This document shows, piece after piece, positions 1 through 64,000 of a stretch of 64,000 bases of DNA. The stretch spans positions 124,001 through 188,000 of the forward strand of contig PNAG01000017.1 of assembly GCA_003169845.1 (NCBI GenBank), in the 5' to 3' direction. The notes beneath the pieces were generated by a model. That model was given only the letters and a program-made list of their open reading frames with translations. It made no database searches and was not told the DNA's origin. The translations under genes and the position numbers were made by a program. Positions within the stretch are counted from its first letter, which is position 1. Every line of letters starts with the position of its first letter. This DNA is from Candidatus Dormiibacterota bacterium (GTDB lineage Bacteria > Chloroflexota > Dormibacteria > Dormibacterales > Dormibacteraceae).

Positions 1-554
1 GCACGGCGGAGCAGGTCGCCCGCGCTGGGCGGCGAGCCCGCCCACTCGTCGAGCATCGAGATCGCGATCTCCCTCCGCGAAAAGCTCTGATACAGCACGG
101 GCAGGTACGAGATAAGGATCGCGAGAAAGCCGAAGCCGGTGCCGGCTTCGACCACGGTCAAAAAACGTGCCAGGTCGGTGTGCGGGGTGAAATCGCCGAT
201 TCCGAGAGTCGTGAACGTCGTGCCGCTCACGTAGAAATTTCCTGGTCCGGACAGATTGACGTCGAATCCCGCCGCCCACAACAGGGCGGCGAACCCGGTG
301 ATCAGGAGGCCTCCCCAGAGCACGAAGAGGACGATCAGCGAGAGCGGACCATAGGTGCTGAGGTAGGTCTCGCGCCAGTCGCTCGACCGGAGGCGCCGGC
401 CGGCGGCCCTCCAGGGCTTCCACGTGACACGGTAGAAGATCTTCGACACCCGAAACCGGGCCGAGACGCGACGCGGAAGGATGATCGTCTCGAAGGCATC
501 CCTGAGCACGATCGCGACAAGCAGGATGCCGATGAGCGCAACGAGGACTTGCAT
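1..554 (-). CDS. Ion channel protein (two-pore-helix, K+ channel type), 3' part missing
   Basis: The reading frame starts at ATG 554 and runs off the left edge, so about 184 N-terminal residues are visible. The N-terminus is a hydrophobic segment (MQVLVALIGILLVAIVL) followed by DAFETIILPRR. A second membrane segment lies near residues 70-95, then a pore-like stretch TTFTTLGIGDFTP and another hydrophobic helix. TLGIGDF resembles the T-x-G-[YFI]-G-D selectivity filter of potassium channels (family knowledge). The stretch after the last helix, SFSRREIAISMLDEWAGSPPS, matches the same place in the channel gene at 45502-46620, so the two are paralogs. Ion selectivity is inferred. The start could differ by a few codons because no strong ribosome-binding site is seen. 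Confidence 0.75.
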   Translation of the reverse strand, partial: MQVLVALIGILLVAIVLRDAFETIILPRRVSARFRVSKIFYRVTWKPWRAAGRRLRSSDWRETYLSTYGPLSLIVLFVLWGGLLITGFAALLWAAGFDVNLSGPGNFYVSGTTFTTLGIGDFTPHTDLARFLTVVEAGTGFGFLAILISYLPVLYQSFSRREIAISMLDEWAGSPPSAGDLLRR

Positions 555-612
555 TTCTCTCGCGTGAAACCCTGACATCCCGCGCGAAATTCATCAAGCG
601 GCTCGGAGTCTC

Positions 613-1815
613 CTAGGGCCGCGCGCCTCCATTAGCCGTTGCCATCCGGTCGCTCGAGCTCTGGAGCGCAAGGGCGAGGGAGCCCAGCAGCTCGGCCCTT
701 TCGACGAACACGGCGGGGACAACTTCGAGCGTCTCGGCCGCGGCCTGCACGGCATGGCGCCGGATCGACTCCCTCATGGGATGAAGGAGGACCTCACCGG
801 TCCGGCTCAAGAGGCCGCCCACAACGACCCGTTCCGGGTTGATGAGGTTGCACAGGCCCGCGATGGCGACTCCGATCTCGTGGCCGGCGTCGGCGATCGC
901 GCGATGGCAGCGGAGCTCGCCCGCAACCGCAAGCTCCACGATGCGAGACAGCGTGGGGACCTCTCCGTTGATCAGACCCACCAGCTCGATGATCGCCGGA
1001 CCCGACGCCACCGTTTCGAGGCATCCTCGGTTGCCGCAGTAACAGAGGGCGCCCGCTTCGTCCAGCGTGGTGTGCCCGATCTCACCCGCGGTGCCCGACG
1101 CGCCGCGCAGCAGCTTGCCGCCGATCACCAGGCCCGCGCCGATGCCGGTCGCGACCTTGACGTAGGCAAAGTTCGAGCACTCGCGACCCGCGCCCCAGGT
1201 CAGCTCGGCCAGCGCGCCGAGGTTGGCGTCGTTCTCGATCTCGACCGGCATCGCCAGGCGATCCTGCATCTCGCTTCCGATACGCAGACCGAGCCAGCCC
1301 GGAAGGATGGTGGCCGATCCCACGGTGCCTTGCACGCGATCGACGGGTCCGGGAATGCCGATACCGGCGCCGATGACCGACTTCCGCTCCACCTGTGCCT
1401 CCGCCAGCACCTCGCCCACCATGCGGGTGGCGGTGTCGAGGGCCTTCTCGGCGTGGTGGCTTACATCAAGGTCGCAGCGCCGCTCCGCCAGCACGTTGTG
1501 GCCGATGTCCGCGACCGCGACCCCCACGTGGCTGTGCCCGAAGTCGATACCGACGACCGCCAGCGAGGAATCCCGCAGCATGAGCAGCACGGCAGGCCGA
1601 CCGCCTCGAGAACCCGGAACGCCCGCCTCGACCTCGTGCAGGACGCCCGAATCCTTGAGCTCGGAGACGAGCGTGTGCACGGTCGTGCGCGACAGCCCGG
1701 TGATCCTCGCGATGTCGGCCTGGCTGATCCGCCCACGCTCGCGCAGCACGCCCAACACACGCTCCCGGTTGCGGTGTCGCAACCAACTGAGCGTCCCCTC
1801 CCCATTCTTCGCCAT
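613..1815 (-). CDS. ROK-family transcriptional repressor (XylR/NagC type)
   Basis: 400 residues, the usual length of a ROK repressor. Residues about 15-60 form a winged helix-turn-helix (RISQADIARITGLSRTTVHT). From about residue 88 follows the sugar-kinase-like ROK fold: nucleotide-binding GIDFGHSHVGVAVAD, ENDANLGALAELTWG, and the zinc motif GHTTLDEAGALCYCGNRGCLE split over about residues 245-268, with all cysteines present. It is transcribed away from a xylose-type ABC transporter operon, and an 11-bp perfect inverted repeat sits in the shared promoter region. The likely role is a sugar-responsive repressor of that operon and of itself. The inducer is inferred from the transporter type (xylose or a similar monosaccharide). 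Confidence 0.9.
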   Translation of the reverse strand: MAKNGEGTLSWLRHRNRERVLGVLRERGRISQADIARITGLSRTTVHTLVSELKDSGVLHEVEAGVPGSRGGRPAVLLMLRDSSLAVVGIDFGHSHVGVAVADIGHNVLAERRCDLDVSHHAEKALDTATRMVGEVLAEAQVERKSVIGAGIGIPGPVDRVQGTVGSATILPGWLGLRIGSEMQDRLAMPVEIENDANLGALAELTWGAGRECSNFAYVKVATGIGAGLVIGGKLLRGASGTAGEIGHTTLDEAGALCYCGNRGCLETVASGPAIIELVGLINGEVPTLSRIVELAVAGELRCHRAIADAGHEIGVAIAGLCNLINPERVVVGGLLSRTGEVLLHPMRESIRRHAVQAAAETLEVVPAVFVERAELLGSLALALQSSSDRMATANGGARP

Positions 1816-1846
1816 GGCGCAGGGGAATCATGGCCGCCCCGGTGGG

Positions 1847-1900
1847 TTTGTCAAGAGCTTGAACATAATGTGTGGTCCGCACCATCGCACTCTTGACAAA
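1847..1900. promoter_or_regulatory. Divergent promoter pair inside an 11-bp inverted repeat (candidate ROK operator)
   Basis: TTTGTCAAGAG at 1847-1857 and CTCTTGACAAA at 1890-1900 are exact reverse complements separated by 32 bases. Each arm contains TTGACA in outward orientation: plus strand 1893-1898 and minus strand 1854-1849. The -35 boxes of the two divergent promoters therefore lie within the arms. On the plus strand a weak -10 (CATGCT, 1916-1921) follows at 17 bp. A dimeric ROK repressor bound to both arms would block both -35 elements; this is inference. Confidence 0.6.
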
Positions 1901-2040
1901 CATGTGGGCGTAAGACATGCTCTCAGTGGCGGGCGGTCCCGCCGTGGGGATTCTGAGTAAGGCCTGTTCGCCGGCGCACTCTCGCCCCGGGGCTTCCGGG
2001 AAGAAGGCAACAGGTGACTTAGATATAGGAGAGAGAACCT

Positions 2041-3270
2041 ATGAGGTTCGCCAAACTTATCCCGGCGCTTGGCGTCGTCGGGCTCGTCGCGATGGCCTGT
2101 GGAGGCGGCGGTGGGACGTCGTCGAACTCGCCTAGCGCAACCGTACCGTCTGACCTGAGCATCAGCTCGTTCACGCAGGACTTCTCGTACATGCCGAAGC
2201 TCAAGGGCCTTGTCGCGGCCGGCAAGGGCATGGTCGGAGTCATCCTTCCGGACACGACGTCGTCCGCTCGCTACGTCGCTTTTGACGCGCCATACCTAAC
2301 CCAGGCCTTCACAGGCGCGGGGTACAGCCCGTCGCAGTTCAAGATCGACAACGCGCAGGGTGTGGAAGCGCAGGAGCTCGCCATCGCGCAGGCGGATATC
2401 ACCGCCGGGGCGACCGTCCTGATCATGGACCCGCTGAACAGCAGCGTAGGAACGCAGATCCAGACCTACGCCGCGTCGCACGGCGTCAAGATCATCAGCT
2501 ACGACCGGGCAACCTTCACCGGAACCAGCACCTACTACGTGAGCTTCGACAACGTCCAGGTGGGCAAGCTCATCGGTAAGGGCTTTATGGACTGCGTCAC
2601 GGCATGGGGCGTGAAGAACCCGCAGGTCTTCACTCTCAACGGCGGACAGAACTCTGACCCGAACGCCGTTTCGTTCGCGCAGGGTTACAACTCGGTCGTC
2701 TGGGGCGACTCAGTCGCGCAGGAGACCGTAGGCAAGACCAACAGCGCCGGCATGAAGCTCGTTGGCGACCAGATCGCCACCGACTGGAAGAACGATGTTG
2801 GCCAGACCATCTTCCAGCAGGCGTTCACCGCGAACCCTGCCATCAACGCCACCATCGAGGCCAACGACGGTCTCGGTAACGCCGTGATCCAGGTCCTCAA
2901 GAACAAGAACGTCAAGGCCAAGACGATCCCGACCACCGGCCAGGACGCAACCCTGGACGGCATGGTCAACGTGCTGACCGACTACCAGTGCGGATCGGTC
3001 TACAAGGCCGTCTACCTCGAGGCGCAGGACGCAGTGGCTCTGGCCACCGTGCTCCGCGCAGGTCTCACCCCTCCGACTGGTCTGGTGAACGGCAACACCA
3101 CGCCTCCGTCTGGCGTGACCGGAACCCAGCAGCCGGCTTCGCTTCTCGTCCCGATCTGGGTTGACAAGTCCAACATGGAGTCGACCGTGATCAAGGACAA
3201 GTTCATCGACGTCGCGGCACTGTGCAGCAAGGCCGGAGCCGCGGTCTGCACGGCCAACAGCATCTCGTAG
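2041..3270 (+). CDS. Xylose-type ABC transporter substrate-binding lipoprotein (XylF-like)
   Basis: 409 residues. The signal peptide ends in a lipobox (VGLVAMAC, Cys about residue 20) followed by a Gly/Ser linker, so the protein is a lipoprotein facing outward. The body is a periplasmic-binding-protein fold of the sugar class: ISYDRATFTGTSTYYVSFDNVQVG is split here into ISYDRATF and YYVSFDNVQVG, both close to the XylF signature, and there is a late ligand-loop segment PTTGQDATLDGM. The start has a good ribosome-binding site (AGGAGAG at 2028-2034). It is the first gene of the operon with the ATPase and permease downstream, divergent from the ROK repressor. D-xylose is the family expectation; the ligand is not proven. 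Confidence 0.85.
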   Translation: MRFAKLIPALGVVGLVAMACGGGGGTSSNSPSATVPSDLSISSFTQDFSYMPKLKGLVAAGKGMVGVILPDTTSSARYVAFDAPYLTQAFTGAGYSPSQFKIDNAQGVEAQELAIAQADITAGATVLIMDPLNSSVGTQIQTYAASHGVKIISYDRATFTGTSTYYVSFDNVQVGKLIGKGFMDCVTAWGVKNPQVFTLNGGQNSDPNAVSFAQGYNSVVWGDSVAQETVGKTNSAGMKLVGDQIATDWKNDVGQTIFQQAFTANPAINATIEANDGLGNAVIQVLKNKNVKAKTIPTTGQDATLDGMVNVLTDYQCGSVYKAVYLEAQDAVALATVLRAGLTPPTGLVNGNTTPPSGVTGTQQPASLLVPIWVDKSNMESTVIKDKFIDVAALCSKAGAAVCTANSIS

Positions 3271-3285
3271 TCGTCAACAGGTACT

Positions 3286-3311
3286 GACGCCGCCGCCTTT
3301 GCGGCGGCGTC
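3286..3311 (+). terminator. GC-rich hairpin between binding-protein and ATPase genes (attenuator)
   Basis: GACGCCGCCGC (3286-3296) pairs with GCGGCGGCGTC (3301-3311) around a CTTT loop. There is no long T-run after it, so it is probably a partial terminator or 3' stabiliser. Such hairpins commonly keep binding-protein mRNA in excess over the downstream membrane components. Confidence 0.65.
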
Positions 3312-3336
3312 AACCTTTCCTTTCAAAGTCGAGATA

Positions 3337-4146
3337 ATGGCTGGTGAAATGACGGCTGCCGTCGCCGAGCCGCGAGCGACCGAGGAGCCGCTGCTCAAAG
3401 TTCGCGGGCTGGACAAGCACTTCGGGCCCGTGCAAGCCCTGTACCACGTCGATCTCGACCTTCCGTCCGGCCAGGTGACCGCGCTTTGCGGTGATAACGG
3501 CGCCGGCAAGTCGGTGCTCACGAAATGCATCGCCGGCATCTACCCGGCCGACCACGGCGAGGTATTTTGGGAAGGTCGTCAGGTCCACGTCCGGAGCGCG
3601 CGCGACGCCTCACGCCTGGGCATCGAGACCGTGTACCAGGACCTTGCCCTGGCGGACAACCTCGACATCGTGCAGAACATGTTCCTGGGCCGCGAACGTC
3701 TCCGCCTCGGGCTCCTCGACGAAGACAGCATGGAGCGCGCCGCCGGCGAGACGCTGGCGAGCCTCCGCGTGACAACGGTCAGGTCGGTCCGCCAGCCGGT
3801 CGCCTCACTCTCGGGCGGCCAGCGCCAGTCGGTGGCGGTGGCCAAGGCGGTGATGTGGAACTCGAAGCTGGTGATCATGGACGAGCCCACCGCCGCCCTG
3901 GGAGTCGTCCAGACCAGGCAGGTGCTCGACCTGATCAAGCGCCTGCGCGACCGGGGACTCGCGGTGATGGTCATCTCGCACAACCTCACCGACGTTTTCG
4001 AGGTGGCCGACCGGATCGCGGTCCTCTATCTCGGCCGGTTGGTCGTCCAGGACAAAGCTTCGGCGTTTGACCTGCAGACAGTGGTCCAGTACATGACCAC
4101 GGGAGGGACAAGCGGCACCAATGGCGCACGCACCAAGGAAAGCTGA
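3337..4146 (+). CDS. Sugar ABC transporter ATP-binding protein (XylG/FrcA-like, single domain)
   Basis: 269 residues. Walker A is CGDNGAGKSVLTK (about residues 51-63), the signature LSGGQRQSVAVAKAV is near residue 158, and Walker B LVIMDEPTAALG is near 178. The switch histidine is in MVISHNLTDVF. E. coli XylG and RbsA carry two tandem ATPase domains of about 500 residues; this is the single-domain form, so a homodimer would power the transporter. The start ATG has only a weak upstream ribosome-binding site and translation may depend on the operon. The 3' end overlaps the permease gene by 26 bases. Confidence 0.88.
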   Translation: MAGEMTAAVAEPRATEEPLLKVRGLDKHFGPVQALYHVDLDLPSGQVTALCGDNGAGKSVLTKCIAGIYPADHGEVFWEGRQVHVRSARDASRLGIETVYQDLALADNLDIVQNMFLGRERLRLGLLDEDSMERAAGETLASLRVTTVRSVRQPVASLSGGQRQSVAVAKAVMWNSKLVIMDEPTAALGVVQTRQVLDLIKRLRDRGLAVMVISHNLTDVFEVADRIAVLYLGRLVVQDKASAFDLQTVVQYMTTGGTSGTNGARTKES

Positions 4147-5479
4147 CCTGCCAGGCGTCACGCCCGAGCAGGCGACGGACCTCACCGCCGCGCCCGAGGC
4201 CGCCGCGGCCGGGCTTCCGCCGGGAGTCGTCGCCCAGACGTTGGGCGAGTACGTGCGCGCCTACGTTGCACGCATCGGGGCCGGCGAGAGCGGGGTCCTA
4301 CCGGTCATCGCCGCCATGTTCGCGATCATGCTCGTGTTCACGGTAATCAGCCCGAACCATGTCTTCCTATCCCCCGGCAACCTGGTCAACCTGTTTCAGC
4401 AGGCTGCGGTGTTCATGGTTCTCGCCATGGCCGAGGGGTTCGCCCTGGTCCTCGGCGAGATCGATCTCTCGGTCGGGTTCGTCGGCGCCGTCGGCGCCGC
4501 GATTACGGTCCAGCTGGTCCAGCCCCTCACCACCAACTGGCACTGGGTGCCGGCCGTGCTCGCCGGGCTCCTCGCCTGCACCGTTTTCGGCCTGATTCAA
4601 GGCACGATCATCACCCGGCTGCGAGTACCGTCTTTCATCGTCACGCTGGCCGGCTTTCTGATCGCAAACGGGATCTTCCTGAAGATCCTCCTGCTCGGGC
4701 CCTTTTCCGGCTACCCAAACCTCGCCGGCGAGAGCGACAGCCTGCACATCATCTACAACCTGATGTGGGGCACGATCGACCCGGTCGTGTCCTGGATCGC
4801 CGCCGCGGTCGTGGTTGGCGGGCTCGGTCTTGTCATCTGGCTCAGCGACTCGCGACGGCGCAAGAGTGGTCTCGTCGCGCCCCCGGCGTCCCTCTCCCTG
4901 ATCAAGATCGGGCTGATCGCAGTCGTCGCGATCGTCGTCGTAGGCATCAGCAACACCAACCGGGCCAACCTCGGAACGCTGGAGGGCGTGCCCTGGATGA
5001 TCCCGATCGTCCTCGCAGTGCTTGGGGCATGGACCGTCCTGCTTCAGCGCACCAAGTACGGGCGATATGTCTACGCGATCGGCGGCAACCCCGAGGCGGC
5101 CCGCCGCGCCGGCATCAACGTCGCGCTCGTGCGCACCGTGGGCTTTGGCCTCTGCTCGTTCACGGCCGGCATCGCGATACTGCTGTACGCGTCACTCTTG
5201 GGGGGGATGTCCAACAACCTGCAGGGCGGGCAGTACGTCCTGTACGCCGTCGCGGCGGCCGTAATCGGGGGCACGAGCCTTTTCGGCGGCAGGGGCAAGC
5301 CCCTCCACGGGGTGCTGGGTGGGCTGGTCATCGCCGCCATCTACAACGGCCTGTACCTTCAGGGGATCTCGTCCGTGGAGTGGCAGTACATCGTGACCGG
5401 CTTGGTGCTCCTGGCGGCGGTCGTGATCGACGCGGTGTCCCGGCGCGGTGCGGCCTCCGGGAGCGTGACCCGGGCCTAG
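4121..5479 (+). CDS. Sugar ABC transporter permease (XylH-like)
   Basis: 452 residues, hydrophobic, with roughly ten membrane helices of the BPD_transp_2 class. A hydrophilic stretch of about 60 residues precedes the first helix. Family landmarks include EGFALVLGEIDLSVGF, PSFIVTLAGFLIANGIF, YAIGGNPEAARRAGI and AAAVIGGTSLFGGRGKP, all typical of XylH/RbsC permeases. The start at ATG 4121 is preceded by GGGAGGG at 4101-4107 and overlaps the ATPase gene, as expected for coupled translation. It completes the binding protein-ATPase-permease set. Confidence 0.88.
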   Translation: MAHAPRKADLPGVTPEQATDLTAAPEAAAAGLPPGVVAQTLGEYVRAYVARIGAGESGVLPVIAAMFAIMLVFTVISPNHVFLSPGNLVNLFQQAAVFMVLAMAEGFALVLGEIDLSVGFVGAVGAAITVQLVQPLTTNWHWVPAVLAGLLACTVFGLIQGTIITRLRVPSFIVTLAGFLIANGIFLKILLLGPFSGYPNLAGESDSLHIIYNLMWGTIDPVVSWIAAAVVVGGLGLVIWLSDSRRRKSGLVAPPASLSLIKIGLIAVVAIVVVGISNTNRANLGTLEGVPWMIPIVLAVLGAWTVLLQRTKYGRYVYAIGGNPEAARRAGINVALVRTVGFGLCSFTAGIAILLYASLLGGMSNNLQGGQYVLYAVAAAVIGGTSLFGGRGKPLHGVLGGLVIAAIYNGLYLQGISSVEWQYIVTGLVLLAAVVIDAVSRRGAASGSVTRA

Positions 5480-5489
5480 CTTCCCCGAT

Positions 5490-5513
5490 CAGGGCATGTG
5501 TGGGAATGCCCTG
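5490..5513. promoter_or_regulatory. Perfect 8-bp inverted repeat upstream of lon
   Basis: CAGGGCAT (5490-5497) and ATGCCCTG (5506-5513) are exact reverse complements around an 8-base spacer. The element lies 10 bases after the permease stop and 23 bases before the lon ATG. It could terminate the sugar operon (no T-run is seen) or be an operator for lon. It matches neither CIRCE nor the HAIR element as I know them. Confidence 0.5.
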
Positions 5514-5536
5514 TGCTGGGTAAACGTTTCTTCGAC

Positions 5537-7882
5537 ATGGCAACACCGAAATCCGAACTCCTACCAGTCCTCCCGATGGACGACGTCGTCGTCCTCCCCC
5601 ACATGACGGTCACCCTCGCGGTCGAGGGCGATGACCAGAAGGCTGCGATCGAGGCTGCCCGACAGGGCAACCGCCTGATCCTTCTGGTGCCTCGCATCGA
5701 CGGCAAGTACGGGACCATCGGCACCGCCGCCCGCCTGGGCGAGTCCGCGGACCTGCCGACCGGCGCCGAGGCGTTCATGATCCGCGGCGAGTACCGCGCC
5801 CGGCTGGGCGGCGGCCAGGCCGACATCGGTGGTGCGCTGTGGGTGCAGGCCGACCCGATCGTCGAGCCCGAACCCCCGACCGAGAAGACGCTCGAGCTCG
5901 CGCGCGAGTACCGCGCCCTCCTGGAGAACCTCGTCGAGTCGAGGGGTGTCCCGCAGGTCGTGCAGTTCCTGCGCGCCGCCAAGACCCCGGGCCACCTCGC
6001 CGACCTGGCCGGCTACTCGCCGGACTTTTCGACCGAGCAGAAGCTGGAGGTCCTGGAGACGCTAGACCTCGAGCAGCGGCTGACGCTGCTGATCAAGTGG
6101 ACTAGGTCGACCCTGGCCGACGCCTCGCTCAAGGAGAAGATCCGCAGCGACGTCGCCGAGGGCATGGAGAAGACGCAGCGCGAGTTCCTGCTGCGACAGC
6201 AGCTCGAGGCGATCAAGAAGCAGCTGAACGAGGGCGGGAGCGACGTCGTGTCCACTTACCGCGAGAAGGTGGCCAAGGCCGGCATGCCGGAAGGCGTGCT
6301 GACCGAGGTTACCCGCGAGCTGGACCGCCTGGAGAGGACCAGCGAGCAGAACCCCGAGTACGGCTGGATCCGCACCTACCTGGACTGGATGCTGGACATC
6401 CCCTGGAACGTGCGCTCGGAGGACAACTACGACCTCGTCGAAGCCCGCCGCATCCTGGACGAGGACCACACCGGTCTCTCGGACGTGAAGGACCGCATCA
6501 TCGAGTTCCTGGCCGTGCGCAAGCTGCGCAAGGAGCGGGGACTGGAGGTGCTCGGCGGACGTGGCTCGGGCGCAATCATCACCCTGGTCGGACCTCCCGG
6601 CGTCGGCAAGACCTCGCTCGGCGAGTCGGTTGCCCGCGCGCTGGGCCGGAAGTTCACGCGTGTCTCTCTGGGCGGCATCCGCGACGAGGCTGACATCCGC
6701 GGCCACCGGCGCACCTACGTCGGCGCCCTTCCCGGCCGCATCGTGCGCGCCCTGAAGGAGGCCGGGACCAAGAACCCGGTGATCATGCTGGACGAGATCG
6801 ACAAGGTCGGCAACGACTGGCGAGGCGACCCGTCGGCCGCGCTCCTGGAGGTCCTCGACCCGGCACAGAACAACACGTTCCGCGACCACTACCTGGAGGT
6901 CGACCTGGACCTGTCCGAGGTGCTGTTCATCCCCACGGCCAACGTGTCGGAGACCATCCCGGCTCCGCTGCTCGACCGCATGGAGCTGATCCGCCTCGAC
7001 GGCTACACCGAAGAGGAGAAGGTCGCCATCGCGCGCGACCACCTGCTCCGGCGAGTGGTCAAGCAGGCCGGGCTCAACCCGGACGAGGTGACGGTCACCG
7101 AGGACGCAATCATGAAGGTGATCACGGACCACACACGTGAGGCCGGAGTCCGCAACCTCGAGCGCGAGCTCGGCAAGATCACGCGCAAGGTGGCGACGAA
7201 GGTCGCCAAGGCCGAGCTGACGCCACCGGTGGCGATCACGGTCGAGCGCGTGCGCGAGTTCCTGGGCAAGCCGCGATTCGACAACGAGGTCGCCGCGCGT
7301 ACCGCAGTGCCAGGCGTGGCCACCGGCCTGGCTGTGACAGGCACGGGCGGGGACGTCCTCTTCGTGGAGGCGGCCGCGACCGACAGCAACGGGCACGGCA
7401 GCACGGTCATCCTGACCGGCCAGCTGGGCGACGTCATGAAGGAGTCGGCGCAGATCGCGCTGTCTTACGTCCGCTCCCACACGGACGAGCTGAAGATCGA
7501 GAAAGGGGCCGCCGACAAGTCATTCCACATCCACGTGCCCGAGGGCGCGGTGCCCAAGGATGGCCCGTCGGCCGGCGTGACGATGACGACGGCGATCGTG
7601 AGCTTGCTCACCGGACGGCCGGTGCGGAGCACGGTCGCGATGACGGGAGAGGTCACGCTGCAGGGCCTGGTGCTGCCAATCGGCGGCGTCAAGCAGAAGG
7701 TGCTGGCCGCACACCGGATGGGACTCACGGAGGTCATCCTGCCGCGCAGGAATGAGAAGGACATCGACGACGTGCCGCAAAGCGTGCGCGAGAAGATGAC
7801 CTTCCACTTCGCGAGCCGCGTGGGTGAGGTGCTCGAGTTCGCGCTCGAGCCCTCCGCCAACGCCAAGAGCCAGGCGGCTTAA
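5537..7882 (+). CDS. lon: ATP-dependent protease La (Lon)
   Basis: 781 residues from ATG 5537, the usual size of bacterial LonA. The N-terminal substrate-binding domain begins LLPVLPMDDVVVLPHM. The AAA+ module has Walker A GPPGVGKTSLGES (about residues 352-364), Walker B VIMLDEIDKVG and the sensor region FIPTANVSETIPAPLLDRME. The C-terminal protease domain has catalytic Ser678 in KDGPSAGVTM and Lys719 in GGVKQKVLAAHR, spaced as in the family. An in-frame GTG at 5498 would add 13 residues but lies in the loop of an inverted repeat and adds nothing conserved, so ATG 5537 is preferred. Role: ATP-driven degradation of misfolded and regulatory proteins. Confidence 0.95.
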   Translation: MATPKSELLPVLPMDDVVVLPHMTVTLAVEGDDQKAAIEAARQGNRLILLVPRIDGKYGTIGTAARLGESADLPTGAEAFMIRGEYRARLGGGQADIGGALWVQADPIVEPEPPTEKTLELAREYRALLENLVESRGVPQVVQFLRAAKTPGHLADLAGYSPDFSTEQKLEVLETLDLEQRLTLLIKWTRSTLADASLKEKIRSDVAEGMEKTQREFLLRQQLEAIKKQLNEGGSDVVSTYREKVAKAGMPEGVLTEVTRELDRLERTSEQNPEYGWIRTYLDWMLDIPWNVRSEDNYDLVEARRILDEDHTGLSDVKDRIIEFLAVRKLRKERGLEVLGGRGSGAIITLVGPPGVGKTSLGESVARALGRKFTRVSLGGIRDEADIRGHRRTYVGALPGRIVRALKEAGTKNPVIMLDEIDKVGNDWRGDPSAALLEVLDPAQNNTFRDHYLEVDLDLSEVLFIPTANVSETIPAPLLDRMELIRLDGYTEEEKVAIARDHLLRRVVKQAGLNPDEVTVTEDAIMKVITDHTREAGVRNLERELGKITRKVATKVAKAELTPPVAITVERVREFLGKPRFDNEVAARTAVPGVATGLAVTGTGGDVLFVEAAATDSNGHGSTVILTGQLGDVMKESAQIALSYVRSHTDELKIEKGAADKSFHIHVPEGAVPKDGPSAGVTMTTAIVSLLTGRPVRSTVAMTGEVTLQGLVLPIGGVKQKVLAAHRMGLTEVILPRRNEKDIDDVPQSVREKMTFHFASRVGEVLEFALEPSANAKSQAA

Positions 7883-8374
7883 GTGGCAATCAAAGCGACA
7901 CCCAACGGAACGTACGGCACCAAGATGCCGGGCGGAAAGTTGATGCAAAAGCTGTTCGAGCCTCTGATGAAGAGAGGTATCGAGTCGTACCGGCGGACCG
8001 GAGGGACCAACAGGATGAGCACGATGATGGGATTCCCCGTGGTCCTGCTGACCACGAAGGGGGCCAGGTCGGGCCAGGAGCGAACTGTGACGTTGGGCGG
8101 GTTTTCGGATGGAGACGACGCTTGGCTCATCGTGGCTTCCAAGAGTGGAGCGGCTGATCACCCGGCCTGGTTCAACAACATGGTCAAGCACCCAGACGAG
8201 ATCTGGCTCGAGGTGGGCAACCGGAAGATAAAGGTCAGTGGCGAATCGCTCGCCGGCAGCGAACGAGAAGAGGCGCTCGCCCGCATTGCAGCCATCTCCG
8301 CTCGCTACGGCGGCTACCAGAAGAAGACCGACCGCCAGATCCCGATCGTCCGCCTGACCCGCATCTCTGGCTAG
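7883..8374 (+). CDS. Deazaflavin (F420)-dependent nitroreductase-family protein (Ddn-like)
   Basis: 163 residues, starting with GTG immediately after the TAA stop of lon (zero spacing), so the two are co-transcribed. Family landmarks are VVLLTTKGARSGQERTVTL, WLIVASKSGAADHPAWFNNM and HPDEIWLEV, the split-barrel fold of the Ddn/DUF385 group known mainly from actinobacteria and other F420 users. The expected activity is F420H2-dependent reduction of quinones or nitro compounds. The natural substrate is unknown, and F420 biosynthesis genes are not in this window. Confidence 0.8.
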   Translation: MAIKATPNGTYGTKMPGGKLMQKLFEPLMKRGIESYRRTGGTNRMSTMMGFPVVLLTTKGARSGQERTVTLGGFSDGDDAWLIVASKSGAADHPAWFNNMVKHPDEIWLEVGNRKIKVSGESLAGSEREEALARIAAISARYGGYQKKTDRQIPIVRLTRISG

Positions 8375-8443
8375 TCGCCCACTTCTCTTGCCGCCTACGC
8401 CTCGTTCGGAATAGTCGCTGGCTCCGCGGCCTTTGAAGTTGCT

Positions 8444-8860
8444 GTGAGCCGTTCATCCCATGAGATCCTCGAGAGGGCGACCACGATCGCCGTGATCGGG
8501 GCCTCACGCGATCCAGACAAGGCCGGTGGCTCTGTTCCGGTGGGGTTGCAGCAGCGTGGCTTTCGGATCATCCCGATCAACCCGTTTGCCAACGAGCTGT
8601 TCGGTGAGCGTGTCTACCGGACGCTGAGCGAGGTCCCGTTCAAGATCGACCTCGTCGACGTCTTCCGGCCGGCGCAGGACGCACCCGAAATCGCGCGACA
8701 GGCAGTCGCCGTGGGCGCCGGGGCGCTGTGGCTGCAGCTGAACATCCGCTCCGCCGAGGCGCGGCGGATCGCCGAGGCGGCGGGCATGGACTACGTCGAG
8801 GACGAGTGCACCGCGGTGGTGAGCTCGCTGTACCAGATCAGAAAGCAAACCGCCGCATAG
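8444..8860 (+). CDS. CoA-binding domain protein (YccU-like)
   Basis: 138 residues. The Rossmann-like CoA_binding_2 fold shows the nucleotide loop AVIGASRDPDKAGG near residue 17, then IIPINPFANELFG, VDVFRPAQDAPEIARQAVAVGA and a C-terminal acidic-Cys motif VEDECTAV near residue 125. This is the stand-alone YccU family, resembling the N-terminal part of acetyl/succinyl-CoA synthetases; its cellular role is not established. The start is GTG 8444. The gene follows 69 bases after the preceding one and may belong to the lon transcript. Confidence 0.8.
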   Translation: MSRSSHEILERATTIAVIGASRDPDKAGGSVPVGLQQRGFRIIPINPFANELFGERVYRTLSEVPFKIDLVDVFRPAQDAPEIARQAVAVGAGALWLQLNIRSAEARRIAEAAGMDYVEDECTAVVSSLYQIRKQTAA

Positions 8861-8924
8861 GAGACCCGCTCGGGGCGCGACGGGTCAGACACGGCTCGAC
8901 TCCGACTTGAACGCCGGGTAAAGA

Positions 8925-9794
8925 TCAGATCCGTCGAGGCATTGGTGGCCCTGCACGATAACGTTCCGCAACTTCTTCGGCAGTCAGAGCACGCGGAATC
9001 ACGGAGATATCGGTTACGGCCATGCCACCGCCACCAAAGTTCGGCATCACATACTCGGGTCCGGCGTTGGGCCCTGGAAAATAGAGTGCAAGAGGGAGGT
9101 CAGGTTGAGGCCCACCCTGCGAGGCTCCGATCATTCCCCGAAAAGGTCGCCCGGGAACTGGCTCAGGAACAATTACGGCGTTGAAGGACTCGCCAATCCA
9201 TCGATCATGCAGACCTCGCGCGGCATTGACGATGACCTCTGCCATCGTTGGCATTGACACTCCACGACGATAGGCGCGCTTGAGAGTACGACCCATCATC
9301 ATGAAATTGCGACGAGGCATGTTCCTGCCCGCGATGTAGATACCTAACCCAGCCTCCTGTTGACGGCTCATCAGGACGTTGAATTGATCACGCGCTGGGC
9401 CGTGCTTGCCTTCGGGAAGCAGGTAGTTGCTAATGGCCGCTCGAAACGGCTCGACCTTGCCGGCATCTTGCATCCAGCCGGCGACCACTATGGCCAGCTC
9501 GGGTGGATTCCATTGCTTCTGCTGAAGCCGGTCATTCGCCTTCTCCCAGAGCTCGTTGATGGCCTGATCGACCATAGTCGTTCGAGAAATCGTCTCGGTG
9601 ATCCATTGGTCGGTCCGTTGGTCTGGCAAGCGCGCCGGTCCCGTATAGGCGATCGTGGCCCAATCGCCAAACACAATCGCCTTGTTCCAGCGATCCTCCT
9701 GTTGGACAATGGCTTTGCCTCTAGCCCACGACAGTTTGCGGTCGCTGACCTGGAGCACGTGCTTCGGGAAAAGCGCAGTTACGATGATCGTCAT
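8925..9794 (-). CDS. Unrecognised protein with proteasome/HslV-like (Ntn-hydrolase) N-terminus
   Basis: 289 residues. I recognise no named family. The N-terminus MTIIVTALFPKH followed by VLQVSDRKLS looks like a mature proteasome beta or HslV subunit. If Met1 is removed, Thr2 would be the nucleophile; Asp18 falls at the position of proteasomal Asp17, and NKAIVFGDWATIAYTGPA resembles the Lys33 strand and the following glycine turn. The C-terminal 90 residues (VIVPEPVPGRPFRGM, then PNFGGGGMAVTDISVIP) are unlike proteasome subunits. No signal peptide is seen. A -10-like TAGACT (9809-9804) lies 9 bases before the ATG. Base composition is visibly less GC-rich than the neighbours, and the gene stands alone, so recent transfer is possible. 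The function is inferred from local similarity only. Confidence 0.55.
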   Translation of the reverse strand: MTIIVTALFPKHVLQVSDRKLSWARGKAIVQQEDRWNKAIVFGDWATIAYTGPARLPDQRTDQWITETISRTTMVDQAINELWEKANDRLQQKQWNPPELAIVVAGWMQDAGKVEPFRAAISNYLLPEGKHGPARDQFNVLMSRQQEAGLGIYIAGRNMPRRNFMMMGRTLKRAYRRGVSMPTMAEVIVNAARGLHDRWIGESFNAVIVPEPVPGRPFRGMIGASQGGPQPDLPLALYFPGPNAGPEYVMPNFGGGGMAVTDISVIPRALTAEEVAERYRAGPPMPRRI

Positions 9795-10005
9795 TGGCGT
9801 GCCAGTCTAGGTACGCGTCGCATGGCCTGCTCCTGACAGCCGACCGATAATTTGAAGGTCATGTACTGACTGGACCCTCATCAAATAGCGCCGTGAAAGC
9901 AAGGACTTTGAGTCGTTTCCGGCATCCCACCATCGCCAACAAAATTCTGTGGGAGACAGGTCAAAAAGTCCCATGTAAATCGCACTGTAGCGAACAGATG
10001 TTTGG

Positions 10006-10011
10006 TACAAT
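10006..10011 (+). promoter_or_regulatory. -10 element TACAAT, leaderless start at 10018
   Basis: TACAAT ends 6 bases before the GTG at 10018, so transcription should begin at or next to the start codon. No ribosome-binding site is present. The same geometry occurs at 21419, 50167 and 52146 on the plus strand and at 46633 and 58007 on the minus strand. Confidence 0.55.
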
Positions 10012-10017
10012 CGGCAC

Positions 10018-11326
10018 GTGGACTACGCGTCTACGAGCCGCGAAAACCAGGACCTCGCAAAAGCGCTCGACGATGAGATTTGCGAGTTCTCGGCGCTGGC
10101 CCATGCCACGCTGGCGCGCGTGGCCAAGGCAAGCGCCAAGTTCGACGTGATTGGGGGCTGGGGCGCGGGCGGAATCCGGTCCTTCCAGCACTGGCTGACC
10201 GTCAAGACCGGCTTCGACATGCACACCGGGGCTGAGCTGCTGCGCGGGCCAGGCGATGATCGTACTGCCCAAGATCGCAGAGGCGTTCGAGGCCGGGCAG
10301 CTGTCATTCGACAAGGCCCGGCAGATCACCACTGTTGCGACGCCGGCCACCGAGGAATTCCTCCTCGAGATCGCGCGGGGCGCCTCGGGCGCACAGCTGG
10401 CGAGGATCTGCCGCTCGCTGCGGCGGATTGCTGAGGCGGAAGCTCCCGAGCAGGCCGACGACCATCTCTCACGCCGCGGAATCTGGATGCACTGGGACGA
10501 GCACGGCATGCTCGAGCTCAAGGCGAGGCTTACGCCGGAGGACGCCGCTGTGGTGCAGGCTGCCCTGGAGTCGATCACCGGTTCGCGACCGGTACCGGAA
10601 CCGATAGATGATGGCGTGAAGGACCCGGCGGACGATCGCTGGGCGGCGCGCAAGGTGGATGCGTTGGTGGCGATGTGCGAGCACGTGGTCGCGGGTGGGG
10701 CGGAGAACCTGGTCACGTCGACTGCAGCTCGCCAGGTGGTGGTGCATGTCGACGTTGGGGTGCTCACCGGTGAGGCGAGCGTGGGGCGGTGCTACGTCGA
10801 CGGCGGTTCACCGCTTTCGGCGGCGGCGGCCCGACGGATCGGCTGCGATGCTGAGGTGGTCGGCGTGGTCGAGCGGAATGGGCTGCCGATCGACGCCGGC
10901 CGCAAGCAGCGCATGGTGCCGGACCGGCTGCGCCTGGCGCTGCACGTGAGAGATCGCTTCTGCCGCTTTCCGGGTTGTGGCGTGCCGGCGTATCGCACCG
11001 AAGCCCATCATCACGAGCACTGGGCGCTCGGTGGCGAAACCAATCTCGACAACCTCCTGCTGTTGTGCGGGTTTCATCACCGGCGTCACCACTCGGGCGC
11101 GTACCGCATTCGCAAAACAACGGATGGCTTTTCATTCGAGACAGACGACGGACATCTCATCCAACCGCTGGCTCGCGATGCGGTGACCATTGAAAGACAT
11201 CGGGACATCGGTCCGAGCACTCCCTTGTCGCTGTGGGGCGGCGAGGAAATGCAGTTCAGCTATGCCGTCAGCGTGATCGCGGATGCCTGCGCGTTCGCGG
11301 AGGCTCGCGCCGCACCGACCAACTAA
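10018..11326 (+). pseudogene. DUF222/13E12-type HNH endonuclease gene with a frameshift near 10246
   Basis: The first part, from GTG 10018, reads through FDVIGGWGAGGIRSFQHWL and GAELLR, then loses homology. The second part, one frame over, resumes with GQAMIVLPKIAEAFEAGQLSFDKARQI near 10247 (given here as two overlapping landmarks, GQAMIVLPK and AFEAGQLSFDKA). The family consensus around this point (LVRVARALxxLP) suggests that two bases are missing. The C-terminal HNH nuclease is intact: CRFPGCGVPAY, then AHHHEHW and LLCGFHHRRHHSG. These genes are abundant in actinobacteria and often mobile-like or repetitive. A sequencing error is possible. Without the shift the product would be about 435 residues. 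Confidence 0.75.
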
Positions 11327-11349
11327 CACTCGGTTACTCTCTCGGCGCA

Positions 11350-11958
11350 ATGGCTCGCCGCCGCCCGCGTCGACAGCTCCGAGACCGCAGCATCGAATGC
11401 GAGCTCAAGTTTCGACTCAAGGGACCGCGTGACCACAACAGGCTCCGCGCGATGCTGCGCCAGCGCGGCGCTCACCTCGATGGGCGATACCGCGAGGAGA
11501 ACTATCGCTTCAACGGCCCCGGCGCCTCGACCCGCGACACGACGCTCCGGCTTCGTGTCCTGGACGGAGGGCCGCGCGGATTTCTCACCGCCAAAGGCCC
11601 GGCCACGTTTGAAGGGCGGGTCAAGGTCCGCGAGGAAACCGAGTTCGGCGTCTCGGACGCGCACGCAGCGCTCGACCTGCTGCTGCACCTGGGGTTCAAA
11701 GTGGCCTGGTCCTACCCCAAGCACCGCACCATGTGGATGCTCGATGGCGTCGCGGTCACCCTCGACGTGCTCGAGTTCGGGTGGTTTGTCGAGCTCGAAG
11801 GTCCCCTGGCGGTTCTACCCGAGATGGCGCGCAGCTTCGGGCTGGATCCGGACCGCGCCGTCCGCGACAGCTACTCGGTGCTGGCTCGCAAGCACCTGGC
11901 CGCCAGCAAGAAAAAGACATCGAAGGCAGCGGCTTCGCCCGTACCGGCGACCGCCTAG
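11350..11958 (+). CDS. CYTH-domain protein (class IV adenylate cyclase / thiamine triphosphatase type)
   Basis: 202 residues from ATG 11350, chosen because the preceding in-frame codons overlap the end of the HNH gene and show no conservation. After a basic N-terminus (MARRRPRRQLRDR) comes the ExExK signature IECELKF. The CYTH beta-barrel follows: YRFNGPGASTRDTTLRLRV, FLTAKGPATF, VKVREETEF, LDVLEFGWFVELEG. These charged strands form the metal-triphosphate tunnel. Substrates in the family include ATP, thiamine triphosphate and inorganic triphosphate; which applies here is not visible. The Lys-rich tail is probably disordered. The stop abuts the stop of the convergent aldehyde dehydrogenase gene. 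Confidence 0.82.
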   Translation: MARRRPRRQLRDRSIECELKFRLKGPRDHNRLRAMLRQRGAHLDGRYREENYRFNGPGASTRDTTLRLRVLDGGPRGFLTAKGPATFEGRVKVREETEFGVSDAHAALDLLLHLGFKVAWSYPKHRTMWMLDGVAVTLDVLEFGWFVELEGPLAVLPEMARSFGLDPDRAVRDSYSVLARKHLAASKKKTSKAAASPVPATA

Positions 11959-13359
11959 CTACTCGGACCGGGGTGGGGGCGCTCCATCCGTCTTCGCCGG
12001 GCCCACCCACACCGTCTGGATGTTCACGAACTCTTTGATCCCGTAAGACGAAAGCTCTCGACCGTAACCCGACCTCTTGACGCCCCCGAAAGGCAGGCGC
12101 GCATCCGAGGCCACCATGCCGTTGATGAAAACCATCCCGGCCTCGACGCGCTCGGCCAGTTCCTTCGCGCGCTCGACGTCGGCGGTCCAGATCGCAGATC
12201 CGAGCCCGAAGTCGGTGTCGTTGGCCACGCGCAGCGCGTCCTCGGCATCCTTGACCCGGATCACCGAGGCGACCGGGCCAAAGGTCTCCTCGTGGTAGGC
12301 CGGCATTCCGGGGCGGACGCCGGCGAGCACCGTGGGCTGAAAGTAGTAACCGCCCCCATCCAGGCGCTTGCCGCCGATCAGAGCGCGCGCGCCCAGACGC
12401 ACCGAGTCGGCGACCTGGCGCTCGAGCTCCTCGACCAGGTCGGCGCGAGCCAGGGGCCCCACCTGGTTGCCGCGGTCCATCGGGTTGCCGACCTTGAGGG
12501 CTCCGACAGCTTTTGCCAGCCGGTCCTCGAACTCGTCCGCGACGGGCTCCTCGACAATGAACCGCTTGGCGGCGATGCAGCTCTGGCCGTTGTTCTGGTT
12601 GCGGGCGCGGCACGCGACTGACGCCGCGGTGGCGAGATCCGCATCTTTGAGGACGATGAAAGGGTCCGAGCCGCCAAGCTCGAGTACCGACCTCTTCAAT
12701 GCCTTGCCCGCGGCGGTTGCCACGAGCGAGCCGGCCGCCTCAGATCCGGTGAGCGTGACACCCGCCACCCGGCGGTCGGCGACGATCTGCTCCACAGCGC
12801 CCGAACCGATCATCAAGGTCTGGAAGACGCCCTCGGGCACTCCGGCCTCACGAAAGACCTCCTCGATGGCCAGGGCCGACTGAGGGACGTTCGACGAGTG
12901 CTTGAGCAGCATCACGTTCCCGGCGGCCAGCGCCGGCAGCCCGGCCCGGAAAGCCTGCCAGAACGGGAAGTTCCAGGGCATGACCGCAAGGATCACCCCG
13001 AGTGGCTGGAACCTCACGTAGCTTTCGGAGGCTGTGCTCTCAACCGGCTCGTCGGCGAGCAAGCGGGCGGCGTTGTCGGCGATCCACGCTGCGGTCCAGG
13101 CGCACTTCTCCACCTCGCCCTCGGCCTCGACGATGGGCTTGCCCATCTCGGAGGTGAGCAGGGCGGCGTACCTCGCCTTGTCCGCGCGCAGCACGCCCGC
13201 GACGGAGCGCATCATGCGGGCCCGAACGTCCAGGCCGGCGTCCCGCCAGGCGTGCCGGGTGGCCCACGCACGCGCGATGGCGGCCTCGATCCCAGGGCCG
13301 TCCAGCTCGGGGAATGTTGCCAGCTCCCGGCCCGTGGCCGGATCGATGGATTTCAGCAC
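11959..13359 (-). CDS. NAD(P)-dependent aldehyde dehydrogenase (succinate-semialdehyde dehydrogenase-like)
   Basis: 466 residues, full length for the ALDH superfamily. It shows the coenzyme-binding segments VMPWNFPFWQAFRAGLPALA and VTLTGSEAAGSLVA, general-base glutamate in LELGGSDPFIVL, catalytic cysteine in NNGQSCIAAKRF (near residue 260) and the late motif EETFGPVASVIRV. The pattern (GNPMDRGNQVGPLAR, MVFINGMVASDARLPFGGVKRSGYGREL, split here at VASDARLPFGG) is closest to the YneI/Sad group of succinate-semialdehyde dehydrogenases. It is divergent from glgE, with only 28 bases between the two starts. Confidence 0.88.
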   Translation of the reverse strand: MLKSIDPATGRELATFPELDGPGIEAAIARAWATRHAWRDAGLDVRARMMRSVAGVLRADKARYAALLTSEMGKPIVEAEGEVEKCAWTAAWIADNAARLLADEPVESTASESYVRFQPLGVILAVMPWNFPFWQAFRAGLPALAAGNVMLLKHSSNVPQSALAIEEVFREAGVPEGVFQTLMIGSGAVEQIVADRRVAGVTLTGSEAAGSLVATAAGKALKRSVLELGGSDPFIVLKDADLATAASVACRARNQNNGQSCIAAKRFIVEEPVADEFEDRLAKAVGALKVGNPMDRGNQVGPLARADLVEELERQVADSVRLGARALIGGKRLDGGGYYFQPTVLAGVRPGMPAYHEETFGPVASVIRVKDAEDALRVANDTDFGLGSAIWTADVERAKELAERVEAGMVFINGMVASDARLPFGGVKRSGYGRELSSYGIKEFVNIQTVWVGPAKTDGAPPPRSE

Positions 13360-13364
13360 CCTGT

Positions 13365-13383
13365 CGAATCATGGCACGATTCG
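13365..13383. promoter_or_regulatory. Inverted repeat between divergent aldehyde dehydrogenase and glgE
   Basis: CGAATC (13365-13370) and GATTCG (13378-13383) are exact reverse complements with a 7-base spacer. They occupy most of the 28-base gap between the two start codons, so a bound regulator or overlapping promoters would affect both genes. No classical promoter is obvious. Confidence 0.4.
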
Positions 13384-13387
13384 TAAT

Positions 13388-18773
<5,386 letters not shown>

Positions 18774-18777
<4 letters not shown>

Positions 18778-20684
18778 TCGCCCACTCGCTCCTCAGCCCG
18801 TTCGACCTGCACCTTTTCAACGAAGGCACGCACAGCCATCTGTTCGACAAGCTGGGCTCGCACCTCTCGAGCGAGCCGGAGGGAACCTCGTTCGCCGTCT
18901 GGGCGCCGAATGCCGACTCGGTGAGCGTGATCGGTGATTTCAACGGCTGGGACAAGTCCGCCAACGGTTTGTTTCCCCGCGAACAATCCGGGATCTGGGA
19001 AGGCTTCATCCCCGGCGTGAAGCACGGCGCGCTGTACAAGTACCACGTACACTCCCGCGTCACCCGGCAGGGGGCCGACAAGGCCGATCCGTTCGCCACC
19101 TATTCGGAGCAGCCGCCGAGGCAAGCGTCGATCGTGTGGGACCTGAGCTACCAGTGGGGCGACGAGCGATGGATGTCCAACCGCCCGGCCGGCAACGGGC
19201 GTGGTGCGCCCTGGTCCGTTTACGAGATGCACCTGGGCTCGTGGATGCGCGTGCCGGAGGAGGAGAACCGCTCGCTCACATACCGCGAGCTCGGACCTCG
19301 CCTGGCCGACTACGTCAGCCAGATGGGCTTCACGCACGTGGAGTTCATGCCGGTGATGGAGCACCCCTTCTACGGCTCGTGGGGCTACCAGGTCACCGGC
19401 TACTTCGCGCCCACGAGCCGCTACGGCACGCCTCAGGACTTCATGTTCCTGGTCGACTACCTGCACCAGAACGGGATCGGGGTCATCCTCGACTGGGTGC
19501 CGTCCCATTTTCCAGCCGACGAGTTCGGCCTGCAGAACTTCGACGGAACGCATCTCTTCGAGCACGCGGATCCGCGCCTCGGCGTGCACCCGGACTGGGG
19601 CAGCTCGATCTTCAACTACGGCCGCAACGAGGTGCGCGGCTTCCTGTTGAGCAGCGCGCTCTCGTGGCTCGACCGGTATCACGCGGACGGACTGCGCGTA
19701 GACGCCGTCGCGTCGATGCTCTACCTCGACTACTCGCGAAAGGCCGGGGAGTGGATCCCGAACAAGTTCGGCGGGAACGAAAACCTGGAGGCGGTCGACT
19801 TCCTGCGCCGCTTCAACATCGAGGTCTACAAGGAGCAGCCGGCGGTGCAGACGGTGGCCGAGGAGTCCACCTCGTTTCCGCTTGTCTCACGACCGACCTA
19901 TCTCGGCGGTCTCGGTTTCGGGATGAAGTGGGACATGGGCTGGATGCACGACACGCTCTTCTACTTCTCCCAGGAGCCGATCCACCGCAAGTTCCACCAC
20001 AACAACCTCACGTTCCGGATGCTGTACGCGTTCGGCGAGAACTTCATGCTGCCCCTGTCGCACGACGAGGTCGTACACGGCAAGGGATCGCTCCTCTCCA
20101 AGATGCCCGGCGACGATTGGCAGAAGTTCGCCAACCTGCGCCTGCTGTTCGCCTACATGTACGCGCAGCCCGGAAAGAAGCTCATGTTCATGGGCGACGA
20201 GTTCGGCCAGTGGCACGAATGGGACCACGACCAGAGCCTGGACTGGCACCTGCTCGACCAGCCGATGCACGCGGCGTTGCGTCTGTGGGTGGGCGATCTC
20301 AACCGGATCCTGCGCGAGGAGAAGGCGCTCCACGAGCTGGACTTCGACCCGGCCGGCTTTTCGTGGATCGACGTTACGGATGCCGACCAGAGCGTGGTGA
20401 GCCTCATCCGCCGCGGGCGCGCGCCGGAGGACATTCTCGTCGGCGTCTTCAACTTCACCCCCGTCCCGCGCCACAACTACCAGATCGGAATCCCTCAAGC
20501 GGGGCGGTGGTTAGAGCTCCTGAACAGCGATGCGCCGCTCTACGGAGGCAGCGGGCAGGGCAACCTGGGCGGCGTGGAGGCGGTCCCGATCAGCGTGCAC
20601 GGGCACCGGCACAGCCTCACGCTGACGCTGCCGCCGCTGGGCGCCCTGTTTCTGAAACCAGCCCCCTTGAACGGAGGCGGCTGA
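18774..20684 (+). CDS. glgB: 1,4-alpha-glucan branching enzyme
   Basis: 636 residues from GTG 18774, whose GTGA overlaps the treS stop. Upstream in-frame codons lie inside treS and are not conserved. The N-terminal CBM48 contains FAVWAPNADSVSVIGDFNGWD. The GH13 barrel contains YEMHLGSWMR, VEFMPVMEHPFYGSWGYQ, nucleophile Asp310 in LRVDAVASMLY and acid/base Glu363 in TVAEESTSFP, a 53-residue spacing as in E. coli GlgB. Late landmarks are LPLSHDEVVHGKGSLL and KLMFMGDEFGQWHEW. It introduces alpha-1,6 branches into the glucan made by GlgE. The short N-terminus suggests the form lacking the extra N1 domain. Confidence 0.95.
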
Positions 20685-20749
20685 CCCCAAGATTCACAAA
20701 CCTGGGAATTCAGGGCCGGGGACACCTCTGAACCTAGGGCTCGCGGGCC

Positions 20750-21403
20750 GTGTCCGAGCATGGCGACTTTACCCGGCGCCGGTGCCAACAATGGCAGCGT
20801 ATGACGCTGCCATTTTGCCGGGATGCGGCAGAGGTCGTCTTCGCGCTGGCAGCAGCCGCGGAGGCGAAGGATGCATTCACCGAGAACCACCCTCAGCGGG
20901 TGGCGAATACCGCCCGCCTGATCGGCACGCGACTAGGACTTCAGGAATCGGATCTGGTCGCCTTGTTTCGCGGCGCCCTGGTCCACGACATCGGCAAGAT
21001 GGGGGTGCCCGCCGCAATCCTTCTCAAGCCCGGACCGCTGAACGCCGAAGAAGAAAGGCAGATGCGTGCGCACCCGGTCATTGGCGAAAGGATCGTTAGG
21101 TCACTCCCCTCGACGGCGGACATCTTGACCATCGTCCGCCACCACCATGAGCGGTTCGACGGCGGTGGTTACCCGGACGGTCTTGCCGGCCACAAGATTC
21201 CTCTCCTGGCGCGGATAGTGTCGGTCTGCGACGCGTATGACGCGCTCGCGAGCGAGCGGCCCTACCGGGCTCGGCGCAATTCAGAGGAAGCGATCGAGAC
21301 TTTGATGCGAGGTGCAGGCCAGCAGTGGGATCGTGAGCTTGTCTCGATCCTGCTGTCCGAGCTACCTGCAATGCGTTTCGAGGTCGCCAGCTTGACCTGG
21401 TAA
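20750..21403 (+). CDS. HD-GYP domain phosphohydrolase
   Basis: 217 residues from GTG 20750; ATG 20801 is an alternative giving 200. The HD-GYP fold covers almost the whole protein: HPQRVANTARLIG, metal-binding HDIGKMGVP (about residue 82), HPVIGERIV, then HHHERFDGGGYPDGLAG with the GYP triad, and DAYDALASERPYR. In this family the usual role is hydrolysis of cyclic di-GMP; the complete HD and GYP residues support an active enzyme. No sensory or receiver domain is attached, so input must come from elsewhere. It follows glgB by 65 bases, and a short GGACAC/GTGTCC inverted pair (20720-20725, 20750-20755) spans the start region. Confidence 0.85.
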   Translation: MSEHGDFTRRRCQQWQRMTLPFCRDAAEVVFALAAAAEAKDAFTENHPQRVANTARLIGTRLGLQESDLVALFRGALVHDIGKMGVPAAILLKPGPLNAEEERQMRAHPVIGERIVRSLPSTADILTIVRHHHERFDGGGYPDGLAGHKIPLLARIVSVCDAYDALASERPYRARRNSEEAIETLMRGAGQQWDRELVSILLSELPAMRFEVASLTW

Positions 21404-21418
21404 TGAGCGTATAACCGC

Positions 21419-21424
21419 TAAATT
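21419..21424 (+). promoter_or_regulatory. -10 element TAAATT, leaderless start at 21431
   Basis: TAAATT is followed by exactly 6 bases and then the GTG at 21431, the geometry also seen at 10018 and 52158. It supports GTG 21431 as a real gene start, although the frame hits TGA 13 codons later. Confidence 0.5.
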
Positions 21425-21430
21425 GTCCGC

Positions 21431-21829
21431 GTGACCGAGCCCGACCTGGTCCTCCTTTTCGACGGGACTTGAGGCGTTTGAAGCAGGATGGCGCGCTGGG
21501 TTCGCCGGCGCGATCGGGCCGGCCGTGTGCTGCCAATCGCAAATCAAAAAAGAGGCGTGCTCGCTCGATACGGAGTCACCCGCCAGGAGGCTGACCGCGC
21601 CGCATGGATCATCGACCTGGACGGGCGGCGGTTGGAGGGAGCCGCCGCCGCGAACCGGGTGATGAGCGAGATCGGAGGAGGCTGGGGTGTCGTGGCGCGA
21701 GCGTATGGCGTGCGACCGGTGGCGTTGGTCGAGGAGGCGGTCTATCGGTGGTTCGCGAGGAACCGCACCCGATTCCATCGCTTCGGCGTCCGGCCCGACT
21801 GTGAGGAAGCCGGCTCCGACTGCGAATAG
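21431..21829 (+). CDS. DCC-family thiol-disulfide oxidoreductase, predicted UxxU selenoprotein (two in-frame TGA codons)
   Basis: Reading from GTG 21431 with TGA as selenocysteine (U) gives a 132-residue protein: VTEPDLVLLFDGT-U-GV-U-SRMARWVRRRD, then ARYGVTRQEADRAAWIIDLDG and a C-terminus VYRWFARNRTRFHRFGV. This is the DCC/DUF393 thioredoxin-like family from end to end, at normal length. Its hallmark is FDGxCxxC; here the two Cys codons are TGA at 21470-21472 and 21479-21481 and everything around them is conserved. TGA is a normal stop elsewhere in this window (glgE, treS). A GC-rich stem-loop at 21487-21515 lies at SECIS distance from both. The alternatives are a pseudogene hit twice exactly at the catalytic codons, or an assembly error. 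The selenocysteine machinery is not in the window. Confidence 0.7.
21487..21515 (+). promoter_or_regulatory. Candidate bacterial SECIS stem-loop
   Basis: CGCGCTGG (21492-21499) pairs with CCGGCGCG (21505-21512; one G-U pair) around the loop GTTCG. GAT (21487-21489) and ATC (21513-21515) extend the stem below a two-G bulge. The loop begins with G and starts 18 bases after the second TGA and 27 after the first. Known bacterial SECIS elements lie immediately downstream of the UGA, with the apical loop roughly 16-37 bases away and a G at the loop's start. GC-rich coding DNA forms stems by chance, so this is supporting rather than decisive evidence. Confidence 0.5.
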
Positions 21830-21835
21830 TCTGGG

Positions 21836-22609
21836 CTAACTCGCCGGTGCCTTTGGCTGGTGCAGGGTCAGGCGGTAGCCCTTGCCTTTCTCGTTGATCA
21901 ATTCGCACACGCTCTTGAACGGCGCCAGCTTCTGACGCAGCCGCGCCACGTACGTCCGAAACTGTTCGATCGACGAATCCGGTCCCCAGGCCGGCAGCGC
22001 CACGTCCTCGGCGGCGAAGAGCTGATTCGGATTGGCCAGAAAGAACGAGAGCAGCTGCCACTCGCGCTTTGTCAACGACACGGCGGCCTCACCGTTCTTG
22101 ACCGTTCGTTGCCTGGCGTCGAAGACGAGGCCCCCCAGCTCGATCTTGGTCGCGATCGAAACGACAGAACCGACGTCTGGCCCGCGCAGCTCCGACTTGA
22201 TCGCCCCGATCAGAGCGTCCGGAACGAAAGGCTTCGGCAGGACCTGGCTCGCGCCCGCTTCGTAGGTTTCCAGCGTGTCGCCTGCATCGCCCGACGACTC
22301 GTCCAGCAGGATGAAAGGCGCCCCTGCCGCTATCCGGAGCTCGCCCAGCAGCTTGGGGCCCACGCGAGACTCGGCGCTCATGCCAAGGATGACGAGATCG
22401 AATCTCGTGGACCTCTCGAGCTGGCGCCTTGCTGCCTCGAAATCGGCCACGCTCTCAAATTCCCCGCCGGCCAGCTCGACCACGTGCGAGATCACAGAAC
22501 GGTAACCGGCGTTGGCCTCGACCACCAGGATGCGAGGCAGCCTGGGCCGTACCCGCGATCGAGGTTCGGTCTTGCTCTCTCCCATGGCGCCATCCCTCTG
22601 CAAGTTCAT
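21836..22609 (-). CDS. Atypical OmpR-type response regulator with degenerate receiver
   Basis: 257 residues. The N-terminal half has the receiver fold (PRILVVEANAGYRSVISHVV, DLVILGMSAE, LPKPFVPDALI). However, the acidic pair is reduced to EAN, and the phospho-acceptor position in DLVILGM is Gly instead of Asp, while the late Lys is kept. Conventional phosphorylation is therefore unlikely. Residues about 155-250 form a winged-helix Trans_reg_C domain (TKREWQLLSFFLANPNQLF, FRTYVARLRQKLAPF, INEKGKGYRLTL). The start at 22609 may be a few codons long: an internal ATG follows at MGESKTE. It sits next to a second winged-helix gene of similar C-terminal design, with no adjacent kinase. Confidence 0.8.
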   Translation of the reverse strand: MNLQRDGAMGESKTEPRSRVRPRLPRILVVEANAGYRSVISHVVELAGGEFESVADFEAARRQLERSTRFDLVILGMSAESRVGPKLLGELRIAAGAPFILLDESSGDAGDTLETYEAGASQVLPKPFVPDALIGAIKSELRGPDVGSVVSIATKIELGGLVFDARQRTVKNGEAAVSLTKREWQLLSFFLANPNQLFAAEDVALPAWGPDSSIEQFRTYVARLRQKLAPFKSVCELINEKGKGYRLTLHQPKAPAS

Positions 22610-22645
22610 TGGCCGGTGCTCAAATTATGGCCATCGCCGAGGTTC

Positions 22646-23212
22646 TTACCTGTCCGCGCGGAACTCGAGGGCGTAGCCGCGCCCAGGCCGGTTGACGACG
22701 TCGCACGGGATGTCCAGCTCCGCTACGACCTTGCGTATGCGCTGCACATAGGTGCGCACCTCTTCTGGAAACAGCGTAGGCTCGGACCAGGCCTGGACGA
22801 GAATCTGGGTCACCGTGAAGTACCTGTGGGGATGCTCGAGCAAGAACTGCAGGAGCTGAAACTCTCGAGCGGTCAGTGTGGCCTCCCGACCCTGGTACCG
22901 GACGATCCGCCCTTCCGGATCCAGTAAGAGGCCGTGCAGGTCCCAGAGCCGCTGGAACCAGAGCTCGAGCCGATTCTGGTAGCCCTCCATCTGACTCTCG
23001 ATAATCCTGAGGTCGGCCTCCGCAGCCCACCTCGCGACGGGCTGGAGCCTGGTCACGTCGTGCCTGATCCGTTGCAGGATTCCGCGCTTGAATTCGAGCA
23101 GATCGGCGTAGATGCTCATCCAATGGCGGGCGTCTTCCCAGTGCGTGGTGTCAAGCCGCTCACCCTCGAGTGGCCGGGAAGGTTCGTCCGGCACGTCGAG
23201 AGAATGTGGCAC
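22646..23212 (-). CDS. OmpR/PhoB-type winged-helix DNA-binding protein without receiver
   Basis: 188 residues from GTG 23212. The first about 95 residues are helical and rich in charged and aromatic residues (HWEDARHWMSIYADLLEFKR, QMEGYQNRLELWFQRLW) and match no receiver domain. Residues about 95-185 are a Trans_reg_C winged helix: TLTAREFQLLQFLLEHPHRYF, VRTYVQRIRKVVAELD, VVNRPGRGYAL. An internal ATG at MSIYADLL (about residue 32) is an alternative start. The GTG forms the end of a hairpin (23210-23228). The role is probably transcriptional regulation with an unknown signal; it pairs with the neighbouring degenerate regulator. Confidence 0.7.
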   Translation of the reverse strand: MPHSLDVPDEPSRPLEGERLDTTHWEDARHWMSIYADLLEFKRGILQRIRHDVTRLQPVARWAAEADLRIIESQMEGYQNRLELWFQRLWDLHGLLLDPEGRIVRYQGREATLTAREFQLLQFLLEHPHRYFTVTQILVQAWSEPTLFPEEVRTYVQRIRKVVAELDIPCDVVNRPGRGYALEFRADR

Positions 23213-23228
23213 CGACCTTGGGTCGGTG
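23210..23228 (-). promoter_or_regulatory. Hairpin that includes the GTG start codon of the winged-helix gene
   Basis: On the plus strand CACCGACC (23210-23217) and GGTCGGTG (23221-23228) are exact reverse complements with a 3-base loop. In the minus-strand mRNA the start codon GTG is the last triplet of the stem, so folding would hide it. Alternatively it is an operator for the gene's own product. Confidence 0.45.
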
Positions 23229-23307
23229 TCTGCAACATTCGCTGTTTCGCTGCGTTACAAATTTTGCGCACTCGGTGACGTAGCCAGGCGTCGACCGACG
23301 TTTGGCT

Positions 23308-23688
23308 CTACGAGACAGACACCCGACCGCCGATGACGGCGCGAATGCAGGCCTCGAGCGCGAAAGGATCGAAAGGCTTGATGACCACGGCTTCCACCAG
23401 GCCGGAGGCATGCAGGGCCCTGGCGTCGTCGGGGCTTGCCGACACCACGACGATCGGGATGGAGGCGGTCCTGGGTTCCGATCGCAGCCGCTCGATCAGC
23501 GTGTGGCCGTTCAAGATTGGCATCCGGAGGTCGGTCGTGATCACATCGGGCAGAGGGTCGGGGCCGATGAGACCGAGGGCGGCATGACCGTCGGAGGCCT
23601 CGACTACCTCATGGCCTGCCGGCTCCAGAATCAGCCTCAGCATCGAACGAGTGTCCGCGTCGTCGTCGACGACGAGGATCGTGCTCAA
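23308..23688 (-). CDS. Single-domain response regulator (CheY-like)
   Basis: 126 residues, one receiver domain only: acidic pocket ILVVDDDADTR (about residues 4-14), phospho-acceptor Asp near residue 53 in ITTDLRMPILNG, Ser/Thr position in IVVVSASPDDA and Lys in VIKPFDPFAL. All catalytic positions are intact, unlike the neighbour at 21836-22609. There is no output domain, so it acts through protein contact or as a phosphate sink. No histidine kinase is adjacent. Confidence 0.88.
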   Translation of the reverse strand: MSTILVVDDDADTRSMLRLILEPAGHEVVEASDGHAALGLIGPDPLPDVITTDLRMPILNGHTLIERLRSEPRTASIPIVVVSASPDDARALHASGLVEAVVIKPFDPFALEACIRAVIGGRVSVS

Positions 23689-23795
23689 ACCTGGCCTGGC
23701 AAGTACCTTCGGGCAGGAGTCACGCCTGGAGGATGCGGGAACCGGCGTAACAGTGTCAGTAAATTCCCTCTAGATCGACAGGCATCCACCCCAGC

Positions 23796-25868
23796 CTATG
23801 GTTGTGGGGAGGGCGCCCCTACGCCGAACTTGTTGGGCATGCCCAGCTCGGCGTGGATCACATGCATCACCGCGTTGATCAGCGCCAGGTGTGAAAAAGC
23901 CTGCGGGAAGTTGCCCAGGTGGCGACCGCTGCGAGGGTCGATCTCCTCCGCATACAGCTGCAGCGGGCTCGCGTAGGACAGCAGCTTTTCGCAGAGCTCC
24001 CGCGCCCGGTCGAGCTCTCCTATCTCGCACAGGGCGGAGACGAGCCAGAAGGAGCAGATCGTGAACGTGCCCTCTTCGCCCGAGAGGCCGTCGTCGGTCT
24101 CCGCAGTGCGGTAGCGGAGCACCATGCCGTCGACCGTCAGCTCGTCGGCGATGGCGAGCACGGTGGCGCGCACGCGCGAATCGTCGGGCGGCAGGAAGCG
24201 GACCAGAGGGATGAGCAACACCGATGCGTCCAGGGCCTTGGTGCCGTAGTGCTGCACGAAAACGCCACGCTCATCGACGCCCCGCTCGCACAGGTCCGAT
24301 TTGATCTCATCCGCCCTCGCCTGCCAGCTCGTCGCCAGCTCGAGGTCACCGTGCAGCTCTGCGAGCCGCGCGCCCCTGTCGCAGGCCACCCAGCACATGA
24401 GCTTGGAGGAGGTGAAGTGCTGAGGCTCGCCCCTGACCTCCCAGATCCCACGGTCCGGCTTCTTCCAGTTCTCGATCGCGCATTCGACCGCGCGCTTGAG
24501 GATCGGCCAGACCACCTCCGGCAGGTAATCGCGAGACTTCGTGTGCAGGTACACCGAGTCGAGCACCGCTCCCCAGACGTCGTGCTGCACCTGCTGGTAC
24601 GCGGCATTCCCGACGCGCACGGGTCGCGACCCGTCATAGCCGCTGAGATGATCGAGCGTCCTCTCGGTCAGCTCGGGCTCGCCGCCGATGCCATACATGA
24701 TCTGCAGGTCCTTCTTGCCCTTGGCCACGTCCGCGATGAAATAGAAGAAGTCGTTCGCCTCGCGGTCGAAGCCCAGCGTGTAGAGACCCCACAGCATGAA
24801 GGTGCCGTCGCGGATCCACGTGTAGCGATAGTCCCAGTTGCGCTCGCCCCCGATCGTCTCCGGCAGAGAGGTCGTCGCGGCCGCGAGCAGGGCGCCCGTG
24901 GGGCTGTAGGTGAGCCCCTTCAGGGTCAGCGCGCTGCGCTGGAGGTAGCTCTGCCACGGGTGTTCCGGGAACTCCCCGCGATTGATCCACTCGCGCCAGT
25001 AGTCCGCCGTTCGCTCGACGCGCTGGAACGCCTCTTCGGCCGTGGCCGGAGCCGGGTGCTCCTCCCAGTACTCCTTGGCGGTCGAGTGTCGCGACCGAGG
25101 CCAGACCATCGCCACGTAGGCTTTCTCGCCCTGGCGCAGGGTCTTCGAGGCGTGGGCGCCAGGACCCTCGAAGCCCATCCGCAGGTCGGTGACCAGCCGC
25201 ACCGGCACGTCCATCTCACCACCACTGGCGATCGCCTCGCTGTAGCCGGGTCCCGCATATTCCCACTTGGCCGCCGTGCGCCCGTAGTCGAAGACCGGCT
25301 GGCAGTCGAGGCTTACCTCGACGTCTCCCACCACGCAGCGGGCGGTCCGCAGAAGAATGTGCTCCGCCTCGTAATCGGTCGGCGGCCGGCGGTTGGTCCC
25401 GGAACGCCGCTGGCTGTGATACCAGGGGCCGATGCAAAGGGCGTCACGGACGATCATCCAGCCGGTCCTGGTCCGCCAGGTCGTCTCCAGGACGAGCGTG
25501 CCGGGCAAGTAGCGCCTGCCGGCGGGAACCTGCACGCCCGTCGGGCCGAACCGGAAGCTGCCCGCCGCCCGGTCGAGCATGGCGGCAAACACGCTGGGGC
25601 TGTCGGGCCTGGGAAGGCACATCCACTCCAGCCGCCCGCTGGGGGCGATCAGGGCGTTCACCTCGCAGTCGGAGAGGAAGGCGTAGTCGGCGATCGGCGG
25701 GAAAGCGCTCGCGATCCGAGGCGGCTGGATTCCGGCGCCAGGCTCGAGCTCATCTCCCGGCTCGAGGTGCGCTCGATCGCCGTTGATACCGGCGGTCGCA
25801 CGGCGAACATCCGATTCCATCGGCTTCATTGAGGGGCCCAGGTCGGACTCATCGGCTTTTCTTGCCAC
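23796..25868 (-). CDS. GH15 glycoside hydrolase (glucoamylase / trehalase)
   Basis: 690 residues from GTG 25868. Residues about 55-300 form the N-terminal beta-sandwich typical of bacterial GH15 (PPIADYAFLSDCEVNALI, GRLEWMCLPRPDSPSVFAA). The (alpha/alpha)6 barrel contains GGERNWDYRYTWIRDGTFML, the standard GH15 substrate-site motif, and later DVWGAVLDSVYLH and GTFTICSFWLVSALCEIG. Members hydrolyse alpha-1,4 glucans, or trehalose in the mycobacterial type; sequence alone does not separate these here. No signal peptide is seen, so it is probably cytoplasmic and acts on imported or stored glucan/trehalose. The first 50 residues are not conserved. It follows adenylate kinase by 9 bases as the last gene of the sugar operon. 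Confidence 0.88.
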   Translation of the reverse strand: MARKADESDLGPSMKPMESDVRRATAGINGDRAHLEPGDELEPGAGIQPPRIASAFPPIADYAFLSDCEVNALIAPSGRLEWMCLPRPDSPSVFAAMLDRAAGSFRFGPTGVQVPAGRRYLPGTLVLETTWRTRTGWMIVRDALCIGPWYHSQRRSGTNRRPPTDYEAEHILLRTARCVVGDVEVSLDCQPVFDYGRTAAKWEYAGPGYSEAIASGGEMDVPVRLVTDLRMGFEGPGAHASKTLRQGEKAYVAMVWPRSRHSTAKEYWEEHPAPATAEEAFQRVERTADYWREWINRGEFPEHPWQSYLQRSALTLKGLTYSPTGALLAAATTSLPETIGGERNWDYRYTWIRDGTFMLWGLYTLGFDREANDFFYFIADVAKGKKDLQIMYGIGGEPELTERTLDHLSGYDGSRPVRVGNAAYQQVQHDVWGAVLDSVYLHTKSRDYLPEVVWPILKRAVECAIENWKKPDRGIWEVRGEPQHFTSSKLMCWVACDRGARLAELHGDLELATSWQARADEIKSDLCERGVDERGVFVQHYGTKALDASVLLIPLVRFLPPDDSRVRATVLAIADELTVDGMVLRYRTAETDDGLSGEEGTFTICSFWLVSALCEIGELDRARELCEKLLSYASPLQLYAEEIDPRSGRHLGNFPQAFSHLALINAVMHVIHAELGMPNKFGVGAPSPQP

Positions 25869-25877
25869 CGTTCCCAG

Positions 25878-26453
25878 CTACCGAGAGGATATGCCGATGG
25901 CCCGCCGTATGCGCTCGAATACCTCGTCCACGTCGCCCACCCCGTCGACGACCTCGACCCGTACCCCCCGCCTGCGGTAATGGTCCACCACGGCGGTGGT
26001 GAGCTTGTGATACTCGTGCATCCGCTCGGCGATGGCCTCTCGGGTGTCGTCGGCGCGGCCTTCGACAGCCGCTCGGTGCAGGATCCGATCGACCAGCGCG
26101 CTTTCCGGCACGTCGAGGGCGATCACGAAGTCCACGCGATGGCCCTCCTCGGCCAGCATCTGGTCAAGGGCCACGGCCTGCTGGAGCGTCCGGGGAAACC
26201 CGTCGATCAGCACGTCCGAGCTGCCCTCCGGGTCGCGCAGGATGCCCTGGACGATGCGGATGATCAGGTCGTCCGGAACGAGGTCTCCGGCGGCCATGAT
26301 CCGCGCGACCTCCTTGCCGATCTCGGTGCCACGCGCCACCTCGGAACGGAGGATGTCCCCCGTCGACAGGTGGGTCAGGTGGAACTCGTCCTCGATCCGG
26401 GCGGCCTGAGTGCCCTTCCCACTTCCGGGTGGGCCGAAAATGATGCCGATCAT
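25878..26453 (-). CDS. adk: Adenylate kinase
   Basis: 191 residues from ATG 26453, whose ATGA overlaps the stop of the upstream ParB-like gene. Upstream in-frame codons are not conserved, as the family starts with IGIIFGPPGSGKGTQA. The P-loop GPPGSGKGT is at residues 7-15, the AMP-binding segment is HLSTGDILRSEVARGTEIG, and DGFPRTLQQAVALD is the NMP/core motif. The short lid (HRAAVEGRADDTREAIAERM) lacks the zinc cysteines, so this is the short form. It catalyses ATP + AMP = 2 ADP. It lies inside a sugar-uptake operon rather than the ribosomal-protein cluster where adk usually sits, so it may be a second copy. Confidence 0.9.
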   Translation of the reverse strand: MIGIIFGPPGSGKGTQAARIEDEFHLTHLSTGDILRSEVARGTEIGKEVARIMAAGDLVPDDLIIRIVQGILRDPEGSSDVLIDGFPRTLQQAVALDQMLAEEGHRVDFVIALDVPESALVDRILHRAAVEGRADDTREAIAERMHEYHKLTTAVVDHYRRRGVRVEVVDGVGDVDEVFERIRRAIGISSR

Positions 26454-27361
26454 GGCTCTGTGCGATCCCTGGTTCGCCGCTCGGGGATCTGGATCGCGTG
26501 GCGGCGCCGCCACCAGTTGTTGGCGTGCTCGTCAAGCAACGCCAGCACGGCCGGGTCCGGACCGGCGGCCTCACCCCCCTGGCTCAGCTTGAGCCACCGA
26601 TGGGTGATCTCCACGTAGAGGTCGGCCTCCGTCCAACCTGGGAGCAGCTCGAGCACGAGGTGCTTGCGGATCGCCTCCGCCACCGGCTTGTAGACCCGGT
26701 CGTACCAGCTGGCGGCAGCCTCCGGCAAGGGAACCAGGCGGCCCAGCTCGAGGCCGAGAAAGTAGCCATGTCCGAGGATGTGCTTGAGGATTTCGTCGTA
26801 GCGGCCGAGGCGGCTGCACTCGAGTCGCGCTTCCGGGCGTGTTCGATGAAGCTGCGTCGTCTCGAGAAATGCGGCGTACTCGGCCGCACGAAGCAGCGCG
26901 CTCGCGTCGTGCTTGCGTCCCAACGGCGCGCGGGTCTTGACTTCGACTACGCGAGCGTTGATCGTGGCGCGGCCGAGGCTCCGCGCGACCGAAACGCGAT
27001 GGTGCCCGTCGATCACGTAGTAATCGTCGCCCACCTTGTAGACGTCGATCGGAGGCAGCTCATCCCCTTCGACCATCGCCTGGTAGATCCGCGTCCAGCG
27101 GTCGCGCATGCGCCGGTTGACGGGCAGGAAGGCGGGGTCGAAGTCCCCGGTCTTGGAAGCCGGCGCAGCCGAACCGACGATCCGGTCCAGGGGGATCTCC
27201 TGGATGCCGCCATAAGCCCTGCCCTCGAGGCCTGCGGCCTCCAGCACCGGCTCGATCGACTGCAGGCGGCGAGCCCGCCTGGTCAGGATCGATCCCACAG
27301 AGCGTCTGAAGGCGCGAAAGCGGGCAGCGTCGAAGTCTTCGAGCGCCCGGATCCGCTCCAA
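26450..27361 (-). CDS. ParB/Srx-fold domain protein (DUF4032-like)
   Basis: 303 residues from TTG 27361; no better in-frame start precedes the conserved part. Residues about 60-165 carry a ParB/sulfiredoxin-like fold with DDYYVIDGHHRVSVARSLG, the GHHR box of that superfamily. The C-terminal half (GYFLGLELGRLVPLPEAAASW, LLPGWTEADLYVEITHRW) resembles the DUF4032 region seen in actinobacterial proteins. It is not a chromosome-partition ParB: no helix-turn-helix is seen. It lies 10 bases after the ABC ATPase gene and overlaps adk by four bases. The function is unknown. Confidence 0.65.
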   Translation of the reverse strand: MERIRALEDFDAARFRAFRRSVGSILTRRARRLQSIEPVLEAAGLEGRAYGGIQEIPLDRIVGSAAPASKTGDFDPAFLPVNRRMRDRWTRIYQAMVEGDELPPIDVYKVGDDYYVIDGHHRVSVARSLGRATINARVVEVKTRAPLGRKHDASALLRAAEYAAFLETTQLHRTRPEARLECSRLGRYDEILKHILGHGYFLGLELGRLVPLPEAAASWYDRVYKPVAEAIRKHLVLELLPGWTEADLYVEITHRWLKLSQGGEAAGPDPAVLALLDEHANNWWRRRHAIQIPERRTRDRTEP

Positions 27362-27371
27362 ACCCTAGCCC

Positions 27372-28430
<1,059 letters not shown>

Positions 28431-28436
28431 CTTCTT

Positions 28437-29363
28437 CTATCCCTTCACAGAACCGGCGAGGATGCCGCGGACGAAATAGCGCTGGAGGCTGAGGAACACG
28501 ACCAGCGGCACGATCATCGAGAAAAATGCCGCCGCGGTCAACAGCTGGTAATTCTGGCCGTACGAGCCGACCAGGTTGACGAGGGTAACAGTGACGGGAG
28601 CGACCGTCGCCACCCCGCCAACGTAGATGAGGGCGACCAGCAGGTCATTCCAGACCCACAGGAACTGGAAGATCACGAGGGATGCGATCGCCGGCACCGA
28701 AAGCGGCAGCACGATGCGGAAGAAAACGGTCAGCGTTCCCGCGCCGTCGATCTCCGCCGACTCGAAGAGGTCGCTGGGGAGGGCGCGGAAGAAGTTCGAC
28801 AGCAGGTAGATCGAGAACGGCAGTCCGTAGCCGGCATGCGCGAGCCAAAGGGGAATGAAGGGCGGCAGCCCAATCGCGGTGAGGTGTTGGGGAGTGAGGC
28901 CGAGCTTGACGAATTCCGTGGTCACCGGGATGAAGGTGAGCTGCAGCGGCACGGCCAGCAGCCCGACGAGGGCCAGGAAGATCCAGTCGCGGCCGGGGAA
29001 CTTCATCCAGGCGAAGGCATAAGCGGCAAACGCCGCCAGGGTCACCGGGATGATCGTGGCCGGGATCGAGATCATGAAGCTGTTGAACAGGCTCTGGCCG
29101 AGGTTGCTCGCCGCGAACATCTGCGAGTAGTTGTCCAGCGTGAACTTGAACGGCGGCGACAGGGCGGTCCACCAGCCGCTGTTTGAGATGTCTGCCGACT
29201 GGCGGAAGGACGTGATCAGGAGGCCGATCGTGGGCACCATCCAGGCAACCGTCAGACCGATCACCACGACGTGCAGGACCAGGCCGCCGAGGCGGTCGGA
29301 GAGCCACCGCGGCGAGAACCTGGCCGTGGTGGAAGAGGTCGGGGACGCGACTGCGACCGTCAT
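28437..29363 (-). CDS. Sugar ABC transporter permease (MalG-like)
   Basis: 308 residues with six predicted membrane helices. The cytoplasmic coupling loop has the EAA motif in LFESAEIDGAGTLTVFFRIVLPLSVPAI, represented here by SAEIDGAGTLTVFF. The C-terminus ends in FVRGILAGSVKG, a common MalG-type ending. It overlaps the preceding permease gene by four bases (ATGA) and precedes the ATPase gene by 6 bases. It forms the membrane channel together with the MalF-like subunit. Confidence 0.9.
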   Translation of the reverse strand: MTVAVASPTSSTTARFSPRWLSDRLGGLVLHVVVIGLTVAWMVPTIGLLITSFRQSADISNSGWWTALSPPFKFTLDNYSQMFAASNLGQSLFNSFMISIPATIIPVTLAAFAAYAFAWMKFPGRDWIFLALVGLLAVPLQLTFIPVTTEFVKLGLTPQHLTAIGLPPFIPLWLAHAGYGLPFSIYLLSNFFRALPSDLFESAEIDGAGTLTVFFRIVLPLSVPAIASLVIFQFLWVWNDLLVALIYVGGVATVAPVTVTLVNLVGSYGQNYQLLTAAAFFSMIVPLVVFLSLQRYFVRGILAGSVKG

Positions 29364-30376
29364 CGCCTTGCCTCCACTGCCCTGAACTGACGCAGGTTGA
29401 AGATCAAAACGGGTATGACCGTTAGAAGCAAAATCACGGCCACTGCGCTCGCGCCTCCAAAGTCGTGGGAGTTGTACAGCAGCTGGTACATCCGGTTGGC
29501 GAGCACGTCCGTGTGGTAGTTGCCGTTGGTCATGGCGTAAACCACGTCGAACGCCTTGAGGGCGAAGATCACAAGCGTCGTGCCCACGACCACGACTGTG
29601 GGCATCATGAGAGGAAAGATCACGCGGCGGAAGATCGTGATCTCACCCGCGCCGTCCACGCGTGCCGCTTCGAGCAGATCGCCTGGGATGCCCTTCAAAG
29701 CAGCCGACAAGATCACCAGCGAGAATCCGACGATTCCCCAAACCGCCGCCCCGATGAGGGCCATGTCGTTGAGCGGGAACAGCCCGAGCAACGGCGATTC
29801 GTCCTGGATCCAGGTCCTCGGGTCCTGGTGGAACACGGTGTTGAGGATGAAGTTGAGGGTGCCCGTCTGCGGCTGCCCCGGCGGTTGATAGGCGTACATG
29901 AACTTCCAGATCACGACGAGGGCGACGGACGAGATCGCCATGGGCATGAAAATCAAGGACTTGACGACGCTCTCGTACGGCACCCTGTCGAAGAGGACCG
30001 CGAGCAGCAGGCCGAAAGCGAGCACGAAAAGCGTGTAGAAGATCAGCCAGAACAGGTTGTTCCGGATGGCGATCCAGGCGCCGCCGGTCGGGAAGCCGGC
30101 CAGCTGCGCCGCGAAGTTCTGAAACCCGATGAAGGCGCCGTTCTTGTCCTCGAAACTCTGCGCGAGAGTGCCGATGGCGGGCGCCACGAGAAATCCGGCG
30201 ACCAGCAAGAGCGCGGGTGCGACCCAGATCCACGGCCGGACCGAAGGGCGCGCTTTGTCGGGCAGCCGCCGGACCAGGTACTCGCCGCCCACGATGTAGG
30301 CGGCGAGCACCGCCGGCACGCCGATGATCACGACGACCAGCGTCGGCAGGTCCGTCAGAAGGACGCTGAAGTCCAT
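29360..30376 (-). CDS. Sugar ABC transporter permease (MalF-like)
   Basis: 338 residues. The first helix (LPTLVVVIIGVPAVLAAYIV) precedes the core of about six helices (WVAPALLLVAGFLVAPAIG), and the EAA loop is LLEAARVDGAGEITIFRRVI. A periplasmic loop (NTVFHQDPRTWIQDE) is characteristic of this subunit. The gene is 18 bases downstream of the binding-protein gene and overlaps the MalG-like gene. Confidence 0.9.
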   Translation of the reverse strand: MDFSVLLTDLPTLVVVIIGVPAVLAAYIVGGEYLVRRLPDKARPSVRPWIWVAPALLLVAGFLVAPAIGTLAQSFEDKNGAFIGFQNFAAQLAGFPTGGAWIAIRNNLFWLIFYTLFVLAFGLLLAVLFDRVPYESVVKSLIFMPMAISSVALVVIWKFMYAYQPPGQPQTGTLNFILNTVFHQDPRTWIQDESPLLGLFPLNDMALIGAAVWGIVGFSLVILSAALKGIPGDLLEAARVDGAGEITIFRRVIFPLMMPTVVVVGTTLVIFALKAFDVVYAMTNGNYHTDVLANRMYQLLYNSHDFGGASAVAVILLLTVIPVLIFNLRQFRAVEARR

Positions 30377-30394
30377 CTTTTACGTTTTATTCGG

Positions 30395-31696
30395 TCAGGA
30401 CGTGTAGGCCTTGGCCTGGACCGCATCCAGGTTCGCCAGGATTGTGTTGAGACTCCCCTGGTTCTGCGCGAACTGGAGCACCGCCGACCAGTAAGCGTTC
30501 CGCATGTCAGACGGCATCTGGTCGCCCGCGTCGTACTTGGCGATCTTGGTCGCGACCAGGATCTGTGCGGTCGACTTCGACAGCGCGTCGGGGTAGTCGC
30601 TCAGGGGCACCTGGCTGTTCGGCGAGATCTTGCCGCCGCGCTTGACCCAGATCGCCTGGGCGTCAGCGGTCATGAGGTACTTGATCATCTTCTCAGCCTG
30701 GGGGGTGTCGTTGAACATCGACCACGCGTCTCCGGCGACGACGTGAGCGCCGGCGTATTGAGAGGTGATGTCCGGTAGTGGGAAGAAGTTGTAGTCATTC
30801 CCAGCCTGAAGCGAAGCGTTCGCGCTCTGGAAGAAGCTGGTGATGAACGACGCCTGGTTGTGCATGTAGCACTTGGGCGGGTTCTGGAACATGGGGGTAC
30901 CGGCGTCGCCGAAGTTGGTGGCGGACATGTTCTTGGCGCCGCCGTAGACGTTGCTGTCGTTGGACCCGAGGATCTGACCCCACGTCTGCCACGCGAGCTT
31001 GATCTCAGGCGAGGTCCACTTCAGCTTGCCCTGCCACCAGTTGTCATAGACGGTCGGTCCGGACTGGCTCAGGACGATCTCCTTGACCCAGTCGCTGCCG
31101 GGCCAGCCTGACGCGGCCCCGCTCTCGAGGCCGATGCACCATGGCGTAGTCCCGGCGCTCTTGATCGAGGACTGCAGGTCGAGCAATGACTGCCAGCTGT
31201 TGGGCACGTTGTAGCCCTTGGCCTGGAAGTTCTTGGGGTCGTACCAGATCAGCCCCTTGAGGGAGACCCAGGAGTAGACCTGATAGAGCTTGCCGTCGTT
31301 CAGCGGCTCCCCGAGCGTGACCCAGCCCGGCGAGTACTGCGCTTGTAGCGCGGTCATGTCCACGATGTTGTTGAGGGCCTTGACCTTGCCGCCCTTGGCA
31401 AAGGTGGTGAGCAGGGCTGGGCTCGGCGCTGCCGCCAGGTCAGGCGGGTTGCCCGCGGCGACGCGCGTGGTCAGGAGCGCGTCCTGGTCGCGGCTGGCCT
31501 CGTAGTTGATGGTGATTCCGGTCTGGTCCGTGAACGGTTTCATCACGGCGAAAAAGGATGCTTGCTCCGCTCCGGTCCATGTCGCCATCACGTTGACGGA
31601 CCCGGCGGCCGGTGTCGAGCTCGTCCCGCACGCCACGGCCGTGACGATGGCCGCGAGCGACAAGAGCAGGCTACGTTTCAACCACAGCTGACGCAT
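30395..31696 (-). CDS. Sugar ABC transporter substrate-binding lipoprotein (family 1 / UgpB-like)
   Basis: 433 residues from ATG 31696, chosen because AGGGGG ends 8 bases upstream; a TTG two codons earlier is in frame. The signal peptide LLLSLAAIVTAVACG ends in a lipobox with Cys near residue 23. The body is a type I extracellular solute-binding protein: NVMATWTGAEQASFFAV, TGITINYEASRDQDALLTTR, LIWYDPKNFQAKGYNVP, HVVAGDAWSMFNDTPQAEKM. The sugar is probably an oligosaccharide whose products feed the GH1 and GH15 enzymes (inference from context). Confidence 0.9.
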   Translation of the reverse strand: MRQLWLKRSLLLSLAAIVTAVACGTSSTPAAGSVNVMATWTGAEQASFFAVMKPFTDQTGITINYEASRDQDALLTTRVAAGNPPDLAAAPSPALLTTFAKGGKVKALNNIVDMTALQAQYSPGWVTLGEPLNDGKLYQVYSWVSLKGLIWYDPKNFQAKGYNVPNSWQSLLDLQSSIKSAGTTPWCIGLESGAASGWPGSDWVKEIVLSQSGPTVYDNWWQGKLKWTSPEIKLAWQTWGQILGSNDSNVYGGAKNMSATNFGDAGTPMFQNPPKCYMHNQASFITSFFQSANASLQAGNDYNFFPLPDITSQYAGAHVVAGDAWSMFNDTPQAEKMIKYLMTADAQAIWVKRGGKISPNSQVPLSDYPDALSKSTAQILVATKIAKYDAGDQMPSDMRNAYWSAVLQFAQNQGSLNTILANLDAVQAKAYTS

Positions 31697-31833
31697 TCTC
31701 AAATCCCCCTTTGAGTTGATGGCGTAGGTACCCCTACTTGGCGAATCATTCTATGTCCCTCTCCTGATTTACGTAACAGTCGCTTTGTATCATGCAACCG
31801 ATTCAAAGCACATCGCGAGTTTCAACTGGTGAG
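31697..31833 (-). promoter_or_regulatory. 137-bp leader between lacI and the sugar-transport operon
   Basis: This gap should hold the operon promoter. It contains a degenerate half of the LacI-type box (AAAGCG at about 31780-31785 on the minus strand) near TTACGTAA. A small GTAGG/CCTAC hairpin is at about 31725-31738. The strong AGGGGG ribosome-binding site is next to the start. No confident -35/-10 pair is visible. Confidence 0.35.
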
Positions 31834-32880
31834 CTACGAGCTGCGGCCGCTCACCTCCTTCGACCCTACGAGCGGACGTGATGTGGACCCACGGATCACC
31901 AGGCTTGTGCCGAGCGGCGCCGGCGACTCGACAGCTTTGCCCTTCATCCGCTGGATCAGCAGGCGAGCCGCGAGGCGGCCCTTCTCGACGATCGGCTGCC
32001 GGACAGTCGTCAGGGCCGGATTGGTCCATGCCGCCATCGGCAGGTCGTCGTAACCCACGACCGACAGGTCGTCCGGAATCTTGAGGCCGGCCGCCCGGGC
32101 GGCCGCCATCAGGCCGATGGCGGCCATGTCGCTCATAACGAGCACGGCGGTCGGCCTGCGCTTGCCCTTCGGCAGCGCCTCGAATGCGCGCGCTCCCGCC
32201 GCCATCGTCACTCCCGCGGTCACGGCATACGGCTCGGGGGCGCCGGCGCGATCGATCGCGGCTCGATAGCCGGCCAGCCTTCTGGATGCCGCCGGCGTGT
32301 GGCCGACGTGCGCCCGCGTCGGCGGCAGCACGATGATCCCGATCGCACGGTGCCCCAGGTCCAGGACGTGCTGCGCCGCGGCCTCGGCGCCTCCAGCGTC
32401 GTCGACGTTGACCGCCGGGTGGTTGGGCGATGCGTCGGAGTCCACCAGCACGGCCGGGATGCCGATCCGGTCGAGCATCTCGAGCGCCCGGTCGTCCGGG
32501 CTCAGGCCAACGCTGATAAAGCCGTCGACCGACGCCTGGCGGATCGCTCCTTCGAGCGAGCCGTCGAGGGGCGGGACGAGCAGCATCGTGAGGTCGTGCT
32601 CCTCGCAGATCTCCCCGAGGCCCTGGATGAGCTCGCTCAGGAACGGGTTCGCGAAGACCGTGGACAGGCGCTGCGGGATGAGCACCCCAATCGTCCCGCT
32701 CCGGCGCATGGAGAGGGCGCGGGCGGCCGGGTGGGGTGCGTAGCCGAGCTCGTGCGCGACGCCGAGGACACGCTCGAGCGTCGCCTGGCCGAGCTTCTCG
32801 GGCTTGTTGAAGGCGAAGGAGACCGCGGTCTTCGAGACGCCTGCTGCGCTCGCCACGTCAGCGATGTTGACCCGAGACAT
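31834..32880 (-). CDS. LacI-family transcriptional regulator
   Basis: 348 residues from ATG 32880, giving the canonical N-terminus MSRVNIADVASAAGVSKTAVSFAFN. A TTG at 32898 preceded by GAGGGGGAT is an in-frame alternative adding six residues. The helix-turn-helix occupies residues 4-25 and the hinge helix is HPAARALSMRRSGTIGVLIP. The remainder is a periplasmic-binding-protein-like sensor (FISVGLSPDDRALEMLDR, VVGYDDLPMAAWTNPALTTVRQP). It precedes the sugar ABC operon on the same strand and is divergent from a beta-glucosidase gene, so it probably represses both sides in the absence of an oligosaccharide. Confidence 0.92.
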   Translation of the reverse strand: MSRVNIADVASAAGVSKTAVSFAFNKPEKLGQATLERVLGVAHELGYAPHPAARALSMRRSGTIGVLIPQRLSTVFANPFLSELIQGLGEICEEHDLTMLLVPPLDGSLEGAIRQASVDGFISVGLSPDDRALEMLDRIGIPAVLVDSDASPNHPAVNVDDAGGAEAAAQHVLDLGHRAIGIIVLPPTRAHVGHTPAASRRLAGYRAAIDRAGAPEPYAVTAGVTMAAGARAFEALPKGKRRPTAVLVMSDMAAIGLMAAARAAGLKIPDDLSVVGYDDLPMAAWTNPALTTVRQPIVEKGRLAARLLIQRMKGKAVESPAPLGTSLVIRGSTSRPLVGSKEVSGRSS

Positions 32881-32930
32881 CCAGGCTTGACCCCACAAGA
32901 AATCCCCCTCGAACGTGCGAACCGATCGAA

Positions 32931-32955
32931 TAAACCGCTTTAGTAAAGCGGTTTA
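32931..32955. promoter_or_regulatory. Double LacI-type operator between lacI and the beta-glucosidase gene
   Basis: The block is a perfect inverted repeat of 11-base arms (TAAACCGCTTT and AAAGCGGTTTA) around AGT. It can also be read as two LacI-family boxes, TAAACCGCTTTA (32931-32942) and TAAAGCGGTTTA (32944-32955), each TAAA-n-CG-n-TTTA with the central CG typical of LacI/CcpA sites. It lies 51 bases upstream of the lacI ATG and upstream of a -10-like CTATGT (32965-32970) for the glucosidase. Confidence 0.7.
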
Positions 32956-33042
32956 GGTGCGATCCTATGTCGCCCGTTGCCTGCTGTCAAGAAGTTTGTA
33001 GGGCCGGCCCCCGGACCTCCCGTCTGTGGAAGACTCCCACGG

Positions 33043-34266
33043 GTGAGAGATACCAACTGGTTTCCAGAGGGCTTCTTGTTTGGCGCCGCCGTGGCCGCCC
33101 ACCAGGTCGAGGGCGGCAACACCAACAGCGACTGGTGGTGGTGGGAGCACCTGGAGTCGACGCCCTGCCACGAACCGTCGGGCGACGCCTGCGACTTCTA
33201 CCACCGCTACGGCGAGGACATCTCCCTGCTGGCCGGCTTCGGGCTGAACGCGTTCCGGTTCAGCATCGAGTGGGCGCGCATCGAGCCGGCTGAAGGCGAG
33301 TTCTCGCGGGCTGCGCTCGACCACTACCGGCGTGTTCTGGAGGCGTGCCGCAACCGCGGCGTGACGCCGATCGTCACGTTCCACCACTTCACGCTGCCGA
33401 GGTGGCTGCAGGAGGCCGGCGGCTTTGCGTTGGAACGATTTCCCGCGCTGTTCGAACGGTATTGCGACCGCTCCGCGGCAGCCCTCGGCGACCTGATCGG
33501 GTGCGCCTGCACCCTCAACGAGCCGCAGGGTCTCGGTTCGAGCGGCTACCTGCTGGGCATCAACCCGCCCGGCCACACCGACGACCGGGAAGGGGCGCAG
33601 CGGGCGGTCGACAACCTGCTGGAGGCACACATGCTTGGAGCGGCCGCGATCCGGTCTCGATACGCGATCCCGGTCGGCGTCACGCTCGCCATCCCCGACA
33701 TCCAGTACGAGGACGGCGCCCAGCCCGGGAGCACGTCGCTGGAAGTCGAATCGCGGGTCAACGACTGGTTCCTGGAGCTGGCGCGTAAGGGTGACGATTT
33801 CATCGGCGTCCAGACCTACACGCGTTTCCGGATCGGGCCCGAAGGTCCGCGCAGCCCCGGCCACGACTGGAGCGACCTCACGCGCGAGATGACCGAGACG
33901 GAAACGACGACCCAGATGGGTTACGAGGACTACCCGCAGGCACTTGGCGGGGCGATCCGGCGGGCGGCGAAGAGCTGCCCGGGCATCCCCATCCTCGTCA
34001 CCGAGAGCGGCATCGCGACCGCGCACGACGAAAGGCGCATCGCGTACATGGACGCGGCCCTCCGCGAGGTGCAGGCGTGCCTGGCCGAGGGCATCGACGT
34101 GCGCAGCTACCTGTACTGGTCGTGGCTGGACAACTTCGAGTGGTCCCTCGGCTACGCGCCCACGTTCGGGCTGGTCGCCGTCGACCGGCAGACCTTTGCG
34201 CGCCACCCGAAACCGAGCGCGGCGTGGCTGGGAGAGGTGGCGAGGAGGCGGAGTCTCGCGACGTAG
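33043..34266 (+). CDS. GH1 beta-glucosidase
   Basis: 407 residues from GTG 33043, giving the family-like start VRDTNWFPEGFLFGAAVAAHQVEG (shown in part: FPEGFLFGAAVAAHQVEG). A TTG at 32977, six bases after a -10-like hexamer, is in frame and could give a leaderless start. Landmarks: FRFSIEWARIEP, acid/base Glu160 in CTLNEPQG, nucleophile Glu321 in LVTESGIAT and the aglycone-site WLDNFEWSLGYAPTFGL. The nucleophile loop TESG differs slightly from the common TENG. No signal peptide, so it acts on imported beta-glucosides. It is divergent from lacI across the double operator. Confidence 0.9.
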   Translation: MRDTNWFPEGFLFGAAVAAHQVEGGNTNSDWWWWEHLESTPCHEPSGDACDFYHRYGEDISLLAGFGLNAFRFSIEWARIEPAEGEFSRAALDHYRRVLEACRNRGVTPIVTFHHFTLPRWLQEAGGFALERFPALFERYCDRSAAALGDLIGCACTLNEPQGLGSSGYLLGINPPGHTDDREGAQRAVDNLLEAHMLGAAAIRSRYAIPVGVTLAIPDIQYEDGAQPGSTSLEVESRVNDWFLELARKGDDFIGVQTYTRFRIGPEGPRSPGHDWSDLTREMTETETTTQMGYEDYPQALGGAIRRAAKSCPGIPILVTESGIATAHDERRIAYMDAALREVQACLAEGIDVRSYLYWSWLDNFEWSLGYAPTFGLVAVDRQTFARHPKPSAAWLGEVARRRSLAT

Positions 34267-34279
34267 GTGAAACCCGCAT

Positions 34280-35899
34280 CTACATCTCCACTTTTGCCAT
34301 TTGCGTGATCGGTCGCAGGAGCGCTGGGTCGATTTTTGGTTTTCTTTCAAAGGTCAGGAGGCCGTTTCTTTCCTGCTCCACATCCGTCAGCTGCGTGTAG
34401 CAGAAGCCCTGGACCGGACCCGGGTCCATCAGCGCTTCGATCATCTCCTGGTAGACCTGCAGCAGGCCGGCCGCTCCGACCGCCTCTGAGTAGCTCGTGC
34501 CTCCCGCGCCGGCCAGGGCGACCCCTCCGAACTCGCTGAGCACGATCGGCTCGCCGCGATACGCGTAGCCGGGCAGGTACGGAGGCCGCGCTCGGAAAGC
34601 CGGATCCAGGGCCGACTCGACGCTTCGATACCGAGACCTCAGAACGCCGGCGGTGGAGTAGTCGTGCAGCGTGCACAGGTCCGTGGTGGCGTGCTCCCAG
34701 CCGTCGTTGGACACGACCGGTCGAGTCGGGTCCAGCTCGTGGGTCAGGCGGTACACCTCTTCGAGGAAGGAGGTCGGGTCCGGGCTCAGCCCATCGCTTT
34801 CGTTGACGGGCGCCCACACGACGATGCAGGGGTGGTCGCGGTCGCGGCGGACGGCGTCGGTCCACTCGGCGATGAAGCGCCGCTCGCCCGCCGCGGAGTG
34901 CGCGCGAAGGCTCGGCATCTCGCCCCAGGCCAGAAAGCCCAGCCGGTCCGCCCAGTAGTGCCACCTCGGGTCTTCGATCTTCTGGTGCTTGCGCGCGCCG
35001 TTGAAGCCCATCGCCTTCGCCACCTCGATGTCGCGGCGGAGGTCCGCGTCCGATGGCGCGGTCATGAGGCCTCCGGGGAAGTAGCCCTGGTCGAGCACCA
35101 GTCTCTGTACATATGGAGAGCCGTTGAGCCAGAACCGGCCGTCACGCGTCTCGACCCTGCGCATGCCGAAGTAGCTCTGCACGCGATCGACCTCGTGGCC
35201 CCTATCGGCGAGCGTGACCTCGAGGCCATAGAGGTGCGGGGACTCGGGACTCCATGCGTGCAAGCCATCGAGCGCGATGGTCCCGCCGCCTTTGCGCCGG
35301 CCTACCTCATGTCCGTCAAAGGTGGCGACGCATTCGACCTCGCCCTCCGCATCGACAGCGACGTCGACCGAGCCGCGATCAAAGTCGGGGTTCAGCCTCA
35401 GGCTGCCGATCGACCGCGACGGCAGCGGCTCGAGCCACACCGTCTGCCAGATGCCGGTCGTCGCCGTGTAGAAGATTCCCTCCGGCCGGGCGGTCCAGTG
35501 CTGCTTGCCGCGTGGGATGGTCCTGCCGGCCAGAGGGTCCTCGGCGCGGACGGCGACGACATTCCCGCGCCGGCCCGCGACCCGGCTGATATCGGCCGAG
35601 AACGGGGTGTGGCCGCCTTCGTGCCGGGCCACCTCCTCCCCGTTCACCCACACCGTGGCGCGGTAATCGACGGCGCCGAAATGGAGCAGGAGACGCTCCG
35701 CCTCGGGGGCGTCGAAGCGGCGGCGGTACCAGACCACGTCTCCCGGCGCCGGGTCGCCGATCCCCGACAGAGAGGACTGCGGGCAGAAGGGCACGACGAT
35801 CTTCCGATCGAAGGTTTCTGCGTTGCCAGCGCCGAATTCCCACTCGCCGTCGAGGCTTATCCAACGCGGACGCCGGAAATTCGGACGCGGATAATCCAT
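34280..35899 (-). CDS. GH2 glycoside hydrolase (beta-galactosidase / beta-glucuronidase family)
   Basis: 539 residues from ATG 35899 (an in-frame TTG at 35917 adds six). The N-terminal sugar-binding jelly roll contains RPRWISLDGEWEF and WYRRRFDAPEAERLLLHFGAVDYRATVWVNGEE (shown in part: FGAVDYRATVWVNGEE). An Ig-like domain and the TIM barrel follow: acid/base Glu367 in WAPVNESDG and nucleophile Glu456 in VLSEFGGVAL. It is short for GH2 and lacks the C-terminal extra domains of LacZ. There is no signal peptide. It is convergent with the beta-glucosidase (13 bases between stops) and divergent from the GAF-oxidoreductase gene. Confidence 0.88.
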   Translation of the reverse strand: MDYPRPNFRRPRWISLDGEWEFGAGNAETFDRKIVVPFCPQSSLSGIGDPAPGDVVWYRRRFDAPEAERLLLHFGAVDYRATVWVNGEEVARHEGGHTPFSADISRVAGRRGNVVAVRAEDPLAGRTIPRGKQHWTARPEGIFYTATTGIWQTVWLEPLPSRSIGSLRLNPDFDRGSVDVAVDAEGEVECVATFDGHEVGRRKGGGTIALDGLHAWSPESPHLYGLEVTLADRGHEVDRVQSYFGMRRVETRDGRFWLNGSPYVQRLVLDQGYFPGGLMTAPSDADLRRDIEVAKAMGFNGARKHQKIEDPRWHYWADRLGFLAWGEMPSLRAHSAAGERRFIAEWTDAVRRDRDHPCIVVWAPVNESDGLSPDPTSFLEEVYRLTHELDPTRPVVSNDGWEHATTDLCTLHDYSTAGVLRSRYRSVESALDPAFRARPPYLPGYAYRGEPIVLSEFGGVALAGAGGTSYSEAVGAAGLLQVYQEMIEALMDPGPVQGFCYTQLTDVEQERNGLLTFERKPKIDPALLRPITQMAKVEM

Positions 35900-35920
35900 G
35901 CTTAGCCGCCCGGACAAAGA

Positions 35921-38900
35921 ATGCGCCCGCCAGTAGAAACCAACTCTGGTCTGTCAGCCGTGCTTCGCGGCGTTGTCGCCGACATGCAGCACGCCTCCGG
36001 CGCGGACATCGTCTCCATCTTCCTTTACGAGGAAGCCACCCACACCTACTACGCGCCCTTTGCTACCGGCCAGCCGCAGGAGAGCCTCCTCGATTCCCTC
36101 ACCGACATGCGCGAGCAGCTGGCGCGCTACCTCAACGACGCCGAGCAGGGAAAGGTGCCCGACGAGCTCGGCGTCCACCAGTACGGCTCGACGGTCTGGC
36201 TGACCGTGACCCGGCAGAAGCTGGTCGCGCGGAACGCCCCCTCGGAGATCGACAGCACGTTCATCCGCCGCTACCAGGTCCAGTCCACGATCGGCCTGCC
36301 GCTGCTGGCAGGCGATCGCCTCCTCGGGCTCACGTATCTCAACTACCGCAACCAGGAGAAGGCGCCGGACGATCCGGCGCTGGCGGAGCTGGAGCGGCGG
36401 GCGACGGCCGCAGCGATGGTCGTGCAGGCCGTTCTCGCGGGAGCGGAGCGCACTGCGCTCGAAGGCCTGGCTCGTCTGACCGGGATGCTGACCGCACCGG
36501 TGGGCGATGCGCGGACTGGAGGCAAGGAGTTGCGGCGGCGGCTTTCCATCGCCCTCGCCGACCTGCTCATGGCCAGCAACCTGGACGGCGCCGCGATCTA
36601 CCAGTTCGGGTCGCAGCGCACCCACCTCGAGCTCGTGACCGCGCACCTGCGTGTCGCTGCCCCTGTCCGCGTCGAGCGGCCGGACCAGTCCACGACCTGG
36701 GAGGAGGCCTTGAGCAAGACTGTCTCGGCCGCCACGGCCGAGGCCGAGCTCCACCCGGTCGCGACCTATGCGCTTGGGCATGCGCACGAGCCGCACGGCT
36801 TTCTGGTGCTGCTCAGCCGCGACCGGCTCGCGACGGTTCGCCGTGCGCCGCCGACGGACATGATGCTGAGGGCCGGCGCCGAGCTGATCGGTGGCGCGCT
36901 GGCGAGCGAGCGGCTGATCACCGACCTCGAGAACAGCAATCGCCTGCTCGGCGCGCTGGGTGACATGACGAGCGCAATGTTGAAGCCCGGCTCGACCCGC
37001 CACGACGTGATCGATGCGGTGGTTGGCCACCTCACCGACGCCGAGGTGCCCGAGTTCGACTTCAACTTCGCAACCGTCTACCTGCTCGACGAGAGCGAAG
37101 ACCTGGGCCTTCTGGTGCGCATGGCCGCGGGCGCTGCGGCCGCCGCCGCAACCGCCGCCCTTGATACCGCCGAGACCTCAAAGCCGGGGGCTGGGTCGCG
37201 GCAAGCTCGCACCCGCGTCCCGCGGTGGGCGCTCGAGGAAGACCGACCGCTGGCCGATGACGACGTGCTCGTGCATGTGGCGCGCACCTGGCAGCCGGTG
37301 ATCGTCGGACCGTTTCCGGCCGGGGACCGCTCCGCGGTCGTCACCGGGACGATCCCGGTTGCGGCGACCTGGGAAGAGGTGCCGGTGGTTATGGCCGACG
37401 GTTCGGTGCTGGGTCATGTCCTCGCATGCCTGATCGGAGAGAAGGAGCGCGGGCACGTTGCCGGCGACGCGCCGCCTTTCACATTGGCGGGCGAGGTGTT
37501 CGAGCGCGGCGGTCACAAGGACCTGATCCGGATCTTCCTGCCGTTCGGCACCGATCAAACAGGCCGCGCGAGCGGCGTGCTGGAGGTGGGCTACCACCGG
37601 TCGTTTGAGCGGCGGCCGGACTGGGGCCAGGTCGAGGCGCTGCGCGCGGCGGCGGCGCAGATCGCGGCCGCGGTCGAGACGGCTCGTCTGTACGAGGACG
37701 CGCAGCGGCATGCCGAGCAGCTCGAGCTCGTGGCCGAGATCAGCAAGGCCATCGCGAGCTCGATCGACCTGGACCAGACACTGCGGCTCGTAGCGCAGAA
37801 CCTCGCGAGATTGGTGAACGCGTCGCTGTGCCAGATCGCCCTCCTCGAGGAGGACCGGGAAGGCTGGTATGGCGCCGCGGCCTCGGACCTCGAGGAGCCG
37901 TGGCGGCGCCAGCATGCCGAGCGTTCGCAGCCGTCATTCGTGTTCGACGTGCTGGATCATGGCGAGCCCGTCGTCATCGACGACACCGCAGCGTCAGACC
38001 GTGTCGATCCTGCCTACGTGCGCGCGTTCGGAGTGCGATCGCTCATGGCCATACCTCTTGTTGCCGACGGCCAGCCCATCGGCGCCGCCATCCTGGGCGA
38101 GCGCGAGCGCCATCGCACCTTCACGCCGCTTGAGGTCCAGGGCGCTCAGTCGCTTGCCGTGCAGGCGGCCGTCGCGATCAAGAACGCACGCCTCCACGCC
38201 CTCGCCGAGGAAGAGCGACACCTGCAGAAGGATTTCGTCCTGATCGGCTTCGGCCAGTGGGGACAGAAGGCGTACCAGCACCTGCTGACGCTCAAGCAGT
38301 TCTTCAACTTCCGGACGCACGTCGTGGAGCAGGACTCGCCGGGCGCGCGTGACCGCCTCGGAGTCAAGGAAGAAGACGTAAAGGCGCATGGCGATTCCTT
38401 TTATTGGGATAGCCATGGATCTCCGGCCCACGACCAGCTCGAACGCGAGCTGGAATCCAGCTCGTACGTCATCACATACATCGCCACGCCTGCGGCCACG
38501 CACCTGCCCACGCTCAAGCTCTTCTACGACCTCAGCGACGTGGTCTTGATCGAAAAGCCATTGGGCGCTCCGCCCGAGGAGTACCGCGAATTCCTCGAGA
38601 CCGCGACCGGCGGAGTCGAGATCGTGGCCGCCGACCACTACTACTTCAAGCTCGAGGTCAGGCTGCTGCAGCTCCTGCTGACCGAGGAGCGGACGCTGCG
38701 CAACTTCCTGGACAGCGTGGAAGAGATAAGGATCGAGATCCTCGAGGAGCAACCGCTGGTGGGCGCGGCCGCGGACATCGGCGTGATCGCGGACCTCGTC
38801 CCGCACGCGTTCGCGATCATCTCTCTGCTGACCGCCATCGACCGCATCAAGCTCGATGACGAATCGCCGCTCATGGTAGGACGGCACGAAGGCCTGACCG

Positions 38901-39376
38901 GTCACCGCGAGAGCTACGCGCGCGTGAATGCGAGCTTCCACCACCAGGGCCGGCCCGTGAAACTGGTGATCGACGTCGGCAAGGGGGCGGACAACGCCAA
39001 GTGGATCAAGCTGAGCGGCGAGCGGCGGGCGGCCGGACGGAGCCCGAGCTACAAGTTCGACTTCGGCAAGGGCGAGGCGATCGACGCCACGCAGGCGACC
39101 GTGCGGGCGGCGGTGCGTCGGATTCGCGAGCCCGGCGTGCCCGACAACGCGCACCTGAACATGCTCCGCCACGTGATCGAGAAGCGCCACCCCGCGGTCG
39201 GGATTCTTTCGATCCGCGAGGCGATCCGCGCCAACCAGCGTGTGCGGGAGCTGGAGGCGATGGCCGTCGAGCTCCTGGCGCGCGGCGAGTGGACCAGCTA
39301 CGCGGTCGGGACGCGGCCGGCTTTCGATGCCGGGTCCAGGCAGACGGCGCAGCAAGCCATCGGCACCACGAGCTGA
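35921..39376 (+). CDS. Multi-GAF sensor fused to a Gfo/Idh/MocA-type oxidoreductase domain
   Basis: 1151 residues. Residues about 5-170 form a GAF domain (GADIVSIFLYEEATHTYYAPF, split as SIFLYEEATHTYY; STIGLPLLAGDRLLGLTYLNY). Two weaker GAF-like regions occupy about 190-335 and 345-600. A clear GAF at about 605-765 reads ISKAIASSIDLDQTLRLVAQ and RSLMAIPLVADGQPIGAAIL. From about 769 the chain is a Rossmann oxidoreductase: VLIGFGQWGQKAYQHLL with GxGxxG, ITYIATPAATHLP and VVLIEKPLGAP, the order and EKP motif of Gfo/Idh/MocA (or glucose-6-phosphate dehydrogenase-like) proteins, ending near residue 1120. No kinase, cyclase or DNA-binding output is present. A -10-like GATAAT lies at 35890-35895. 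A debranching-type enzyme follows 26 bases later. Confidence 0.8.
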   Translation: MRPPVETNSGLSAVLRGVVADMQHASGADIVSIFLYEEATHTYYAPFATGQPQESLLDSLTDMREQLARYLNDAEQGKVPDELGVHQYGSTVWLTVTRQKLVARNAPSEIDSTFIRRYQVQSTIGLPLLAGDRLLGLTYLNYRNQEKAPDDPALAELERRATAAAMVVQAVLAGAERTALEGLARLTGMLTAPVGDARTGGKELRRRLSIALADLLMASNLDGAAIYQFGSQRTHLELVTAHLRVAAPVRVERPDQSTTWEEALSKTVSAATAEAELHPVATYALGHAHEPHGFLVLLSRDRLATVRRAPPTDMMLRAGAELIGGALASERLITDLENSNRLLGALGDMTSAMLKPGSTRHDVIDAVVGHLTDAEVPEFDFNFATVYLLDESEDLGLLVRMAAGAAAAAATAALDTAETSKPGAGSRQARTRVPRWALEEDRPLADDDVLVHVARTWQPVIVGPFPAGDRSAVVTGTIPVAATWEEVPVVMADGSVLGHVLACLIGEKERGHVAGDAPPFTLAGEVFERGGHKDLIRIFLPFGTDQTGRASGVLEVGYHRSFERRPDWGQVEALRAAAAQIAAAVETARLYEDAQRHAEQLELVAEISKAIASSIDLDQTLRLVAQNLARLVNASLCQIALLEEDREGWYGAAASDLEEPWRRQHAERSQPSFVFDVLDHGEPVVIDDTAASDRVDPAYVRAFGVRSLMAIPLVADGQPIGAAILGERERHRTFTPLEVQGAQSLAVQAAVAIKNARLHALAEEERHLQKDFVLIGFGQWGQKAYQHLLTLKQFFNFRTHVVEQDSPGARDRLGVKEEDVKAHGDSFYWDSHGSPAHDQLERELESSSYVITYIATPAATHLPTLKLFYDLSDVVLIEKPLGAPPEEYREFLETATGGVEIVAADHYYFKLEVRLLQLLLTEERTLRNFLDSVEEIRIEILEEQPLVGAAADIGVIADLVPHAFAIISLLTAIDRIKLDDESPLMVGRHEGLTGHRESYARVNASFHHQGRPVKLVIDVGKGADNAKWIKLSGERRAAGRSPSYKFDFGKGEAIDATQATVRAAVRRIREPGVPDNAHLNMLRHVIEKRHPAVGILSIREAIRANQRVRELEAMAVELLARGEWTSYAVGTRPAFDAGSRQTAQQAIGTTS

Positions 39377-39402
39377 GCCACCCCAACCGCATCACTGAGC
39401 GC

Positions 39403-41355
39403 GTGGTCGTCAAGCACGACCGCTTCTTCGCGGTCTCAGCCCAGGACGGCTCGATGCGCGCCGACGGTCCCGACGGGCACGGGCTCTGGTGGGGCGACAC
39501 ACGCTTTCTGTCCGACTACCACCTGCTCATCGATGGGCACGAGCCAGAGGCGGTGGGCGTTCAAGTGGAGGCCGGATGGGTCGCCCTGGAGCTGGCCGCC
39601 GGGGCTTTGCGGATTCGCCGCGAGCGGTACGTCGACGCCGGGCTGCACGAGCGAATCACGATCACCAACCCCGGTTCGTCAAAAGCCGTCGCCGACCTCG
39701 AGCTTTCTTTTGGAGCGGATTTTGCCGCCATGCTCGCCATTCGTGGCATCGTGCCCCTGCCCCCGCCGCCGCAGGCTGCACGTGCCGAGACCGTCCGAGG
39801 AATCGAGCTACGCGACTCGACCGGCTCCGTTCGCGTGACGGAGGTGATCCTTCGACCGCCCGGCAATCACCACCGGCTCGAGCTCGGGCCGGGCGAGAGG
39901 TTCGAGCTTGCGATCGATGTGCTGACCGAAGCAGGTCCCGAGGTTCCGACGTTCGACCTTGGCCTGGATCGCATCCGCAATGTGTACCGCGAGTGGTCGG
40001 CCGACTGCGTCAACTACGAGACAGACAACATCGCCCTCAACGAACTTCTGCAGCAGAGCCGGGACGACATGCGCATGCTGTGCGACCGCTACCCCACAGG
40101 GATCTATCCGAACGGAGGGCTGCCCTGGTTCGCCGTCCCGTTCGGGCGGGACGCGCTGTTCACATCCATCTTCGCCCTTCCCATGAACCCGCAGGTCGCC
40201 CGCGGGGCGCTTCGCTACCAGGCCGCGCACCAGGGCAAGCAGGTGGACCTCGATACCGAGGAGCAGCCGGGCAAGATCCTGCACGAAGTTCGCACCGGGG
40301 ACCTCGTCGACCGCGAGCTGTGGCCGGGCATCCTCTTCGGCACGGTGGACGCCACGCCGCTGTACCTCTGCGCGCTGGCAAACACGCTCGATTGGACGGC
40401 GGACACCGAGCTTTTCGATGAGCTGTGGCCGGCCGCTGAGGCGGCGCTGGAATGGTGCGCCACGTACGGCGATCCCGACCATGACGGCTACGTCGAGTAC
40501 TCGGGCGGCCGCGCGCGCAACCAGGGTTGGAAGGACTCCGACGACGCGCTCACTCATACCGACGGCACGCCCGCGCCTCTGCCGGCCGCCATCTGCGAGG
40601 TCCAGGGCTACCTCTTTCAAGCCATGCTCGGCATGGCCAGAAAGCGACCGGAGCTCAAGGCTGCCGCCGAGGAGCTGCGGCGAAAGTTCAACCGGGACTT
40701 CTGGATGCCGCAAGAGCGTTTTGTCGCGCAAGGCCTCGATGGCAGCAAGCAGCAGGTCCAGGCCCTGAGCTCAAACCCGGGACACTGCCTCTGGACCGGA
40801 ATTCTCCCGCAGGCTCGCGCCCGCGCGATCGCGTCCCGACTGGTTTCCCCCGAGTTCTTCACGGGTTGGGGGATTCGCACGCTCTCGAGCCGCGCTGTCA
40901 ATTACGACCCTTGCAGCTATCACAACGGTTCCATATGGCCGCACGATTGCGCGATCGCTGCAGCGGGCCTACGGCGTTACGGATTGGCTCGAGAAGCAAG
41001 CCTGATCGCGCGGTCGATCCTCGAGGCGGGCATGGCGTTCCCAGGCCGGCGCATGCCGGAGCTGTGGTGCGGCACGGACCGGGCGCCGGGCGCGTTGCCC
41101 GACGACTATCGGAACAGCTGCAGCCCTCAGAACTGGGCAGCGGCGTCCACGTTCTCCCTGGTCACCACTCTTTTGGGGCTCGAAGCTGACGCGACGCGCG
41201 GCCGCCTGCATATCGCCCCGGTCGAGACTCCGCTGTGGCGCCGGGTGGAGGTGACCGGGCTGCATTTCGCCGGCCACCGCATCGACTTCGCGGTTGAGGG
41301 CACTCAGGTCAAGTTCGGCAAGCTGCCGACGGGGATAACCGTCACCACGGCTTAG
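39403..41355 (+). CDS. Glycogen debranching-type enzyme (amylo-alpha-1,6-glucosidase domain)
   Basis: 650 residues from GTG 39403. Similarity starts just after it (VKHDRFFAVSAQDGSM), and upstream in-frame codons lie inside the GAF gene. The N-terminal glycogen-debranching domain contains GLWWGDTRFLSDYHLLIDG. The C-terminal (alpha/alpha)6 domain contains GGLPWFAVPFGRDALFTSIF, LDTEEQPGKILHEVR, GGRARNQGWKDSDDA and CSYHNGSIWPHDCAIAAAGL. In this family the enzyme removes alpha-1,6 branch stubs or acts on related alpha-glucans. It complements the GlgE/GlgB synthesis operon and GH15 hydrolase elsewhere in the window. Probably cytoplasmic and co-transcribed with the upstream gene. Confidence 0.85.
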   Translation: MVVKHDRFFAVSAQDGSMRADGPDGHGLWWGDTRFLSDYHLLIDGHEPEAVGVQVEAGWVALELAAGALRIRRERYVDAGLHERITITNPGSSKAVADLELSFGADFAAMLAIRGIVPLPPPPQAARAETVRGIELRDSTGSVRVTEVILRPPGNHHRLELGPGERFELAIDVLTEAGPEVPTFDLGLDRIRNVYREWSADCVNYETDNIALNELLQQSRDDMRMLCDRYPTGIYPNGGLPWFAVPFGRDALFTSIFALPMNPQVARGALRYQAAHQGKQVDLDTEEQPGKILHEVRTGDLVDRELWPGILFGTVDATPLYLCALANTLDWTADTELFDELWPAAEAALEWCATYGDPDHDGYVEYSGGRARNQGWKDSDDALTHTDGTPAPLPAAICEVQGYLFQAMLGMARKRPELKAAAEELRRKFNRDFWMPQERFVAQGLDGSKQQVQALSSNPGHCLWTGILPQARARAIASRLVSPEFFTGWGIRTLSSRAVNYDPCSYHNGSIWPHDCAIAAAGLRRYGLAREASLIARSILEAGMAFPGRRMPELWCGTDRAPGALPDDYRNSCSPQNWAAASTFSLVTTLLGLEADATRGRLHIAPVETPLWRRVEVTGLHFAGHRIDFAVEGTQVKFGKLPTGITVTTA

Positions 41356-41452
41356 CAAGCGCGAATCCCCCAACCCGCCGGCTGCGCGGGGGAGCTCTCC
41401 ACCAGGTGGGGAGGTGAATTTCGGCTTATCGACTTGCTTTCCTTCCCGGGCT

Positions 41453-41495
41453 TTGACACAGTTAGGCGGTTTCGAGAGGTGTGTGGACACACCTC
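41453..41495 (+). promoter_or_regulatory. TTGACA box followed by a perfect 9-bp inverted repeat
   Basis: TTGACA is at 41453-41458. GAGGTGTGT (41476-41484) and ACACACCTC (41487-41495) are exact reverse complements separated by GG, and they start 17 bases after the box, where a -10 element should be. No good -10 is present, so the repeat may be an operator that overlies the promoter or an mRNA hairpin near the 5' end of the secreted-protein gene. Upstream, a weak CCCGC/GCGGG hairpin (41374-41390) may end the preceding transcript. Confidence 0.45.
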
Positions 41496-41526
41496 GATTG
41501 GGGTGCTTTTCAGGGTGGAGAGGAAG

Positions 41527-44500
41527 ATGGGTAAGGGTGCATTGCGCTGGTTCAGCGCAGCCGTATTGAGCCTTGCGATCGTCGCCGCCGGCGTTGGTCC
41601 GGGCCTCGCGGTTGGCTTTCCCGTGGCGCCGGGTGGAGGGGACACGCCGACACTTCGGCTCGGGACCCAGTCCCTGGACAACCAGCTGAGCGATAACACG
41701 GAGGCCAACCTACTGGCGCTCGACCAGGCCTACATCGCGAGCAAGACGGCGGGCGACAACCAGCTGAGCATCGAGCTGGCCGGCGCTCTCCGCGCGGCAG
41801 CCGCCGATGCCTCCAAGGGACTCAAGCACGCTCCTCCGCCAGGACCGTCGACCTTCACCGGCCCGTGGACCGGAATCGGACCCAACCCGCTCGAGGGCAT
41901 CGCTCGCAGCGACGGCACTCCCACCTTGCTCAGCGGCCGCATCGGCGCGCTGGCGATCAGAAAGGACGGCACCTTCATCCTGGGCGCCGCCCAGGGTGGC
42001 ATCTGGACCATCGGTCCAACCGACAGTACCTGGGTCAACAGAACGGACAGCCTCCCGTCGCTCTCCACGGGCGCTCTCGAGGTCGCTCCGTCAAACGACC
42101 TGGTCGTGTACGACGGCACGGGCGAAGGCGCTCTCTCGGGTGACAGCTACTTCGGCAACGGCATCTTGAAGTCGACCGACGGTGGCTACACCTGGTCTCA
42201 CGTCTCGGGCGACTTCTTCCTCGGGGTTTCGATCTCCAGGCTCGCTGTCGACCCCAACAACGCCAACCACCTGTACGCAGCCGTGCTGCGCGGCCGTGGC
42301 GGCGCGCGCCGCGTCTCGCCTCCCGTCCACTCGGCTTACGGCCTCTGGGAGTCGAAAGACGGCGGCGTCAACTGGAACCTCATCAAGCCCACGCCAGCCA
42401 TCTCGCTGGGCGCCACCGACATCAGGCTCGACCCCCAGACCCCGACCACCCTTTACGCCTCGTTCTGGGGCGACGCCATCTACAAGAGCACCGACGGCGG
42501 CGCCACGTGGGCGACGATCATGAACGGGCTGCCGGCCGGCGCCAACTACCTGGCAGTCCCCACCCGCTTCTCACTCGGAATCTCCCACCCCGCCGGCCAG
42601 GCGGCCGTCCTCTATACCGGTTTCGACTGGGTCGACGCCGCCGGCAATCACCAAGCGGCGCGGATCTTCAAGTCGACGGACCAGGGAGCGAGCTGGACTG
42701 TGCTGCCGACCGGCGGCGCGACCCCTGACGATTCAGTGCTCGACTACTGCGGCACCCAGTGCTTCTACGACAACGTGGTCGAACCCGACCCGAACAACCC
42801 GAACATCCTCTTCGTGGCCGGCTCGTTCGGCTACAACCTGAGCCCGCAGTCGGGCGGCATCTACCGCTCCGACGACGGCGGTCAGACCTGGAAGAACATC
42901 GGCTGGAACCTGCACCCCGACTTCCACGCCCTGGCCTTCGACCCCAACAACTCGGCCAACGTGCTGATCGGCAATGACGGCGGCGTCTGGTTCAGCCCCG
43001 ACCGCGGCGGCCGCCCGAACGCCACTGACCCGTTGAGCGCGGCGGACTTCCAGAACGGCGACCTCAACGGCGGTGGCCTGCAGATCACTCAATTCACCTC
43101 GATCGCGACCAACCCGACCAAGACGGTGCGCTTCTGGGGCGGATCCCAGGACAATGGCACCGAACGGAAGTCGGCGACCAGCCAATTCTGGTTTGACGTC
43201 GCGTCCGGAGACGGAGGCCAGGTGCTCGTCGACCCGACCAACTTCAACTACGTGTACGGCACGTACTTCGGCATCTCGCCGTTCCGCATCACGGACGGCG
43301 GCGCCAACTTCTTCACGAACCAGTTCATCGAGAACGGGATCAACCTCAGTGACCGCTCCGAGTTCTACACGCCCTTCACCATGAACCAGCTCAACCCGAA
43401 CCAGCTCTTCCTCGGCACCTACCGCCTCTACCGCACCGACAACGCGAAGGCCGCGGCGGCCGGCGACGTGCTGTGGAAGGCGATCAGCCCTGACCTGACC
43501 AGCGGCTGCACAGGCGCGGCGCCCAACGGAGCGCGCAACTGCACCCTGTCGGCGATCGGCGTCGGCGGAGGCCAGGCTGTGTACACCGGCTCACTGGACG
43601 GCTACGTCTACGTCAGCACCGACGCGCAGGTCAACCCCAACCCGACGTGGACGCGAGTCGGCGTGCACAGCGGTGGGGCGGGCGACAAGCACTCGCTGCC
43701 CAACCGGCCCGTGGCCTGGATCGCCGTCGACCGCAGCAACTACCGCACCGCGTACATCGCGTACAACGGCTACGGCGCGGCCACGCCGCACCAGACCGGC
43801 CACGTGTACAAGACAACTGACGCCGGCGCTTCGTGGACCGACATCAGCGGCAACCTGCCTGACATCCCGGTCAACTCGATCGTCCTCGACCCGTCCTACC
43901 CGAACACCCTCTACGCCGCCACCGACATCGGTCCCGTCGTGACCTACAACGGTGGAGCTTCCTGGTCGGCGCTGGGCACCGGGTTCCCGGTCGTCGCGGT
44001 CGACCAGATCGACCTCGACCCGAGCCATGGAACACTGGCGGCCGGAACGCACGGCCGGGGCGCGTGGACGATCAACAACACCTCAACCCCAGTGCCGGCG
44101 CTGGTGATCTCGAAGTCTGACGCCGGCGTCCCGGTCGGCCCCGGAAGCAACATCGACTACACCATCACGCTGCGCAACATCGGCCAGGCCGCGGCCACCG
44201 GCGTGACCATCACCGACCCCACCCCCGCCAACACGACCTTCGTGTCGGCGAGCAACGGCGGGGTCAACTCGGGCGGCGCCACGACGTGGAGCGGGCTGAG
44301 CGTGCCCGCCGGAGGCAGCATCTCCGTGCACCTCCGCGTACAGATCAGCCCCTCGTTTACCGGCACCTCGGTCGTTGACGACGGGTACGGCGCCACCTCG
44401 GCACAGGGGCCCTCGACGAGCGGCTCGCCGGTGGTCACACGCATCGCAGCTCCTTACGCCGTGAGCATCTCCCCGGCCACGCAGACCGGAGCAGCGCGCA

Positions 44501-45447
44501 GCGGCACGAGCCAGACCTACGCGCTAACCATCACGAACCTCGGTTTCAAGACCGACAGCTACAACGTGACGACCTCCGGCGGAACTTTCCCCGCCACGGT
44601 CTATGACTCCACATGCACCACCGCACTGGCGACCACCCCGGCGATCGTCGCCGGCGGAACGGTGAACGTGTGCGTGAAAGTCAGCGTCCCATCGAGCGCG
44701 ACCGACGGCACGAGCAGCACCACGACCGTGACAGCCACCTCCGTGGGTAGCCCGACCGTCAGCGCCTCCGCCAGCATCATCACGATCGCGGTCACAGTCA
44801 GCACTCTGCTAGTCGACGAGGACGGCAACGCACCTGACGTCAACTCGTACTACACCACAGCGCTGAACACAGCCGGCGTCAAGTTCGATACATGGGACCT
44901 CAACGCGAATCCCAACCTGCCCGCCAAGTACCTCGCGGCGTTCAATAACGTCGTCTGGTTCACCGGGACGAGCTACCCGGGACCGATCCTGCCGTACGAG
45001 ACCAGCCTCAAGGCCTACCTCGACGGCGGCGGCCACCTGTTCCTTTCAGGCCAGGACATCCTCGACCAGGCAGCTGGAACCACTCCATTCGTGGCCAACT
45101 ACCTGCACGTCACATGGGACGGCAGTGAGAACCAGAACGACAGGCCCACCGCAACCGTGACCAGCGTGGCGACCAACCCTGTCACCGCCGGCATTGGCAC
45201 GGTCAACCTTGACGCGACAGATGGCGCCCCGTTCATGGACCAGATCACTCCCAACGGGGGCGCCCTGACGGCATTCGTGGATGACGGCAGCCACGACGTC
45301 CCACCCCGGACCGGGCCGCAGCCCGACGCATTGACCTTCAGCGGAACCTACAAGGTCGTGTTCCTCGCGTTCCCATTCGAGGAGTACGGCACCGACACTC
45401 AGAAGGCCGACCTCATGACCCGGGTGATGACCTTCTTCGGGTCCTAA
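41527..45447 (+). CDS. Large secreted beta-propeller (BNR/Vps10-like) protein with DUF11 and C-terminal domain
   Basis: 1306 residues from ATG 41527, preceded by GGAGAGGAAG. A signal peptide (WFSAAVLSLAIVAAGVGPGLA) covers about residues 8-29. Residues about 110-850 contain many Asp-box or photosystem-stability-like repeats (STDGGYTWSHV, SKDGGVNWNL, STDGGATWATI, SDDGGQTWKNIGW, TTDAGASWTDI), i.e. a beta-propeller of the kind in sialidase- and xyloglucanase-like proteins. A DUF11 stalk follows (VISKSDAGVPVG, YTITLRNIGQAAATGVTI) at about 860-970, then another Ig-like region. The last about 210 residues (LLVDEDGNAPDVNSYYTTAL, FLSGQDILDQAAG) resemble C-terminal domains of secreted peptidases. No anchor is seen. 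Carbohydrate degradation or surface adhesion is possible; no catalytic residues can be assigned. Confidence 0.75.
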   Translation: MGKGALRWFSAAVLSLAIVAAGVGPGLAVGFPVAPGGGDTPTLRLGTQSLDNQLSDNTEANLLALDQAYIASKTAGDNQLSIELAGALRAAAADASKGLKHAPPPGPSTFTGPWTGIGPNPLEGIARSDGTPTLLSGRIGALAIRKDGTFILGAAQGGIWTIGPTDSTWVNRTDSLPSLSTGALEVAPSNDLVVYDGTGEGALSGDSYFGNGILKSTDGGYTWSHVSGDFFLGVSISRLAVDPNNANHLYAAVLRGRGGARRVSPPVHSAYGLWESKDGGVNWNLIKPTPAISLGATDIRLDPQTPTTLYASFWGDAIYKSTDGGATWATIMNGLPAGANYLAVPTRFSLGISHPAGQAAVLYTGFDWVDAAGNHQAARIFKSTDQGASWTVLPTGGATPDDSVLDYCGTQCFYDNVVEPDPNNPNILFVAGSFGYNLSPQSGGIYRSDDGGQTWKNIGWNLHPDFHALAFDPNNSANVLIGNDGGVWFSPDRGGRPNATDPLSAADFQNGDLNGGGLQITQFTSIATNPTKTVRFWGGSQDNGTERKSATSQFWFDVASGDGGQVLVDPTNFNYVYGTYFGISPFRITDGGANFFTNQFIENGINLSDRSEFYTPFTMNQLNPNQLFLGTYRLYRTDNAKAAAAGDVLWKAISPDLTSGCTGAAPNGARNCTLSAIGVGGGQAVYTGSLDGYVYVSTDAQVNPNPTWTRVGVHSGGAGDKHSLPNRPVAWIAVDRSNYRTAYIAYNGYGAATPHQTGHVYKTTDAGASWTDISGNLPDIPVNSIVLDPSYPNTLYAATDIGPVVTYNGGASWSALGTGFPVVAVDQIDLDPSHGTLAAGTHGRGAWTINNTSTPVPALVISKSDAGVPVGPGSNIDYTITLRNIGQAAATGVTITDPTPANTTFVSASNGGVNSGGATTWSGLSVPAGGSISVHLRVQISPSFTGTSVVDDGYGATSAQGPSTSGSPVVTRIAAPYAVSISPATQTGAARSGTSQTYALTITNLGFKTDSYNVTTSGGTFPATVYDSTCTTALATTPAIVAGGTVNVCVKVSVPSSATDGTSSTTTVTATSVGSPTVSASASIITIAVTVSTLLVDEDGNAPDVNSYYTTALNTAGVKFDTWDLNANPNLPAKYLAAFNNVVWFTGTSYPGPILPYETSLKAYLDGGGHLFLSGQDILDQAAGTTPFVANYLHVTWDGSENQNDRPTATVTSVATNPVTAGIGTVNLDATDGAPFMDQITPNGGALTAFVDDGSHDVPPRTGPQPDALTFSGTYKVVFLAFPFEEYGTDTQKADLMTRVMTFFGS

Positions 45448-45472
45448 CAGCACCTCTTACTCGAACGGTTCC

Positions 45473-45499
45473 CCGGGGCCGGCACAGCGCCGGCCCCGG
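45473..45499. terminator. Bidirectional terminator between convergent genes
   Basis: CCGGGGCCGGC (45473-45483) pairs perfectly with GCCGGCCCCGG (45489-45499) around ACAGC. The 11-bp stem lies in the 54-base gap between the secreted-protein stop and the channel-gene stop. The T-tracts are short (TTCT on the plus side). Confidence 0.75.
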
Positions 45500-45501
45500 T
45501 T

Positions 45502-46620
45502 CTACTTAGATTCGCCGGCGGCGGCCTTGTGGCGCCGGGAGCGCGGGGCAATCTTGGCCCGATGCGGTATGTACGAGCGATCGCCGATCCACTCGGCGGG
45601 CGGAATCACGAGCCAGTGCGCCATCTGGTTGAGCGGACTCGCGTACTTCGAACGAAGCTCCGCAAACTGCTTCCACCCGGCCTCGGTGTCGCGCACGCGA
45701 TATCCGGCTTTGATCAGCCGATCTACCGCAACCTGGTATTCGGCACGTTCGACGATGCCGTCCGTCGCGCCCTTGAGACCGAAGACCCAACTCATGTCCT
45801 CGACCAGGTGATTGCCGATTCTGACCATCAGCCGCGCCGGGCCCTCCGAGTCGTCGTCGACGGTGCTGATGATCAGGACCGCCGCGTCCATCACCGCCCC
45901 GAACGAGTTGATCCAGGCCTCGTTGTCGTGGCTGGACCGGAAGTAAACGAGCAGGGGGTACGCGAGGTGGCTTTCCAGCACCATGGCCGACCATCGGCGC
46001 CATTCGTCGAACGTCTCGGTGAGCTCGGGGCGCATGCCGTGCTTGGCCGCGGTCTCGAGGATTTGAAGGCCGGACGGCGGCGCGCCCGCGAGCGCGTCTA
46101 GCGATACGACCAGCTCCTCCCGTGAACGGAAAGACTCGTACAGCGAGAAGAGGAGCGTGATCGCCAGGGCGGCAAGAGCAACGCCGGTGGCGCTCTCCGC
46201 AATGATCACCAGGCGGGCCATGCCGCCCTCTGGCACGAAGTCGCCGTAGCTTAGCGGCACCAGGGTGCTGGCGGAAATGTAGATCGACGTGATGAAGTCC
46301 GGCGGTGGGGGCCGGATCTGTCCTGCCAGCCCGTCCAGCAGCAGCCCATAGCCCACGACCAGGACGACCGCCCACACCAGGAACAGCGAGAGGAGCGCGA
46401 TCGGGGCGAATGCCGCGAGGCGGGCCTCGCTGCGCTCGAGGCGTGTGGTGCGCTGGCTCACCCAACGCCAGATGAGCCACATCGGCCGGACGATGCCGCG
46501 GGCTAGCTGCACCTTCCGCACCGCGGGCCGCGGGAGCACTACCGTCTGGAAAAGGTCGTAAAAGACCGTGACGATCAAAGCCAGGCCGACAACGGACCCG
46601 CCGATCTGCACCACAGTCAC
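45502..46620 (-). CDS. Ion channel protein (K+ channel-type pore) with C-terminal cytoplasmic domain
   Basis: 372 residues from GTG 46620; the frame extends 57 codons further, but that part is antisense to the nitroreductase gene and unlikely. TACGAT lies 7 bases upstream. Helix one is VQIGGSVVGLALIVTVFYDL followed by FQTVVLPRP, helix two PIALLSLFLVWAVVLVVGYG, then the pore SASTLVPLSYGDFVPEGG and helix three. About 170 cytoplasmic residues follow, with SLYESFRSREELVVSLDALAG, then helical segments. The pore is LVPLSYGD, unlike the canonical TVGYGD but with the YGD kept. It is a paralog of the gene at 1-554, which has LGIGDF. The cytoplasmic part is presumably regulatory. Confidence 0.75.
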   Translation of the reverse strand: MTVVQIGGSVVGLALIVTVFYDLFQTVVLPRPAVRKVQLARGIVRPMWLIWRWVSQRTTRLERSEARLAAFAPIALLSLFLVWAVVLVVGYGLLLDGLAGQIRPPPPDFITSIYISASTLVPLSYGDFVPEGGMARLVIIAESATGVALAALAITLLFSLYESFRSREELVVSLDALAGAPPSGLQILETAAKHGMRPELTETFDEWRRWSAMVLESHLAYPLLVYFRSSHDNEAWINSFGAVMDAAVLIISTVDDDSEGPARLMVRIGNHLVEDMSWVFGLKGATDGIVERAEYQVAVDRLIKAGYRVRDTEAGWKQFAELRSKYASPLNQMAHWLVIPPAEWIGDRSYIPHRAKIAPRSRRHKAAAGESK

Positions 46621-46627
46621 ATCCGGG

Positions 46628-46633
46628 ATCGTA
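46628..46633 (-). promoter_or_regulatory. -10 element TACGAT, leaderless start at 46620
   Basis: On the minus strand TACGAT is followed by 7 bases and then GTG 46620. On the plus strand GAGAAT (46635-46640) is followed by 7 bases and the ATG of the nitroreductase (46648). The two divergent genes thus share a 27-base gap with back-to-back -10 elements. Confidence 0.5.
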
Positions 46634-46647
46634 GGAGAATCTGAGAG

Positions 46648-47166
46648 ATGAGCAATCCAGTCTTCGAAACCGTACGCACCGTTCTCGCGGTCCGCGAGTA
46701 CCAGGACAAGCCGATCCCCGATGACGTGCTGGGGCGAATCGTGGAGGCGGGCCATCTGTCGGCCAGCGCCAGCAACGTCCAGCCGTGGCACTTCGTGGTC
46801 GTGAGAGACCGCGCGGGCCTACAAGAGCTTGGAGGTCTCGTCGCTCACGGTCCGTACATCGCGGGCGCGGGCGCCGCGATCGTGGTCGCGTACGAGAAGG
46901 CGAACCCCCTGGGCGTCTCCGACGTCAGCCGCGCCATCCAGTCGATGATCCTGGTGGCCTGGGGAGACGGGGTCGGATCCAACTGGACGGGCTTCGGCGA
47001 GCTCGAGGGCGTGCGTAAGAAGGTGGGCCTTCCGGATAAGTACGAGGTGCTTGCCGTCGTCCCGTTCGGCTATCCGAAGCGCGCCATCGGAAAGGGCAAG
47101 AAGAAGAGGAAGCCGCTGGCCGAGGTGGCGTCGGCCGAACAGTACGGCACTCCGTTCAAGCTGTGA
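46648..47166 (+). CDS. Nitroreductase-family FMN oxidoreductase
   Basis: 172 residues. The N-terminus FETVRTVLAVREYQDKPIPDDVL carries the FMN-phosphate Arg-x-Tyr segment of the family (here VREYQDKPIP). Other landmarks are GHLSASASNVQPWHFVVV (about residues 34-51), AIQSMILVAWGDGVGSNW and VLAVVPFGYPKRA. FMN-dependent NAD(P)H reduction of nitro or quinone compounds is the family activity; the substrate is unknown. A basic insertion GKGKKKRKPL near the C-terminus is unusual but lies in the variable tail. The stop overlaps the next start (GTGA). Confidence 0.85.
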   Translation: MSNPVFETVRTVLAVREYQDKPIPDDVLGRIVEAGHLSASASNVQPWHFVVVRDRAGLQELGGLVAHGPYIAGAGAAIVVAYEKANPLGVSDVSRAIQSMILVAWGDGVGSNWTGFGELEGVRKKVGLPDKYEVLAVVPFGYPKRAIGKGKKKRKPLAEVASAEQYGTPFKL

Positions 47167-47591
47167 GCGAGACTGAGGGAATGCAAGAAAGAAGCGAGGA
47201 ACAGATCATCAGCCGCCTGTTCGAGCTGGAGAACAGCGGCCAGGCCGAGCGGAGGACCGAGCTCAGCGAGGAGCGCTACCTCTCGCTGATCCACGACCCC
47301 GACCGCGCCCGCGCGTACGTCTTCCAGCACGGCACGGACGAGACGGAAGGCGCCGAGGTGCCGCCCGGCACCGAGTTCTGGGAATACCCCACGCTGGATG
47401 AGGCCGCTCGGGCTTACAACCAGCTGCTGGCGGAGTCCGGCCGGGCGGGCGAGGTGGTCGAGGAGGATTCGGATGAAGGGATCGGCGATTCGGAGACCGA
47501 CGGAGCCGAGGTTCGCGACCGGTACTCGGCGAGCGACGAGGACCTGCAGATAGACACCGAAGAGGTCGAGGACTCGGGCGAGGTCTCCTGA
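47163..47591 (+). CDS. Small acidic protein of unknown function
   Basis: 142 residues from GTG 47163, overlapping the nitroreductase stop by four bases, so it is translated from the same transcript. The first half has a possible fold (QIISRLFELENSG, YLSLIHDPDRARAYVFQHG, FWEYPTLDEAARAYNQLLAE). The second half is very acidic (VVEEDSDEGIGDSETDG, IDTEEVEDSGEVS) and probably disordered. I recognise no family. Physical association with the nitroreductase is a guess from the overlap. Confidence 0.7.
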   Translation: MSETEGMQERSEEQIISRLFELENSGQAERRTELSEERYLSLIHDPDRARAYVFQHGTDETEGAEVPPGTEFWEYPTLDEAARAYNQLLAESGRAGEVVEEDSDEGIGDSETDGAEVRDRYSASDEDLQIDTEEVEDSGEVS

Positions 47592-47708
47592 CGCCTTAGG
47601 GGCGAGCCTGGCCGCCGGCTTACACCGGTTGAGGAAAGCGCTTCTCCTTTGAGTGCCCGACTGCCAGGCGACATTCTCGCGCATCACGACTTCACGAGCC
47701 AGCAGTCC

Positions 47709-47941
47709 TTACTCGTACCACAGGGCCTCGGCGGGTGCGACCAGGGAGGCGGTGCGGGCCGGTAGGTAGGTCGTCACCAGCGTCGCGAGGTAGGCGCCAA
47801 CCAGGATCAGGGTGATCTCGACCACCGGAACGTGGAAGACCACGGTGCCGAACGGTCGACGCCTTTCAGAGCGTCGATCTTGTGACGGCCGGCGTCGTAG
47901 CGCTTCCAGACGCCCTTCGCGTCGATGATGGTTTCGATCAT
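47709..47941 (-). pseudogene. Remnant of a MacB-type ABC exporter: ATPase N-terminus joined to permease C-terminus
   Basis: From ATG 47941 the frame reads MIETIIDAKGVWKRYDAGR and KIDALKGVD, the start of a MacB/LolD-type ATPase. After about 30 residues the similarity breaks, and in another frame comes VEITLILVGAYLATLVTTYL then PARTASLVAPAEALWYE and a TAA at 47709, the typical end of an FtsX-like permease. Everything between, including both Walker motifs, is gone. This is an internal deletion scar of two adjacent genes. The rest of the 382-base stretch 47592-47973 holds nothing I can support. Confidence 0.7.
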
Positions 47942-47973
47942 GGCCGAGAGGTTAGGCGTGCGATGTGTCGAAA

Positions 47974-48675
47974 CTATGTCGTCTCGCGCAGCTCCGGCCG
48001 GAAGCGATAGCCGACGCCCCAGACCGCCTCGATGCAAACTCCGAGATCGCCCAGCTTGCGACGCAGCCGGACCATCTGCGTGTCGACGGCGCGGTCGAGG
48101 CCGTTGAAATCGGAGCCCCAGAGGCGTTCGAGCAGGAAGTCGCGCGAGAACGTGCGACCCGGGTGGCGAAGCAGCACCTCGAGCAGGTCCATCTCGCGAC
48201 GTGTGAGGTCGAGCGACGACCCCGCGAGCGTGGCCCGATGGCCGGCCAGGTCGACCACTAGCGTGGCGAACGTGATGGGCATTGAGGCGTCCTCGCCGGA
48301 CGATGCGGTGTCGAGCGCGACGCGCCGCAAGAGCGACGCCACCCGCGCGGCGAGCTCGACGATCGAGAACGGCTTGCCGAGATAGTCGTCGGCTCCCACC
48401 TGCAGACCGGTCACGCGGTCCGCCACGTCGCCGCGAGCGGTGAGCATGAGGATCGGCATCAGGTGCTTGCGGCGCAGCTCTTTGCAGACGGTGAGTCCGT
48501 CCAGGCCGGGCAGCATCCAGTCGAGGATCACGAGGTCCGGGCGCGCGCGATCGGCGGTCGCCAGCGCCTCCTGGCCGTCAAAGGCCTGGTCTACGGCGTG
48601 CCCTTCCCTCTCCAGGTGCGACCGGACGAGGTCGGAAAGGGAGGCCTCATCTTCGACAATCAGAATCCGGGCCAT
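47974..48675 (-). CDS. OmpR/PhoB-family response regulator
   Basis: 233 residues from ATG 48675. The open frame extends upstream but only as antisense of the kinase gene. Receiver: ILIVEDEASLSDLV, phospho-acceptor Asp near residue 52 in LVILDWMLPGLDG, MLTARGD and GKPFSIVEL, all intact. The winged helix covers about residues 135-230 (LDLTRREMDLLEVLLRHPGR, VDTQMVRLRRKLGD, WGVGYRFR). The kinase gene lies directly upstream on the same strand and overlaps it by one base (TGATG). The target genes are unknown; the decayed exporter immediately downstream may once have been one. Confidence 0.93.
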   Translation of the reverse strand: MARILIVEDEASLSDLVRSHLEREGHAVDQAFDGQEALATADRARPDLVILDWMLPGLDGLTVCKELRRKHLMPILMLTARGDVADRVTGLQVGADDYLGKPFSIVELAARVASLLRRVALDTASSGEDASMPITFATLVVDLAGHRATLAGSSLDLTRREMDLLEVLLRHPGRTFSRDFLLERLWGSDFNGLDRAVDTQMVRLRRKLGDLGVCIEAVWGVGYRFRPELRETT

Positions 48676-50102
48676 CAGTGCTGGGCGCGGCGCAGGCTGA
48701 TCCAGAACGTGCTGCCCAGCCCCGGTTGGGACGTGGCGGACAGGCTGCCGCCCATCGCCTCGAGCAGCTCGCGTGCGATCGACAGGCCGAGCCCGAACCC
48801 GCCTGTGTTCCGGGCCCGCGAGCTGTCGGCTCGGTAGAACCGCTCGAAGATGTGCTCGAGATCCGACGCCGAGATTCCGGGTCCGGTGTCTGACACCGCG
48901 ATCTGCACGTGATCGGTGCTGCCCTCGGCCAGCCGGACCGACACCACGCCGCCTTCGGGCGTGTAGTTGATCGCGTTGCGCACGAGGTTGGTGAGCACCT
49001 GTGCGAGGCGGTCGCTGTCGCCCACGGCCCATACGCCGGCGGGAAGGTTCTCGACGGTCACGGTGACCATCCGCTCGGCGCGGGCGAGCGGCGCCAGCGC
49101 CAGGCCGACCTGCTGGACGATCGGCGCCAGCTCGATCGCGCGGTTGCTGACCTTCAGCTCGTGTGAGTCAGCGCGGGCCAGCATCAAGAGATCCTCGATG
49201 AGGTCGGCCAGGCGGCGCGTCTCCACCGCCGTGACGCGAAGGCGGCGCTCCGACTCCTCCGCGTCAGGCCGCTCCGCCTCCGGCAGCAGAAGCGAGTCGA
49301 CGTGGGCCTGGATGCTCGCGATGGGGGTCCTCAGCTCGTGCGACACGTTCATGATCAGCTCGCGCCGGCTGCGGTCTGCCGCCTCCGCCTTGCGCCGCGC
49401 CTCCCACACCTGCCGCTGTTCCTCGCCGACGCCCAGCATTTCCGCGGCAAATCGGCCCCACGCCCTGGCCACGGCATTGAGGATGTGCAGCGTGAGCGCG
49501 AGCCCCGCGACTGCGAACACGCCGGGGAAGATCACGTTGCCAATCGCCTGGGGGGTCGGGCCGTCCATGTTGATACGCACCAGCGGGTAGATGATCCCGA
49601 TGAACGCCGCACCCAGGAGACCCCAGGACAGCAGCGACGCGAAGATGCCGAAAGGCAGCTTGAGGAACAGATACACGAGCGATCTCCATGTCGCGGGCTG
49701 GCGCAGGTGGCGGACGAGCATGCGCCACGGCGATACGAGCTCGGCGTCGGGAAGCGAGAGCGGGGGGACGTTGACGCCCAGCAGCCCGATCGCCAGCTCT
49801 CGCTCGAAAAGTGCGAAGCCCCACGCCGCCACGATCGTGGCCAGGAGGATGAGCAGGCCGACGGCGACGATCGAGAGAAAAGCGCCGGAGATCATTCCCG
49901 CCGTCAGCACGAAGAAGTAGGTCAGACCGAGCGGAAACGCGGTCAACAGGTAGAACGCGTTGAGATAGGAGCGCGGCTCGAGGAGCACGTGCAGGAATCG
50001 TTTGACGCGATTCACCGCGAGCGTGGTCGGAACCGGGGTCTCGGGGGTGGCGGCTGTCTCCACAGGCTTCTGTTCCGAGACGGTAGACCAGAGCTGTGTC
50101 AA
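48675..50102 (-). CDS. Membrane sensor histidine kinase
   Basis: 475 residues. The N-terminal about 215 residues form a membrane sensor with four to six helices (AFYLLTAFPLGLTYFFVL, GLLILLATIVAAWGFALFE, FGIFASLLSWGLLGAAFIG), resembling the putative-sensor domain common in high-GC Gram-positive kinases. The kinase core follows: H box MNVSHELRTPIASIQ, X region with LADLIEDLLMLARAD, N box LTNLVRNAINYTPEGG, G1 SDTGPGIS, F box FERFYRADSSRA and G2 GFGLGLSIARELLEA. All motifs are complete. It is the partner of the regulator at 47974-48675. Confidence 0.93.
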   Translation of the reverse strand: MTQLWSTVSEQKPVETAATPETPVPTTLAVNRVKRFLHVLLEPRSYLNAFYLLTAFPLGLTYFFVLTAGMISGAFLSIVAVGLLILLATIVAAWGFALFERELAIGLLGVNVPPLSLPDAELVSPWRMLVRHLRQPATWRSLVYLFLKLPFGIFASLLSWGLLGAAFIGIIYPLVRINMDGPTPQAIGNVIFPGVFAVAGLALTLHILNAVARAWGRFAAEMLGVGEEQRQVWEARRKAEAADRSRRELIMNVSHELRTPIASIQAHVDSLLLPEAERPDAEESERRLRVTAVETRRLADLIEDLLMLARADSHELKVSNRAIELAPIVQQVGLALAPLARAERMVTVTVENLPAGVWAVGDSDRLAQVLTNLVRNAINYTPEGGVVSVRLAEGSTDHVQIAVSDTGPGISASDLEHIFERFYRADSSRARNTGGFGLGLSIARELLEAMGGSLSATSQPGLGSTFWISLRRAQH

Positions 50103-50166
50103 AAGGGTGTCGCGAGAATCGGGCTGCGGGCCCGTCGCCCCAACCGGGGCTCGCGGGAGGCGGCCT

Positions 50167-50172
50167 TATGAT
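50167..50172 (+). promoter_or_regulatory. -10 element TATGAT, leaderless start at 50180
   Basis: TATGAT is followed by 7 bases and the ATG at 50180. This favours the shorter N-terminus MSIAQRRVAIVTGAG for the SDR, which matches the family start. Confidence 0.5.
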
Positions 50173-50179
50173 CGCCGCC

Positions 50180-50950
50180 ATGAGCATCGCGCAGCGACGA
50201 GTCGCCATCGTCACTGGCGCCGGCAGCCCCGAGGGCATCGGTTTTGCGATCGCGCGGCGCTTGCACGCGGCCGGTTTCCACGTTGCCATCGCATCGACCA
50301 CGGATCGGATCCGCGACCGTGCGCGCGAGCTGGATCCGGCTGGACAGCGGGTGTCCGCGTTCGTCGCGGATCTCACCGACGAAGATGCCGTCCGGGAACT
50401 GGTCGACGCTTTCCTGCGGCAGGCTGGGCGGATCGACGTGCTCGTCAACAATGCCGGCATGGCCCAGACGGGAAGGCCGATCGACGACACGACGCTGCAG
50501 CGGTCCTCGTACGCCGCCTGGCAGCGTCAGATCGCGATCACGTTGAACACTGCGTTTCTCATGACGCGCGCGGTGCTGCCCGGAATGGTCGAGCGCAAGT
50601 ACGGGCGGATCATCAACGTGTCGTCGGTCACCGGTCCGCTCGTGAGCACTCGCGGGTCGGCCGCCTACAGCGCGGCCAAGGCGGCCATGGACGGAATGAT
50701 GCGGGCGGTGGCGCTGGAGACCGCGGCCGACGGGATCACGATCAACGCCGTAGCGCCCGGGTGGATCGCAACCGGGTCCTCATCAGAAGCCGAGCTCGTT
50801 GCGTCGCGTCACACGCCGATTGGTCGCGCCGGCACGCCGGACGAGGTCGCCGCCGCCGTGGCCTTCCTGGCGTCGCCCGAAGCCTCCTACATCACCGGGC
50901 AGTCGCTGGTCGTGGACGGCGGCAACATCCTGCAGGAAGACAAGGGGTGA
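50180..50950 (+). CDS. Short-chain dehydrogenase/reductase (FabG-like)
   Basis: 256 residues from ATG 50180. The NAD(P) motif is VTGAGSPEGIGFAIARRL (TGxxxxxGxG, about residues 11-22), then VLVNNAGMAQ. Catalytic Ser is in INVSSVTGP and the Tyr-x-x-x-Lys pair in YSAAKAAMDG. The late segment is INAVAPGWIATGSS, and the end SYITGQSLVVDGGN is standard for the family. The cofactor loop has Ser-Pro-Glu instead of the usual Arg-Gly. The substrate is unknown. It is divergent from the histidine kinase gene. Confidence 0.9.
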   Translation: MSIAQRRVAIVTGAGSPEGIGFAIARRLHAAGFHVAIASTTDRIRDRARELDPAGQRVSAFVADLTDEDAVRELVDAFLRQAGRIDVLVNNAGMAQTGRPIDDTTLQRSSYAAWQRQIAITLNTAFLMTRAVLPGMVERKYGRIINVSSVTGPLVSTRGSAAYSAAKAAMDGMMRAVALETAADGITINAVAPGWIATGSSSEAELVASRHTPIGRAGTPDEVAAAVAFLASPEASYITGQSLVVDGGNILQEDKG

Positions 50951-50967
50951 TTCAAGCTTAAGCCCCT

Positions 50968-51621
50968 CACCCGATGGTGGCTGTTTACGTCCGCTTGGGT
51001 TGTGGCCGGGCACATCAGCGCCATGTTGTGGAACGGGGTCATGAGCACGTCGCGGTTGGCCAGGTAGACGTGCAGAAAATCGTCGAGCTCCGGGTCTGAT
51101 GCGGCATTCGAATCGCCGCCGTTCGACGGCGCCGGGTTGCTGAAGTCCATGGCTTCGAATGCCGCATCCGTCAGGACGTGCTCGAGGGTGGCCCGCATCG
51201 CGGCCACCGAGAGGGCGTTTCCGGCGAGGGTGCCGCCCACGTCGATCAGGTCGAGGTCTGTTCGGCCGGAGACCTTATCGGCCACCTCCTCGGATAGGCC
51301 ATACGCGCCGGTGGGGATGCCTCCGGCGATCGCCTTGCCGATCGTGAGCATGTCCGGGGCCAGGTCCCAGGCTTTCGTGCACCCGCCAGGTCCGGCGGAG
51401 AAGGTGTGCGTCTCGCATCGCGCCGGTGTCGCCCAGGCAGAAGTCTGTGAGGTCGTGGCCGTCCACGTCCTCGACGTGGGCTCCACCGGCCCTGGCGAGG
51501 TAGAGCGGGAACCCGCCGGCGCTCTGGCCGATTGGTACGCAGCGAGCGAGCGGGGGTTGCGCTCCCGGTACGCGTGCCGCTCGCGGTCCATGAGCTTCGA
51601 GAGCCGGCCGCCGTCGATCAT
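50968..51621 (-). pseudogene. Decayed class-III aminotransferase (glutamate-1-semialdehyde aminotransferase-like)
   Basis: Pieces in different frames line up with one aminotransferase. ATG 51621 reads MIDGGRLSKLMDRERHAY, and after a shift GGFPLYLARAGGAHVEDVDG and LTDFCLGDTGAM. Then comes a long gap in the homology and a jump back: DMLTIGKAIAGGIPTGAYG with the PLP lysine, followed by IDVGGTLAGNALSVAAMRAT and finally YLANRDVLMTPFHNMALM. At least two frameshifts and one internal deletion (active-site N-terminal half) make it non-functional. It ends beside the SDR stop. Confidence 0.75.
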
Positions 51622-51646
51622 GCAACCGCGAGGATAGCGCCTGGTG

Positions 51647-51880
51647 CTACTCGTCCCTTCGGTCGTCTCCGCGGTCGTCTCCGCGGTCGTCGCTGACCTT
51701 GATGAGGATCGTGTGGGCCTTCTCGACATTCCCGACGCCATCGACCGACCAGTACGTGATCACGTAATCCCCGGGGGCCAGCTTGAGCGGACCCGCCCGG
51801 AACACCAGCGCCCCGTTCAAAACGTCCTTCCGTCCAGGTGCGCCGGGCGCTGACCACGCCCCCTGAAAACCTGTCGGCAA
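51647..51880 (-). pseudogene. Fragment of a secreted Ig-like (OmpL47-type) domain
   Basis: 77 codons are open. The segment LAPGDYVITYWSVDGVGNVE with KAHTILIKV is the last strands of an OmpL47-like beta-sandwich repeat found in large surface proteins. There is no signal peptide and no upstream partner. The tail (DDRGDDRGDDRRDE) is encoded by 12-bp repeats at 51661-51691. It is probably a remnant. The remaining sequence 51881-52010 holds only a hairpin. Confidence 0.5.
51661..51691. repeat. 12-bp tandem repeat (about 2.6 copies)
   Basis: GGTCGTCTCCGC occurs at 51661-51672 and 51673-51684, with a partial third copy to 51691. It encodes the Asp-Arg-Gly-Asp tail of the minus-strand fragment and probably arose by slippage. 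Confidence 0.7.
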
Positions 51881-51900
51881 ATCATGACCGAAACCAACCC

Positions 51901-51934
51901 GGGGGAGTGCATCTATGCGGAAAAATGCACCCCC
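51901..51934. other. Long hairpin in non-coding DNA beside tRNA-Tyr
   Basis: GTGCAT (51907-51912) pairs with ATGCAC (51925-51930), and the flanking GGGG and CCCC extend it below one bulged A. The loop is 12 bases. It is not linked to any gene end nearby and has no T-run. Confidence 0.45.
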
Positions 51935-52010
51935 TCATCGGCCTGCATATAGAAGGAAGGAGCCATCAGCGCCAGCGCCTGGATGATTCGAGCTGGGGGG
52001 ATGGTGGTGG

Positions 52011-52093
52011 TGGTGGGCCGGGCAGGATTTGAACCTGCAAAGCTTTCGCGGGTGGTTTACAGCCACTTGAGCTCGCCAATGCCCAGCCGACCC
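52011..52093 (-). tRNA. tRNA-Tyr (anticodon GTA), CCA encoded
   Basis: On the minus strand the acceptor GGGTCGG pairs with CCGGCCC (one G-U). The D stem is GGGC/GCTC with an 8-base loop and the anticodon loop is CTGTAAA (anticodon GTA). A 12-base class II variable arm is present, as expected for bacterial tRNA-Tyr. The T arm is GCAGG-TTCAAAT-CCTGC. Discriminator A is followed by an encoded CCA (52013-52011). The outermost anticodon-stem pair is an A-C mismatch. A -10-like TACGAT (52120-52115) lies 21 bases upstream of the 5' end. Confidence 0.93.
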
Positions 52094-52145
52094 AGCCGAA
52101 GCGACGTGACGGCTATCGTACCCGCTCCGCCAGAGCGCCCGACGG

Positions 52146-52151
52146 CATAAT
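52146..52151 (+). promoter_or_regulatory. -10 element CATAAT, leaderless start at 52158
   Basis: CATAAT is followed by 6 bases and the GTG of the MFS transporter gene. No ribosome-binding site is present. Confidence 0.5.
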
Positions 52152-52157
52152 GCCCCC

Positions 52158-53444
52158 GTGGCCCGGGGCTATGCGCGATACGTCCTCGTGGTCATGGTCG
52201 GCATCAACTTCCTTAACTACATGGACCGGTACGTGGGGGCCGCCGCCTCGCCGCTGATCCAGAAAGAGTTCCACCTCAGCGACTCCCAGGTCGGACTTCT
52301 GGGCTCGGCCTTCCTCCTCGTGTACGCCGTGGCCGCCGTGCCCTTCGGCTACTGGGCGGACCGCGGCGTCCGGAAAACGGTGGTCGCGGCCGGCGTCGCC
52401 GTCTGGAGCGTGGCCACACTGTTCACCGGATTTGCCCGGAGTTTCGCCCAGCTCTTCCTGAGCCGCGCCGTCCTGGGGATTGGCGAGGCCGGCTATTACC
52501 CCGCAGGCACTTCGCTCCTGTCCGACTACTTCCCCAAGGAGCAGCGAGGCCGTGTGATGTCGATCTGGGGCGCGGGCAGCACCTTCGGCATCGCGGTCGG
52601 ATTCGCCGGCGGCGGATTCGTCGCCGACAAGTTCGGCTGGCGCAGCGCCTTCTTCTTCGCCGCGGTGCCTGGAATCCTTTTCGCGCTGCTGGCCTTCGGG
52701 ATGCGCGAGCCGCTCCGGGGAAGCGCCGAGAGCATCGGCCGCGCCGTGGAGAGGATGCACGATGCGAGCCTCCGCAACTTCCTCGACCTCTTGCGGATTC
52801 GCACCCTCCGGGCGACGATCCTCTCGCAGACCCTGCTCTACTTCGTCCTCGCCTCCAACGCGTTCTGGCTTCCTATCCTCCTCACCCGCCGTTTCAACCT
52901 GTCGGTCAGCAAGGCGGGACTCCTGGCCGGCGTCGTGCTGGTCGCGGGCGGTCTGATCGGGACGCTGGCCGGGGGCTGGATTGCCGACCACCGCGCCAGG
53001 ACCAACCCCGCCGCGCATCTCGAGGTCGGGATCGTGGGGTTTCTGCTCGGCGCGGTCTTCATCTCAGTCGCGCTGGTCGCTCCGCTGAACGTGGGGCCGA
53101 TCCCCGTGTTCGTGCCGGCCTTCGTGATCGCGGTCGTGTGCCTGTACCTCTACTCCGGCCCGTTCACTGCCGTGGCGCAAAACGTCGTTTCGCCCGGCCT
53201 GCGCGCGAGCGCCGTGACCATGCTGCTCTTCGTCTCCCACGTCTTCGGCGACTCGCACTCGACGTATGACGTGGGTGTGATCTCCCAGCATGTCGGCAGC
53301 CTTCAGACCGCGCTTTTGATCACCTCACCCACACTTCTCGTCGTGGCCGCGATCATCGCGGCGACGGGCCTGCGAACGGTGCACAGCGATGTGCAGGCCA
53401 TGGAGCACGAATGGGCGGCGCGAGCCACCACGCCGGTCGTCTAG
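52158..53444 (+). CDS. Major facilitator superfamily transporter
   Basis: 428 residues with twelve predicted membrane helices in two groups separated by a cytoplasmic loop (MREPLRGSAESIGRAVERMH). The N-terminal half contains GINFLNYMDRYVGAAASPL and the MFS motif A region FGYWADRGVRKTVV (GxLaDrxGrkxxl type), then GIGEAGYYPAGTSLLSDYF. The resemblance is to the anion/organic-acid and spinster-like groups; the substrate cannot be read from sequence. The stop overlaps that of the convergent LysM gene by four bases. Confidence 0.9.
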   Translation: MARGYARYVLVVMVGINFLNYMDRYVGAAASPLIQKEFHLSDSQVGLLGSAFLLVYAVAAVPFGYWADRGVRKTVVAAGVAVWSVATLFTGFARSFAQLFLSRAVLGIGEAGYYPAGTSLLSDYFPKEQRGRVMSIWGAGSTFGIAVGFAGGGFVADKFGWRSAFFFAAVPGILFALLAFGMREPLRGSAESIGRAVERMHDASLRNFLDLLRIRTLRATILSQTLLYFVLASNAFWLPILLTRRFNLSVSKAGLLAGVVLVAGGLIGTLAGGWIADHRARTNPAAHLEVGIVGFLLGAVFISVALVAPLNVGPIPVFVPAFVIAVVCLYLYSGPFTAVAQNVVSPGLRASAVTMLLFVSHVFGDSHSTYDVGVISQHVGSLQTALLITSPTLLVVAAIIAATGLRTVHSDVQAMEHEWAARATTPVV

Positions 53445-54397
53445 TAGATGAACCCCACGAGCTTGCCGCCCAGCTGGCCGGGCTTGATGGTCCGCTCATC
53501 GATCACGTCGAACGCGATCCAGTTCATCTCCGAGACCACCCACGAGCCGTCCGGATTGACAGCCTCGACGTAGGCCACGTGGCCGGCCCAGCTCTCCCAG
53601 GTCACCATGATCGCGCCGACCTTCGGCGTCGGTCCGACCGGGTAGCCCTGCGCTGAGGCGTTGGCGTACCAGTAGCCGGCGTCGCCGCGCCACGTCACGT
53701 TGCGCTTGGTCGCGACGTACCAGGTGCACCAGCCGGCCGGGAAGCCGGTGGCGGGGTACGATCCGAGACAGCATCCGACGACGTGAGCGCTGAACCCCCC
53801 TCCGGTTCCGGAGCGAGCGAGGATCTGGTACAGGGCCGGTGGGGGTGGGAACGCTCCGCCGACGCCGCCCGGGATCACCAGCACGGTGCCGGAGGTCAGT
53901 TGGGTGCTGCGCAGACGGTTGAAGTCGATGATGGTTTGGGGGTCCACCTGGTACTTCGCGCCCAGGTTATCGAACGTGTCGCTTGCCTTGGTCGTGACCA
54001 CGATGCCGGGAACCGGCGGGACGATCAACTGCTGACCGGTGGCGACCGAGTCGCTCGCGATCAGGTTTGTGTTCGACCAGCGGATCTGGCTCACGGTCAC
54101 GCCGTACTTGGCGGCGATCGTGGTCAGGCTCTCACCCGGCGCGACCGCGTACGCGATGGGCGAGCGGTTGATGGGAACCGAGGTCGGGATCGATACGGGC
54201 TTGATGATCGTGCTGTAGCGGCCCAGCGAGACGTCTCCGACAGTGCCTCCCTCGCTTACGACCACCGCTTCAGCGTTCACGGCACCAAGCCGGGCGGTCA
54301 GATACGTGGGGAAGTGCCGGTCCATCGTGGCATAGCTCGAGATCGCGACCGCCACTGCGAGCACGACGGCATGCGTCAAATAACGATGAACTCGCAA
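53441..54397 (-). CDS. Secreted LysM-CHAP cell-wall hydrolase
   Basis: 318 residues from TTG 54397, preceded by GGGG at ribosome-binding distance; no other in-frame start precedes the signal segment (AVVLAVAVAISSYA). LysM 1 is about residues 82-126 (YAVAPGESLTTIAAKYGVTV) and LysM 2 about 132-177 (TKASDTFDNLGAKYQVDPQT). A Pro-rich linker follows, then a CHAP domain from about 205 with catalytic Cys in GWCTWYVATKR, His in GHVAYVEAV and Asn in SEMNWIAFD. This is the domain set of peptidoglycan amidases/endopeptidases involved in wall remodelling or resuscitation. Confidence 0.88.
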   Translation of the reverse strand: MRVHRYLTHAVVLAVAVAISSYATMDRHFPTYLTARLGAVNAEAVVVSEGGTVGDVSLGRYSTIIKPVSIPTSVPINRSPIAYAVAPGESLTTIAAKYGVTVSQIRWSNTNLIASDSVATGQQLIVPPVPGIVVTTKASDTFDNLGAKYQVDPQTIIDFNRLRSTQLTSGTVLVIPGGVGGAFPPPPALYQILARSGTGGGFSAHVVGCCLGSYPATGFPAGWCTWYVATKRNVTWRGDAGYWYANASAQGYPVGPTPKVGAIMVTWESWAGHVAYVEAVNPDGSWVVSEMNWIAFDVIDERTIKPGQLGGKLVGFIY

Positions 54398-54457
54398 TTC
54401 CTACCCCTAAGAGTGCGAACCCGCCCCGGATTGGGCGACTCCCCTGAGACGGCCGCC

Positions 54458-54487
54458 ACCGTACCAGAAGTCCGGCGAGGGCGTCAA
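54458..54487 (-). promoter_or_regulatory. Promoter of the LysM-CHAP gene
   Basis: On the minus strand TTGACG (54487-54482) and TACGGT (54463-54458) are separated by 18 bases. The predicted transcription start near 54451 gives a leader of about 54 bases. The 329-base gap 54398-54726 otherwise holds the repeat listed next and the poorly defined promoter of the plus-strand gene. Confidence 0.5.
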
Positions 54488-54500
54488 CCCTTTAGCCGCG

Positions 54501-54577
54501 GGCACCGGGCGCCAGAGCAGCCCAGACGCGCCGGGGTCGCCGAACTCGATCCGAATACGGGGTGCCGGGCGCCAAAG
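54501..54577. repeat. Imperfect 17-bp direct repeat with 60-bp period
   Basis: GGCACCGGGCGCCAGAG (54501-54517) and GGTGCCGGGCGCCAAAG (54561-54577) agree at 14 of 17 positions, and each has a palindromic core. They lie upstream of both divergent genes, so paired regulator binding on one DNA face is possible. Confidence 0.4.
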
Positions 54578-54726
54578 GCCCCGCCGGCGAACAGTAGTTC
54601 GTGCGGTCAGGCGCTGGCGGACGCGACTCAGGAGGCGGTACACAAGAAGGTAGAACGGTGAACGCGCCCCGTACTTGCCTTTCAGAGGGCGGGAGGCGGG
54701 ATAAGGGATATTAAGAGACGCGCGCA

Positions 54727-55671
54727 ATGACAGCACTTCACACACCGGTCTGCGACTTCCTCGGAATCGACGTTCCCATCGTCCAGGCGGGGATGTCGAC
54801 CTACACGACCCCACAGCTCGTGGCCGCTGTGAGCAATGCCGGCGGCCTGGGCATCATCGGCGGGTTAGGCCGCACGCCCGATGAGCTGCGGAGCGAGATC
54901 CGGCAGGTCCGCGAGCTGACCTCGCGACCGTTCGGCGTCAACCACGTCATGTGCCGGCTCGACCCGGCGGCCTTCCAGGTGACGCTCGCCCAGCGCGTTC
55001 CCGTGCTGTCGCTGGCGTGGGGCCGCTCGGAGGAGCTCACATATCAGGCACACGAGGCGGGCATGAAGGTGATCCATATGGTTGCCACCCCTGAAGAGGC
55101 CGGCCTGGTCGCCAGCGATGGAGCCGACGTCATCGTCGCGCAGGGCACTGAGGGTGGCGGGCACGTCGGGATGATGTCGACCCTGCCGCTGGTCCCCCTG
55201 GTGGTCGACGTGGTCGGCAGGGTACCGGTCCTTGCCGCGGGCGGAATCGCCGATGGACGGGGGCTCGCGGCGGTCCTGATGCTCGGCGCCCAGGGCGCCC
55301 TCATCGGCACCCGGTTCCTCGCCACTCCCGAGGCACGCGGAAGAGGCCATTCCAAGGACGTGATCCTCAACGCATTGGGCAGCCAGACTCTGGCGAGCAG
55401 CTTCTACGACGACGTGATGAAGCAGGCCTGGCCCGGAGCGATCGTGCGCACCGTCCGGCACCCGCTGATCGAACAGTGGGCCGAGCGCCAGCAGGAGTGG
55501 GCAGATGCCGCGGACCAGCTGCGGCCGTCACTCGAGGCGGCGGTGGCCGCCGGCGACCTCGTTCTCGCCGGCGAGTCCTCCGGTCTCGTCCACGACATCG
55601 TGCCGGCCGGCGAGCTCGTGAGCCGGATCGCTCACCAGGCCAAGGAGCTGCTGGCGAAGGCCGGGGACTAG
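54727..55671 (+). CDS. Nitronate monooxygenase-family flavoprotein (FabK-like TIM barrel)
   Basis: 314 residues. TIM-barrel FMN enzyme: FLGIDVPIVQAGMSTYTTPQ, then AVSNAGGLGIIGGLG, VIVAQGTEGGGHVGM with the conserved GxxxGGH segment, VLAAGGIADGRGLAAVLMLGA and IGTRFLATPEA. These are shared by 2-nitropropane dioxygenase (nitronate monooxygenase) and FabK enoyl reductases; the HVG motif favours the former. A TATTAA is at 54709-54714. The stop overlaps the convergent FabG-like gene (CTAG). Confidence 0.87.
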   Translation: MTALHTPVCDFLGIDVPIVQAGMSTYTTPQLVAAVSNAGGLGIIGGLGRTPDELRSEIRQVRELTSRPFGVNHVMCRLDPAAFQVTLAQRVPVLSLAWGRSEELTYQAHEAGMKVIHMVATPEEAGLVASDGADVIVAQGTEGGGHVGMMSTLPLVPLVVDVVGRVPVLAAGGIADGRGLAAVLMLGAQGALIGTRFLATPEARGRGHSKDVILNALGSQTLASSFYDDVMKQAWPGAIVRTVRHPLIEQWAERQQEWADAADQLRPSLEAAVAAGDLVLAGESSGLVHDIVPAGELVSRIAHQAKELLAKAGD

Positions 55672-56405
55672 GGCCCGCCGCGGACGTAGATCGTCTGGCC
55701 GGAAACGAAGCCCGCCTCGTCGCTGCACAGGAACGCTATGACCGAAGCGATGTCCTCAGGCTGTCCTACGCGCCGGAGCGCGATCTGCGATGCCGCGCCG
55801 ATCTTGAACGCCTCGAAGTCCATGCCCAGGCGCTCGGCGGTGGCCCGCGTCATGCGGGTCTCGACAAACCCGGGGGCCACCGAGTTGACGTTGATATTGA
55901 ACGGCCCGAGCTCGATGGCCAGCGTGCGCGCCATGCCCTGCAGGCCCGCTTTCGCGGCCGAGTAGTTGGCCTGCCCGCGATTCCCCAGCGCCGAGGTGGA
56001 CGAAAGAAAAACCATCTTTCCGTACTTCTGCTCGACCATGTGCTTCTGCACCGCCCTCGCGCAGAGGAACGTTCCCTTCAGGTGCGTATCGATGACAGCG
56101 TCCCAGTCTTCGTCCGTCATCTTGTAGAGCAGGTTGTCGCGCGTGATGCCCGCACAGGCGACCAGGATGTCGAGCCGCCCCAGCTCCTTCACTGTCCGCT
56201 CGACCATGGCCTCGACCTGGCCTCGGTCGGTGACGTCGCACGCGATCGCGATTCCGTGAATCGGCCCGGCCACGTCCGCCGCGGGTGCAGCGTCCATGTC
56301 GGACACCGCCACCTTCGCGCCGTCGGCCGCCAGCAGCCGGGCGGTCGCGGCGCCGATCCCGCGGCCGCCGCCGGTGACGAGCGCGACCTTGCCCTGAAAC
56401 CTCAT
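55668..56405 (-). CDS. 3-oxoacyl-ACP reductase-like SDR
   Basis: 245 residues from ATG 56405, which overlaps the gamma-glutamyltransferase stop (ATGA). The NADP motif is VALVTGGGRGIGAATARLL, then ILVACAGITRDNLLYKM with CAG in place of the usual NAG. Catalytic Ser is in VFLSSTSALG and Tyr/Lys in NYSAAKAGLQG. The tail GFVSGQTIYVRGGP is family-like. The close FabG similarity (GITRDNLL, MVEQKYGKM) suggests beta-ketoacyl reduction or a related role. Confidence 0.9.
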   Translation of the reverse strand: MRFQGKVALVTGGGRGIGAATARLLAADGAKVAVSDMDAAPAADVAGPIHGIAIACDVTDRGQVEAMVERTVKELGRLDILVACAGITRDNLLYKMTDEDWDAVIDTHLKGTFLCARAVQKHMVEQKYGKMVFLSSTSALGNRGQANYSAAKAGLQGMARTLAIELGPFNINVNSVAPGFVETRMTRATAERLGMDFEAFKIGAASQIALRRVGQPEDIASVIAFLCSDEAGFVSGQTIYVRGGP

Positions 56406-57994
56406 GCGGTCTCCGTGTCGAGCGGCGTGCCGCCATCCTTGCGCGGGTCCGACGCGCCGTGGAGGAACCCATCCGGTTCGGCGACTATCAGCTGCGGCCG
56501 CGCGAAGTACGAGTCGTAGTTCAGCGTGCGCCGGTTCACCTGGTAGCCCCGCTTCTCGAGCGCCTGGCACACGGCGAGCGGGATCCGCGCCTCGGCCTGC
56601 ACCAGGTCGCCCTGGAAGTCGATCCGTGGGGCGCTCACGGCTTCCACCGGGGACATTCTGTGGTCGATCACGTTCAGCAGCACCTGCAGGATCGCTGTGA
56701 CGATCTTCGTGCCGCCGGGCGCGCCCACGACCGCCCGGAGCTTGCCTTTGTCGAACACGAAGGTCGGGGTCATCATGGTCACGCGAGTCTTGCCCGGCCG
56801 GACCGAGTTTGGACGCCCAGGACGCGGGTCGAAGCAGTTCATGTAGTCGTTGTAGCCGAAGCCGAGCCCAGGTGTCACCACGCCGCTTGCCGAACCAAGC
56901 GTATGCGTCAGCGACACCGCATTGCCGGCGTCGTCGACGACGCACACTTGCGTCGTATCTGCCCGATCGTGTGCCCGGGTGCCCGCCGCCACCACCTCAC
57001 GCGCCTTGGCTGCGTACTCCTTGTCGGCGAGGGCGCCCGTGGGAATGTCGATGAACTTCGGGTCGGCGATGTGAAGCTCGCGATCGGCCATCGCCCACGC
57101 CATCGCCTCGATGAGGACGCGTGCGGCTTCGCTGCTCGGCCATCCGTGGGCGCCAACGTCGTAACCCTCGAGGAAGTTCAGCATCTGGAGGAGGGTCAGG
57201 CCGCCCGCAGGCGGGCCCGCGGCGACCACCTGCCGGCCGCGATAGGTGCCTCTCAACGGCTCCGTCACGTTGACCGTGTACCCGGCCAGGTCTTCTTTGC
57301 TGATGAGTCCGCCGTTGGCTTCGAAGTCGGCGGCGATCTCGTCTGCGATCTCGCCCTTGTAGAAGATGTCGGGTCCCTCTGCGGCCAGGCGTTCCAGGGT
57401 GCGCGCGTAATCCGCCTGCACCATTCGCTCGCCGACGGCGAACAGCGCGCCGTCGCGCGTGTAGATGGCCCTCGCAGCGGCCGTGGCCTGGATGCGCTGC
57501 TGGTTCGGCACGACGTCCGGTCCATAGTCGGTGGTCCAGTAGCCGTGCATGAACCCCGTCACTGGAAAGCCGTCGCGCGCGAGCGGGATGGCCGGTTCGA
57601 TCGCCTGCTCCCACGAGATGGAGCCGAATCGGGTCAGCGCTTCGTGCAGGCCGGCCACCGTTCCCGGGACCCCCACCGACTGGTAGCCGACGTCGTTGAC
57701 CCACCCCTCGAGCACGTAGCCGTACCGGTCGGCGGCCTCTCGGACGAAGAGGTGCTCCCACTGGTCCTCACGCGCACGCGACCCGGCCGTGGAATAGAAC
57801 TCGAGGAGGGCGTCGCCGCCGGTGGCGCTGTGCACCAGCATCACACCGCAGCCGCCGATGCCACACATCTGTGGGTCGATCACGCCCTGCACGAACGCGC
57901 ACGTGACCGCGGCGTCGACGGCGTTTCCCCCGCGCCGCATCACCTCCAGCCCGATCTCTGCCGCCTGCGGCTGGGGGCAGACGATGATCGCCAC
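56402..57994 (-). CDS. ggt: Gamma-glutamyltransferase
   Basis: 530 residues from GTG 57994, chosen because the family start (xVAxxxPxAAExGLEVxRRGGNAVDAA) begins here (VAIIVCPQPQAAEIGLEV) and TAAGTT lies 7 bases upstream; an ATG at 58021 is possible. Landmarks: RRGGNAVDAAVTCAFV, GIGGCGVMLVHS, a large-subunit region with PAGGLTLLQMLNFLEG, then the autocleavage site with nucleophile Thr347 in ADTTQVCVVDDAGNAVSLTH. The usual TTH is TTQ here. No signal peptide is visible, so a cytoplasmic role is likely. It transfers or hydrolyses gamma-glutamyl groups such as that of glutathione. Confidence 0.9.
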   Translation of the reverse strand: MAIIVCPQPQAAEIGLEVMRRGGNAVDAAVTCAFVQGVIDPQMCGIGGCGVMLVHSATGGDALLEFYSTAGSRAREDQWEHLFVREAADRYGYVLEGWVNDVGYQSVGVPGTVAGLHEALTRFGSISWEQAIEPAIPLARDGFPVTGFMHGYWTTDYGPDVVPNQQRIQATAAARAIYTRDGALFAVGERMVQADYARTLERLAAEGPDIFYKGEIADEIAADFEANGGLISKEDLAGYTVNVTEPLRGTYRGRQVVAAGPPAGGLTLLQMLNFLEGYDVGAHGWPSSEAARVLIEAMAWAMADRELHIADPKFIDIPTGALADKEYAAKAREVVAAGTRAHDRADTTQVCVVDDAGNAVSLTHTLGSASGVVTPGLGFGYNDYMNCFDPRPGRPNSVRPGKTRVTMMTPTFVFDKGKLRAVVGAPGGTKIVTAILQVLLNVIDHRMSPVEAVSAPRIDFQGDLVQAEARIPLAVCQALEKRGYQVNRRTLNYDSYFARPQLIVAEPDGFLHGASDPRKDGGTPLDTETA

Positions 57995-58001
57995 GAAACG
58001 T

Positions 58002-58007
58002 AACTTA
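58002..58007 (-). promoter_or_regulatory. -10 element TAAGTT, leaderless start at 57994
   Basis: On the minus strand TAAGTT is followed by 7 bases and the GTG of ggt. This supports that start over the ATG at 58021, which lies upstream of the element. Confidence 0.45.
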
Positions 58008-58049
58008 GAGCAACTGCTCATCGATCGGTGTCGCGCCCCGGGCGCGCCC

Positions 58050-60053
58050 TCAGCTCTGCAGCAGGTGTGCCGGGTTTCCCTTGAGCCCGATCGCGACGGT
58101 GATCGTGTCCGTCGCCGTGACATTGGTCGAGATCTGATAGCGGAGCGACCACCACCAGTTATTCGGGTTGGCGCCCGGCGCATAGGACGAAGCTATCGGG
58201 ACTTCGAACCTGAGCCAGTGTCCGTTGAAGTTGGTGGTGCCGGCGCTCGTCGCGCGGACCGTTGCGGTCTGCGGCGATCCCGTGTTGACCACGCATGGAG
58301 CCGGCGGGTTGGTGAGCCCACCTGTGCCCGTGCAGGGCACGGGAGGCCCGACATTGGTCCTGCTCAACCCCAGGTCCCAGATCCGGATCGCGCTCGGAGA
58401 TGCGACAGACACGACCGTGCCGGAGTTGTCGAGAACGTAGAGGTCGACATTGCCTCCACCGGAGATGTCGCCCGGGTCGTAGACGTCAAGCGTGATGGTC
58501 TGGCCGGCGTAATCGGGCGGCACCTTGAAGATCGGGATGTCGAAGTGACCACCGGCCGGCACTGAGATCGGCGTGTACAGCGCCATGTCGTCCCAGGCGC
58601 CCACCGAGCATCCGGTGCAGGTCCCCGAGCCGTATCCGGCCGTGTCCTCGACCCTGACCGCGTAGCCCTTGTGGGCCTGGCCGCCCGGGCTGGTGCCGTT
58701 CGTCGGCGGGTTGGTCCCGTCGAAACCAAGCGTGTCGACCCTGAGGCGGTAGGTCCCGGCGGGCAAGGGCCCGGACGGAGGCGTCACGATGCGCTTGAAC
58801 GTGCCGCCGTCACCGACGCCCGTGTAGTTCGTGATGTCGACCCATGAGTGGTACGTGAGCATGTTGGTCGGGTTGCCCTGCGGGTTCCAGTCCTGAGTGA
58901 TGTAGGAACCCAGGTTGTTGATCGGGTTGTAGTTCTTGGAAGGCTTGCACTGGCCCGTGCATAGGTCGGGGTTCATCCAGTAGCCGCTCGCGTCGATCGG
59001 GTAGACGATGGCCTGGCTCACGATCGTGTCGCTCGCGCGAATGAACGGCGTATTCACCTTTTCGACCGTGTATTCCATCGCGGAGTACAGGTTCTTCTGG
59101 TTGGTCCCATAGGAGGAGAAGTCCATCGAGTCTTCCTCGTGGAGGTAGTAGCTGCTGCCAGAGCTGCATTGGTCGAAAGACTTCGTCGAGTTGGAGATGT
59201 GGTTTTCACAGTTGTTGTGCGTCGTGCCCGCCGGCGGGGTGCCCGCCCAGCTCTCTGAATTGGGTCCGTTGCCGCCGACCAGGGCGGGCGAGTTGTCAGG
59301 CCCGAAGATCGCGTTGTAGACCTCGATATAGCCACCGTTCGGCAGGTTGACGAGATAGTTGTAGCCGCCGCGGTCCGGCAGTGACGCGCCGACAGGGTCG
59401 CTGCCCTGGGTGCGGCTGATCGCGTGCACGTCTGCCGACACGCCCAGCGAACCTCCGGCAGGGTTCGGCGTGAAAGCGTCGCCCTGCTGGCGGTCCGTCG
59501 ACCAGCCTTCGGTGCGCGTGAAGAAGTAGTTGTTGCCACCCGAACCGAGCTGTGATGTGGTCGACCCGGTCTGCGTGCCGGGCTGGCCGAGCGACAGCGG
59601 AGGCAGGTACGTGGCGATGGCCGTGCGGGACACCAGATATCTCGTGACCCCGAACAGCTGCATGAAGTACACCGGTACGTAGCGAGAGACCGTGACCGCA
59701 AGCTTGTTGTCATAGCCCGGGACGCGGGCGGCGGTGACGGTGACGCCGTTGGTGACGTCGGCTGTGTCGAAACCATTTGCTTTGGCAGCGGCGATGGCCC
59801 TGTCGGTGGCGTCGTAGCCGGAGCCTGTGGGAACCGCATCACCCGGCGCGAACTGACCCGGCATGAAGATGACCCCGGAAAGGGCTGCCGATGCTGCGGC
59901 GCGTTCGGCGGCAGTGTTGTAGTAGTAGCCGATGCCGCCGTCGACCGCAAGGCCGATCGCCCCGAACAGCACCAGGATCATGAATGCGATCAGCACGACC
60001 GCCTGTCCCGTTTGACCTCGTGGCGCCAGCCACTGCCGGCTCGAATTTTTCAT
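58050..60053 (-). CDS. Large TadG-like membrane-anchored surface protein
   Basis: 667 residues from ATG 60053, overlapping the upstream TadE-like stop (ATGA). The N-terminus (GQTGQAVVLIAFMILVLFGAIG, shown split: GQAVVLIAFMILVLFG) is the Tad-type single membrane segment, followed by LAVDGGIGYYYNTAAERAAASAAL and VSRYVPVYFMQLFGVTRYLV, as in TadG/RcpF pilus-assembly proteins. The rest is a large extracellular part rich in Gly, Asn, Thr and Ser (about residues 150-660), with CENHISNSTKSFDQC and a C-terminal beta-rich segment. The gene is the last of a minus-strand triad. A role in pili or a surface layer is inferred. Confidence 0.75.
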   Translation of the reverse strand: MKNSSRQWLAPRGQTGQAVVLIAFMILVLFGAIGLAVDGGIGYYYNTAAERAAASAALSGVIFMPGQFAPGDAVPTGSGYDATDRAIAAAKANGFDTADVTNGVTVTAARVPGYDNKLAVTVSRYVPVYFMQLFGVTRYLVSRTAIATYLPPLSLGQPGTQTGSTTSQLGSGGNNYFFTRTEGWSTDRQQGDAFTPNPAGGSLGVSADVHAISRTQGSDPVGASLPDRGGYNYLVNLPNGGYIEVYNAIFGPDNSPALVGGNGPNSESWAGTPPAGTTHNNCENHISNSTKSFDQCSSGSSYYLHEEDSMDFSSYGTNQKNLYSAMEYTVEKVNTPFIRASDTIVSQAIVYPIDASGYWMNPDLCTGQCKPSKNYNPINNLGSYITQDWNPQGNPTNMLTYHSWVDITNYTGVGDGGTFKRIVTPPSGPLPAGTYRLRVDTLGFDGTNPPTNGTSPGGQAHKGYAVRVEDTAGYGSGTCTGCSVGAWDDMALYTPISVPAGGHFDIPIFKVPPDYAGQTITLDVYDPGDISGGGNVDLYVLDNSGTVVSVASPSAIRIWDLGLSRTNVGPPVPCTGTGGLTNPPAPCVVNTGSPQTATVRATSAGTTNFNGHWLRFEVPIASSYAPGANPNNWWWSLRYQISTNVTATDTITVAIGLKGNPAHLLQS

Positions 60054-60580
60054 ACCAGCACCGGTGAGGCCATGAACACCGCGTGCTCGCTCAAGCCCAG
60101 TGCAAATCCGGGCAGCCCGCTCGGTGGGTTGTAGTTCCACTCGACTCGAACACCGATCGCCGTCTCGGTCGGAGGTGTCTGGTTGCGCGAAGTCAATGGG
60201 AAGCCCTGGTGAAGATTCTTGCCAGTCGCATCGAAGAGGTCGTACGGATCGCCGGCGTGATAGTCGCCATCCGGCTGGAGTGGCTGGTAGATGTAGATGC
60301 GAGTCAAAGTCGAGTAGTTCATCGCGGTTGTGACTGCGAGCACGTTCTTGACCACGTCGGCGTCGACCTGGCTCGTGGTCAATGTCGGGTTCGTGATCTG
60401 GCCGCCGATCTCGGCCGCGAGGCGAGCGCCCTGCCGGCATGCAGCGCCGGCGACCACCTTGTCCGAGATCATCACCGCGGTATCGAAACCTCCCAGGAGC
60501 AAGAGGATCAGCACCGGCGCTGAGACCGCGAACTCAACGATGGACTGAGCGAGCTGTGATCGCCCGTGGGTTCGCGGCAT
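60050..60580 (-). CDS. TadE-like pseudopilin protein
   Basis: 176 residues from ATG 60580, whose ATGA overlaps the preceding gene's stop. A short basic N-terminus is followed by AQSIVEFAVSAPVLILLLLGG, the E-containing membrane segment of TadE/TadF proteins, then FDTAVMISDKVVAGAACRQGAR. The C-terminal part is extracellular, short and beta-rich. TadE proteins are minor pilins of type IVc Tad systems. Confidence 0.82.
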   Translation of the reverse strand: MPRTHGRSQLAQSIVEFAVSAPVLILLLLGGFDTAVMISDKVVAGAACRQGARLAAEIGGQITNPTLTTSQVDADVVKNVLAVTTAMNYSTLTRIYIYQPLQPDGDYHAGDPYDLFDATGKNLHQGFPLTSRNQTPPTETAIGVRVEWNYNPPSGLPGFALGLSEHAVFMASPVLV

Positions 60581-61143
60581 CAATACGTCTGCGGCTCCAG
60601 GCGGATCTCGAATGCTTGCTGCAGCTGGAGCGGGTGCGCGGCCAGAAAGATTCCGGTCTTCCAGTTGTACTGGTAGAAGACGGTGACCCCGAGGAAGTCA
60701 CTCTCCCCGTTCACCACGTCCCGCATCGAAGGCGGCCACGACGTGGCGCCGATCACGGTGCCATCGAGCCTGTACTTGTTGTAGTGGGCGGGATCCGCCG
60801 TGAGAGCACCGCTGCCTTGCTCGATCAATCGGTACACATCGATTTCGGTGACGCTGGCAAGCGAAGTGGTGCCGATGGCGGTGGCGCGCAAAACCGCGAT
60901 CGACGTCTGATCCGCGCTTACGGCGTTGCCCGACTCCGACTCCTGCCGCGCGACCTCGCCGGCTCCAAACCGCGCCGTCCCCACGACGAACAGGAGGAGG
61001 CCGCACTCGACGACGCCCAGCAGGAAGAAGAAAAGGATCGGCGCCACGATGGCGAATTCGACGAGCGCCTGGCCCCGGGGCCGCTGACGATCCCGGTGCG
61101 TGACCCGCGAAGCCTCTGTCGCAGCGATCTGCGGATATCTCAC
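60580..61143 (-). CDS. TadE-like pseudopilin protein
   Basis: 187 residues from GTG 61143. The N-terminal tail of 22 basic residues is longer than in its neighbours. The membrane segment is GQALVEFAIVAPILFFFLLG (with the conserved Glu), followed by VGTARFGAGEVARQESESG. It is the first gene of the minus-strand triad. A weak -10-like TACTTG (61154-61149) lies 5 bases upstream. The prepilin-like processing site, cytoplasmic basic tail then hydrophobic helix, is as in the TadE family. Confidence 0.82.
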   Translation of the reverse strand: MRYPQIAATEASRVTHRDRQRPRGQALVEFAIVAPILFFFLLGVVECGLLLFVVGTARFGAGEVARQESESGNAVSADQTSIAVLRATAIGTTSLASVTEIDVYRLIEQGSGALTADPAHYNKYRLDGTVIGATSWPPSMRDVVNGESDFLGVTVFYQYNWKTGIFLAAHPLQLQQAFEIRLEPQTY

Positions 61144-61319
61144 CCCATCAAGTACGACGCCCAGGCAGCGACCTTTCCTGTGTCACCGCGTATTCGGTGT
61201 GAATTCGGCTCGGGAGAGACGAAGTACGGCGACAAACAGCTTCATCGGCGACTACGTCGATTGCTTAAGGTCCGCCCGTTGCGCATTGGTTTGCGACTTT
61301 TGGCGTTAAGCCAAATGTC
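61144..61319. promoter_or_regulatory. Shared intergenic region of two divergent Tad-like operons
   Basis: 176 bases. A perfect TTTGGC/GCCAAA inverted repeat with GTTAA loop (61299-61315) lies next to the plus-strand start. TACTTG on the minus strand is near 61150. Promoters for both triads must lie here, or just inside for the plus side, where TTGAAC at 61344-61349 precedes TTAAGC. No gene is seen. Confidence 0.4.
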
Positions 61320-61928
61320 GTGGATGGTTGGATCCGATCGAGATTGAACTCGCTTAAGGGCGTCTTAAGCACGAAATGGAGATCTCGCGCCCGAACTCCA
61401 ATGCGAGGGCAATCACTCGTTGAAGCGGCGATCACGCTCCCGGTTGTGCTTCTGCTGGCACTTGGCGTGACGGACATCGGACGTGCCTTCTACTTTCGCG
61501 AAGCCGTCACCAACTCGGTCCGGCAGGCGCTGCGCATGGCCGTTTCCACGTACCAGCAGAGCACCGCGAACAGCGTGTGCTCCGGCACCGGTGGCGGCCC
61601 CGTCGCCGTGACGGTCGTGTCGGCGATCCCCCCTTCCGGCGGCGCCATCGCGACGATCGCCACCCAGGCCGCGCAGGAAAGCTCGAGCAATGGCACCCCG
61701 GCCGGCTCGGTGCTCGCCGGTGCGACCTTGACCGTCACGTTTCATTGTTTGAACGGGGCCGCGATCACAAATGCAACCAGCAACGGCAGCGGTCCTTCCA
61801 ACTCCGGGTCGGACTCCATCACCGCCAGCATCACGGACCGCATGTCGGTGATCACGCCTTTGCTTTGGCCGGTGACGGGAACGTCTTATCCGATCACCGT
61901 CACGTCGTTCCAGCGGACGGAGTACTGA
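61320..61928 (+). CDS. TadE-like pseudopilin protein
   Basis: 202 residues from GTG 61320; ATG 61401 (MRGQSLVEAA) is an equally plausible start that removes a 27-residue basic tail. The membrane segment GQSLVEAAITLPVVLLLALG is followed by VTDIGRAFYFREAVTNSVRQ. The extracellular part is Ser/Thr/Gly-rich with two Cys (SVCSGTGGGP, FHCLNGA) that could form a disulfide. It is the first gene of the plus-strand triad. Confidence 0.78.
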   Translation: MDGWIRSRLNSLKGVLSTKWRSRARTPMRGQSLVEAAITLPVVLLLALGVTDIGRAFYFREAVTNSVRQALRMAVSTYQQSTANSVCSGTGGGPVAVTVVSAIPPSGGAIATIATQAAQESSSNGTPAGSVLAGATLTVTFHCLNGAAITNATSNGSGPSNSGSDSITASITDRMSVITPLLWPVTGTSYPITVTSFQRTEY

Positions 61929-61929
61929 G

Positions 61930-62556
61930 ATGAGGAGCAAACGCGGCCAGGCGCTGGTCGAGTTCGCGCTCATCTTCCCCATCCTGTTCTTCCTTCTTGC
62001 CCTCAGCATCGATATCTTTCGCGTCGACTGGGTCAGCTCAACCGTGGCCGAGGCCGCGCGTCAGGGTGCGCGGCAGGCGGTGGCCAACGAGGACCCGTCG
62101 GACAACGCTTTCGGCGGCACGGCCGGCCCTTGCTCGGGCACCACTCAGACCCCGTCGGCGACCGGAAGCGGCTGCCTCAAGACTTCTCGGATTTATGAAA
62201 CGGTCCTCACCGTCCTGGGAGGTTTCGCCCACAGCACGATGCTCACGGAGGCGCCGCCGACCGCCTGCCCCAACCCGGCGGTCGGCGCCACCTCCATCTG
62301 CGTGTACCCGGGAGAGCAGGGCGCCGCGGGGTCCTACGCCTCGTGCGACGCAGCCCGGTTGTCGCTCGGCCGCGATCCCGTGGTGGGCGAGCTCGGCGCG
62401 CGCGCCCCAGAGTATGCGAGCCCCCAGTACAAGGGCTGCTATGAGGTCGTCGTGACGGTCATCTATCGCTACGACACACTGGTTCCATTCCTCGGCGGAG
62501 CCGCGCCGAACTTCCTGCGCATCAGCTCCTCCACCACCATGCTGGCCGAGTACTGA
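61930..62556 (+). CDS. TadE-like pseudopilin protein
   Basis: 208 residues, starting one base after the previous stop. Basic MRSKR, then GQALVEFALIFPILFFLLAL, and VSSTVAEAARQGARQAVANE, the usual TadE arrangement. The extracellular part has several Cys (GPCSGTTQTPS, GSGCLKTS, TACPNPAVGATSICVYPG). It ends in TGATGA with the next start. Confidence 0.83.
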   Translation: MRSKRGQALVEFALIFPILFFLLALSIDIFRVDWVSSTVAEAARQGARQAVANEDPSDNAFGGTAGPCSGTTQTPSATGSGCLKTSRIYETVLTVLGGFAHSTMLTEAPPTACPNPAVGATSICVYPGEQGAAGSYASCDAARLSLGRDPVVGELGARAPEYASPQYKGCYEVVVTVIYRYDTLVPFLGGAAPNFLRISSSTTMLAEY

Positions 62557-63950
62557 TGAAAAAGACTAAGTCCCCGCGCTCCCAGAAGGGCCAGGCGGTC
62601 GTGATCGTCGTGGGGATGATCGTCGCCTTGACGATCCTCGGCACGATGGTGTTCGATGTAGGGCTCGCGGTCTCGGACCGTCGCAACCTGCAGGCCTACG
62701 CGGACTCCGCCGCTCTCGCCGGCGCGCGCTCGTACAGCCAGGGAGTGAACCGCGCGCACTGGGTGGCGATGCAGTACCTCGGCGCGTCACTGAACTTCGG
62801 GCTGCCGACCGGCGCCTGCGCGAGCCCCGCGAGCTGTCCGGCCGGCACCTATTCGGTCGTCTCGTACCAGGTGACAATGAGCGACTCCTACCGTGTCGGC
62901 GGGATCCTCAACTACCCGAGCGTGCTCGACGTCGTCATCTCGCATCAGCAGCCCAGCATCTTCGCGAGGATGGTCGGCTACTCGACGGTCAAGACGGCCG
63001 CCTCGGCTCGCGCCACGCCGCCCGGACCCCAGATCGCCGGCGCCGCCTACGCCGTGGCGGCCGTCAGCGGCGACGCGATGATCAATGGAGGCGGCGCGGC
63101 CTTCCAGACGGTCACGGGTCCGGTCTACGCGTATGGCTCGTTTGGCGCCAACAACGGACCTCACTCGACCGGCGTGCCCTCGGTCCAGACCAACTACGAC
63201 GGCACCACCTGCCCCGGTGGGCCGAGCAACGTGCTCGACAACGGTGGCGGCGCCAACAGCTTGAACTACCACACGACCGATGGAAACCCGATGACCAACC
63301 GCACGAGCATCCCGCCGAACTTCAGCTTCGACACCGCCTCGCCGCTGCCCGCGCAGCCCGCGCCCACTTACTTCTCGGTCGCGCAGGCCAAGGACGGCGC
63401 CGGCAACTGGAAGCCGGGGATCTACAACGGCTTCGCTCCCAGCGGCGGCACGATGAACGGCGGCGTCTACAAGATCATCAACTCGGCGAGCCTGGCCCTT
63501 GGCTCGATCACGAACACCGTGCACACCGCGTCAGGAGTGTCCAACGGGGTCAATGCCGTCGCGATCGTGATCGACTCCTCCGACACTGGTGGGCTCGACC
63601 TCAGCTCGGCGGTGCTCAACGGCCTGGACGACTTGAACCCGCCGGCGTACACGGGGTTGCGCGACCCTGCGGGGACGCATAACTTCGTCATCTACGGCGG
63701 GCATGGAGCCGGGGCCTACAGCGGTGGCATCACGATCGGGCCGGGCGCAAGCACCGACATGAGCGGGATCATCTACGTGCCGGACAGCGCTTACGTAAGC
63801 GACGGAAACTCGAGCCCCCAGTTCACGGGCTCGCTGGTGGTCGCGACCATGACCGTCCACGGCGGTGGCAACGGCGCGCAGGTCTTCCACTGGGTGTGCG
63901 GCCTGAACGCGATCGCCGGACAGCCCTTCTCAGGGGGCCTGGTCCGTTAG
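62556..63950 (+). CDS. TadG-like membrane-anchored surface protein
   Basis: 464 residues, ATG overlapping the previous stop by one base. Basic MKKTKSPRSQ, then KGQAVVIVVGMIVALTILGT, followed by VFDVGLAVSDRRNLQAYADS and ALAGARSYSQG, the TadG N-terminal pattern. Residues about 60-150 resemble the Tad middle domain. From about 180 the chain is Gly/Asn/Ser-rich and secreted (GGGAAFQTVTGPVYAYGSFG, GPGASTDMSGIIYVPDSA), with possible beta-helix character. It has the same place in its triad as the 667-residue protein on the minus strand. Confidence 0.78.
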   Translation: MKKTKSPRSQKGQAVVIVVGMIVALTILGTMVFDVGLAVSDRRNLQAYADSAALAGARSYSQGVNRAHWVAMQYLGASLNFGLPTGACASPASCPAGTYSVVSYQVTMSDSYRVGGILNYPSVLDVVISHQQPSIFARMVGYSTVKTAASARATPPGPQIAGAAYAVAAVSGDAMINGGGAAFQTVTGPVYAYGSFGANNGPHSTGVPSVQTNYDGTTCPGGPSNVLDNGGGANSLNYHTTDGNPMTNRTSIPPNFSFDTASPLPAQPAPTYFSVAQAKDGAGNWKPGIYNGFAPSGGTMNGGVYKIINSASLALGSITNTVHTASGVSNGVNAVAIVIDSSDTGGLDLSSAVLNGLDDLNPPAYTGLRDPAGTHNFVIYGGHGAGAYSGGITIGPGASTDMSGIIYVPDSAYVSDGNSSPQFTGSLVVATMTVHGGGNGAQVFHWVCGLNAIAGQPFSGGLVR

Positions 63951-64000
63951 CTCCCCGGGAGTTCGATGGTGAACGTGCTGCCTTCACCGCGAGCCGTCTG
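63947..64000 (-). CDS. Histidine kinase, C-terminal end only
   Basis: The minus-strand frame entering from the right edge reads QTARGEGSTFTIELPGS and stops at TAA (63949-63947). The GxGSTFTIELP ending is the last strand of the HATPase_c domain of sensor histidine kinases. The stop overlaps the TadG-like stop. Only 17 residues are visible. Confidence 0.7.
   Translation of the reverse strand, partial: QTARGEGSTFTIELPGS

What the first reader, a model, noticed from the sequence alone, without database searches (positions are those of the whole stretch)
21431..21829. DCC-family redox protein with both CxxC cysteines encoded by TGA: predicted UxxU double selenoprotein
The frame from GTG 21431 reads VTEPDLVLLFDGT, TGA, GV, TGA, SRMARWVRRRD and continues in the same frame through a complete DCC (DUF393) domain of normal length. 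The family hallmark is FDGxCxxC, and the only two interruptions fall exactly on the two catalytic Cys positions, nine bases apart. Random decay would not choose those two codons and leave about 130 others intact. TGA is used as an ordinary stop by neighbours such as glgE and treS, so a reassigned code is unlikely. A leaderless-type -10 (TAAATT) six bases before the GTG and a stem-loop at SECIS distance add support. UxxU centres, which would form a diselenide, are rare.
Basis: partly seen in the sequence, partly recalled or inferred. Interest (0 to 1): 0.95.

Follow-up and report, generated by a model that had tools for sequence, protein, structure and literature searches.

The report
Double-selenium redox protein in soil bacteria
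A small redox protein of soil bacteria of the Dormibacter lineage carries the codon TGA at both of its two catalytic cysteine positions, and these are likely read as selenocysteine, which would make it a previously unlisted selenium enzyme family whose members switch between selenium and sulphur at each position.

Summary
The finding holds. Frame 21431-21829 encodes a DCC1-like thiol-disulfide oxidoreductase (PF04134) with in-frame TGA at exactly the two catalytic Cys codons (21470, 21479). The genome has tRNA-Sec (anticodon TCA), adjacent selA and selB, and a selD with its own in-frame TGA. Among 98 distinct DCC loci, 29 carry TGA: 17 UxxU, 8 CxxU, 4 UxxC. All 46 internal stops in those 29 are TGA at the two motif positions. 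Five more phylum genomes carry TGA-bearing members. A hairpin fitting the bacterial SECIS model opens 18 nt after the second TGA and 27 nt after the first; a comparable one occurs in 27 of 32 TGA loci and 8 of 69 Cys loci. Separate assemblies and purifying selection argue against error or decay. Of 120 database relatives listed, 118 start just after the motif. PF04134 is absent from the selenoprotein table of a 2026 review. Most likely this is a double selenoprotein with a predicted diselenide site served by one SECIS. Selenium insertion itself is not shown; substrate and partners are unknown.

The parts
21419..21424 (+). TAAATT, possible -10 of a leaderless transcript (weak)
   Evidence: Sequence; no promoter found by consensus scan; the in-frame stop TAA 21419-21421 overlaps it, so GTG 21431 is the only in-frame ATG/GTG/TTG before the motif
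21431..21829 (+). DCC-family thiol-disulfide oxidoreductase gene, start GTG, stop TAG
   Evidence: PF04134 67.6 bits; dN 0.126 and dS 0.554 against its same-genus relative
21470..21472 (+). TGA at catalytic position 1 (residue 14), predicted Sec
   Evidence: TGA or Cys codon at this place in all 98 classified loci
21479..21481 (+). TGA at catalytic position 2 (residue 17), predicted Sec
   Evidence: TGA or Cys codon at this place in all 98 classified loci
21490..21515 (+). Predicted bacterial SECIS hairpin: 8 continuous pairs 21492-21499 with 21505-21512, loop GTTCG 21500-21504
   Evidence: own sequence alone z -1.8, p 0.067 against synonymous recodings

Best explanation
The gene at 21431-21829 is a DCC-family thiol-disulfide oxidoreductase with TGA codons at both catalytic cysteine positions, which are likely read as selenocysteine (UxxU) with the help of one predicted SECIS hairpin just downstream that would serve both codons. 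Shown by sequence: the two TGAs at the motif, their exchange with Cys codons in relatives, the complete Sec machinery in the genome, and the hairpin. Inferred: SelB with Sec-tRNA binds the hairpin and decodes each TGA as it enters the ribosome; Sec14 attacks and Sec17 resolves at the start of helix 1 of a thioredoxin-like fold; oxidation gives a diselenide of low potential. Substrate and reductant are unknown.
For: PF04134 match. tRNA-Sec, selB, selA, selD in the genome, SelD itself with TGA in GAGUACK. 17 UxxU, 8 CxxU, 4 UxxC, 69 CxxC loci; 46 of 46 internal stops in the 29 TGA loci are TGA at the two positions. At least 3 changes at site 1 and 7 at site 2 on a tree of 61 rows built without those columns. 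Hairpin meeting the published bSECIS rule in 27 of 32 TGA loci against 8 of 69 Cys loci; mean folding z -1.88 (28 TGA loci), -0.08 (8 near Cys), -0.05 (61 far Cys). Purifying selection. TGA used as stop in the same genome and even in the same gene in L164 and L173. TGA-bearing members in five further genomes of the phylum, all five with tRNA-Sec.
Against: No direct evidence of selenium. 5 of 32 TGA loci fail the strict hairpin rule (L010, L176, L178, L021, L212), and L212 folds no better than chance. The window's own hairpin alone is marginal (p 0.067), and 13 of 28 TGA loci are not below p 0.05 individually. 4 of 25 genomes with a TGA-bearing DCC show no tRNA-Sec of 57 bits or more, though all four have selA. 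That one hairpin serves both codons is inferred. Fold support from solved structures is weak.
Confidence: 0.92

Rival explanations
1. The two TGAs are genuine but are decoded as cysteine by an unusual tRNA with a UCA anticodon, not as selenocysteine.
For: The exchange partner at both positions is Cys. UGA-reading Cys tRNAs exist in some bacteria (recalled, no call).
Against: The one UCA tRNA found is called tRNA-Sec by both Infernal and ARAGORN, with selA, selB and selD beside it in the genome. TGA ends other genes. A pattern scan for other UCA tRNAs gave 8 places, none called a UCA tRNA, but the scan was partial.
Confidence: 0.03
2. The double-Sec protein is a minor product: one SECIS decodes two UGAs poorly, and the main product starts at ATG 21488 without the active site, as databases annotate it.
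For: 118 of the 120 database relatives listed start at the Met just after the motif. Two close UGAs should compound termination (general knowledge).
Against: The residues before the TGAs (VLLFDGT) are conserved. In seven relatives the DCC start overlaps the stop of an upstream YndJ-like frame, which suggests initiation before the TGAs. The database starts are what gene callers give when TGA is a stop. A product without residues 1-19 would lack strand 1 and the motif of the model.
Confidence: 0.08
3. Pseudogene or sequencing error.
For: Two in-frame stops in one short gene.
Against: 17 genomes carry both TGAs at the same two codons and no other internal stop; dN well below dS; TGA never TAA or TAG at these codons.
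Confidence: 0.01

Closest known systems
DCC1-like thiol-disulfide oxidoreductases (PF04134, YuxK)
   Same: Full-length domain match and the two catalytic positions of the motif
   Different: Both catalytic Cys codons are TGA here; 69 of 98 classified loci are CxxC
UxxU selenoproteins listed in PMC13188914 Table 1 (Prx-like PF00578; metal-binding/putative mercuric reductase NF041115; FmdB family TIGR02605)
   Same: Two Sec predicted in a UxxU motif
   Different: Other protein families; PF04134 is not in that table
Selenoprotein thioredoxin and glutaredoxin (UxxC)
   Same: Works like: a redox pair at the start of helix 1 with Sec in place of Cys (table; model)
   Different: Single Sec; different families

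Membership tests
DCC1-like (PF04134) | Profile match over the curated cut-off | tested here: met
   67.6 bits, cut-off 27.8, with Cys put at the TGAs
DCC1-like (PF04134) | D..C..C motif | tested here: met
   D11, U14, U17 in register with Cys of relatives; met only if Sec counts as Cys
DCC1-like (PF04134) | Thioredoxin-like fold | tested here: inconclusive
Bacterial selenoprotein | In-frame UGA at a position that is Cys in homologues | tested here: met
Bacterial selenoprotein | selA, selB, selC, selD in the genome | tested here: met
Bacterial selenoprotein | bSECIS: loop 3-9 nt with G in first two, stem 4-16 bp, 16-37 nt from UGA, -7.5 kcal/mol or lower (rule quoted) | tested here: met
   8 bp, loop GUUCG, 18 nt from UGA 2 and 27 nt from UGA 1, -14.9 kcal/mol (row L170)
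Bacterial selenoprotein | Selenium in the protein | not testable with these tools
   Needs 75Se or mass spectrometry
Prx-like UxxU selenoprotein (PF00578) | AhpC-TSA domain | tested here: not met
   PF04134 was the only Pfam hit at E up to 1

The most novel reading that the evidence does not exclude
DCC proteins are a new, phylum-wide selenoprotein family in which nature has tried all four arrangements (UxxU, UxxC, CxxU, CxxC) around one fixed SECIS position, so that a single SECIS hairpin decodes two UGA codons nine bases apart, giving a diselenide oxidoreductase.
Probability: 0.75. Interest if true: 0.82.

Novelty: new variant of a known kind. Interest (0 to 1): 0.76.

Why it matters
If true, it adds a redox family (PF04134) to the selenoprotein inventory, in a soil lineage for which my two searches of the held papers returned no selenoprotein or selenocysteine work. 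Its natural series of U/C combinations at both positions of one active site, with a hairpin at the same place, makes two questions testable: what each Sec contributes to a redox centre, and whether one bacterial SECIS can serve two closely spaced UGA codons. It also exposes a systematic annotation error: 118 of the 120 database relatives listed start after the motif and so lack it.

Tried and rejected
Pseudogene, read error and a general code change were considered and rejected. A UGA-to-Cys tRNA was considered; a pattern scan of the own genome for other UCA tRNAs gave 8 places (4 for the reversed control), none of which ARAGORN called a UCA tRNA. That scan is partial: its spacing limit also misses the tRNA-Sec, so it had no positive control. 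Rfam on 21380-21880 gave nothing. A consensus promoter scan gave nothing, so the leaderless claim stays weak. NCBIfam gave one hit below its cut-off to an unrelated model. Neighbourhood revealed no partner: the window has an HD-domain gene before and a response regulator after; of the 28 stretches compared, 14 have a TMEM164-like frame and 7 a YndJ-like frame beside the gene. Solved-structure sequence search gave no credible relative (best E 0.015); Foldseek and VIA matches are weak. The loose hairpin test (any place 16-37 nt) was poorly discriminating for single sequences (4 of 28 TGA loci under p 0.05), so a fixed window with a synonymous null (15 of 28 under p 0.05) and a Sec/Cys contrast were used; the place and rule of the last were chosen after seeing the hairpins. 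Papers: no held paper had both terms of selenoprotein with DUF393, 'DCC family' or Dormibacter, or selenocysteine with 'DCC1-like', YuxK or Dormibacter; the library is open-licence PMC only. Of PMC13188914 I read section 7, parts 1 and 2 of 3, and passages; of PMC9312934 and PMC2398784 passages only; the other papers as listings only.

Rows dropped: hits starting after profile position 12 were skipped and identical stretches merged; the tree used the 61 rows scoring 66 or more, without L186; L186 (short) was left out of hairpin counts; L201 fell out and L202 out because my patterns missed them (folds). One search read minus-strand loci on the wrong strand and was redone.

Full report
Observation. 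The sequence is as described: GTG at 21431, TGA at 21470 and 21479, open frame to TAG at 21827-21829. With Cys at the TGAs the 132-residue product matches PF04134 at 67.6 bits over nearly the whole profile. The two TGAs are residues 14 and 17, in register with the two invariant Cys columns of the relatives.

Host. The window lies in an unnamed 3.69 Mb genome, 94% complete. The genome has a tRNA-Sec of 69.9 bits with anticodon TCA, selB and selA side by side on contig 5, and selD. SelD has an in-frame TGA in the context GAGUACK, so a second gene of the genome seems to need Sec. G001, the other same-genus genome, has selA but no DCC hit (85% complete).

Relatives. A search of 61 genomes found the protein in 31. 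A class search of 110 genomes had matches in 45. Over all loci then held, 98 distinct DCC stretches with the motif were classified: 17 UxxU, 8 CxxU, 4 UxxC and 69 CxxC. All 46 internal in-frame stops in the 29 TGA-bearing loci are TGA at the two motif positions; other stops occur only 88 or more codons further on, at the end of the gene. A tree of 61 of these rows, built without the two columns, needs at least three changes at site 1 and seven at site 2. Both UxxC pairs and one CxxC row (L177) lie with 13 UxxU rows in one branch (support 80/93, not starred). A 400-genome sample of the phylum had matches in 70 and added UxxU members in G293, G387, G397 and G195 and a UxxC member in G286; all five genomes have tRNA-Sec over the cut-off. 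The TGA of G325 is not at the motif, which reads CxxC there.

Machinery and trait. Counted by hand, 25 of the 61 genomes have a TGA-bearing DCC; 21 of these have a tRNA-Sec hit of 57 bits or more. The four without (G011, G016, G023, G032) are 84-87% complete and all have selA over its cut-off. Strong tRNA-Sec hits also occur where DCC is CxxC (G024, G005, G008), so the correlation alone is not the argument.

SECIS. After the second TGA comes CGCGCUGG-GUUCG-CCGGCGCG: 8 pairs, loop opening with G, 18 nt from the second TGA and 27 from the first. The published bacterial model asks for 16-37 nt, 4-16 pairs, a 3-9 nt loop and a G in its first two positions (PMC13188914, passage). In a fixed 30-nt window 28 TGA loci have mean folding z -1.88 against synonymous recodings, 8 near Cys loci -0.08 and 61 far Cys loci -0.05; 15 of the 28 are under p 0.05 singly. 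With a strict rule 27 of 32 TGA loci and 8 of 69 Cys loci have the hairpin (Fisher p 1e-12, not corrected for relatedness). One of the 8 is L177, the CxxC row among the UxxU rows, which looks like a recent change to Cys. The 8 CxxU loci use a shorter stem, GCGCUG-GGUC-CAGCGC, and the divergent UxxU members L210 and L211 other stems with a GGU loop; in all 27 the loop opens 16-18 nt after site 2. The window's own hairpin is marginal by itself (p 0.067). Since UxxC and CxxU relatives have a hairpin at the same place, one hairpin serving both codons is the simplest reading, but it is inferred.

Selection and code. Between the window and its same-genus relative dN is 0.126 and dS 0.554; in the 14 other pairs computed dN is also well below dS. 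TGA ends two of nine window frames checked; in L164 and L173 it both interrupts the motif and ends the same frame; in seven relatives the DCC start overlaps the TGA stop of an upstream YndJ-like frame.

Annotation. Of 396 database relatives found, 120 were listed. 115 of these begin at the helix just after the motif by my pattern; three more (P0072, P0089, P0116) were settled by eye, giving 118 of 120; the other two include the motif as CxxC. This is what gene callers give when TGA is read as stop, but I did not see the DNA of these entries.

Mechanism. The model (mean pLDDT 84.1) puts residue 14 just before helix 15-27, after strand 6-10, the usual place of a thioredoxin-type redox pair. I infer Sec14 as attacking and Sec17 as resolving residue, with a diselenide when oxidised. 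Structural matches are weak, and no neighbour points to a partner.

Known or new. Table 1 of PMC13188914, which the review says covers 119 families or subfamilies, has UxxU in three entries (PF00578, NF041115, TIGR02605) and no DCC entry or PF04134 (term searches). PMC2398784 also reports UxxU in a Prx-like family (passage). Text searches of the held papers for a DCC selenoprotein were empty. So the kind (UxxU selenoprotein) is known; this family and its four-way exchange appear unlisted within the open-licence library searched.

Noticed in passing
L007, L012, L164, L168, L177 upstream of the motif: No in-frame ATG, GTG or TTG lies between the preceding in-frame stop and the motif; where others start there is ATA or ATC, shortly after a TA-rich stretch. 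L021 has neither. Possible start at a rare codon, unexplained.
   Followed up: partly
L185 and L015 (both G007): One genome holds two DCC copies, one UxxU and one CxxC.
   Followed up: no
G000 contig 19, 33450-34361 (locus L049): SelD of the same genome has its own in-frame TGA in GAGUACK, so it is likely a selenoprotein too.
   Followed up: partly
L085, L087, L090, L091, L093, L095, L098: The DCC start overlaps the TGA stop of an upstream YndJ-like membrane protein frame, and a TMEM164-like frame follows in 14 of 28 stretches compared; the window lacks this arrangement.
   Followed up: partly
L210 (G397) and L211 (G195): Divergent UxxU DCC members with motif WDGAUGFU and WDGAUAFU in other families of the phylum.
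   Followed up: partly
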